Assembly: GCA_007695095.1 (NCBI GenBank)
Contig: REEL01000065.1
Span: 1-33,778, forward strand
Reading direction: 5' to 3'
DNA from: Chitinophagaceae bacterium
GTDB lineage: Bacteria; Bacteroidota; Bacteroidia; Chitinophagales; REEL01
Length of the DNA stretch: 33,778 nucleotides
Under the pieces are notes generated by a model. That model saw nothing but the letters and a program-made list of their open reading frames with translations, did no database searches and was not told the origin of the DNA. Each line of letters starts with the position of its first letter. Positions within the stretch are counted from its first letter, which is position 1. Below are positions 1 to 33,778 of the stretch, piece after piece. The position numbers were made by a program, and so were the translations under genes.

Positions 1-142
1 CTCAAATTCTAAGCGTTCCTGTTTTCTTGTTTTATTGGACAACCCCTCAAGGCCCGATTAACAGCACGACAGGCTTTTTTATTTATATTTTGGATAAACT
101 TCAAGCTTAAAGACCTTAAAGAAGCCATTTCGCAGAAGGAAT

Positions 143-270
143 GCGGCCTTTATTCCGGACTTGGGGCACCCGCTGCTTGAATCTTGCGTGAAAAATTTTA
201 CTGTTCGACGCAAGGAGTTTAAAATTTTTAGCAAGTGAAAGCATAGCGGGTCAAGGAGGAATTCAGCCGC
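143..270. repeat. Long imperfect inverted repeat (about 128 nt) in intergenic DNA
   Basis: Nested complementary arms can be traced by eye: 143-147 with 266-270, 152-156 with 258-262, 160-163 with 252-255, 168-174 with 245-251, 175-178 with 239-242, and a long inner arm 183-200 with 220-237 that has one bulged base. A competing small hairpin (183-189 with 208-214, seven perfect pairs) shares the inner left arm, so two mutually exclusive folds exist. The stretch is richer in G+C than its surroundings and lies downstream of purT, which is on the minus strand. It could be a MITE/REP-like dispersed element or a structured RNA; no coding potential was seen. Structure is seen directly, identity is inferred. 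Confidence 0.7.
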
Positions 271-281
271 GATTTTTTTGT

Positions 282-310
282 TAACCCTTTTTTTCTAAAA
301 AAAAGGGTTA
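282..310. repeat. Perfect 13-bp palindrome (possible terminator for purT)
   Basis: Arms 282-294 and 298-310 are perfectly complementary (TAACCC plus seven T against seven A plus GGGTTA) around a 3-nt loop. No T-run follows the stem on either strand, so it is not a textbook intrinsic terminator. Because purT ends at 549 reading toward lower coordinates, it could still act as a late 3' end signal. It sits directly beside the long hairpin element. Confidence 0.6.
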
Positions 311-354
311 GAAAGGGCTTGATAAAACTTTTTGATAGCCCCTGCCCCCAATCC

Positions 355-413
355 GGAGATTGTCACACTTCAAGCATACGCGCAGGGCTTCCCTTTTGAA
401 GCTCACAATGACG
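355..413. repeat. Degenerate repeat resembling the GTCATTG...CAATCTCC family
   Basis: The segment begins GGAGATTGT (355-363) and ends with AAGCTCACAATGACG (399-413), partially inverted copies of one another. This resembles, in degraded form, the widespread bacterial intergenic repeat with GGAGATTGC and GCAATGAC termini. The resemblance is from memory and the internal sequence is diverged, so this is a weak call. The remaining flanks (1-142, 311-354 and 414-548) show no gene, RNA or further repeat that I can support. Confidence 0.35.
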
Positions 414-548
414 GTGTGGTGAGAGGCTGCCCTGCTCCATATTCTAACAAAAAACGGTCAATCTTATTCAGAGACGTACATTTCACAAAACCCTAAAAAA
501 CAAAATTACTCAAGAACATTTGTAAACTAAAAAAAATCAGCAGTCACT

Positions 549-1721
549 CTATTTTTTATTTACTGAAATCTGTTTTGCTGCACTCCTTGCTTTTCTTCTC
601 AACTCATGAATCTCCGTATCTACATCATCATACACAAGTGAAATGCCCATCCGTCTATATTTTTTTGTAAATGGTTTGCCAAAAATACGAATATCTGATT
701 TTTTTAATTCTAAAGCCTGAGGTAAGCCGTCATAAGAAGGCATTTCATTGCTGTCGTCTGCTGCCAAAATTACGGCTGATGCAGCTGCCCTTTCTAAGGT
801 AATCTGATGTATAGGCAGCCCGATTAAAGCCCTGAAATGTAACTCAAATTCATTCAAATTCTGAGTGCCTGCCAATGTAACCATACCGGTATCATGAGGT
901 CTCGGAGAAAGCTCCGAAAAATATACTTCATCCTCACAAATAAAAAATTCTACTCCCCATAAGCCCGCGCCACCCAAAGCTTTGGTGACTTTTTCTGCCA
1001 TTTCCTTAGCCTTTTCCAGCAAAGCAGGCTTCATATATTCCGGTTGCCAGCTTTCCATATAATCTCCCCGCTCCTGACGATGACCTATCGGAGGACAAAA
1101 TAAAATAGCTCCCTTTTTTTGAGTTACTGTCAATAAAGTTATTTCAGAATCAAAGCGAATGAATTCTTCTATAATTACTTCTTTTATGTCTCCCCTACTA
1201 CTTTCTATGGCGGTTTCCCATGCATCTAAAATATCAATCTCTTCTCTGATTATTGACTGTCCCTTCCCGGACGATGACATCAGTGGCTTAGAAACACAGG
1301 GATAACCAATCTTTTTAACCGCTTTTATAAAGGAATCCTTGGTATCTGCATATTGATAAGCAGCAGTTTTTAACCCCAATTCTTTGGCAGCTATATCCCT
1401 GATTAACTTTCTGTTCATAGTGAAATTAACAGCCTTTGCAGAAGGAACTACCTGTATTCCTTTTTCCTCAAAATCATACAATTGTTCTGTGCGTATCGCT
1501 TCTATTTCAGGTACAATAATATCCGGTTGATGCTTATTAATTATTTTACTTAACTCTTTGGCATTTAACATATCCGTCACCTCAAAATCGTCAGCAAGCT
1601 GCATCGCCGGTGCATTTTTATAATTATCAACAGCAATCACATATTGTCCCATCCTCTTTGCCGCAATGACAAATTCTTTACCCAGTTCCCCTGAACCGAG
1701 CAACATAATCTTTTTATACAT
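549..1721 (-). CDS. purT: Formate-dependent phosphoribosylglycinamide formyltransferase (PurT)
   Basis: PurT is an ATP-grasp enzyme that makes formyl-GAR from GAR, formate and ATP, the folate-independent third step of purine synthesis. The protein aligns by eye with E. coli PurT along its whole length: N-terminal [18 protein letters not shown], the ATP-grasp stretch [34 protein letters not shown], and the metal/substrate segment [15 protein letters not shown] place the start at 1721 (MYKKIMLLG), giving about 390 residues, close to the 392 of E. coli. An in-frame ATG at 1751 would lie inside the putative promoter element 1749-1756 and adds only a non-conserved F/K-rich leader. The gene is 133 bp downstream of the TlpA-like gene and probably transcribed alone. 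No other pur genes are nearby. Confidence 0.95.
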
Positions 1722-1748
1722 AAAATCTTTTTTAAAAAAAAACGATTG

Positions 1749-1756
1749 CAAAGATA
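1749..1756 (-). promoter_or_regulatory. Putative -7 promoter element upstream of purT
   Basis: On the minus strand this reads TATCTTTG, matching the Bacteroidota -7 consensus TAnnTTTG. It lies 28 bp from the chosen purT start. No well-spaced -33 TTTG was found; a TTTG at 1771-1774 gives a spacer of only 14. Short A/T-rich motifs like this also occur by chance. Confidence 0.45.
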
Positions 1757-1854
1757 GTTCAGAATAGTTTCAAAAGAAAACTAAGCACTCGTTTTTAACA
1801 AAACATTTACGAAAGCGAAATACGTAATAGGGGTGTTTTAATTATTGAAACAAA

Positions 1855-3015
1855 TTAAACCTCATCTTCGCTAAACAGCTTCTTTAACTTATTTTCAAGT
1901 TGAATTCCACGTAAATTTCGGGCAATTATTTTCCCGGTTTCATCCAGTAAAAAAGTTGCCGGAATGGCACTTACCTGATATTCTCTGGCTACAGAACAGC
2001 CCCAGCCTTTCAATTGACTTCCCTGATAAGGCCAATTCAGCCCATCATCATTTATGGCATCTACCCATCTCTTTAAATTATTATCCAATGAAACACCAAA
2101 AATAGTAAAGCCCTTGTCTTTATACTCATTGTATAGTCTCACTAAATTCGGGTTTTCATGCCTGCATGGTCCGCACCAGCTTGCCCAAAAATCAAGATAT
2201 ACAATTTTTCCTCTGGTGTCAGACAAACTAATTTCCTTGCCTTTATGCGTGTTTAATGTAAAATCCGGAGCTTCCCGACCCACTGCCAAGGGAGATGCAG
2301 ACGCAATTTGATGTTCAAGCTGTCTGAATAAATGATTTTCATTAGCCAAATGACCGTTTTCTTCAATATACGTACTGATGAAGTCATAATTTTCATTAAT
2401 ATCCATCAAACTAATTGCAAATACAGCCAGCAACTCAGATTCAGTTGTGTCCGCAAACTTTCTGTTATATTCACTGACAAATTCTATCTGTTCCTGATAT
2501 TCATTCTGTAATTCGAGTAATCTTTCTACCGGCCCTCCGGCTCCCTGAACTTGTTGAAATTCCAAACCTATGGCAGCCAGGTTATTTTGAGCTTTACCCA
2601 AATCACCTACCATACTTAGCAAAATTTCATTTTCTGCCGGTCCTCCACTGATAGTATAATTGAAAAGATCTGTTTTATTTGCCTCAAAATTCATTTCCTG
2701 ATTATCTAAAATAATAACCCATGAAACATCCTTGCTGAGTTTTAGCATATATACACCCTTTTCACTTACAGAACCTCTCATTTCAAAGTTTCCTTCACCG
2801 GAAACTATCGCTGTGTCAATTACTATATTCTGATTGAAAGAAACCTGCTCCAAATAAACCGGCATAGCCGATGCATCGCCACTAATTGTGCCTTTAATAT
2901 GGTATTCACTTTTAGAACTTCTATTACTTTCTTTATCTGATAATTCACTGCAACTACCCAATAAAGTTATGATAAGTGGAAAAATGAAAACCTGCTTAAA
3001 TTTTATATACTTCAT
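1855..3015 (-). CDS. Periplasmic TlpA/ResA-like thioredoxin lipoprotein with DUF4369-type N-terminal domain
   Basis: This is a predicted envelope thiol-disulfide oxidoreductase. A lipoprotein signal peptide ends in LLGSC with the acylated Cys at residue 22. Residues about 38-125 have the short beta-rich pattern (HIKGTISGDA, YLEQV, VSGEGNFEMRG) of DUF4369 domains that precede TlpA modules in Bacteroidota. A helical linker follows (about 130-235), then a TlpA/AhpC-TSA domain with GREAPDFTL, LDFWASWCGPC (active-site Cys281 and Cys284) and the cis-Pro loop SAIPATFLLD. The substrate is unknown; relatives reduce cytochrome c apoprotein or protect secreted proteins. It is followed by purT, but gaps of 122 and 133 bp suggest its own transcript. 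The family call is strong, the specific role is not. Confidence 0.88.
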   Translation of the reverse strand: MKYIKFKQVFIFPLIITLLGSCSELSDKESNRSSKSEYHIKGTISGDASAMPVYLEQVSFNQNIVIDTAIVSGEGNFEMRGSVSEKGVYMLKLSKDVSWVIILDNQEMNFEANKTDLFNYTISGGPAENEILLSMVGDLGKAQNNLAAIGLEFQQVQGAGGPVERLLELQNEYQEQIEFVSEYNRKFADTTESELLAVFAISLMDINENYDFISTYIEENGHLANENHLFRQLEHQIASASPLAVGREAPDFTLNTHKGKEISLSDTRGKIVYLDFWASWCGPCRHENPNLVRLYNEYKDKGFTIFGVSLDNNLKRWVDAINDDGLNWPYQGSQLKGWGCSVAREYQVSAIPATFLLDETGKIIARNLRGIQLENKLKKLFSEDEV

Positions 3016-3137
3016 TGTAGTTATTTTTTTGATAGAGAAGTTTTTACTTATTTTTCTTAAACTTCATCAATTTAACAAAACGTTTTAATCGTGCTTATAT
3101 TTTTTATTAAAAACTGTTTTTCCTGTAATGAAAAAAA

Positions 3138-4589
3138 TTAAGCCTTATCCAACATTTCCTGAAGAATTGCACTTGCTTTTTTAGGGTCTGCTTTTCCTTT
3201 TGAACGCTTCATAACTTCTCCCATAAAAAGTCCCATCAAACCTTTTTTACCGGCTTGATACTCCTTTACTTTCTCCGGATAAGCTTGAATAGCCTCCAAT
3301 ACAAAACCACTTAATGTATCCTCATCAGAATCCTGAATCAGATTAAGGCTTTCTGCTAACTCTTTTGCCGGCTTTTCGGGTGATTGCGCCATAACAGGGA
3401 AAAGCTTTTGGGAAGCCGCAGTAAAACTAAGTTTACCCTCATCTATCAGATCGATTATTTCAGCAATCTTTTGCTCTGGCAATGGAAAGTCTTCAAAATG
3501 AAGAGCTTTTTCATTCAGATAGGATTTTACCGGTCCTATTATCCAGTTTGCCGCAGCTTTATAGTTTTTAGTAAGCTTTGTTAAATTTTGAAAGTACAAT
3601 GCAATTTGCTTGTCTTCCGTAATTACCGTAGCGTCATATTCAGATAAGCCTAATTCTTTTGTAAAAATTTTAGTAAGCTCCTTTGGGAGAGCCGGCATAC
3701 TTGCCTTTACTTCATTTAGCCAGGCTTCATCTACAATTACCGGAGGTAAATCTGGCTCCGGGAAATAGCGATAATCATTGGCTTCTTCTTTTGAACGCAT
3801 GGAAAAAGTTGTTCCTTTTGAGGCATCAAAACTTCTGGTTTCGTGCATAATTTCAATACCGGTTTCCAGGCAATCTATCTGACGCTCAATTTCAAACTCT
3901 ATGGCTTTTTTTACATTTCGCATGGAGTTCATGTTTTTAACCTCCACTTTCTGTCCATACTCTTCGGCACCTCTTAATCTGACAGAAATATTTGCATCAC
4001 ACCTCAAACTCCCCTCTTCCATGTTTCCGTCGCAAACATCAAGATACCTGACCAGTTTACGCATTTCCATTAAATAAGCAAAAGCCTCATCTCCACTTCG
4101 CAAATCCGGCATGGTGACAATTTCAATCAAAGGCACTCCGCATCGGTTTAGGTCAATCAGCGTATTAAACGGATCCAAATCATGAATGCTTTTACCGGCA
4201 TCTTCTTCCATGTGAATTCTGATAAGCCTGACTTTTTTGGTTTCATCACCCATTTTATATTCTACAAATCCATTGGTGCAAATAGGTGTGTCATCCTGAG
4301 TAATCTGATACCCTTTCGGTAAATCCGCATAGAAATAGTTTTTTCTGGCAAACTGATTTACTTCCCTGATATCTGCTTCGCATGCCAGACCCATTTTTAA
4401 AGCCATTGCAACAACTTCTTTATTAAAAACAGGAAGTGTTCCCGGGTGACCCAAAGAAACCGGATCTACCATAGTGTTGGGCTTTTCTCCGTAAGAAACC
4501 GGATCTTTAGAAAAAGCTTTACTTTTCGTTTGAAGCTGAGCATGTACCTCAAGGCCAATAACTGCTTCATATTTATTATTTACTGTCAT
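3138..4589 (-). CDS. gatB: Aspartyl/glutamyl-tRNA amidotransferase subunit B (GatB)
   Basis: GatB is the kinase/tRNA-binding subunit of the GatCAB amidotransferase, which converts Glu-tRNA(Gln) and/or Asp-tRNA(Asn) to the amidated forms. The protein is full length (483 residues) and opens with the family signature EAVIGLEVHAQL; other hallmarks are PGTLPVFN, the segment FYADLPKGYQITQ, RIHMEEDAGKS, DLNRCGVPLIEIV, EEGSLRCDANISV and KNMNSMRNV. The C-terminal helical/YqeY-like tail carries GFVLEAI and LMGLFMGEVMK, then ends in a lysine-rich helix. It starts 2 bp after the alaS stop, so the two are surely cotranscribed and possibly translationally coupled. gatA and gatC are not in the window, which is common because gat genes are often scattered. 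Confidence 0.97.
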   Translation of the reverse strand: MTVNNKYEAVIGLEVHAQLQTKSKAFSKDPVSYGEKPNTMVDPVSLGHPGTLPVFNKEVVAMALKMGLACEADIREVNQFARKNYFYADLPKGYQITQDDTPICTNGFVEYKMGDETKKVRLIRIHMEEDAGKSIHDLDPFNTLIDLNRCGVPLIEIVTMPDLRSGDEAFAYLMEMRKLVRYLDVCDGNMEEGSLRCDANISVRLRGAEEYGQKVEVKNMNSMRNVKKAIEFEIERQIDCLETGIEIMHETRSFDASKGTTFSMRSKEEANDYRYFPEPDLPPVIVDEAWLNEVKASMPALPKELTKIFTKELGLSEYDATVITEDKQIALYFQNLTKLTKNYKAAANWIIGPVKSYLNEKALHFEDFPLPEQKIAEIIDLIDEGKLSFTAASQKLFPVMAQSPEKPAKELAESLNLIQDSDEDTLSGFVLEAIQAYPEKVKEYQAGKKGLMGLFMGEVMKRSKGKADPKKASAILQEMLDKA

Positions 4590-4591
4590 AC

Positions 4592-7225
4592 TTAGTTTAA
4601 TTCATTTTTAATTATCGATTCTGCTTTGTCTAAAGCACTTTTTAATTTAGATACGTCAGAACCTCCGGCTGTAGCAAAAAATGCCTGTCCTCCCCCGCCG
4701 CCTTTAATTTCAACGGCTGCTTCCCGAACAATTTTCCCGGCATCCAAACCGTGACTTGCCGTAAAGGAATCCGAAATCATTATGCAAATCTGAGGTTTTT
4801 CTGATTGTATTATACCGGCAATGAAAATTAAATCAGGGAATTGCTGCCTTAGCTGAAAAGCAATATCCTTAACTTGCTTACTATCTGAACCATCTAAAAT
4901 TCCTTTAAACCACTTTATTCCATTTTCCTCTTTGATTTTGGCAACAATCTCTTCTTTTACACCCCCTGACTTTTCCGCTTGTAAGCTTTCAATTTTTTTG
5001 GCCATTTGCTGATTGTCTTTTAGAAGCGCCTCTACAGCAGTAGTTATTTGCTGCGGGTTTTTCAGCAATTTTTTAACTGCGGAAAGTTCTTCTAAGCGGG
5101 TATAAATCCAGTTTTCGGCGGCTTGTCCCGTTACCGCCTCTATTCTTCTCACTCCTGCTGACACCGCTGACTCTGAAATTATTTTAAAAACACCTATTTC
5201 ACCGGTAGACTGAACATGTGTACCTCCGCACAATTCACTGGAAAAGTTTTCCTCAAAAGTAATTACCCGCACTTCCTCGCTGTATTTTTCTCCAAAAAGT
5301 GCTGTTGCTCCCTTTGCTATAGCCTCCTTAAAAGGAACGTTTCTTTGCTCATCAAGAGCGATGTTTTCGCGAATCTTTTCGTTTACCATTTGTTCTATCT
5401 GCCTAATTTCCTCATCTGTCATTTTCTGAAAGTGTGAAAAATCAAAACGCAGATAATCAGCCCTGACCAATGAACCCTTTTGCTCAACATGATTTCCCAA
5501 TATCTTTTTTAAAGAGGCATGTAACAAATGCGTTGCTGAATGATTTGCCGAAGTGTTCTCTCTATTATCAGCCAGCACAATTGCCCTGCAACGGCTTTTT
5601 GCATCTTTTGGCTGCTTTTTTGAAACATGAATTGTCAATTCATTTTCTTTAATCGTATCGATAATTTCGATTGTATCATCTTCAAAGCTCAGCACTCCTT
5701 TATCTCCGGTTTGTCCACCCGATTCGGCATAAAAAGGAGTTTTGTCTAAAATGATATGATAGAATTCCTTGCCTGAAGCCTGAACCTTTCGGTACCTGAT
5801 TATTTTACAATCTGTTTCCAAATGATCATAGCCTACAAAAACAGAGTTTTCACCTTCAGAGACATTTACCCAGTCATCGAGTTCTTTCTTTGAAGCATCT
5901 TTAGAGCGCTTTTTTTGCAAAGACATCGCCTTATTAAAACCTGTTTCATCAAATGAAAAGCTATTTTCTTCTGCTAATAAAGCTGTTAAATCAGGTGGAA
6001 ATCCAAAAGTGTCATATAATTCAAAAGCAAAATTGCCGTCTACAATCTTATCCGCTTTTGAATGGCTTGAAATGTAATCATCAAATCTTTTCAAACCGCT
6101 TTCTAATGTTTTTCTGAAATTATTTTCTTCTTCCAGCATCACCTTTTCGATAAATTCCTGTTGTTTTTGCAATTCAGGATAGATACCGGCATAAATTTCT
6201 GTCAGTTCTTTCACTAAGGTAAACAGAAAACTTTTCTGAATAGACAAAAAGCTAAAAGCATATCTAACAGCTCTTCGTAAAATTCTTCTTATAACATAAC
6301 CTGCCCCGGTATTAGAAGGCAGCTGACCGTCAGCAATCGCGAATGCAACAGCCCGAACGTGATCTGCAATTACCCGTATGGCTATATCTGTCTGTTCATT
6401 TTTGCCATATTTTTGCTTTGATTCTTCCCCTATAGCTTTTATTAATGGGGCAAATAAATCAGTATCGTAATTACTCGTTTTTTTCTGAAGTGCCATACAT
6501 AAGCGCTCAAAGCCCATTCCTGTATCTACATGTCTGTTAGGCAAAAGCTGTAAATGCCCGTCAGACAAACGGTTATATTGAATAAACACTAAATTCCAGA
6601 TTTCAACTACCTGTGGATGTCCGGCATTCACCAATTCTTTGCCGTCAATTTTACTTTTTTCTTCAGCAGTTCGCAAGTCAATGTGAATTTCAGAGCAAGG
6701 TCCGCAAGGTCCGACATCCCCCATTTCCCAAAAATTATCTGCTTTATTTCCTTTTAAAATCCTACTTTCATCAATGAGGCTTTCCCACATTTTTTTGGTC
6801 TCATCATCCGGGCCCAGATTATCTTCAACGCTCCCCTCAAAATAAGTTACGTACAAACTTTTTTTATCCAGCTTATAAACTTGCGTTAGTAACTCCCATG
6901 CCATTTCAATAGCTTCTTTCTTAAAATAATCCCCAAACGACCAATTCCCAAGCATTTCGAACATGGTGTGGTGATAGGTATCTTTCCCAACCTCTTCCAA
7001 ATCATTATGCTTTCCGGAGACTCTTAAACACTTTTGAGAATTTGCTACTCGCTTGTCGCTTGCTTTTTTGTTTTCTAAAAAAATATCTTTAAACTGATTC
7101 ATACCGGCATTTGTAAACATCAGTGTGGGGTCATTTTTCAAAACCATTGGCGCTGACTCAATAATCTTATGGTCTTTCTGTTGATAAAAGTCCAAAAATT
7201 TCTGACGTATATCTTTTGCTAGCAT
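4592..7225 (-). CDS. alaS: Alanyl-tRNA synthetase
   Basis: AlaS charges tRNA(Ala) and edits mischarged Ser/Gly. It is 877 residues, normal for bacterial AlaS. The class II catalytic core begins IRQKFLDFYQQKDHKII and contains PTLMFTNAGMNQFKDIFL, the HHTMFEMLGNWSFGDYFK block and RHVDTGMGFERL. The editing domain has both halves of the zinc/catalytic motif: HxxxH at His562 and His566, and CGGTH with Cys666 and His670. The C-terminal DHHA1/C-Ala part ends with a glycine-rich GGGGGQAFFATAGG. It is the first gene of the alaS-gatB pair and is divergent from an M23 peptidase gene across a 221-bp spacer. The arrangement alaS next to an M23 peptidase and a MerR-like gene is, to my knowledge, common in Bacteroidota. 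Confidence 0.98.
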   Translation of the reverse strand: MLAKDIRQKFLDFYQQKDHKIIESAPMVLKNDPTLMFTNAGMNQFKDIFLENKKASDKRVANSQKCLRVSGKHNDLEEVGKDTYHHTMFEMLGNWSFGDYFKKEAIEMAWELLTQVYKLDKKSLYVTYFEGSVEDNLGPDDETKKMWESLIDESRILKGNKADNFWEMGDVGPCGPCSEIHIDLRTAEEKSKIDGKELVNAGHPQVVEIWNLVFIQYNRLSDGHLQLLPNRHVDTGMGFERLCMALQKKTSNYDTDLFAPLIKAIGEESKQKYGKNEQTDIAIRVIADHVRAVAFAIADGQLPSNTGAGYVIRRILRRAVRYAFSFLSIQKSFLFTLVKELTEIYAGIYPELQKQQEFIEKVMLEEENNFRKTLESGLKRFDDYISSHSKADKIVDGNFAFELYDTFGFPPDLTALLAEENSFSFDETGFNKAMSLQKKRSKDASKKELDDWVNVSEGENSVFVGYDHLETDCKIIRYRKVQASGKEFYHIILDKTPFYAESGGQTGDKGVLSFEDDTIEIIDTIKENELTIHVSKKQPKDAKSRCRAIVLADNRENTSANHSATHLLHASLKKILGNHVEQKGSLVRADYLRFDFSHFQKMTDEEIRQIEQMVNEKIRENIALDEQRNVPFKEAIAKGATALFGEKYSEEVRVITFEENFSSELCGGTHVQSTGEIGVFKIISESAVSAGVRRIEAVTGQAAENWIYTRLEELSAVKKLLKNPQQITTAVEALLKDNQQMAKKIESLQAEKSGGVKEEIVAKIKEENGIKWFKGILDGSDSKQVKDIAFQLRQQFPDLIFIAGIIQSEKPQICIMISDSFTASHGLDAGKIVREAAVEIKGGGGGQAFFATAGGSDVSKLKSALDKAESIIKNELN

Positions 7226-7321
7226 AGATTTCTTTTATTTTTTTGATAATTACAGAAAAACAAACTTTATGTTGTATTAAAACGTATACATTTCTGATTA
7301 CCGAGCGTTCATAAACTGGCA

Positions 7322-7329
7322 CAAAAATA
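7322..7329 (-). promoter_or_regulatory. Putative -7 promoter element for alaS-gatB
   Basis: The minus strand reads TATTTTTG (TAnnTTTG consensus) about 97 bp upstream of alaS, 22 bp from the matching plus-strand element of the divergent gene. The -33 box is not convincing. Confidence 0.4.
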
Positions 7330-7351
7330 TAGTTTTTAGTATGAAAAACAT

Positions 7352-7359
7352 TATATTTG
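7352..7359 (+). promoter_or_regulatory. Putative -7 promoter element for the M23 peptidase-MerR pair
   Basis: TATATTTG matches the Bacteroidota -7 consensus and would give a 5' leader of roughly 80 nt. A T-run at 7333-7337 is the only -33-like candidate, and its spacing is short. Confidence 0.45.
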
Positions 7360-7446
7360 CAGAAATTAGGGGCGTTTATGTATTCAATATTATAATTTTC
7401 ACCAACGAATTCCTTTTTAAATAAAATCTTAGCTTAAGTAAGCTAT

Positions 7447-8418
7447 ATGAGAAAAGCAAAATACGTTTTTAATACTCAGACACTGAAGTATGAAAAAGTC
7501 CAGGAGGGCTGGGGAAAATTTTCACTGAAAGTTTTAGGCTTTCTTTCGGCAACTATTATGTTTGCTGTTATTATAGTTTCTACTGCCTATAACTTCTTTC
7601 AATCACCAAAAGAAATAGTGCTGCAACGAGAAGTAGATGAAATGAGATTAAACTATCAATTGGTAGAGAGAAAGCTCGTGGAAATGGAAGATGTAGTAGC
7701 TCAGTTGCAAGATAGAGATGATAATATTTACAGAGTAATTTTTGAATCGGAACCTATTCCGAAATCAGTACGATCAGCCGGTGTCGGCGGGTCATTGAGA
7801 TATCAGCATCTGGAGGGTTTAAAAAATTCCGGTTTGATGATGGCTGTGGCTGAAAGAATTGATAAAATCAGAAGGCAACTTTACATACAGTCTAAGTCTT
7901 ATGACGAAGTAACAGAGATGCTGAAAAACAAGTCTGAAATGTTGGCTTCCATACCTGCCATTCAGCCTATATCAAATGCAGATTTAACAAGAATAGCTTC
8001 CGGATTCGGTTATCGGATACACCCTATTTATAAAACCAGACGCCTGCATCAGGGCATTGACTTCACGGCACCGACCGGAACTGAAGTTTATTCTACAGGC
8101 AATGGAGTTATTGAAAGTGTAGTTCACAGTAATCGCGGTTATGGAAACCACATTATAATTAATCACGGCTACGGATATAAAACGCTTTATGCTCACCTTA
8201 GCCGCTTTAATGTGAGAAGAGGGCAAACTATTAACCGGGGTGATATAATTGGTTATGTGGGTAATACAGGTTTATCTACGGCTCCTCACCTCCATTATGA
8301 AGTTATAAAAGACGGTAACCGTATAGATCCAATCAACTTCTTCTACAATGATTTGACTCCTGAAGAATTTGATAAAGTAGTTGAATTAGCATCCAGACAC
8401 AATCAGTCTTTTGACTAA
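7447..8418 (+). CDS. M23 family (LytM-type) metallopeptidase, membrane-anchored
   Basis: This is a predicted zinc peptidase acting on peptidoglycan cross-bridges, or an activator of amidases. The short cytoplasmic N-terminus (RKAKYVFNTQTLKYEKVQ) is followed by one membrane helix (about residues 25-50) and a charged coiled-coil stretch (about 60-95). The C-terminal LytM domain has GFGYRIHPI, HxxxD (His201, Asp205 in HQGIDFTAP), GNHIIINHG..YKTLYAHL and HLHYEV (His281, His283), so the zinc ligands are complete and the enzyme is probably active rather than degenerate. It is followed after 23 bp by the MerR-like gene, probably on the same transcript. The same family includes cell-elongation factors in Bacteroidota, but the exact substrate cannot be read from the sequence. 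Confidence 0.93.
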   Translation: MRKAKYVFNTQTLKYEKVQEGWGKFSLKVLGFLSATIMFAVIIVSTAYNFFQSPKEIVLQREVDEMRLNYQLVERKLVEMEDVVAQLQDRDDNIYRVIFESEPIPKSVRSAGVGGSLRYQHLEGLKNSGLMMAVAERIDKIRRQLYIQSKSYDEVTEMLKNKSEMLASIPAIQPISNADLTRIASGFGYRIHPIYKTRRLHQGIDFTAPTGTEVYSTGNGVIESVVHSNRGYGNHIIINHGYGYKTLYAHLSRFNVRRGQTINRGDIIGYVGNTGLSTAPHLHYEVIKDGNRIDPINFFYNDLTPEEFDKVVELASRHNQSFD

Positions 8419-8441
8419 ACTTTTTTTAAAATCGTTCAGCT

Positions 8442-8777
8442 TTGCCATATAAAGAAAAAAAAATAGAAAAACTATATTTCACTATCGGCGAGGTAGCTGA
8501 GATGTTTAATGTTTCTACTTCTTTGGTTCGGTATTGGGAAAAAGAGTTTGATATTCTCAAGCCTAAAAAAAACACGAAAGGTACCCGCTATTTTACACGC
8601 AAAGACATCGAGAATTTAAAGTTAATTTATGAAATGCTTAAAGTAAAGGGATACACCCTGGAAGGAGCAAAAAAACAACTTCGTAAAAACCCAAAGAAAG
8701 TCATTGATTCGTTTGAATTAAAAGAATCACTTGAAAATATACGGGACTTCCTGAAAGAGCTTCGGGGCAATCTTTAG
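8442..8777 (+). CDS. MerR-family transcriptional regulator (TTG start)
   Basis: A 111-residue protein with an N-terminal winged helix-turn-helix: YFTIGEVAEMFNVSTSLVRYWEKEF (about residues 12-36, in two halves of the HTH), followed by the wing KPKKNTKGTRYFTRKDI and a short dimerisation helix (LKVKGYTLEGAKKQL). There is no ligand-binding domain and no metal-binding Cys cluster, so it is unlikely to be a classical metal sensor. The start is TTG at 8442: the next ATG lies inside the HTH (residue 21), and the segment from PYKEKKIEKLY matches the usual N-terminus of Bacteroidota relatives. It sits 23 bp after the M23 peptidase gene, a frequent pairing in this phylum. Confidence 0.9.
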   Translation: MPYKEKKIEKLYFTIGEVAEMFNVSTSLVRYWEKEFDILKPKKNTKGTRYFTRKDIENLKLIYEMLKVKGYTLEGAKKQLRKNPKKVIDSFELKESLENIRDFLKELRGNL

Positions 8778-8806
8778 TTTCTAAAACCTCTGAAGTTATT
8801 TTTGTA

Positions 8807-10495
8807 TTAACGAACCACCTGAAACTTACTGTTAAAGGTTTTGTTACCGGTAGAAATCGACAAAAAGTAAACCCCCTGTATTAAATTTTCGGTATCAATA
8901 TTCAATTTTTGTTGTGTTGAAACATTAGCACTTTCTATCAGGGTTCTTCCTGTAACATCTAATACGCGAATATTCAAATCATTAAATTTATCATCTTTAA
9001 ACTCAAGAGTTAATTGATTGGATGCCGGATTAGGATACATACTAAACTTATCATCAAAAGCAGTCAAATCATTTATTACGGAATTCATAGGAGATATAAA
9101 AACATCTACATCTTCAGATAAGTTATCACAGCCATTGTCCGGATTAGTTACCATAACACTATAAGTGCCTGATTCACCATCATTTACTAAATGAACATGA
9201 GATGTTGCCCCCGGGATAATGTTATTATCAAGAAACCATTGATACTCCAGGCTTGGGTGATAAACTGCTTCTAATTCAATCGGCAAAGAGTCAAAATCTG
9301 CCGGATTAGTTTCTGTAAAACTTTCGCTTAAAATTACAGCAGCCGGTCTGCAATCAGAGGTATCTGTAATATGCTCAACAGTCCCACTTGTTAATGAAGC
9401 TATGTATAATTCACCATAAACATCCTCTCCAAAAGAGACATACTGAAAAGGTGTATAAGTACCTATAAATCCGGAAGCAAAACCGGTATCAGTTTGTTCA
9501 ACCCAGTAAAAATCGCCCTTACAATAATCTGCCGCCAGATATTTGCCGTATAAACCGTTAAAAAGAGCTCCTCTGTAAACAAACCCTCCCGTAATTGAAC
9601 CACTGCATCCGCCTCCGTAATGCTCATATTCAAAAGCAGGAAATGTATAATCAGATTCCGGACCACAATCGGTTAAATTATATGGTAAACTACCTTCATA
9701 ACATCTCCAGCCATAATTTTGGCCTCCTTCGCTATCAGCAGCCTGAAAGTTCACTTCCTCTATGGCACTTTGTCCGACATCAGCAATCCATAAATCACCG
9801 GTTACTCTGTCAAAGCTATTTCTCCAATGATTACGCAGACCAAGAGCCCAAATTTCATCAAGGGTTGATGCATCATTAAAAAAGGGATTATCTGAAGGAA
9901 CAGCATAAGGACTTCCATTGTCAACATCTATCCTAAGCATGGTGCCTAAAAAGTTTTGTGGATTTTGAGAATTATTCTGAGGGTCACCTGCACCTCCTCC
10001 GTCTCCTACCGCAATGTATAAATAACCGTCATGTCCAAACAATATATCTCCTCCATTATGATTTCCGGCCGGCTGGGAAATGGTTAAGATAACTTGCTCT
10101 GAATTCGGGTCAGCTATATCGGGATCGGAAGAATCTACACTAAATCTTGAAACTACATTGTCACCTCCCGGAGATTCTGAATAACATACATAAAAATAAC
10201 CGTTATCCTGAAAATCTGGGTGAAATGCCAGACCCAATAAACCTCTTTCACTACCGGTCATAACCTGACTTGAAATATCTAAAAATGGATTTGAAAAAAT
10301 ATCCCCATTACTATCTGAAATGTATATTACACCCGGCCTGGAAACGATAAACAAACGTTCATCATTGGCATGTTCAATTTCAATAGGATTTGATATTCCG
10401 GAAGCAAATGGAGTTAATGAAATTTGGGGTTGAGCAACCAAAAACGAAATATTTAACAGCAAACAAACTGTAAAACAAATAAATTTATTCATCAT
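8807..10495 (-). CDS. Secreted PQQ-dependent sugar dehydrogenase-like protein with T9SS sorting domain
   Basis: This belongs to the glucose/sorbosone dehydrogenase (GSDH, soluble-GDH/HHIP) beta-propeller family. A signal peptide (about residues 1-22, ending VAQ) precedes the propeller (about 25-375) with VSRPGVIYI, RGLLGLAFHPDF, GNHNGGDILFGHDGYLYIAVGDGG (split motif; His146 is at the position of the family catalytic His) and LRNHWRNSFD. An Ig/PKD-like module (about 378-468) follows, ending in paired Cys of extracellular type. The C-terminal module (about 483-562) begins FSMYPNPASN and ends GVYFLSISTGN..FQVVR, the type A sorting signal of the type IX secretion system. So the protein is secreted or attached to the cell surface. 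Actual PQQ use and substrate are not provable here; some relatives are not glucose-active. Confidence 0.9.
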   Translation of the reverse strand: MMNKFICFTVCLLLNISFLVAQPQISLTPFASGISNPIEIEHANDERLFIVSRPGVIYISDSNGDIFSNPFLDISSQVMTGSERGLLGLAFHPDFQDNGYFYVCYSESPGGDNVVSRFSVDSSDPDIADPNSEQVILTISQPAGNHNGGDILFGHDGYLYIAVGDGGGAGDPQNNSQNPQNFLGTMLRIDVDNGSPYAVPSDNPFFNDASTLDEIWALGLRNHWRNSFDRVTGDLWIADVGQSAIEEVNFQAADSEGGQNYGWRCYEGSLPYNLTDCGPESDYTFPAFEYEHYGGGCSGSITGGFVYRGALFNGLYGKYLAADYCKGDFYWVEQTDTGFASGFIGTYTPFQYVSFGEDVYGELYIASLTSGTVEHITDTSDCRPAAVILSESFTETNPADFDSLPIELEAVYHPSLEYQWFLDNNIIPGATSHVHLVNDGESGTYSVMVTNPDNGCDNLSEDVDVFISPMNSVINDLTAFDDKFSMYPNPASNQLTLEFKDDKFNDLNIRVLDVTGRTLIESANVSTQQKLNIDTENLIQGVYFLSISTGNKTFNSKFQVVR

Positions 10496-10584
10496 ATTTT
10501 AAATTTAAGATTAATGTATTATTATTAACTAAATGTAATATACAAAAAAATCTTAAATACTGTGAATTATAATTTCATCTTTGT

Positions 10585-11817
10585 TTAATTCCAAAGTAAT
10601 TTCCAATAAAAAGAAGGTTTTTTAAACTCCTGCCTTAAATCTATATCTTCAAACATGCAGGAAATAGTATCTCTCAGCGTTTCATTTCGGGAGGCTTTAT
10701 TGACCACATAATTAAAGAGCCAGGGAAATTTAACAAGTCTTTGCATAGTATAGCTTAATTTTAGCTCACTCCACAATCTGTCATACACCAATGTATCGTA
10801 TTTACTTAAAAAGTCAGCGTTTGTTTTGTTTTGGGCTATTGCTTCACAGATAGTTTCTGCAGCAAGCTTTCCGGAAAACATTGCATTTCCGATTCCTTCT
10901 CCTGTAAAAGGATCTATCAATGATGCCGCATCTCCTATTAACAGATAATTATCTCCTGAAAGTTTTCTTTTTACGGAACCCAGCGGTAATCCAAAGCCTT
11001 TAACCGACCCTTCTAATTCAGCATTTTGAAAACGATCTTTGATGGTTGGAGCGTTTTCTATGATTTCATTCAGTAAGTGCTTTAAATTTATTTTTTTCTC
11101 TGAAATCTTATCGCTTCTCATGCCAAGTCCAATATTTGCCATACCATTTGGGAGCGGAAAAATCCAAAAATATCCGGGCAGTACATCTTTTAAAAAGTGC
11201 AGCTCAATAAAATTCTCAATATCCATCCCTTCCACTCCTTTGTAATAGGCTCTGATTCCGGCACAGTAATACTTTGGTACCTGCTTGAAACCGTGAAATT
11301 TAGCCAATTTTGAATGAGCTCCATCAGCACCAATAACATAATCTGCCAACTGTTTATTACCGTTTGAAAAACAAACTTCCAACTGATTTTCAACCCTGTT
11401 GTAATTAGTAATTTCAGAATTTTGAATAAACTCTATATTGGGATGTTTCAGCAGTTTTTCAACTAAAAAATTATCGAAATCTAAACGCTTAGAAATAAAC
11501 CCGGGAGCCGGATCCTGCATACTAAATGCTTTTTTGAACGGAATTCTCAGTGAGTTTTTATTCGGTGCAAAAAAATGAACCCCATACGAACCGATTTGCT
11601 TTTCAAAAGCACGCAATTCATCTAAACAATGCGGAGCAACCTGTTTTAAAACTTCAACAACTTTACCACTTAAAGCATCTCCGCAAATTTTGTCTCGCGG
11701 GAAAAGGGCTTTATCATGCAATTCCACTAAAACTCCTTTTTCAGCTAACACATAGGCAGCTATAACTCCTCCCGGCCCTGCACCTGATACTATAACCCTT
11801 GTTTTCTTATCTTTCAA
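10585..11817 (-). CDS. Geranylgeranyl-reductase-family FAD-dependent oxidoreductase (TTG start)
   Basis: A flavoprotein of the PHBH/geranylgeranyl reductase fold. The N-terminus carries the dinucleotide-binding GAGPGG (Gly12-Gly17), then the family segment FPRDKICGDALSG, a mid FAD motif VIGADGAHS, and the second FAD motif LIGDAASLIDPFTGEGIGNAM. Family members reduce isoprenoid double bonds (chlorophyll side chain, archaeal lipids, menaquinone) or hydroxylate aromatics; which applies is not visible. The start is TTG at 11817, overlapping the TGA of the upstream outer-membrane protein gene by 4 nt (TTGA), so the two are translationally coupled. It is the last gene of a lipoprotein-barrel-flavoprotein operon, an odd partner for two envelope proteins and perhaps a sign of lipid or quinone modification there. 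Confidence 0.85.
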   Translation of the reverse strand: MKDKKTRVIVSGAGPGGVIAAYVLAEKGVLVELHDKALFPRDKICGDALSGKVVEVLKQVAPHCLDELRAFEKQIGSYGVHFFAPNKNSLRIPFKKAFSMQDPAPGFISKRLDFDNFLVEKLLKHPNIEFIQNSEITNYNRVENQLEVCFSNGNKQLADYVIGADGAHSKLAKFHGFKQVPKYYCAGIRAYYKGVEGMDIENFIELHFLKDVLPGYFWIFPLPNGMANIGLGMRSDKISEKKINLKHLLNEIIENAPTIKDRFQNAELEGSVKGFGLPLGSVKRKLSGDNYLLIGDAASLIDPFTGEGIGNAMFSGKLAAETICEAIAQNKTNADFLSKYDTLVYDRLWSELKLSYTMQRLVKFPWLFNYVVNKASRNETLRDTISCMFEDIDLRQEFKKPSFYWKLLWN

Positions 11818-13088
11818 AACTTAATAGTAGATTTTAAATAAGCACTTCCCGAAGAAAAATGATTAGAAAAAAGAAGTCCGTTGATAGAGTTGCTTCCTAC
11901 TGAGATTAAAAAATTAGGCGAACTAAACTCAACTTCTAAGCCGGACAGATAACCCGACATAGTTGAAAAAGCAAATGACTTATGAATATTGAGTTTAGAT
12001 ACGGGTTGGTAAGAAGCTCCGGCCCAGAAAATACCGGAATTTTTAAAACTACTTCTATACTGAACTCCTCCTGAAAGAGCAAAAAACTCCCAACTGCTGT
12101 GACCTCCCCGAAGATCAATAACTGTAGGATTTGCTGAACGGTGGTTGGACAATTCACTTTGAGGGAAGTAAGTATTGTTTACGGAATCTATATAATCATT
12201 AAAAAAATCAGGATTATCCAAATCAAAAATTTGTGGAACAAATATGCCCTGAAAGTCAATTATAGTATCTGCCTGCAGCCGGCTGTTATCTTTCCAGTTG
12301 ATAAATCCAAGACCGGATACTGTTGCAGAAACATAGTAGTCTGTAGTTTTCACTCCGGCATTTAACGTAAAATCCATACCAAAGCCGTTCCATATTCCCG
12401 GGTGGATGCCCTGATCTGAATTTTCTATCATAGAAAAATCATAATCAAGAGTCAGGCTTTCGCCTAAAGGAGCTGTGAATAATTCAGCTTTTTCTACATC
12501 CACAGAAATATACTGCAATCCTTGAAGCAGGCTCCCTTTTATTCCTGTAAAAAAAGTAAAAGATTCGTTAATCTCTTTAGTGCCACCATAGAAAAGCTGC
12601 CATTCGTTAAAAACTCTTTGTTCAAAATTTCCCGGTCCTATAAATGCGGTTTTATCCTCAAAACTTTTGTTCCCATACAAAGCCAAGTTTACTGCATCTT
12701 CAGAGAAAACACCTCTAAAATCCTGTACATTTTTAAAACCAATTCCTAAAATACTTTTATCAAACAAAAATGATTTTTGAGGTTGATAGAAATAAGTCGC
12801 TCCAAAATTCCAGTTTAACTTAAAAGGATTACTTTCCTTCAAATCATTTGCTGTCACAGACTTTTCATCTTCATCCAGAAATCTGTTAAAAAGAATACTA
12901 TAATTTATATTGTGTTTTAAAGCATTGGAAAAGCTATGATAATCGCCATGAAGGACTATGGTATGTTTTTTATCAAACACATTTTCATTATGAAAATCGG
13001 GCATTTCCATAAACTCGGATTTCAGAAAATTCCCTCCCTGTAAAGACAGATTTAAAGCAAAAAGTATTATAAAAAGTATTAAACGCAT
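11814..13088 (-). CDS. Outer-membrane beta-barrel protein (DUF5723-like)
   Basis: A 424-residue protein with a signal peptide (about residues 1-18) and many alternating hydrophobic/aromatic strands, e.g. FNWNFGATYFYQP-type and SGIFWAGASYQPV segments, ending in a terminal strand SAYLKSTIKF with C-terminal Phe, as expected for an outer-membrane barrel. The overall pattern (HSFSNALKHNINYSIL, GTKEINESFTFFTGIKGSLLQGL, WNGFGMDFTLNAGV, spread over the chain) matches my recollection of DUF5723 proteins, which resemble PorV/FadL-type barrels; this family assignment is tentative. It lies 23 bp after the lipoprotein gene and overlaps the flavoprotein gene by 4 nt. Likely role: a surface barrel partnering the upstream lipoprotein. 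Function is unknown. Confidence 0.75.
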   Translation of the reverse strand: MRLILFIILFALNLSLQGGNFLKSEFMEMPDFHNENVFDKKHTIVLHGDYHSFSNALKHNINYSILFNRFLDEDEKSVTANDLKESNPFKLNWNFGATYFYQPQKSFLFDKSILGIGFKNVQDFRGVFSEDAVNLALYGNKSFEDKTAFIGPGNFEQRVFNEWQLFYGGTKEINESFTFFTGIKGSLLQGLQYISVDVEKAELFTAPLGESLTLDYDFSMIENSDQGIHPGIWNGFGMDFTLNAGVKTTDYYVSATVSGLGFINWKDNSRLQADTIIDFQGIFVPQIFDLDNPDFFNDYIDSVNNTYFPQSELSNHRSANPTVIDLRGGHSSWEFFALSGGVQYRSSFKNSGIFWAGASYQPVSKLNIHKSFAFSTMSGYLSGLEVEFSSPNFLISVGSNSINGLLFSNHFSSGSAYLKSTIKF

Positions 13089-13111
13089 TGAATTTTCCGG
13101 CTGCTAAGTTT

Positions 13112-14743
13112 TTAAAATAAAGACCCTGAATTGTATTTAAAATCCGCTGTCAGCTTGACTTTTAGTTTATTGTTATCATAAAGTCGAACAAAATTATCAT
13201 TGCAAAAAGTAGAAACCGGCGTATTCAAAGTAGCGATAACAACTGCTTTTTCAACATTCTTCCAAATTTCTATATCCTCTTTACTCAAAGGTGCAGATAG
13301 CAAAGAACGCTTTGATTCTTCCGTTTTGCAATCCGGGCCGGGTTCAGCTCCAATTGCCTGCATCCCTTTAAAATATTCTTTAAGTACATCTCCGTTTTCA
13401 TTTAAAAAAGCAACTGTTATACTGAAATCCAGCGGAAAACTGTTATCCGTTATTAAATGTAACTTGCCGGTTTCCAAACCTCTTAGCTCACGTGCAATTT
13501 CCTCCGGGTTAAAATCAATTGTATCAATCAGCATTAGAGATTCCAATTTAATAGCAAGCGGGATTTCCAAATCCATAAATACTTTTAACTCACTATTCAA
13601 ATAAGCGAAATCCTGATAATTAAATAAATTCATGGAAGGATTAATCAACACATCAAAATCATATTCAATAGTTTGCGGAAGAGTTTGTAAAAAGAGATTC
13701 AGATTAGAGTTTTGCTCATCGAGATTCAAATTCGACTTTCCAACAATAAACGGATTATCAAGTGCCCTGCTTATGCTAAGTCCTTGCTGCAATTGAGCTG
13801 AACTTAACTCTACCTGTTGTCCGCGACCAATAGCTTTTAATTTATTCACAATTACTTCTCCCTCAATACCAAAACCATTTTCTACTCTAAGATTTATAGC
13901 CGCAGCTTCTAAAAATAATTTTCCGGATTTAACTATATCAAAGACTTCTGTATCCAACACTTCTAAATCGCTGCTGATGGTATCACTGCCTAAGTATCCT
14001 TTTACATATTCCGGAACTATATTTTGAATTTTATAGGTAATTCTCAGACTGTCAGTAGGCTGTATAATACCGATTGGGCTTTGAGCTCTTATTTTTCCTT
14101 TTAAAATTTGTTGAAAAGTATTGAATTGATTATTCTGAGGTCCTTTTAAATTCAGATTAAAACCTGAAATATCGAAGATTTCACTCTTGCTGACAGTACC
14201 GGAGGCTCCCGGTGGCGGAAGAACAGTCTCCAAAAACAGCGGATTGCCGTTATCATCAGTAGCTGCCGGAAGTGAATATTCAAAAAAGAGAGAGTCTGAA
14301 ATTGTACTGCTCATTTCTACCGTAATCTGACCTTCCTTGATGCGAACAAAAGTAATTTCAGGGCCATCTAAATCATAAGTTGTTGACTCTTGAATATCAA
14401 TCACAGTAAATAAAGTAGATGCATTTCCGGAAAAATAACTTCCATGTGCATACTTACCACCCTGCAGCAATGAATCCAGATTAAAGAAATAAGTCAATGA
14501 TGTGTCAGGTATTTGCAATAAATCGTCCTGCAAATTAAAATTCAACACCTCCTCACTTACCACTATTCTTAACAGCCCGTCTGAATCTGTCTGAACGTAT
14601 TCATCACCGGCAATTTCCCTGACACCCAATTCTGTAGAAAATACAGGTATTAGCCAGTCAGTATCCCATCCGCTTTTATCATCCGGTTTACAAGACAACA
14701 AAAAAAGGCTCAAAAAAAAGAATGTTAGTAATTGCTTAACCAA
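13112..14743 (-). CDS. Uncharacterised large lipoprotein (TTG start)
   Basis: A lipoprotein signal peptide ends in LFLLSC with the acylated Cys at residue 18, followed by KPDDKSGWDTDWLIPVFSTELG. The remaining roughly 520 residues are beta-rich with many asparagine, serine and aspartate residues, and I recognise no catalytic motif. Lipoproteins with the WDT..LIP opening next to DUF5723-type barrels recur in Bacteroidota as far as I recall. The start is TTG at 14743: an in-frame stop lies immediately upstream and no ATG exists before the hydrophobic signal core, so TTG is needed for a signal peptide. Two Cys near the C-terminus (GPDCKTEE and STFCND) could form a disulfide. It is the first gene of a three-gene operon and likely sits on the outer membrane. 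Confidence 0.75.
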   Translation of the reverse strand: MVKQLLTFFFLSLFLLSCKPDDKSGWDTDWLIPVFSTELGVREIAGDEYVQTDSDGLLRIVVSEEVLNFNLQDDLLQIPDTSLTYFFNLDSLLQGGKYAHGSYFSGNASTLFTVIDIQESTTYDLDGPEITFVRIKEGQITVEMSSTISDSLFFEYSLPAATDDNGNPLFLETVLPPPGASGTVSKSEIFDISGFNLNLKGPQNNQFNTFQQILKGKIRAQSPIGIIQPTDSLRITYKIQNIVPEYVKGYLGSDTISSDLEVLDTEVFDIVKSGKLFLEAAAINLRVENGFGIEGEVIVNKLKAIGRGQQVELSSAQLQQGLSISRALDNPFIVGKSNLNLDEQNSNLNLFLQTLPQTIEYDFDVLINPSMNLFNYQDFAYLNSELKVFMDLEIPLAIKLESLMLIDTIDFNPEEIARELRGLETGKLHLITDNSFPLDFSITVAFLNENGDVLKEYFKGMQAIGAEPGPDCKTEESKRSLLSAPLSKEDIEIWKNVEKAVVIATLNTPVSTFCNDNFVRLYDNNKLKVKLTADFKYNSGSLF

Positions 14744-14937
14744 TTAGTAATAATTTTAACCTTCTGAGTAAACTCTAAATACAGATATTTATTTGAAAAG
14801 CATCACTCAGAATTCTTACACAATTATAGAGAATTTTACATCGATTTAATTTTTTTAGCTTAAAAATATCTTTTTAGCAGTTTTTTTAGAATTTTGAAGT
14901 ATCATGCAAAACATCAACACACTTTAACACTAAGTAC

Positions 14938-17349
14938 ATGTTTCAAAAACTTTGTTCCTTATTATTAATTATTTTTTCGGCTATTTGTCTGATAAAACCT
15001 TTATCTGCTGAAGAAATCAAGCAAACTATCAGAGGGGTGGTTATAGACAGTGAAAGTAATTTCCCGCTTTACGGAGCAACTGTAGCTGCTTATAATGCCG
15101 GTGGATTGCTGGTAAAAGGAGCCGGAACCGACGAAAAAGGAGCTTTTGCAATCCGTGATATACCGGTAGGTAGATATACTCTTGTTGTTAACTACCTGGG
15201 TTATAATGAACAACTCATTCCCAATGTAGTATTGATTTCAGCCAGAGAGACCATACTTGAAATACCACTTACAGCATCTGCTTTTGAAATGGATGAGGTT
15301 GAAGTCAGGTCTTCAGTGGGAGAATTTTCAGCAATTAATGAAATGACCACCTTAAGTGCCAGAGTTTTTGCTGTTGAAGAAGCAGAAAGATATGCCGGAA
15401 GCAGAGGAGACCCTGCCCGAATGGCTGCAAATTTTGCCGGAGTAGCCGGTGGAAATGACAATAGTAATGATATCGTCATCAGAGGAAATTCACCTTTGGG
15501 TGTTTTATGGCGATTGGAAAATGTAAACATTCCGAATCCTAATCATTTCGGGGTTTCCGGAAATACCGGTGGCCCGGTGACTATTTTGAATCAACGACTA
15601 CTTTCGAACTCTGATTTTATAACCGGAGCCTTCCCTGCTGAATATGGAAATAGTATAGCCGGTGTTTTTGATTTAAGAATGAGAAACGGGAATAATCAAA
15701 ATCATGAATTTTCAGGACAATTTGGGTTTTTAGGTACTGAGTTAATGGCTGAAGGACCTATTTCAAAGGGCAGTTCTTCTTATTTGGTAAACTACAGATA
15801 CTCTACACTTGCAATTTTTCAAGCTTTGGGGATTAGCATTGGTACCGATGCAGTACCTCAATATCAGGACTTTTCCTTTCGATTAAACTTTCCATTTGAA
15901 AACAATTTAAATCTTTCAGTTTTCGGAATTGGCGGTTTGAGTGGAATTGATATCATCAACAGCGATATAAGCTCCCCGGAAGATATTGGTATTTATGGTG
16001 ATGAAAATTTGGACGAACAATTTCGTTCCGGCATGGGAGTGACCGGGCTAAGATTAAGTGGTTCCCCAAGCATAAACACCTATTATACCGGGACTCTTTC
16101 TACTTCAGTTGAATATCAATCAAATGAACTCGAAACGATTTACAGGCGGCCGGATACAAATGTGATTATTGTAGATTCCATAAGTTTAAACAATGCATAT
16201 CGTTTTATTCAACAAAAACATTCAGCTTCTTTTAATCTGAATCACAGGCTAAATTCAAGAAACCTCATAAGGACAGGCATTTACAACGATATCTATCAAT
16301 ATAATTTTACAGATAGCTTATTAAACCCAATTGAAAATAAATTTTACAACAGAGTAATGGCTGATGGAAGTTTTGCTTTAATTCAACCTTACCTTCAGTG
16401 GCAGTTTAAAATATTAGAAAATTTAACTTTAAATAGCGGTATACACGGACAGTTCCTTAGTCTAAATAATAGCTATGCCGTTGAACCGAGAGTAGGTCTC
16501 CGATGGCAGTTTAGAAGAGGTCAATCTCTGAATTTCGGTAGTGGGCTGCACAGCCAGATGTTACCTGCATATATTTATTTCGCAGACACAAATCCATTAT
16601 CTGAAGAAACGAATATGCTCAATAAAGACATTGATTTTTTGAGGAGCCTGCATTTAGTAGCAGGATATGACAATCGAATTTCCCGATTTTTACGCATGCG
16701 TGTAGAGGCTTATTATCAGCACCTGTATAATGTGCCGGTTGAAAAAAGTCCAAGTGCCTATTCTGTTTTAAACCAGGGAGATGATTTAAATAGATTTTTT
16801 CCTGATGAATTAGAAAATACAGGCACAGGCAGAAACTATGGAGTGGAATTAACGGTAGAAAAGCTTTTTAACAGTAATTATTTTATCCTTTTTACGGGAA
16901 CTCTTTTTGATTCAAAATACGAGGGGAGTGACGGAAATACTTACAATACAGTTTTTAACAGCAATTTTGTAATGAATCTCTTAGGAGGTTGGGAAAAAAG
17001 TGTAGGGACAAGGAATCGTTCAAATATTGGAATTTCAGGGGGAATTACTTTTGCCGGTGGGAAAAGACATACACCTTTAGATTTGGAGCTATCTGAACAA
17101 GCAGGAACTGCTGTCTTTATAGATTCTTTAACAAATAGCAGACAGTTTAGAAATTATTTCCGGGCGGATGTAAGATTTAACTACAGGATTAATACTGAAA
17201 GATTTACCCATGAGTTAGGCCTTGATCTGGTCAATGTTTTAAATAATAAAAATGTTTTCAGACAAAGCTATACCGGAGGGAATCCCCCTTTAAGAGAAGA
17301 ATATCAGTTAGGGTTTTTACCGATTTTCTATTATAGAATTGATTTTTAA
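14938..17349 (+). CDS. TonB-dependent receptor with carboxypeptidase-regulatory-like domain
   Basis: An outer-membrane importer energised by TonB. The order is a signal peptide (about 1-24), a CarboxypepD_reg-like domain (about 30-115: IRGVVIDSESNFPLYGATVAA, then GAFAIRDIPVGRYTLVVNYLGY), a plug (about 130-240: VAGGNDNSNDIVIRGNSP, GAFPAEYGNSIAGVFDLR), then a long barrel ending in GFLPIFYYRIDF with a C-terminal aromatic. At 803 residues it is smaller than SusC-type receptors, and no SusD gene is adjacent, so it is not a typical polysaccharide-utilisation receptor. The substrate is unknown. The gene is divergent from the lipoprotein operon over 194 bp and ends 1 bp from the stop of the convergent LRR gene. 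Confidence 0.92.
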   Translation: MFQKLCSLLLIIFSAICLIKPLSAEEIKQTIRGVVIDSESNFPLYGATVAAYNAGGLLVKGAGTDEKGAFAIRDIPVGRYTLVVNYLGYNEQLIPNVVLISARETILEIPLTASAFEMDEVEVRSSVGEFSAINEMTTLSARVFAVEEAERYAGSRGDPARMAANFAGVAGGNDNSNDIVIRGNSPLGVLWRLENVNIPNPNHFGVSGNTGGPVTILNQRLLSNSDFITGAFPAEYGNSIAGVFDLRMRNGNNQNHEFSGQFGFLGTELMAEGPISKGSSSYLVNYRYSTLAIFQALGISIGTDAVPQYQDFSFRLNFPFENNLNLSVFGIGGLSGIDIINSDISSPEDIGIYGDENLDEQFRSGMGVTGLRLSGSPSINTYYTGTLSTSVEYQSNELETIYRRPDTNVIIVDSISLNNAYRFIQQKHSASFNLNHRLNSRNLIRTGIYNDIYQYNFTDSLLNPIENKFYNRVMADGSFALIQPYLQWQFKILENLTLNSGIHGQFLSLNNSYAVEPRVGLRWQFRRGQSLNFGSGLHSQMLPAYIYFADTNPLSEETNMLNKDIDFLRSLHLVAGYDNRISRFLRMRVEAYYQHLYNVPVEKSPSAYSVLNQGDDLNRFFPDELENTGTGRNYGVELTVEKLFNSNYFILFTGTLFDSKYEGSDGNTYNTVFNSNFVMNLLGGWEKSVGTRNRSNIGISGGITFAGGKRHTPLDLELSEQAGTAVFIDSLTNSRQFRNYFRADVRFNYRINTERFTHELGLDLVNVLNNKNVFRQSYTGGNPPLREEYQLGFLPIFYYRIDF

Positions 17350-17350
17350 A

Positions 17351-18100
17351 TCAACGGTAAATTAATCTGAATCTGTATGATGGTTTCATCAGCAGACAAT
17401 AGGGGATGATTGTTAATTGATCTACCACTAAAACCTCAAGATTATGCATATTGCAAAATTCATCGGGAACTTCAAGCAACATGCCACTTCTGCTGATATC
17501 TAAGGTAATCAGTCCATCAAGATTTGTTATACCTTCCGGAAGTTTACTAAGGTGGTTCCTTCCAATAATAAGCGTTTGCAGATGAAATAAATCCTCAATA
17601 CTCTCAGGTATTTCATTTAATTGATTATCCTGTAAATACAAATGCCTTAGATTTTCAAAGTCACCTATGCTCTCCGGCAATTTTGAGAGATTATTATGAT
17701 TTAGCTTAAGTTCTTCTAAATAATCGAGCTGAGATATTTCTTCAGGTATTTCATTAAGGTGATTGAATTGCAGGGATAGCTCGCGAAGATTTTCCAAATC
17801 ACCGATTTCAGGAGGCAGGCTTTTTAAATTATTTCTGCTTACTACTAACCTTTGCAAATTTTTTAAATTACCTATTTCAGGTGGAAGTGTTTCCAATTGA
17901 TTTCTAAAAAGGACTAAGGTTTCAAGATTTACAAACAACCCTATATCACCCGGCAATTCTTTTATATTTTGTCGGCTAAGATTTAAATGAATTACATTTT
18001 CCGGATTTCTGAAAGCAGCATCCAGATTTCTGTGAGCTCTACATGAGTTAAGCAAAATACAAATGCAGATACAGGATAAAACTAAACCTATTCTTTTCAT
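17351..18100 (-). CDS. Leucine-rich-repeat lipoprotein
   Basis: A short lipoprotein: signal peptide ending ILLNSC, then about eight tandem 23-residue leucine-rich repeats with the bacterial/Ras-group LRR consensus LxxLxLxxNxLxxLPxxIGxLxN (for example LETLVLFRNQLETLP and LRELSLQFNHLNEIP). The last repeat is one residue longer (around SRSGMLLEVPDEF), and a non-repeat cap follows with YCLLMKPSYRF. LRR proteins bind other proteins, and this one would act on the outside of the cell envelope. The stop lies 1 bp from the stop of the convergent TonB receptor gene, so no intergenic terminator separates them and the transcripts probably overlap. The partner is unknown. Confidence 0.88.
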   Translation of the reverse strand: MKRIGLVLSCICICILLNSCRAHRNLDAAFRNPENVIHLNLSRQNIKELPGDIGLFVNLETLVLFRNQLETLPPEIGNLKNLQRLVVSRNNLKSLPPEIGDLENLRELSLQFNHLNEIPEEISQLDYLEELKLNHNNLSKLPESIGDFENLRHLYLQDNQLNEIPESIEDLFHLQTLIIGRNHLSKLPEGITNLDGLITLDISRSGMLLEVPDEFCNMHNLEVLVVDQLTIIPYCLLMKPSYRFRLIYR

Positions 18101-18140
18101 ACTTTTGTAATAATAAAAAACTTTTATTAAACATTAATTA

Positions 18141-18148
18141 CAAATTTA
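18141..18148 (-). promoter_or_regulatory. Putative -7 promoter element for the LRR lipoprotein
   Basis: The minus strand reads TAAATTTG (TAnnTTTG), 41 bp upstream of the ATG. The surroundings are very A/T-rich, so a chance match cannot be excluded. Confidence 0.4.
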
Positions 18149-18264
18149 ACATCTTTTTTCTTTATATTTAAGCCTTAGATAAAAAGGAATTAAAATTAAT
18201 AAAGAAACAATAGATTTAAACTTTTCTACTATTAATAAGTTAACTGATTATAAAAAACAAAACT

Positions 18265-18786
18265 ATGGTTATTGGAGAAGCACTCGTTCCTTTTAAATTA
18301 AAGGACATTAACGGAGAAATATGTGATAGCGAACAACTTAGCGGAAAGCTTTTATTGGTCATTTTTACGTGTAATCATTGTCCCTATGCAAGAGCTTATT
18401 TAAAAAGAATTTATGAATTAAATACGAATTTTAAGCCGAGAGGCATTTCTATAGTTGCTATCAACCCAAATGATGGTGAAAAATATCCGGATGATAGATT
18501 TGAAAAAATGCCTCCATTTGCGGAAGCTATGGGCTTAGAAAATTTATACCTTCATGATGAAACGCAAGAAGTAGCTAAATCATTTGGTGCGCAGCGTACG
18601 CCTGAGGTGTTTTTATTTGATAAACACCGGGTATTGCGATACAAAGGAGCAATAGATGACAGTTGGGAATATCCGGATAGGGTTAAAAGCAAGTATATTG
18701 AAAATGCCATTTATGCGCTGCTTAAAGGAAATGAAGTCAACCCACAGGAAACGCAGGCAGTAGGTTGCAGCATAAAGTGGAAGTAA
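18265..18786 (+). CDS. Peroxiredoxin-like thioredoxin-fold protein with CNHC motif
   Basis: A 173-residue soluble thioredoxin-fold protein without a signal peptide, so probably cytoplasmic. The motif FTCNHCPYA puts Cys36 and Cys39 at the redox site (CxxC with His in the middle), a pattern typical of the PRX-like1 subgroup of the AhpC/TSA superfamily. Other family marks are VAINPNDGEKYPDD, the cis-Pro loop QRTPEVFLFD, and a conserved late Cys in AVGCSIKWK. The likely role is thiol-dependent redox or peroxide handling; the electron donor is not indicated. It is 47 bp upstream of the short-chain dehydrogenase, but the latter has its own promoter-like motif. Confidence 0.88.
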   Translation: MVIGEALVPFKLKDINGEICDSEQLSGKLLLVIFTCNHCPYARAYLKRIYELNTNFKPRGISIVAINPNDGEKYPDDRFEKMPPFAEAMGLENLYLHDETQEVAKSFGAQRTPEVFLFDKHRVLRYKGAIDDSWEYPDRVKSKYIENAIYALLKGNEVNPQETQAVGCSIKWK

Positions 18787-18821
18787 ATTTGATAGCATAT
18801 TAAAATCAGCATCATTTTATT

Positions 18822-18829
18822 TACTTTTG
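18822..18829 (+). promoter_or_regulatory. Putative -7 element placing the SDR start near the transcript end
   Basis: TACTTTTG fits TAnnTTTG and lies only 4 bp upstream of the ATG at 18834. If used, transcription would start at or within a few bases of the start codon, giving a leaderless or nearly leaderless mRNA. No good -33 box was seen at the usual distance. Confidence 0.45.
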
Positions 18830-18833
18830 CAGT

Positions 18834-19658
18834 ATGGCAAAAGATTTCAAAGGCAAAGTAGTGATTATCACCGGTGCATCATCCGGTATTGGTGAGGCGC
18901 TTGCCAGATCCTTCAGTAAAACAGGTGCAAAAATTGTTTTGGCAGCCAGAAGTTTAGAAAAACTTAATGCATTACAAAAAGAACTTCATAATGAAAACCC
19001 TAACATCATAGTTGTAAAAACTGATGTGAGTGAAGAAGATGACTGTCAAAATCTAATAAACAGAGCACTTTCAGAATTTAACCATATAGACATACTAATA
19101 AATAATGCCGGCATTTCAATGCGAGCCTTATTTGAAGATTTAGATTTATCTATTCTCAAAAAATTAATGGATGTTAACTTTTGGGGAATGGTCTATTGTA
19201 CAAAGTATGCACTCCCCCATTTATTAAAAAGTAAAGGTTCGGTAGTAGGAATTTCATCTATTGCCGGTTACAGGGGTTTACCGGCAAGAAGCGGATATTC
19301 TGCCTCTAAATTTGCCATGCAAGGGTTTTTAGAATCTTTACGAACTGAAAATTTATATAAAGGCCTGCATGTATTGACAGTCTGCCCGGGCTTTACTTCT
19401 TCAAACATACGCAATCAGGCACTTACAGCCGATGGTAGTTCTCAAAAAGAAACCCCTTTAGATGAGAAAAAAATTATGTCGGCAGAAGAAGTATCACAAA
19501 GAGTGCTGAAAGCTATTTTAAAAAGAAAAAAAATAATCATACTAACAACCTTAGGGAAGTTGACTGTTTTCTTAAACAAATGGTTTCCCGGATATATGGA
19601 CAAACTTAGTTTTAATCACATGGCAAAAGAGAATGATTCCCCTTTAAAACACTCTTAA
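18834..19658 (+). CDS. Short-chain dehydrogenase/reductase (classical SDR)
   Basis: A 274-residue NAD(P)-dependent oxidoreductase with a complete SDR signature: cofactor loop TGASSGIG (residues 13-20), the NNAGIS motif, catalytic Ser142 in GISSIAG, and Tyr155 and Lys159 in YSASK. Basic residues after the second strand (AARSLEKL) favour NADP(H). The proline/glycine PG motif (CPGFTSSN) is present. A C-terminal extension with a hydrophobic amphipathic segment (GKLTVFLNKWFPGYMDKL) suggests membrane association, as in the DltE/YqjQ-type or DHRS7-like subgroup. The substrate is unknown. It lies 78 bp upstream of the ThiF-nitroreductase fusion and could be cotranscribed with it, but the gap is larger than those inside that cassette. 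Confidence 0.92.
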   Translation: MAKDFKGKVVIITGASSGIGEALARSFSKTGAKIVLAARSLEKLNALQKELHNENPNIIVVKTDVSEEDDCQNLINRALSEFNHIDILINNAGISMRALFEDLDLSILKKLMDVNFWGMVYCTKYALPHLLKSKGSVVGISSIAGYRGLPARSGYSASKFAMQGFLESLRTENLYKGLHVLTVCPGFTSSNIRNQALTADGSSQKETPLDEKKIMSAEEVSQRVLKAILKRKKIIILTTLGKLTVFLNKWFPGYMDKLSFNHMAKENDSPLKHS

Positions 19659-19736
19659 TCTAAGTATTATATACAGTACACGCTAAAATTTCATTGTTAA
19701 TAATTCATAGATTAATATTCTGAAAAATTCTGTAAA

Positions 19737-22130
19737 TTGAACACTTTATCAAGATTTAAGGGGCTTTCGAAAGCTTTAAAAATTATAAAATTACCCGCTA
19801 AACCATTGAATATGTTTGATATAAATCAAATAATTAAGCAGAAATCCGTTGAAATGAAATCTGAACAATTGGTCTGTAAACCAATTATTTTGAGATTAAC
19901 TAATAATTCAGATTTTGATGATTTCAAAAGAATTATTCAACAAAAAGAAGTAAAAGTCTCTGATAAAATAAATAATCAACTAAAAGAATTAATAAAAATA
20001 CAGAACCCTCTTGTTAAATTAAATGAAGCTGAATATATAAAAAAAATTGAAGAACATTTAAATGGTATAAGTATTTATAAATATGGGGCTTGGGTATTTT
20101 ATCCATGGCTAAACAAGATTGTTCACATTTTGGACATCGACGAGTTTATAGATTTAAGAACAAATAGAAATCAATACAAAATCACTCGAGAGGAAAGAGA
20201 AATTTTATCTAAGAAAAAGTACGGTATTTTAGGGCTGTCAGTTGGACAATCTGTTGCCGTTTCATTATCTATGGAACGAAGCTTTGGAGAGCTACGCATT
20301 GCAGATTTTGATACGCTTGATTTATCAAACCTCAATCGGATTCGTTCAGGAGTTCAGGATTTGGGTTTGTTAAAAACGGTTTCAACGGCAAGACAAATTG
20401 CAGAAATTGACCCCTATTTAAATATAAAATGCTTTCATGAGGGAATAAATGAAGAAAATATTGAAGCTTTTCTATTAGAAGGTGGGAAATTAGATATTTT
20501 AATAGATGAATGTGATGGCTTAGATTTAAAAATTATTGCCAGACAAGCAGCGAAAAGACACAAAATTCCTGTCATAATGGAAACAAGTGACAGAGGAATG
20601 ATCGACATTGAGCGTTTTGATAATGAACCCGACAGGTCAATAATGCACGGTTTGATAAATCACCTGGATTTAAACCCAGCTAACCTTAAAAGCCTTACCA
20701 ATGAAGAGAAAATTCCTTATATGTTACCAATGCTTGGCATTGATACAATGTCAACCGGTTTAAAAGCCTCAATGCTTGAAGTTGAACAAACAATTAGTAC
20801 ATGGCCACAATTAGCTTCGGATGTAATTCTTGGAGGTGCAATTTCAGCAAACGTGTGTCGCAGAATTGCACTTGGTAAATTTGATATATCCGGTAGGTTC
20901 TTTATTGATTTGAATGAAATTATACATTCAAACAGTCCTCATAAACATAATTTTAAACAAAAAAATGAATCAACTAAGCTAAAATCTGAGACTAATACTG
21001 ATTTTCATATAAGTAGCTTTACTAAAAGTGATAATCAAAAATCATTAACTGAAGATGAGTTGAATTCAATAGTTGAGTCTGCTATTTCAGCTCCTTCCGG
21101 TGGAAATAGTCAACCTTGGAAATTTGTTTATGAAAATGATTTTTTGTATTTGTTTTTAGATAAATCAAGAGGAAGGTCCTTCTTAGATATTGACTATACC
21201 GGTTCCTATTTAAGCCTTGGAGCTGCTTCAGAAAATATTAAACTTTTTTGTTTAAATAATTCTATTGGTGTTAACATTAAACTTTTTCCTGATAAAGAAA
21301 ATTTAGATTTAGTAGCGTTATTCAGTTTTTATGATAACCCTGAAGTAAAATCAGGTATTGAATTTGAAAAGAAAATAGCTAATCATATTTTCAAGAGACT
21401 TACAAACAGAAGAATAAGTACAAGAAATAAAATTTCTGATAAAATTATTTCTGAAATTCAACTTTCTGTAAATAATATGACGAATATAAATTCTATTATT
21501 ATTTCTGATGAAAATAAAATGAAAGATGTTGCTAGTATTCTTTCTAAAACAGACCGTTTATTAATAACAAATAAAAATGGACATCATGGCTTTATAAATG
21601 AAATTAGATGGTCTGATAAAGAAGCTAGTGAAACAAAAGATGGTATTGATATAGCAACTATTGATTTAACTGCTGGCGAAGCAGCTGGTTTTAAAATTGC
21701 CAAACAATGGAATGTTATAAATACATTAAATAAATGGGGTGGTGGTAGTGTTTTTGAAAAACTATCTAAAAAAGGAATTGAAGCTGCTTCTGCCATTGGC
21801 CTAGTAACTACTAACAATTATAGTTCTAGTCATTACTTTAATGTCGGAAGAGCAATAGAAAGAATATGGCTTACGGCAAATGCAAATAATGTTGCTTTTC
21901 AACCAATGACACCAATAACTTTTTTACTTCACAGACTTAACTATTCAAACGCTGAAGGATTAACAAATAGTAATCAATTAGAACTTAAGGAGTTGGAAAC
22001 AAAACTATTTGATATATTTAACCTTGATAAAGAACATCCCGTATTTTTATATAGAATGTTAATAGCAGATGAACCAGAAATTAAATCATACAGAAAGCCT
22101 GTAAATGAAGTTTTAATTACCAAGAGATAA
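19737..22130 (+). CDS. ThiF/E1-like adenylyltransferase fused to a nitroreductase (Rv1355c/MoeY-like)
   Basis: A 797-residue two-domain protein. Residues about 1-150 form an N-terminal region I do not recognise. About 155-395 is a ThiF/E1 Rossmann domain: GILGLSVGQS (Gly163, Gly166, Gly170 glycine-rich loop) and DFDTLDLSNLNR (Asp190/Asp192 and Asn198-Arg201, the ATP-binding/adenylation signature). The CxxC zinc pairs of many E1-like proteins are absent. A polar linker (about 395-435) leads to a nitroreductase-fold domain with the FMN-binding segment APSGGNSQPW (452-461) and GRAIERIWLTANANNV. The same architecture is annotated in mycobacteria as Rv1355c/MoeY, whose function is not established. 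The start is TTG at 19737, or ATG at 19812 (residue 26). It is 7 bp upstream of the acyltransferase-like gene. G+C falls sharply after the linker. Confidence 0.85.
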   Translation: MNTLSRFKGLSKALKIIKLPAKPLNMFDINQIIKQKSVEMKSEQLVCKPIILRLTNNSDFDDFKRIIQQKEVKVSDKINNQLKELIKIQNPLVKLNEAEYIKKIEEHLNGISIYKYGAWVFYPWLNKIVHILDIDEFIDLRTNRNQYKITREEREILSKKKYGILGLSVGQSVAVSLSMERSFGELRIADFDTLDLSNLNRIRSGVQDLGLLKTVSTARQIAEIDPYLNIKCFHEGINEENIEAFLLEGGKLDILIDECDGLDLKIIARQAAKRHKIPVIMETSDRGMIDIERFDNEPDRSIMHGLINHLDLNPANLKSLTNEEKIPYMLPMLGIDTMSTGLKASMLEVEQTISTWPQLASDVILGGAISANVCRRIALGKFDISGRFFIDLNEIIHSNSPHKHNFKQKNESTKLKSETNTDFHISSFTKSDNQKSLTEDELNSIVESAISAPSGGNSQPWKFVYENDFLYLFLDKSRGRSFLDIDYTGSYLSLGAASENIKLFCLNNSIGVNIKLFPDKENLDLVALFSFYDNPEVKSGIEFEKKIANHIFKRLTNRRISTRNKISDKIISEIQLSVNNMTNINSIIISDENKMKDVASILSKTDRLLITNKNGHHGFINEIRWSDKEASETKDGIDIATIDLTAGEAAGFKIAKQWNVINTLNKWGGGSVFEKLSKKGIEAASAIGLVTTNNYSSSHYFNVGRAIERIWLTANANNVAFQPMTPITFLLHRLNYSNAEGLTNSNQLELKELETKLFDIFNLDKEHPVFLYRMLIADEPEIKSYRKPVNEVLITKR

Positions 22131-22137
22131 CTAATTA

Positions 22138-22842
22138 ATGCTCACTAAAAATATTAAAATACAAGCATTTAGAGCCATTCACGATAATAAAAAATGTGAA
22201 CAGTTTTATAATGGCCATATCAATGTATTAAAAAGTTATGGAATTGATCCAATTAGTTCTGCTCAAAATGCCTGGTTTTACAATCCTGAAGTATATGCTA
22301 TAATAGCTTTTGAAAATGATACATGTATAGGTGGTGTAAAATTACATAAAACAGGAGGCACACAAGCTTTACCATTAGAAGACAGTATTGGCTTCATGGA
22401 TGAAAGAATTTATGACATTGTAGATAAATACAGTAAGTCCGGAGCTGCTGAAGCTTGTGGTCTCTGGAATTCTCGTGATTTTTCCGGATTAGGACTAAGC
22501 AATATCATGATGATAGCAGTAGTAGCTACTGCACATCAATTAAACATAAAAACCTTATTTGGAATAACTTCAGACCACACTGAACCACTTTTTAGAAGTT
22601 TTGGATATCGTGTAATAAGATCAATTGGTTCAAACGGAAACTTTTCATACCCCACCCCTAAATATCTTTCGCGTGTAATTAAGATGAATAGTAAAACTTT
22701 ATCTTCTGCAAATCCGTATAACCGAAGAAATATTTTATCTCTCAGACAAAACCCAAAGCAAAAAATGATAATATCAAATTCAAAAGTTAAAATTAATGTT
22801 GAATTTGATATTACACTAAGTATGGCGACTTCATCCATTTAG
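22138..22842 (+). CDS. Putative GNAT-fold acyltransferase (LuxI/FeeM-like)
   Basis: A 234-residue soluble protein without a signal peptide. Strand/helix order and motifs suggest a GNAT-like fold: VYAIIAFENDTCIGGVKLHK (beta strands with an Ala-Phe and Gly-Gly turn, listed as one run), the acidic segment PLEDSIG, EACGLWNSRDFSGLGLS (a conserved Arg and a GLGLS turn at the position of the acyl-CoA pyrophosphate loop), then a long helix and LFGITSDHTEPLFRSFGYRVIR, which resembles the terminal GNAT strand pair. Autoinducer synthases and N-acyl amino acid synthases share this layout. The C-terminal 50 residues are basic and less structured. Family placement is by pattern only. It sits between the E1-nitroreductase fusion and the sensor kinase, with gaps of 7 and 49 bp. 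Confidence 0.65.
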   Translation: MLTKNIKIQAFRAIHDNKKCEQFYNGHINVLKSYGIDPISSAQNAWFYNPEVYAIIAFENDTCIGGVKLHKTGGTQALPLEDSIGFMDERIYDIVDKYSKSGAAEACGLWNSRDFSGLGLSNIMMIAVVATAHQLNIKTLFGITSDHTEPLFRSFGYRVIRSIGSNGNFSYPTPKYLSRVIKMNSKTLSSANPYNRRNILSLRQNPKQKMIISNSKVKINVEFDITLSMATSSI

Positions 22843-22891
22843 GATTTACTGTTTTACGGTTTTAAAAAGAGATTTTGAAACATCTTAAATA

Positions 22892-25138
22892 ATGAAAAAG
22901 ATTTTATTAGTACTTACATTATTATTCAATTTTTTATCCTACTCTGAATCAAAAACAATTGTAGAAGTAAATAATGATGATTATTCTATAAACGTTAGTA
23001 GTTCTCTTTATATAAAAGTTGATAAAGAAAATGAATTCAGTTTTGATGACATTAAAAATTCTAATAATTTTGTCTTAACTGATGAGAAAATTCCTAACCT
23101 TGGGATATCCCGTTATTCTCTTTGGGTAAAATTTCATTTAAAAAATAATACCTCAACTGAAAACTTATTACTAAGTCTTCCTTACCCAATTTTAGATTAT
23201 GTGGTGTTATATCAAGAGATTGATGGAGAATATCAAATTCAAAAATTAGGAGAATATGTTCCTATAACCGAAAGAGAGTATAAACATCAAAATTTCATTT
23301 TTGATATTCATCAAAAAATAGGCTCTGTTTCAACATACTATATCAATATTAAAAGTAGTGAACAAGTAATGTTACCATTAACTGTTGGCACCTCAAAAGC
23401 TATTTTTCTCGAAAATGCAGGAATAGAAATAATAAATGGTGTTTACTTTGGATTAGTATTAGTAATGATATTTTACAATCTATTTATCTTTTTCTCTGTA
23501 AAAGACAATAATTACATTAAATATGTTGGATATATTATATTAATAGGACTTACTCAAGCTAGTGATCAGGGGTACACATATCGATTAATTTGGCCAAATT
23601 ACCCGGAATTTGCTGGTTTTATGGTTACTACTTTTCCGGTTCTAGTTGGTGTAGCTGCAATGCTCTTCATGAGAAGCTTCTTAAACACAAAACAACACTT
23701 ACCAAAATCTGAAATAATTCTTTTTTTCCTTATTGGAATGTACTCTACTTCTATTTTTTTTAATTTAATTGGTTATCCTCAAGAGGGTTATAAACTGCTT
23801 CAAATTACAGCAATCATTGTTTCTATCTTTATGTTTGTAGTTGCCTTTAAGATTATGAAAAAAGGATATAAATCTGCCAAATTTTTCCTATTGGCCTGGT
23901 CTGCTTTTTTAATAAGTGTGTGTGTATTTATTATGAAAGATTTTGGCATTTTACCATATAATAATTTTACAAAATTTAGTTTACACATTGGTTCAGGAAT
24001 CGAAATGATACTTCTTTCTTTTGCACTTGCAGACAAGATAAATATCATGAAAAAAGAAAAAGAGGAGTCTCAGGCAAGGACATTAGAAGCTTTAAAAGAA
24101 AATCAGCGAATAGTAAAAGAGCAGAATATTGTATTGGAGCACAAAGTAAAAGAACGTACCGGTGAGTTGGAAAAGTCAAATTTAAATTTAAGTAAAACAC
24201 TGACAGACCTTAAAGAAACTCAAGCCCAGCTCTTAGATTCAGAAAAAATGGCTTCTTTAGGACAGTTAACTGCCGGAGTTGCTCATGAAATCAATAACCC
24301 AATAAATTTTGTCACTTCCAATATCAACCCATTAAAAAAGGACATTAATGACATTGTTGAGCTCATTCATTTATATGATTCACTTAAAAATGAAGAAGCA
24401 GAAAACATACCACAAAAACTAAAAGAAATTAAAGAGTTTGAAGATGATATTGAAGTAGAATTCTTACTCGAAGAAATAAATATGCTTTTAAAAGGTATGG
24501 AAGAGGGCGCAACTCGTACGGCTGAAATCGTGAAAAGTCTTAGAACATTCTCAAGGCTTGACGAGTCAAATTTAAAGAATTCTGACATAAATGAATCTTT
24601 GGAGTCAACTTTATTACTTTTAAAGAGTTCTTTTGGTGATAAAATTGTAATTAATAAAAATTATTCCGAACTTGAGCCGATAGAATGTTACGCTGGCAAA
24701 CTTAATCAGCTGTTTATGAACATTTTAAACAATGGAATTCAGGCTGTAAATGAAAAAAAATATAGTGGAGATGAGCAACCGACAATTGCTTTGAAAACTG
24801 AAAAGGTTGATGACTACGTCTTAATTAGCATAGCAGATAACGGTATAGGAATGGATGAAAACACTAAAAAGAAAATTTACGACCCTTTCTTTACTACTAA
24901 AGATGTTGGAAAAGGAACCGGATTAGGCATGTCTATTGTTTACAACATTATTGAAAAGCATGAAGGTATGATTGATCTCATAAGTGAACCGGGAAAAGGA
25001 ACAGAATTTCGAATTTTTATTCCCAGAATGCACGATAAAGAAAATGAAGACACTAAAAAAAGCGAAGCATATTTACAGTTAAAACAAAAAAGAAAAGAAA
25101 AACTACGTGAAATCGTAAAAAAGAAGACAACCACCTAA
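22892..25138 (+). CDS. 7TM-DISM sensor histidine kinase
   Basis: A 748-residue membrane receptor kinase. A signal peptide (about 1-21) precedes an extracellular 7TMR-DISMED2-like beta domain (about 25-165; ISRYSLWVKFHLKNNT and LLLSLPYPILDYVVLYQ are typical). Seven membrane helices follow (about 180-386; first GVYFGLVLVMIFYNLFIFF), then a coiled coil (about 387-450), a HisKA-like phosphoacceptor with His465 in GVAHEINNPINFV, and an HATPase domain with ILNNGIQAV (N box), DNGIGMDE (G1) and GKGTGLGMSI (G2). DISMED2 domains resemble carbohydrate-binding folds and are thought to bind small ligands. It has no receiver of its own and is followed at 9 bp by a receiver-kinase. The N-terminal half is much more AT-rich than the kinase half. 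Confidence 0.93.
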   Translation: MKKILLVLTLLFNFLSYSESKTIVEVNNDDYSINVSSSLYIKVDKENEFSFDDIKNSNNFVLTDEKIPNLGISRYSLWVKFHLKNNTSTENLLLSLPYPILDYVVLYQEIDGEYQIQKLGEYVPITEREYKHQNFIFDIHQKIGSVSTYYINIKSSEQVMLPLTVGTSKAIFLENAGIEIINGVYFGLVLVMIFYNLFIFFSVKDNNYIKYVGYIILIGLTQASDQGYTYRLIWPNYPEFAGFMVTTFPVLVGVAAMLFMRSFLNTKQHLPKSEIILFFLIGMYSTSIFFNLIGYPQEGYKLLQITAIIVSIFMFVVAFKIMKKGYKSAKFFLLAWSAFLISVCVFIMKDFGILPYNNFTKFSLHIGSGIEMILLSFALADKINIMKKEKEESQARTLEALKENQRIVKEQNIVLEHKVKERTGELEKSNLNLSKTLTDLKETQAQLLDSEKMASLGQLTAGVAHEINNPINFVTSNINPLKKDINDIVELIHLYDSLKNEEAENIPQKLKEIKEFEDDIEVEFLLEEINMLLKGMEEGATRTAEIVKSLRTFSRLDESNLKNSDINESLESTLLLLKSSFGDKIVINKNYSELEPIECYAGKLNQLFMNILNNGIQAVNEKKYSGDEQPTIALKTEKVDDYVLISIADNGIGMDENTKKKIYDPFFTTKDVGKGTGLGMSIVYNIIEKHEGMIDLISEPGKGTEFRIFIPRMHDKENEDTKKSEAYLQLKQKRKEKLREIVKKKTTT

Positions 25139-25147
25139 AACCCAAAA

Positions 25148-26248
25148 ATGAAACCTGAGAAAGCGAAGATACTTTATGTAGATGACGAAGTAAATAACTT
25201 AATTAGCTTTAAAGCAGCCTTCAGAAGAGACTTCGATATAACTACAGCAGAATCCGGTCACGAAGCGCTCAAAATACTTAAAAATGATACCTTTAAGGTT
25301 ATCATCAGTGATCAACGTATGCCCAATATGATGGGTGTAGACTTTTTTAAAGAAGTCTTAAAAAATGGCAATAAAGCTGTTCGAATTTTACTTACCGGAT
25401 ATGCAGACATCAGTGATGTGATTGCTGCCGTAAACCAGGGCCACATTTTTAGCTATGTCTCTAAACCCTGGCAGGAAGAAGATCTGAGAATAATTATTAA
25501 TAATGCAATCAGATATTATAACACTGAAAATGAATTAGCAGAACGTAACATTGAACTTGAAAAGGCGTATAAAGAGCTAGAGAAGTTTGTATATAGTGCC
25601 TCTCATGACTTGAGAGCCCCATTAGCTTCAGTTTCCGGACTGATTAAGTTGGTGAAAATGGAAAATCAGAACCCAAGCAGTGCTGATTATCTCGAAAAGA
25701 TTGAAGGTAGTATAGACAGACTCGAAAAGTTCATTGAAAATATCATTAGCTACTACAGAAGTGCTAAAATGGAAGAAAAAGTAGAGATAGTCGATTTTGA
25801 AACATTAATCGACGAGACGCTCGAAATTTTCAGATATTTTGAAAATGCTTCTGAAATAGAGTTTGTTAAAAAAATCAATGTTTCCGGCAATAAAGAGTTT
25901 AAGAGCGATGAAGACAGGATTAAAATTGTAATCAATAATCTTATTTCTAATGCTATTAAATATCAGGAGCCGCAAAGAGAAAATAAAAAAATTGAAATTG
26001 ATGTTACGGTTAATGAAGATTTTGCAGAGATTAATATTTCAGACAATGGTATTGGTATTAATGAGAAAAGTTTAGAAGAGATTTTTACTATGTTTTACAG
26101 ATCTACTGCCCGAAATTCCGGTTCAGGTATTGGATTATACATAGTGAAAGAAACAATAAACAAAATGAATGGTGAAATTTCCGTTCAAAGTAAATTTGGA
26201 GAAGGAACAACTTTTAAAGTTAAAATTCCTAATCTTAATAAAGTATAA
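25148..26248 (+). CDS. Receiver-histidine kinase hybrid (response regulator N-terminus)
   Basis: A 366-residue cytoplasmic protein with an N-terminal receiver (ILYVDDE acidic pair, phospho-acceptor Asp55 in ISDQRMP, LTGYAD, and the switch Lys in YVSKPW), then a coiled-coil linker and a HisKA domain with His153 in SASHDLRAPLAS. The HATPase domain is complete: NNLISNAIKYQ (N box), DNGIGI (G1) and GSGIGLYIVKE (G2). Receiver-first hybrids accept a phosphoryl group or a conformational signal and pass it on, here plausibly from the upstream 7TM kinase and to the downstream single receiver. It has no membrane segment and no DNA-binding or cyclic-nucleotide output domain. Spacing is 9 bp upstream and 14 bp downstream. 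Confidence 0.92.
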   Translation: MKPEKAKILYVDDEVNNLISFKAAFRRDFDITTAESGHEALKILKNDTFKVIISDQRMPNMMGVDFFKEVLKNGNKAVRILLTGYADISDVIAAVNQGHIFSYVSKPWQEEDLRIIINNAIRYYNTENELAERNIELEKAYKELEKFVYSASHDLRAPLASVSGLIKLVKMENQNPSSADYLEKIEGSIDRLEKFIENIISYYRSAKMEEKVEIVDFETLIDETLEIFRYFENASEIEFVKKINVSGNKEFKSDEDRIKIVINNLISNAIKYQEPQRENKKIEIDVTVNEDFAEINISDNGIGINEKSLEEIFTMFYRSTARNSGSGIGLYIVKETINKMNGEISVQSKFGEGTTFKVKIPNLNKV

Positions 26249-26262
26249 AAAAACCGTGTAGA

Positions 26263-26691
26263 ATGAGCAACCTAAATAAAAATATGCCTCTGGTGATGCT
26301 TATCGATGATAATGAAATCGACTTATTTCTAAACAAAAAGTTTTTGGAAGTCGCTCATATCAGTAATAATGTTATTTCTTTTAGTCACGCAGAAAAAGCA
26401 TTACAATATTTAACTCAACAAAAAGACAATTTGTATGAATTGCCTGATATAATCTTACTGGATATTCAAATGCCTGAAATGAATGGTTTTGAGTTCCTGG
26501 AAAAATTTAATGCATTTTCAGATAAAGTTAAGCGGAAAACTTCTGTAATTATGCTGTCATCTACTATTGATCCGATTGATATTAAAAGAGCTAAAGACTA
26601 TTCTTTTTTAATCGATATACTTACCAAGCCCCTTAACCCTCCGGTTCTTAAAGAAATTTTAAAAAAAGAGTTAAAACTGAATGCTGCATAA
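26263..26691 (+). CDS. Single-domain response regulator
   Basis: A 142-residue CheY-like receiver with the acidic pair in LIDDNEID, phospho-acceptor Asp67 in LLDIQMPEMNG, the LSSTID loop, and the conserved Lys in ILTKPLNP. It has no output domain, so it would act by binding a partner or as a phosphate shuttle. This insert-bearing subtype (a short Q/K-rich loop before the phospho-acceptor) is common in Bacteroidota next to hybrid kinases. It is the last gene of the cassette. Its stop is 8 bp from the stop of the convergent gdhA, with no obvious terminator between. Confidence 0.93.
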   Translation: MSNLNKNMPLVMLIDDNEIDLFLNKKFLEVAHISNNVISFSHAEKALQYLTQQKDNLYELPDIILLDIQMPEMNGFEFLEKFNAFSDKVKRKTSVIMLSSTIDPIDIKRAKDYSFLIDILTKPLNPPVLKEILKKELKLNAA

Positions 26692-26699
26692 TCTCTTTT

Positions 26700-28034
26700 T
26701 TAAACGACACCATCATTTAACATTGATTCAGCTATTCGCTTAAAAGCATACTTTATTGCTCCTTTTTCATAATTCACGTAATTCTTTTCCTGACCTTCAG
26801 AAATACATTTTTCATGTATGTTTTCCATCGTTTCCTTTAACAACTTATCTACTTTTTTTGTACCCCAATTCTGAAAAGTTGCATTTTGTGTAATCTCTAA
26901 GCCGGAAACATATACACCTCCGGTGTTTGCAGCAATATCCGGCACAAACAAAACCTTTTTTTTCTGAAATAAATCTATCGCTTCTGAGCTACAAGGCATA
27001 TTTGCACCCTCAGCAACTATCCGAATGCCGTTTTCAATCAACTTTTTAGCATCTGATTCATCTAATTCATTCTCTGTAGCACAAGGTAAAGCAATATCAG
27101 CTTCAAAATCCCAGGGCTTCTTTCCTTTTTTATATTCAAAATCTCCGGAAGCTGCTATCTTTTCCAAAGACAACTTTTCAACTAACTTTTGTTTCTTTAT
27201 TTTTTCTAAATCTTTTTTTGTAAAACCTTTTTTAGAATAAATTACACCCCCTGAATCAGAAAGGCTAAGCACTTTTCCCTTAAATTCCAATATTTTTTCC
27301 GCAGCATGTAAAGAAACATTTCCGGCACCGGATAACAAACATTTTTTATCTTTCCAGTCCTCCCCCATTTTTTCAAGCATGGCATTTACAAAATAAATTA
27401 ACCCATATCCTGTAGCCTCAGTTCTTAGCTTACTTCCTCCGTTTTCTACAGATTTTCCGGTCATAGTACCGGTGAATACATTATTAATTTTACGATAATA
27501 AGCATACATATATCCTATCTCACGACTCCCTACACCCATATCTCCGGCGGGTACATCTGTCAACTGACCAATATAGCGATGCATCTCTAACATAAAACTC
27601 TGACAAAACTGCATCATTTCATTGTCTGACAAATTTTTCGGATCCAGGTCTGCTCCTCCCTTTCCGGCTCCCAAAGGAAGCCCGGTTAAGCAATTTTTAA
27701 AAATCTGTTTAAAAGCCAAAAACATAAAAGTGTCTTCATCTACATCTTTATTAAAACGAAGACCTCCCTTATATGGTCCCAGATTGCTGTTCATTTGAAC
27801 CCTGTAACCTCTGTTGACTCTAACTTTTCCTTTATCATCAACCCAGTTGATTCTAAACTTAATACTCCTTTCCGGAATAATCAGGCGTTCTAAAATAAGA
27901 TTCTTTTTGTATAAATCACTTGAGTTTAAAACCGATTCCAAATAAGGTAAATATTTACTGAAACTTTGTCTATACTTCGGTGAGTCAGGGTATTTTGAAT
28001 CAAAATACTTAAGTAGTGAATTGCTTTTACTCAT
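26700..28034 (-). CDS. gdhA: NADP-type glutamate dehydrogenase
   Basis: Glutamate dehydrogenase interconverts 2-oxoglutarate plus ammonia and glutamate, linking carbon and nitrogen metabolism. At 444 residues it matches the hexameric small-subunit class (E. coli GdhA is 447). Diagnostic segments are GGLRFNKDVDEDTFMFLAFKQ (in pieces), LPLGAGKGGADLDPK (substrate Lys region), PAGDMGVGSREIGYM, TGYGLIYFV, and the Rossmann turn LSGAGNVSLHAAEKI. The C-terminal part reads IAANTGGVYVSGLEITQN. The coenzyme cannot be settled from the sequence alone, but this subclass is usually NADP-dependent and biosynthetic. It is convergent with the signalling cassette; no nitrogen-regulation gene is adjacent. Confidence 0.96.
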   Translation of the reverse strand: MSKSNSLLKYFDSKYPDSPKYRQSFSKYLPYLESVLNSSDLYKKNLILERLIIPERSIKFRINWVDDKGKVRVNRGYRVQMNSNLGPYKGGLRFNKDVDEDTFMFLAFKQIFKNCLTGLPLGAGKGGADLDPKNLSDNEMMQFCQSFMLEMHRYIGQLTDVPAGDMGVGSREIGYMYAYYRKINNVFTGTMTGKSVENGGSKLRTEATGYGLIYFVNAMLEKMGEDWKDKKCLLSGAGNVSLHAAEKILEFKGKVLSLSDSGGVIYSKKGFTKKDLEKIKKQKLVEKLSLEKIAASGDFEYKKGKKPWDFEADIALPCATENELDESDAKKLIENGIRIVAEGANMPCSSEAIDLFQKKKVLFVPDIAANTGGVYVSGLEITQNATFQNWGTKKVDKLLKETMENIHEKCISEGQEKNYVNYEKGAIKYAFKRIAESMLNDGVV

Positions 28035-28186
28035 ATCATTCTTATATATTTAATAAATAGTTGTATTATACAAACCCCTTATGATTAAAATTGTTTAAAA
28101 GAGTAGTACAGCTTGTATAAAAGCAGAGAGACCAATACACAAATTTAAAATTTCATGGGAGAAAAGCCAGAGGAAAGCTTGAAGTA

Positions 28187-28304
28187 TAAAGTTTGAGGGG
28201 GGGATGATGGAAAATGTAAGGGAGAATTCTTAGACCTTTACTGCCACTCAGAGGAGTAACAAATGCTTCATCTTTAAGTCTCCATCGCGTCTAAATAATT
28301 CTCC
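28187..28304. repeat. Imperfect inverted repeat upstream of gdhA
   Basis: GGAGAATTCTTAGAC at 28221-28235 is nearly the reverse complement of GTCTAAATAATTCTCC at 28289-28304. The outer bases extend weakly (AAAGTTTGAG near 28187 against CTCCAAACTTT near 28301-28311), and a small inner hairpin (28238-28242 with 28255-28259) sits in the loop. Only chance or a MITE-like origin can be weighed; no coding potential was seen. Confidence 0.5.
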
Positions 28305-28320
28305 AAACTTTTTTTCCGGT

Positions 28321-28413
28321 AGCAGCCCCAGCGTGAGGGATAGTAGCGGAAAGCCCGCAGCGACGGAGGAGTGAGGACTTGGAGCGAATAGCACGACCCG
28401 GAGGGGCACGCCC
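28321..28413. repeat. GC-rich structured intergenic element
   Basis: By hand count 38 of the 60 bases 28321-28380 are G or C (about 63 percent), far above the surrounding DNA. The run has segments such as AGCGTGAGGGATAGTAGCGG and GCGAATAGCACGACCC and ends in the small palindrome GGGCACGCCC (28404-28413). It resembles, from memory, intergenic repeats of other Bacteroidota genomes that contain GGATAGTAGCGG, but I cannot show copies here. The remaining parts of the 418-bp gap between gdhA and the transporter gene (28035-28186 and 28414-28452) show nothing I can support. Confidence 0.55.
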
Positions 28414-28452
28414 AAATACTCTTTCTACATAATATTTAACTTAAAAGCCTTT

Positions 28453-29850
28453 CTACACAAAGAAGTATACCCATATCAGTACTGAGATTATGGAAACTAT
28501 AGGAGCAATCAATATTAGAAAGATACCTCCCGGACGAAACTCTTTTTGTTCAATCAATCCTGTCGCATAAGAAATGGCATTAGAAGGGGTAGAAACCGGC
28601 AAAAGCAAGGCACAAGAACAGCTAAGGGCTACTATGACCGGAACGGAAATTCCCCATACGGCAGGCAGTGTTATGGCAAGCGGAATTAATATAGATGAGG
28701 CGGCAGTATTACTCATTACATTTGATACAAGCACAGCTATATAGGCAAACATCACAGCAATTACAAATGTCGGGATATCCATACTTTTAACTTCTTGCAT
28801 AATGATCTCCGCAAGTCCAACCTGTACCAGCGCAATACCTAATGCCAAACCTCCTGCGACCAGCATGAGCGTATCCCACGGTAATGAGCGAACATGTTCG
28901 GCTGTTACTACTTTGGTAAGCGTCAGCAATACTATTGGCAAAGCTGATGTACCGGCAACCGGAATGCCATGCAACGGCTCTGTCAGCCAAAGCCCTATGG
29001 TGACAAATAATGTGATGATTACAGCAATTCGGTGGGAGGGTTTAGCATCAAAGCTACTTTCCTTAATCGTACTTAAATCAATTTGAGTGCCTTTCAAGGC
29101 AAATCGCCTGGTAAGAAATAACCAAAAAAGCCAAACCATCAAAATGGCCATTGGAAATCCAAAAGACATCCATGCAGCAAAAGTGATTTGAACACCAACT
29201 TCCTGAAGTGCACCCACGGCAATTGCATTTGGCGTACTGCCAATAATTGTACCGATTCCACCAACAGAAGCGGCTGCCGGGATACCAATCAGTAATGCGC
29301 GGGAAAAGGCAGCTTCTTTGCCAATCAATAAAATAAGTGGTAAAACTGAAGAAACCATCATGGCCGTTGTCGCTGTATTCGACATCACCATGCTACCTAA
29401 GGCAGTTGTGTACATCAGCCCCAATAACAGCTTTTGAGGTTCTTCACCAAAACGTTTGATGGTAAAGCGAAAAAGCGATTTGTCCAGACCAACCACACTC
29501 ATACCTTTTGCCAGAAAAAAACCGCCTAATAACAGCCATATTACATTGCTTGTCCAGGTACTGATATAAGTATCAACCGGAAAGGATTCTTCTATAATAA
29601 AGTCTGTTCCAAATCCCAGTGATAACATTGCTATCAAAAATATACCTACAGAAAATGGCGGAATAGACTCAGTAACCCACAAACCAATAGCAAGTACTGT
29701 AAGGAAAAAAACAAAATTTACGGACTCGCCATATTCCAATCCACTGAATAACCAAGTTAATATCAGTGCTAAAACGGCATTTCCGATAAAAGTTGAGGTG
29801 TTGAAAATGAGATTCATTCGCAACTTCCTGTATAAGGACTTAAGTTTCAT
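28453..29850 (-). CDS. DASS/SLC13-family sodium:anion (dicarboxylate or sulfate) symporter
   Basis: A 465-residue inner-membrane transporter with about 11-12 hydrophobic helices. Family marks are VTESIPPFSVGIFL, the first SNT motif in MSNTATTAMM, IGSTPNAIAVG, the second SNT in MSNTAASSILIPLA, and PVSTPSNAISYATG. These match Na+-coupled DASS symporters of C4-dicarboxylates, citrate or sulfate, and both SNT clamshell motifs are present, so it is probably active. The substrate cannot be assigned. No cytoplasmic RCK domain is fused. The start is taken at 29850, 7 bp after a -7-like motif; ATG at 29817 (residue 12) is an alternative. It stands alone on the minus strand. Confidence 0.92.
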   Translation of the reverse strand: MKLKSLYRKLRMNLIFNTSTFIGNAVLALILTWLFSGLEYGESVNFVFFLTVLAIGLWVTESIPPFSVGIFLIAMLSLGFGTDFIIEESFPVDTYISTWTSNVIWLLLGGFFLAKGMSVVGLDKSLFRFTIKRFGEEPQKLLLGLMYTTALGSMVMSNTATTAMMVSSVLPLILLIGKEAAFSRALLIGIPAAASVGGIGTIIGSTPNAIAVGALQEVGVQITFAAWMSFGFPMAILMVWLFWLFLTRRFALKGTQIDLSTIKESSFDAKPSHRIAVIITLFVTIGLWLTEPLHGIPVAGTSALPIVLLTLTKVVTAEHVRSLPWDTLMLVAGGLALGIALVQVGLAEIIMQEVKSMDIPTFVIAVMFAYIAVLVSNVMSNTAASSILIPLAITLPAVWGISVPVIVALSCSCALLLPVSTPSNAISYATGLIEQKEFRPGGIFLILIAPIVSIISVLIWVYFFV

Positions 29851-29857
29851 TCTGAAG

Positions 29858-29865
29858 CAAAAATA
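29858..29865 (-). promoter_or_regulatory. Putative -7 element for the DASS transporter
   Basis: The minus strand reads TATTTTTG (TAnnTTTG) 7 bp before the ATG at 29850. Use of this element would give a very short leader if that ATG is right, or about 35 nt if translation begins at 29817. Confidence 0.4.
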
Positions 29866-30396
29866 CGGAAAATGCTAAATTCTTTTACTTTAGTCTTTTT
29901 AAAATCTTCTGAATACTTCAAATGTTTACTTATTAATATTAAAATTTGCTTTCATGATAAATTGACTTTTAGTGGTCAACCCATATCATGTACTTTCTAT
30001 AAATATTTATCCAAATCCGGTTTCCTCAATTTTAAAAATCAAATCTGAAAATAGACTGGAAGCAAAAAATTCAATCTTTGATTTGTAAGGAAGAAAATAA
30101 TTGCATTTTCAACACACTTACCATTTTCAAAAGATTTAAGCTTTCTAAAAACCGGTATCTGTCATACTCAAATAAAAACTGCAGATAATACTAATAATCA
30201 AAATATTTTAAAGCATTAAAACATTAATACTCTCCTATCCTTACTTCTTCTCTTTTTAATCAAGCTTATCAATTCAGGAAACACTTAGACTGAATGTAAA
30301 AAAGGTAATATCAGATATATCTGAATTCAAATAAGCTTATGTAAAAAAGTTATTTCACTACACACACATAGACTCCAATCAGATATGTATGAAAGA
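29866..30396. other. Gene-free AT-rich spacer
   Basis: The stretch separates the divergent transporter and porin-like genes. I saw no ORF with protein-like composition, no RNA gene, and no convincing hairpin; it is mostly A/T-rich. The repeat-bearing promoter of the porin-like gene begins at 30397. Confidence 0.5.
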
Positions 30397-30452
30397 TGTA
30401 ACTATTATACGGAGAAATGTAACTTTCAAGCCATAGTATGGGTGTAACTTTG
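30397..30452 (+). promoter_or_regulatory. Triple TGTAACT direct repeat overlapping the porin promoter
   Basis: TGTAACT occurs at 30397, 30418 and 30443 (start-to-start 21 and 25 bp). The last two extend to TGTAACTTT. The third copy contains TAACTTTG (30445-30452), a match to the -7 consensus, and the second copy lies at about the -33 position (TTTC at 30424-30427, spacer 17). The leader to the ATG at 30489 would be about 30 nt. This layout suits an operator for a repeat-binding regulator or a chance AT-rich echo. Confidence 0.45.
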
Positions 30453-30488
30453 AACTGTGAAAATTTATTCACGCTTAAATCTAATATT

Positions 30489-31133
30489 ATGAACTACTAT
30501 TTAATTTTTATCACCGGACTTCTATTTCTGGTTTTTGGAGCTAATGCAAATGCTTCAAAAATGGATACAGATCAAAGAGAAGTTTTTGCTTTTGGTATAA
30601 AAGCCGGATTCAACTACTCAAATGTTTGGGATTCAAGAGGACAAGAGTTTGATGCAGACCCCAAATTTGGCTTTGCGGGAGGTTTTTTTGCAGGAATTCC
30701 TCTTGGAAGAACAATTGGTCTACAACCTGAAATTTTAATCTCACAAAAAGGATTTAAAGGATCGGGTACTATTTTGACAGCTCCTTATACTATAAAAAGA
30801 ACCAAAACCTATATTGACATTCCACTTCAGTTACAAATAAAGCCGGTGCAACATGTCACTTTTTTAGTAGGTCCGCAGTTTTCTTATTTGTTAAAGCAAG
30901 ATGACGTCTATACTTTTGGTTCAAACAGCATTTTAGTAGAAGAAGAGTTTAAAAATGACAATATCCGTAAAAACATTCTGGGTTTTACTGCCGGGATTGA
31001 TTTTAGTATTTCACATTTTGTTTTATCCGGAAAATACGGATGGGATTTTCAAAACAACAATGGTGATGGAACTTCTTCGACTCCACGTTACAAAAACCGC
31101 TGGTTACAGTTAACAGCCGGATATATATTTTAG
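30489..31133 (+). CDS. Small outer-membrane beta-barrel protein (porin_family/OMP_b-brl_2 type)
   Basis: A 214-residue protein with a signal peptide (LIFITGLLFLVFGANANAS) and a barrel of alternating strands: FAFGIKAGFNYSNVW, FAGGFFAGIPLG, LQPEILISQKGFK, TYIDIPLQLQIKP, VTFLVGPQFSYLL and a terminal strand RWLQLTAGYIF with C-terminal Phe. This is the pattern of OmpX/OMP_b-brl_2-like small barrels of Bacteroidota. An in-frame ATG at 30438 exists, but it precedes the promoter motif (30445-30452) and would add a non-signal leader, so 30489 is preferred. The role is unknown; such proteins act as adhesins or membrane stabilisers. A strong terminator follows at 31267. Confidence 0.88.
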   Translation: MNYYLIFITGLLFLVFGANANASKMDTDQREVFAFGIKAGFNYSNVWDSRGQEFDADPKFGFAGGFFAGIPLGRTIGLQPEILISQKGFKGSGTILTAPYTIKRTKTYIDIPLQLQIKPVQHVTFLVGPQFSYLLKQDDVYTFGSNSILVEEEFKNDNIRKNILGFTAGIDFSISHFVLSGKYGWDFQNNNGDGTSSTPRYKNRWLQLTAGYIF

Positions 31134-31266
31134 ACTTTAATGAAATTATTTGAGCTGACAATTGAAAAACTCAAATTCAAAAAACTTTAAGACCAAGCAA
31201 ATTGATTCAATTTTTTAGGCTTTAATCACAACAAAAGTTTAATAATATAATCTTAGAGTATTTTAT

Positions 31267-31306
31267 AAAAGCAGAACAGCCGATAAAAAGCTGTTCTGCT
31301 TTTTTT
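31267..31306. terminator. Bidirectional intrinsic terminator
   Basis: A 14-bp perfect stem (AAAAGCAGAACAGC 31267-31280 with GCTGTTCTGCTTTT 31290-31303) with a 9-nt loop is followed by a T-run to 31306 on the plus strand. On the minus strand the stem is followed by TTTTATAAAA. It lies between the convergent porin and beta-propeller genes, right next to the stop codon of the latter (31308-31310). Confidence 0.9.
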
Positions 31307-31307
31307 G

Positions 31308-33155
31308 TTATTTACCTTTGAATCGTAAAGCCTCAACACGATTAGATTGCACCGTATACACATACTCAGAATCACTACACCATGATATTCCCGAGCGTCT
31401 TCTTGAATTACTAATTTCCCCTAATTTAGAAAGATTTTCCGAACTTAAAATCATAAGAGGATCGGAAGGAGAAATAGGGTGGACAATCAGCTTTTCATTT
31501 TCAAACAATACATCGGCATCAAAACCGGTACTTGTGTTTGCAAACATTGCACCGTTATCCGGATTTATTAATGCAATCCCTCTCCTTTCCCCTATTGCAA
31601 AAACCTGATTGTTATAAAGTTGTAATTCTTTTATAGTTCCTGTAATTCTCCGAAAATCATGATTATTAATCACTTTCCCTGTCTTTAATTCAACGACATG
31701 AATTTCATCATCTTCTGCAACAAATAATTTATCATCGCCCAAAACCCAATTTGTTGTAACACCTCTTCTACCCAATTCAAGTTCCCAAACGAGTTCGCCT
31801 GATTGCGCATTTAAAGCTTTTACTCCTTCCCTACCGTCAAAGCTAATCAATACTAATCCATCTGTAATAGTTAAGTTATTTACTTTTTGCCTTGAAAATT
31901 CTGAAGATGTCCAAAGTAGATCACCTGTTTCAATATTATAAGCTTCAACTACAGCTCTGAAGTTATTCGGCTGCCTGTTGCCCGCACTTACTCCCAATGC
32001 TAAAATATTTGATATTACATATCTGTATAAAATCCCATCTTTTATTACAGGAGAAGCAAACTCAGAAGCGGGCCCGTACCCCATATACCCTAATAATGCG
32101 TCATCACCACTTGTAGTTTCAAATAATGCTGTACCACTTTCAAAATCAAATATTTCTATTTGGTTGAAGTTTAAAATAATTAACCCATTGTCAAGTCTGA
32201 TATCAGGCAGTAAAGGAATGTGATCAAAACCTCCCGGCTTTTTTTTCCGATAATTTTTACTGTAAGTCGATTTCCAAATAATGTTACCTGTTCTTGTGTC
32301 AATTCTGAGAATATCCTTACTCAACTGATAAAGAGTTTCTAATCCGGGAATAGTTGGTAACCAAACCGGATTCCCTCCAAAAGTTAAAATGTGCTTAGAT
32401 TGCTCATCATACATAATATGGGATAAACCCGCCGCCGTTTCTTCTACTGTCCACATAGTCTCTCCATTATTCAAATCAATATAGGCCAGGCCAAAAAATG
32501 AGTTAACCAGTAAAGCATTTACTTCCGGTAAAATTTTAATCATATTGTTAACATAAAACTCCGGGTAGTCAGGCAAGGAAACCGGAAAGGGAGGTGGTGC
32601 CGATGATGAAATACTATTCAATGCAGATAATAATTCTTTAGCGCCATCCATGCTCCACATTAATTCATCATTACTCCATTTTTCATTACCCGAACTCAAT
32701 TCTATTAGTGAAATAACTTCTTTATTAGCCTCCCGGTAATCAAATCGAAGAACACTGTTCAAATGAGGCACAGGTATATGTACGACTTTCTGTAAGGCTT
32801 CTAAATCATCAGCTAAGGTAGACTCATTATTACCCCTTCCTCCACCTATGGTTATGCCACCCGAACGACTTCCTCCAAACTGCAATCCGCCTCTTCGTCT
32901 TATTTCCTTACATTCTGCATCGGCTAATTTTTTGCCTTCATTCTTTTGAAAAACTTCTATACCCAAAGGGTTTAAGAAAGCTACATTGTTTTGGGCATGA
33001 TTGCTAAAAATAGAAATAATAGGAGCCGATTTGTTATCATGATACTTAACTCTTGCTTCCCATGCACTTTCAAAACCATCATTCGCCATTGAAGAAATAG
33101 CCGTAAAAGCGAATACAAGTAGAAATAGAAATTTAATTGTTCTTTGTTTTTTCAT
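31308..33155 (-). CDS. Secreted PQQ-like beta-propeller protein
   Basis: A 615-residue protein with a signal peptide (about 1-24, LFLLVFAFTAISSMA). The body has repeated propeller blades: IDLNNGETMWTVE, IDTRTGNIIWKS, YNIETGDLLWTSSEF, LNAQSGELVWELELG and VELKTGKVINN, each with the TGxxxW-type turn of the PQQ-like/BamB repeat. There is no lipobox. Residues about 90-112 form an odd Arg/Gly-rich stretch (RRRGGLQFGG...IGGGRGNN). The function is unclear: such proteins can be scaffolds (as BamB) or PQQ enzymes; no quinone or calcium site is evident to me. No neighbour suggests a partner. The 5' side has no recognised promoter motif. Confidence 0.85.
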   Translation of the reverse strand: MKKQRTIKFLFLLVFAFTAISSMANDGFESAWEARVKYHDNKSAPIISIFSNHAQNNVAFLNPLGIEVFQKNEGKKLADAECKEIRRRGGLQFGGSRSGGITIGGGRGNNESTLADDLEALQKVVHIPVPHLNSVLRFDYREANKEVISLIELSSGNEKWSNDELMWSMDGAKELLSALNSISSSAPPPFPVSLPDYPEFYVNNMIKILPEVNALLVNSFFGLAYIDLNNGETMWTVEETAAGLSHIMYDEQSKHILTFGGNPVWLPTIPGLETLYQLSKDILRIDTRTGNIIWKSTYSKNYRKKKPGGFDHIPLLPDIRLDNGLIILNFNQIEIFDFESGTALFETTSGDDALLGYMGYGPASEFASPVIKDGILYRYVISNILALGVSAGNRQPNNFRAVVEAYNIETGDLLWTSSEFSRQKVNNLTITDGLVLISFDGREGVKALNAQSGELVWELELGRRGVTTNWVLGDDKLFVAEDDEIHVVELKTGKVINNHDFRRITGTIKELQLYNNQVFAIGERRGIALINPDNGAMFANTSTGFDADVLFENEKLIVHPISPSDPLMILSSENLSKLGEISNSRRRSGISWCSDSEYVYTVQSNRVEALRFKGK

Positions 33156-33626
33156 TAGTTTTTAATTTTTGATCGGTTTATAAAATCAATAAAGCATTAC
33201 AGTTCAAAAGACTTTGATACACTTTCATTAAATCTTGAATAAATACTTACAATTTGTATCTTTTAATACTATATAATTGTGATTTCCATGTAGTTATGAA
33301 ACTTATTAATGAGGGCAATAATAATTAATTTTTATTTAGATTAAAAATTATCTTATAAATATTGGAATATATATTTTATTTTTCTTTTTATAATTTTACT
33401 CATTATGAGCATATAAAAGTATCCCTTAAACTACTCAAACTTCAAAAGAGAATATTTAACGTACAATATAATACAGAATGTTAAACAACTATATTGAGAA
33501 TAGCTATTTACACTTTGCATTTATTGAGTAAGTCTAAATATAAGCTTCATTTTGAAGTCCATGATAAGTTTTAAATGTTTTGGCTCCAACCTAAATTGTT
33601 TGTTCATTAATCGATATTAAATAAAT
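33156..33626. other. Gene-free AT-rich spacer
   Basis: No ORF with protein-like features, RNA gene or strong hairpin was seen. The stretch is very A/T-rich. It probably contains the promoter of the beta-propeller gene on the minus strand, but no TAnnTTTG match stands out. Confidence 0.5.
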
Positions 33627-33778
33627 CTATATCGTCCTGTAACCAATTCCTAAACTAAATCTAAAGGGTATTTTATTTTTTTCAGAAAAATCCTGTCTAT
33701 AAAACTCTTTATTTTTTTTAAAAGTCTCTATTTTTTCATAACTTAGTTTTATGAATATTAAATGTAAATTTAACAACT
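33627..33778 (-). CDS. Partial gene, 3' end only: probable outer-membrane barrel protein
   Basis: On the minus strand a frame is open from the window edge (33778) to a TAG at 33627-33629, 49 codons. The end reads NKIPFRFSLGIGYRTI, with alternating aromatic/hydrophobic residues and a Gly-rich turn like the last strand of an outer-membrane barrel, preceded by LHLIFIKLSYEKIETF, which looks like another strand. The start lies beyond the window. In such AT-rich DNA a 49-codon open frame is moderately unusual, and the terminal-strand pattern adds support. Identity is not certain; another beta-rich protein is possible. Confidence 0.5.
   Translation of the reverse strand, partial: LLNLHLIFIKLSYEKIETFKKNKEFYRQDFSEKNKIPFRFSLGIGYRTI

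Follow-up and report, generated by a model that had tools for sequence, protein, structure and literature searches.

A dispersed hairpin repeat downstream of purT in a Chitinophagaceae genome and a putative family of structured, mostly intergenic elements in Bacteroidota

Results

The locus and its hairpin

The stretch of DNA analysed here, referred to as the window, comprises 33,778 nucleotides of a Chitinophagaceae genome (hereafter the own genome) which is 3.49 Mb in size and divided into 186 contigs. The gene purT lies on the minus strand at positions 549-1751, with matches to ATP-grasp (188.5 bits) and PurT_C (58.4 bits). As the gene ends before the element described below, the element is located downstream of purT and, in its plus orientation, is antisense to the purT transcript.

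On the plus strand, positions 143-270 fold end to end into one interrupted hairpin of 43 pairs in seven helices, with a computed energy of -47.0 kcal/mol. None of 200 shuffled sequences was as stable (mean -33.56, sd 3.71; z = -3.62), so the 128-nt hairpin noticed in the sequence-only reading is real. From the outside inwards, the helices of the computed fold pair 143-147 with 266-270, 152-156 with 258-262, 160-163 with 252-255, 168-178 with 239-251, 183-187 with 231-235, 191-200 with 220-229 and 204-206 with 214-216. The stem segments line up as had been described, but the limits of 143-270 are too narrow, as the family element continues to about 310-316. We place the whole element at 145-310 on the plus strand, consisting of a GGCC start, the hairpin, an apex and a tail hairpin; its match to a covariance model of relatives (R2, see below) covers 165-310, and the start at 145 was set by eye from the relatives. 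The apex, at 201-220, reads CTGTTCGACGCAAGGAGTTT; it has diverged from CTGTTTGAGCGNAGCGAGTTT, the family apex seen in the relatives. The 3′ tail (271-316) begins with a T-run, which is followed by a hairpin pairing 282-294 with 298-310, a 13-nt inverted repeat with 100% complementarity.

The same reading had suggested that the hairpin takes two mutually exclusive folds and could act as an RNA switch downstream of purT. In favour of such a switch, positions 183-189 (CTTGCGT) are perfectly complementary to 208-214 (ACGCAAG) and can pair with them. However, when the folding energies of both forms were compared, the best fold containing this pairing reached -41.3 kcal/mol, 5.7 kcal/mol weaker than the main fold, and the pairing had an ensemble probability of 0.001. 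One of the seven pairs of this helix is also broken, without compensation, in three of the seven distinct own-genome copies (eight aligned). In the main fold, 98.6% of cells are paired across the same eight aligned copies. Copies of the element also adjoin many different genes. We rejected the switch because the alternative helix is weak and is not conserved among copies; a purT switch with two exclusive folds now seems scarcely credible. No double compensatory changes were found among the own-genome copies of the main hairpin, these copies being too alike.

A terminator scan of window positions 1-600 did not report the hairpin at 143-270, which is excluded by the loop limits of the scan, and returned only a short hairpin at 130-146, with 0.6 expected. 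A promoter scan returned two weak promoter-like sites in the AT-rich inner stem.

A mosaic repeat in the own genome

Positions 143-270 represent one of several copies of a non-coding hairpin repeat which is dispersed through the genome. Searching the own genome with the 128-nt query gave 23 matches, of which eight were full length (94-100% identity, including the window) and 15 were partial. The suggestion that it is a mobile repeat is borne out as far as this genome-wide copy search and the family across the phylum are concerned; movement of the copies was not observed directly. Full or partial matches to window positions 1-320 were found at 41 places in the own genome, although some of these were only self-matches of the palindrome at 282-310.

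Mapping of these stretches revealed a mosaic repeat with modules in the order A, B, C and D, cut at various points. In the window, all on the plus strand, module B (positions 1-142, placed by own-genome matches in the order A-B-C-D) is followed by module C, which is the main hairpin (143-270), by module D, which is the tail (271-316), and by module A (317-436). Module A is a separate dispersed repeat (GAGATTGTCACACTTCAAGC...GCTCACAATGACGG) with 21 own-genome matches to window positions 310-450, and it precedes module B in other own-genome copies. Module B contains a truncated second family member, the 5′ arm of which lies at 13-54 on the minus strand, head to head with the first; the limit at 54 is inferred from alignment coordinates on contig C136. 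Window positions 13-284 align with C136:32389-32659 (plus strand), and C136:32224-32430 (minus strand) is a complete member of this second type, with the best R2 score in the own genome (42.8 bits) and a 5′ arm corresponding to window positions 54-13 on the minus strand.

The neighbours of the own-genome copies were ordinary genes and some toxin-antitoxin genes (PIN, DUF4160/DUF2442), and many copies stand singly between ordinary genes. A Por_Secre_tail protein was also detected (40.5 bits), and this protein together with the named carriers of the element points to Bacteroidota as the phylum of the host. At least four copies end at contig ends (C127, C122, C111 and C43), and the hairpin repeat accounts for some of the contig breaks in this genome.

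Relatives of the element

A DNA search of 59 genomes, including the own genome, gave a single foreign match of 24 bases. A covariance model built from the own-genome copies (R1) was run over 396 genomes of the order, again including the own genome, and gave two foreign hits which both have the core around the apex in common. The apex pattern CTGTTTGAGCGNAGCGAGTTT, allowing at most one mismatch, had 98 matches (summed over the table) in 24 of the 396 genomes, compared with one for the reversed control; 25 of these matches were in genome G121. The flanks of the apex matches have a common anatomy of a GGCC start, a long hairpin, the apex, CAGCCTTGATTTTT and a tail hairpin with ATCAAG in its loop.

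Seventy-one distinct copies were obtained, of which 27 were dropped by hand because they were truncated or had different flanks or a different tail; seven of the remaining 44 had no anchor, leaving 37. Together with L117, L125 and L138 these gave an alignment of 40 rows, in which L129 was re-anchored by eye. The 5′ arm was 52-59 nt long in 35 of the 37 copies, the exceptions being L113 (48 or 56 nt) and L129 (65 nt, from the wrong anchor), and the 3′ arm was 45-51 nt long in all 42 copies with a tail. Shared features of the family, whose members are 165-200 nt long, are arms of mostly 52-59 nt on the 5′ side and of 45-51 nt on the 3′ side, together with a conserved apex, a junction reading CAGCCTTGATTTTT and the tail hairpin. 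The arms of the window copy (57 nt and 46 nt, counted by hand) are within these ranges.

A second covariance model (R2) was constructed from 16 relatives in the 40-row alignment and contains no own-genome letters. It matched window positions 165-310 over the full model length (31.5 bits, E = 1.2e-4 in 72 kb searched). Against 228 kb of own-genome stretches it gave six hits at E ≤ 0.01, all on these repeats, and hit four of the eight full-length copies. Among seven own-genome copies of the window's type in the 72-kb set, four were found at E ≤ 0.01 and two at 0.015 and 0.13, while one was unlisted at E ≤ 1. R2 also missed L094, a foreign hit of R1. As the model scores the window copy but misses some own-genome copies and L094, the link to the family is real but distant. 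Its anatomy and model scores place the window copy, in diverged form, in a family of mostly intergenic, structured elements spread across Bacteroidota, and we are confident that the hairpin at 143-270 is a dispersed repeat belonging to this apex-and-tail family. The canonical apex CTGTTTGAGCGNAGCGAGTTT had no matches in the own genome at ≤ 1 mismatch, where the window carries CTGTTCGACGCAAGGAGTTT.

Across the 395 genomes of the phylum that were searched, which represent 171 genera, R2 found members at E ≤ 1e-4 in 50 genomes and 26 genera, the own genome being counted through its second type; seven candidates were scored per genome, so copy numbers are lower bounds. We read 21 of the R2 loci: 20 had the tail (3 in a variant form) and one had been read at the wrong place, and 17 of the 20 had the apex, variants counted. 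The remaining survey hits rest on score alone. R2 is able to score the opposite strand weakly because the hairpin is nearly symmetric, as in the near-palindrome L124 (196 bits forward, 40.7 bits on the reverse strand).

Members were also found on named plasmids and on viral contigs. Plasmid pHALHY01 of Haliscomenobacter hydrossis carries a family element (76.2 bits), and R2 scored 55.9 bits on the Fusobacteriota plasmid pILYOP01 of Ilyobacter polytropus and, more weakly, 31.4 bits on a Persicobacter plasmid. Two viral contigs, found by a looser pattern, scored 87.2 and 65.8 bits; none matched in a scan of viral contigs with three stricter patterns, and a comparison of phages with the element of one relative gave no match. 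A plasmid search with window positions 1-320 returned one place in Mycoplasmopsis (E = 1), which we took to be chance, and an 18-base exact scan of genome contigs returned three contigs which were alike over only 18-19 bases.

Some relatives had variant forms. Three tandem relatives at L231 8599-9558 (genome G470) have the family start and tail and lack the usual apex. In the tails of the elements at L214 and L234, and of the first and last copies at L230, the tail-hairpin loop contains an insertion of approximately 20 nt.

Covariation in the hairpin and the tail

In eight copies from a single genome (A4), 98.1% of cells pair and double compensatory changes were found in 13 of 54 pairs. The shuffled control had a mean of 5.9 (sd 1.3), with none of 500 shuffles as high as 13, and slid structures gave at most 4. 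All 13 double-changed pairs were in the central helix of 22 bp and none in the other helices. No variation at all was seen at 12 of the 13 pairs of the outer helix, at 9 of the 10 of the inner helix and at 6 of the 9 of the tail, and the apex hardly varied. This invariance may be partly a result of recent copying. When 24 sequences taken from several genomes were compared, double changes also appeared in the outer helix and in the tail hairpin. It should be noted that template-switch repair acting on imperfect palindromes is another possible source of double changes, so covariation alone is no proof of function.

Beyond the hairpin limits originally proposed, the 3′ tail of the family contains two overlapping pairings which both covary. 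As well as the tail hairpin, a CTTGAN motif can pair with NTCAAG; since this pair overlaps the tail hairpin, the two pairings either compete or form a pseudoknot. We examined 120 tails (49 of a set of 58 hits and the 71 copies), 66 of which were usable. Base 6 of CTTGAN and base 1 of NTCAAG were matched in 64 of these 66 (T-A 51, C-G 7, A-T 6, T-G 1, G-G 1), with the qualification that the other five positions were fixed by the search itself and that many tails came from the same genomes. Inspected by eye, the window copy has the hairpin 282-294/298-310 but not the CTTGAN/NTCAAG pair. With its apex diverged and one tail pairing lost, the window copy is probably no longer active by itself, to judge from its sequence.

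In the arms of the 37 anchored copies G-T pairs outnumbered A-C pairs (68 versus 41, p = 0.012; 20 copies versus 6), although the count takes in conserved positions and copies that are not independent of one another; the seven own-genome copies had one G-T and two A-C. We regard the G-T excess as weak support for a strand signal.

Genomic context

Sixty-two copies had an ORF of at least 80 aa on each side; 27 of them were located between convergent genes, 27 between co-directional genes and 8 between divergent genes. The orientation of the co-directional copies was 17 versus 10, which is not decisive. There was no recurrent neighbour gene among the 62 copies, the largest shared gene cluster having four members.

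Several genomes contained arrays. At L223, five same-strand copies are found among glycosyltransferase and radical SAM genes, each 13-91 bp after an ORF on the same strand. At L225-L226 (genome G621), eight copies and one reversed copy are found close to genes for Fic, AAA ATPase and toxin-antitoxin proteins, and an ATPase gene which is present there twice has an element beside it each time. Six tandem elements occupy one gap at L230 9281-11367 (genome G593) and share their spacers, so local duplication explains this cluster.

In two species of one genus, both elements of an orthologous region were present in both species, which fits stable inheritance; the middle helix was changed in one copy, possibly via gene conversion. 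No empty sites were found, with one orthologous pair seen.

Discussion

How the element may spread

Our explanation, which we hold to be somewhat likelier true than false as a whole, is that this is a non-autonomous dispersed element which is kept as a folded single strand, is left mostly at the 3′ ends of genes and relies on a mobilising enzyme acting in trans. The element would spread as a non-autonomous unit, with a putative trans-acting enzyme recognising the folded single strand as either RNA or DNA. The sequence-fixed helices, the apex and the tail would be the parts recognised, and the central helix would act as a spacer. Copies would persist mainly between convergent or co-directional genes because a folded 3′ end does least harm there, and such an end may stabilise or terminate transcripts. 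For single-strand mobilisation as such, we consider the chances to be slightly less than even. No mobiliser was found linked to the copies, nor did we see an empty site, a target duplication or terminal repeats. Tandem clusters can arise from plain duplication.

A bolder version, which we consider rather unlikely, is that of a mobile element found throughout the phylum which consists of the folded strand alone: 165-200 nt with a fixed outer and inner helix and apex, a free but paired centre and two overlapping, covarying tail pairings. It would be copied in trans through single-stranded RNA or DNA, would have crossed into Fusobacteriota and may help gene modules to move. The last suggestion comes from the same-orientation arrays in toxin-antitoxin, Fic and polysaccharide regions. 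If our explanation is right, Rfam release 15 lacks a structured element that is widespread in a major bacterial phylum, the combination of fixed ends and apex with a free paired middle provides a handle for finding the binding protein, and the element has a bearing on how hairpin repeats lacking their own transposase are able to spread.

The element could instead be a structured RNA working in place, that is a putative 3′ UTR, stabilising or terminator-like element (a long hairpin followed by CAGCCTTGATTTTTT) which is selected for its folding and has spread passively, either with horizontally moved gene modules or by duplication. The preference for gaps between convergent and co-directional genes, the excess of G-T over A-C in the arms, the covariation in the A4 copies, the five copies which closely follow same-strand ORFs at L223 and the orthologous copies in two species speak for such an RNA. 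On the other hand, no neighbour gene recurs, the orientation among co-directional genes is indecisive, the terminator scan did not return this hairpin (though its loop limits exclude it) and multi-copy bursts within one genome, such as the 25 apex matches in G121, point to copying. We consider an in-place RNA to be somewhat unlikely, though to be taken seriously. Movement as a REP/REPIN-like element by a Y1 transposase (RAYT), perhaps of the Bacteroidetes TnpA subclass 2.6, appears improbable. Genes of this subclass are described, in the consulted part of the source, as having atypical flanking structures with copies elsewhere in the genome (PMC6006769), the head-to-head pairs of our element resemble REPINs, and one of two Y1_Tnp genes in the own genome encodes a RAYT-like Y1 protein of 195 aa with NHLH and YIHNNP motifs, with a truncated element copy approximately 2.8 kb away on the same 3.9-kb contig. 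However, the palindrome on either side of this Y1 gene is a different one, GTCCGTAGCG...CGCTACGGAC, and no GTAG/CGTC foot was seen at the foot of the element in the alignments read. Eleven loci, among them RAYT loci from four of the seven plasmid records and one viral contig, gave no R2 hit at E ≤ 0.05, but the sensitivity of R2 is limited, as it misses the truncated copy in this set. A tblastn search of 238 loci with the two own Y1 proteins gave none in the loci fetched for the relatives' copies, although distant Y1 proteins could escape it; what it matched were the loci of these two proteins themselves, the RAYT locus L238 and two loci, L102 and L103, that had been picked up through weak DNA matches and contain no R2 hit. 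The palindrome occurs on both sides of the RAYT-like gene at L181 3104-3691 (G000:C101), and part of it is also present upstream of the C136 element copy.

Being short, non-coding, palindromic and multi-copy, the element might also be a MITE moved via terminal inverted repeats by a DDE transposase. In 63 copies, however, flanking arms outside the hairpin matched their own partner hardly better than the flanks of other copies (mean scores 15.6 versus 14.4), and in 30 copies there was no excess of target duplication (mean longest direct repeat 2.03 versus 2.41 in shuffled pairs), which makes a MITE very improbable. Integron attC sites have the core sites GTTRRRY and RYYYAAC and a variable terminal loop. 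An attC-like recombination site would agree with the same-orientation copies which, in some genomes, have toxin-antitoxin, Fic, AAA or polysaccharide genes between them; many copies, however, stand alone between ordinary genes, and reading the alignment by eye we saw no GTTRRRY/RYYYAAC pair at the element ends. A model of the integron integrase found nothing in the own genome over the curated cut-off, its best match (90.9 bits) being in a reading frame cut by a contig end, and we see very little prospect of an attC-like origin. This frame, for a tyrosine recombinase, is at L074 2673-3440 and runs off the end of G000:C149.

Comparison with known systems

The element resembles attC sites in being an imperfect hairpin of similar length for which pairing matters and which occurs in same-orientation arrays; it differs in that no core sites or linked integrase were seen and in that its apex is conserved, whereas the attC loop is variable. 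The ERIC sequences, or intergenic repeat units, of enterobacteria are not known to have a mobiliser of their own, and none was found for our element. These units (RU-1 of 127 bp and RU-2 of 168 bp, from the part of PMC2759123 consulted) are similar in size and are likewise intergenic, non-coding, palindromic and multi-copy. Going by that part of the source, our element differs from them in phylum and sequence and in having a conserved apex, a covarying central helix of free sequence and a tail with two overlapping pairings. REPs are 20-40 bp long with a GTAG or CGTC end (PMC3733652), and the REP/BIME/REPIN and RAYT systems share with the element an intergenic location, mostly between convergent or unidirectional genes, head-to-head pairs, tandem clusters and G-T pairs in the stem (PMC3733652, PMC6006769, in the sections consulted). 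Compared with REPs as presented there, the element is far longer at 165-200 nt, no GTAG/CGTC foot was recognised and no linked RAYT was found. Bacterial MITEs, including RUP, NEMIS and Nezha, are 70-300 bp long, have no coding capacity and may have folded transcripts (PMC3733652, same sections); these likenesses hold for our element, in which the terminal repeats of 15-30 bp and the target duplication given there for MITEs were not detected. By analogy, the element may work like the ERIC, REP and MITE repeats, but the defining features of REP/RAYT, MITE and Rfam families for which we tested were not found in it.

At the gathering score, Rfam release 15 gave no matches in the window and none in 20 loci from relatives. 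Low-score listings in the window (CRISPR-DR17, Flavo-1 and others) were taken as chance or as separate features, as were the listings on the hairpins of two relatives, namely Phage_pRNA and MIR2619, the latter at 35.3 bits with a gathering score of 113. A search of the open literature with apex and tail strings and by topic, with subscription papers and supplements outside its scope, found no published description of this hairpin family, although one may exist in print. The computed motif Flavo-1 RNA (RF01705) is a structured motif which, like our element, is widespread in Bacteroidetes with no clear function; in the consulted parts of PMC2864571 and PMC9723704 it is also reported to show no strand preference over transcribed regions. 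Its consensus is a different one and its best match in the window scored 19.1 bits, compared with a gathering score of 42. Flavo-1 also scored 34.3 bits, again below its gathering score of 42, at L125 618-727 on the minus strand, close to an element but separate from it.

Follow-up and report, generated by a model that had tools for sequence, protein, structure and literature searches.

A run of five genes in the genome of a Chitinophagaceae bacterium encodes, beside a 7TM receptor kinase, two enzymes whose product is very probably an oxazolone, a small ring compound built from an acylated amino acid. On balance, we favor the view that this locus is a self-contained synthase-receptor system, in which a self-made signal derived from an N-acyl amino acid, here an oxazolone, would be sensed by the cell's own 7TM kinase. 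Because the enzymes adjoin one dedicated kinase in more than 20 families of Bacteroidota, our data suggest that the compound is a signal that these bacteria both make and sense.

Five plus-strand open reading frames were confirmed within the window, that is, the whole stretch of 33,778 nucleotides analyzed here (Table 1). The first frame spans positions 19737 to 22130, and the gaps between the five measure 7, 49, 9, and 14 bp. A sequence-only reading of this DNA had described these genes, their spacing, and their domain types, and our analysis of the open reading frames together with the Pfam and NCBIfam searches bore this out. The conserved residues His465, Asp55, His153, and Asp67 were also found where that reading had placed them. 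The source genome, which is 98.6% complete, encodes exactly one protein of the Rv1355c family and exactly one 7TMR-DISM protein, and both are encoded in this run. Given these single copies and the recurrence of the gene order across Bacteroidia, the five-gene arrangement is far beyond chance. A promoter scan gave no excess over shuffled sequence. The terminator scan returned 7 terminator-like structures where 4.2 were expected, and was not used as evidence.

Table 1. Predicted genes of the five-gene locus (positions in the window)
Gene	Predicted product	Coordinates	Strand	Basis of assignment
1	ThiF-type E1 cyclase fused to an FMN nitroreductase-fold oxidase (Rv1355c/TrzS family)	19854..22130	+	sequence family
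2	FeeM/LuxI-fold acyltransferase (GNAT superfamily), predicted amino acid N-acyltransferase	22138..22842	+	fold
3	7TMR-DISM sensor histidine kinase; DISMED2 ~39-165, 7TM ~179-382, phospho-acceptor His465	22892..25138	+	
4	Receiver-histidine kinase (Asp55, His153)	25148..26248	+	
5	Single-domain receiver (Asp67) without DNA-binding domain	26263..26691	+	

Gene 1 carries ThiF and nitroreductase domains (Pfam, NCBIfam) and is a full-length member of the Rv1355c family (NF005901), with a score of 770 bits over residues 40-795 against a cut-off of 476. The family homology starts near residue 40, and in-frame ATG codons are found at residue 26 (19812) and residue 40 (19854). Thus, translation probably begins downstream of the TTG at 19737, and one of these two codons is the likelier start. 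The protein shares about 32% identity with its actinobacterial counterparts. A 2025 study characterized Rv1355c (TrzS) from Mycobacterium tuberculosis along with the M. smegmatis and Rhodococcus jostii homologues (PMC12856293). Together with the acyltransferase TrzA, TrzS makes N-acyl tryptazolones in actinobacteria by N-acylation, ATP-dependent cyclization by the ThiF domain, and O2-dependent desaturation by the flavin oxidase (PMC12856293). Hence, the earlier statement that no function is described for this combination of genes stands for the five together, in the literature searched, but not for genes 1 and 2, whose counterparts are TrzS and TrzA. In the numbering of the 797-aa protein, Asp260 of gene 1 occupies the position of the catalytic-type Asp in Escherichia coli ThiF and is invariant with the E. 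coli protein and the Rhodococcus and Mycolicibacterium homologues. It probably corresponds to the conserved ThiF-motif residue Asp217 of M. smegmatis TrzS. When residues equivalent to Arg540 and Gln651 of TrzS were sought, the FMN-oxidase domain showed invariant Arg, Asn, and Trp positions.

Gene 1 also matches the ThiF/MoeB/E1 superfamily, and Rv1355c was formerly named MoeY. Both points would fit an E1 enzyme that activates a protein or a ubiquitin-like tag, or that serves molybdopterin or thiamine synthesis. However, no invariant Cys was found among 21 relatives of gene 1, which argues against a ubiquitin-like thioester mechanism, and on this ground we rejected ubiquitin- or MoeB-like activation. 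Moreover, the conserved neighbor of the gene is an acyltransferase, and the characterized member of the family is an oxazolone cyclase (PMC12856293). We therefore regard a role in protein tagging or cofactor synthesis as extremely unlikely.

The acyltransferase encoded by gene 2 was assigned by its fold. Its GNAT match lies below the Pfam threshold, and no autoinducer-synthase sequence family in Pfam or NCBIfam matches it, so that the likeness to AHL synthases is one of fold only. An AlphaFold model built from an alignment of 33 natural relatives (pLDDT 93.7, pTM 0.90) has as its top match in the PDB the N-acyl amino acid synthase FeeM (2g0b; TM-score 0.62 by query and 0.77 by target, at 14% identity), followed by the AHL synthases BjaI, MesI, EsaI, and RpaI. 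This search supports the LuxI/FeeM character that had been proposed from the sequence. FeeM and BjaI are also reported to be the nearest matches of TyzA, the acyltransferase of the tyrazolone pathway (PMC10404671). The sequence link to TrzA is weak: hhalign aligned gene 2 with a Rhodococcus neighbor protein at 68% probability over 172 columns, and the Mycolicibacterium and Streptomyces neighbors gave no match. When the genome contigs were scanned with the single gene 2 sequence no relatives were retrieved, whereas the scan with the E1 alignment did find loci.

Altogether, the family of gene 1, the fold of gene 2, and their adjacency are the basis on which we assign the chemistry, and homology argues strongly that the two genes provide the acylation and the cyclization/oxidation steps. 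The trzAS, tyzACB, and oxzAB clusters of Mycobacterium, Rhodococcus, and Pseudoalteromonas likewise have a ThiF cyclase and a flavin oxidase adjoining an acyltransferase. Indeed, TrzS and gene 1 belong to the same curated family, and the fold reported for TyzA is that of gene 2. Unlike in our locus, no sensor kinase has been described with these clusters, and Rv1355c has c-di-GMP genes beside it instead of a kinase (PMC12856293).

On the receptor side, gene 3 combines 7TMR-DISMED2 and 7TMR-DISM_7TM domains with a histidine kinase (PF07695, 182 bits; PF07696, 97 bits; HATPase_c); HisKA falls below the cut-off, with His465 present. Gene 4 comprises a receiver, HisKA, and HATPase, and gene 5 is a lone receiver. 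No DNA-binding domain was found in the kinases or receivers of the locus. The model of the gene 3 sensor (pLDDT 92) matches the periplasmic domain of RetS. Its third structural match is human WLS, a 7TM protein that carries acylated Wnt, a match that is no more than suggestive, being weak along the full chain. RetS, LadS, and NicD of Pseudomonas share the DISMED2 and 7TM sensor architecture with gene 3, but no small-molecule synthase is linked to them. For NicD, the DISMED2 domain is reported to bind carbohydrates, the one type of DISMED2 ligand named in the literature examined (PMC8544897).

Conserved adjacency in Bacteroidota had been set as a check by the sequence-only reading, and the outcome was very strong. 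We surveyed 295 Bacteroidia genomes and took 40 ThiF-gene loci with their flanks. Nearly all of the 40 have the ThiF(-oxidase), acyltransferase, 7TM kinase, and receiver-kinase genes in tandem, and in these relatives a divergent receiver of about 155 residues usually lies upstream. When the kinase group was defined as at least 335 bits to a profile of the sensor part (next score, 294), the 295 genomes held 53 such kinases in 21 families (by group codes), and all 53 are encoded in an acyltransferase cluster. The loci of six kinases examined just under this score gap have no acyltransferase neighbor. The gap is not absolute, as a linked kinase from outside the sample (L251) scores 278. Conversely, 55 of the 295 genomes matched the acyltransferase profile, whose scores leave an empty range from 26 to 170 bits; 53 of these 55 enzymes adjoin such a kinase. 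The two exceptions are G207, which has the lowest-scoring enzyme and only the acyltransferase and ThiF genes, and G237, in which the contig ends at the gene. Linkage of synthase and receptor genes across species, a criterion for quorum sensing, is therefore seen in 53 of 53 cases. In a quick tree search of the sensor, the 47 linked kinases tested all fell into one clade (SH-aLRT 95), whose single unlinked member is a second kinase of G292, a genome that also has the full system.

The same gene order was found in Pedobacter, Mucilaginibacter, Daejeonella, Arachidicoccus, and many Flavobacteriales MAGs in a scan of named genomes, and the gene set is also present in L250, a genome outside the class Bacteroidia and inside the phylum. 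ThiF genes with neither kinase nor acyltransferase beside them occur in Sorangium, a Blastocatellia MAG, a Dyadobacter, and one Flavobacteriales MAG, and the ThiF enzyme is found without this kinase in Actinobacteria as well. Among 121 loci with both genes, the acyltransferase and kinase reading frames lie less than 60 bp apart or overlap in 85, the commonest overlap being exactly 4 bases; this spacing suggests that both are read from one transcript. In most of the other loci, the ThiF gene lies between them.

Such adjacency might simply reflect genes that travel as an inherited block, with no functional link between the product and the kinase. To compare distance matrices, we correlated those of the acyltransferase with those of the sensor and of the kinase core. 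Distances of the acyltransferase and the kinase core correlate (r = 0.55), as expected of co-inheritance. However, the genes flanking the clusters are not conserved across the 21 families, and the genes stay adjacent where the proteins share about 30% identity and where the gene order or the tailoring gene has changed. We consider a mere inherited block very unlikely. The same test revealed no sensor-specific co-variation with the acyltransferase (r = 0.47 for the sensor versus 0.55 for the kinase core). As the sensor has no special share in the correlation, the linkage argues that acyltransferase and kinase work together, and does not give the direction in which information flows.

The main rival explanation turns on this direction. 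The kinase pathway could sense some other cue, such as envelope stress, a sugar, or the redox state, and switch oxazolone production on or off, in which case the oxazolone would be the product of the response, perhaps a stress lipid or an antibiotic. The absent sensor-specific co-variation would fit this scenario, as would the resemblance of the gene 3 DISMED2 to that of RetS and the carbohydrate binding reported for NicD (PMC8544897). In addition, sub-inhibitory antibiotics induce oxazolones in Proteobacteria, for which the authors suggest a stress role, and tryptazolones are mostly found inside actinobacterial cells, although their acyl-Trp precursors are mainly in the supernatant (PMC12856293). 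However, no regulator of the locus carries a DNA-binding domain with which to control the synthase genes. Moreover, the kinase clade almost never occurs without the acyltransferase, a restriction that one would not predict for a general stress sensor, and the kinase persists when the tailoring enzyme changes. Control of oxazolone production by another cue is thus unlikely in our view, although it deserves serious attention. Counting against a signal are also the unlinked G292 paralogue and the ThiF enzymes without a kinase elsewhere, beside the NicD ligand and the intracellular tryptazolones.

The gene that varies between these systems is the tailoring gene. Of the 53 systems, 30 have the ThiF-oxidase fusion, 17 have ThiF alone, and four have a class I SAM methyltransferase. 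One further system has a membrane protein of the ICMT family (carboxyl methyltransferase-like), and the last, in G213, has no tailoring gene next to the acyltransferase; in this genome an intact fusion lies at another site, and a broken piece of the oxidase adjoins the acyltransferase. An extra O-methyltransferase is present in one ThiF-only system (L200). By parsimony, the tailoring type changes at least 13 times on the acyltransferase tree; if only the changes required by well-supported branches are counted, the minimum is four for the fusion label and four for ThiF alone. A search of 16 ThiF-only genomes found no oxidase of this type anywhere, generic nitroreductase matches reaching at most 29 bits. 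Therefore, ThiF-only systems probably stop at the non-desaturated product. Since each of these enzymes could have a carboxyl group as its target, it is a reasonable inference that their common role is to mask the N-acyl amino acid at its carboxylate. A constant acyltransferase-kinase pair with changing carboxylate tailoring is as expected for related signals with cognate receptors.

In the synthase-receptor system that we propose, the acyltransferase would N-acylate an amino acid, probably an aromatic one, with acyl-CoA or acyl-ACP as the donor. The ThiF domain would then adenylate the free carboxylate with ATP and close the oxazolone ring, which the fused FMN oxidase would desaturate with O2, as in TrzS. 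Because this oxidase step needs O2 in TrzS, the output of the signal may depend on aerobic growth. The oxazolone, or its N-acyl amino acid precursor, would be bound by the DISMED2/7TM sensor of the neighboring kinase, a step to which the exclusive linkage of the genes points. From the kinase, autophosphorylated at His465, phosphate would reach both the receiver-kinase (Asp55, His153) and the lone receiver (Asp67); this relay, for which the sequence-only reading proposed the order His465 to Asp55, then His153 to Asp67, is suggested by the motifs. The receivers would act through protein contact, given that none has a DNA-binding domain.

This proposed arrangement is reminiscent of LuxM-LuxN and CqsA-CqsS, the quorum-sensing synthase-receptor pairs of Vibrio, in which the synthase gene also adjoins the gene of a multi-pass membrane histidine kinase that feeds a phosphorelay. 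LuxN and CqsS are listed among receptors (PMC8895600). Our locus differs from these pairs in its synthase chemistry, in its receptor family (DISMED2 plus 7TM), and in an operon without a DNA-binding output regulator.

The authors of the TrzAS study regard what oxazolones do as a major question still to be answered, and they suggest signaling on the grounds of chemical likeness and of the neighboring c-di-GMP genes (PMC12856293). The literature searched, with partial coverage, yielded no report of a sensor kinase linked to an oxazolone synthase, or of a 7TMR-DISM protein linked to a synthase. Thus, the enzymes of the oxazolone pathway and the class of receptor were already known, and what is new is their combination, of which we found no description in that literature. 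More broadly, the chances seem to us about even that Bacteroidota hold an undescribed signaling family, in which a FeeM-fold acyltransferase and an interchangeable carboxylate-masking enzyme (cyclase, cyclase-oxidase, or methyltransferase) make an N-acyl-amino-acid signal for a dedicated 7TM-DISM kinase. A receptor kinase that is almost exclusively linked to the synthase offers a concrete and testable answer on the role of oxazolones. If it holds true, oxazolones would gain a function and Bacteroidota a native signaling system, and the 7TMR-DISM receptors would gain a lipid-like ligand and, with it, a candidate ligand class.

Of the 121 loci that hold both the acyltransferase and the kinase genes, 103 are flanked by the gene for a divergent receiver, a protein about 155 residues long. 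Its C-terminal tail is conserved (NxQLEFxLRQKLLS). This protein is absent beside the window locus, and two receivers with similar C-terminal tails are encoded in the window's genome, both unlinked to the cassette.

Upstream of the cassette, the window carries a short-chain dehydrogenase gene, and a homologue likewise precedes the cassette in one genome of the window's order (locus L048). This enzyme may represent an extra step specific to the order. Further away, two neighbouring proteins of 424 and 543 aa, which gave zero Pfam matches at E 1e-5, are encoded beside a geranylgeranyl-reductase-like FAD enzyme.

Coordinates of the features discussed
Feature	Position	Strand
Divergent receiver, example (equivalents in other loci)	L053:7088-7555	
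Unlinked receiver with similar tail, window's genome	G000 C129:749-1213 (L073)	
Unlinked receiver with similar tail, window's genome	L076:1495-1956	
Short-chain dehydrogenase	window 18834-19658	as cassette
424- and 543-aa proteins	window 11817-14743	minus
Locus of second G292 kinase (L245)	G292:C1:1664500-1681000	
ThiF and overlapping GNAT, Streptomyces plasmid (L163)	5929-7727	

On actinobacterial plasmids, a trzAS-like pair of Rhodococcus qingshengii (L161) adjoins a gene for a GGDEF protein, which recalls the c-di-GMP neighbours of Rv1355c. The Streptomyces plasmid locus encodes ThiF alone, 40% identical to the ThiF part of the window protein, followed by a GNAT of a different family, Acetyltransf_3; neither a FeeM-like gene nor a kinase is present at this locus.

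Two loci (L089 and L124) combine one ThiF-oxidase and one kinase with two FeeM-like acyltransferases, possibly reflecting two products or a recent duplication. In genome G213 (loci L199 on C3 and L038 on C1), the acyltransferase is adjoined by a degenerate oxidase fragment, and an intact ThiF-oxidase fusion is found elsewhere in this genome, unlinked. Finally, genome G292 codes for a second kinase that falls within the linked clade yet has no acyltransferase beside it; a receiver comes next. This second kinase could be an eavesdropping receptor.
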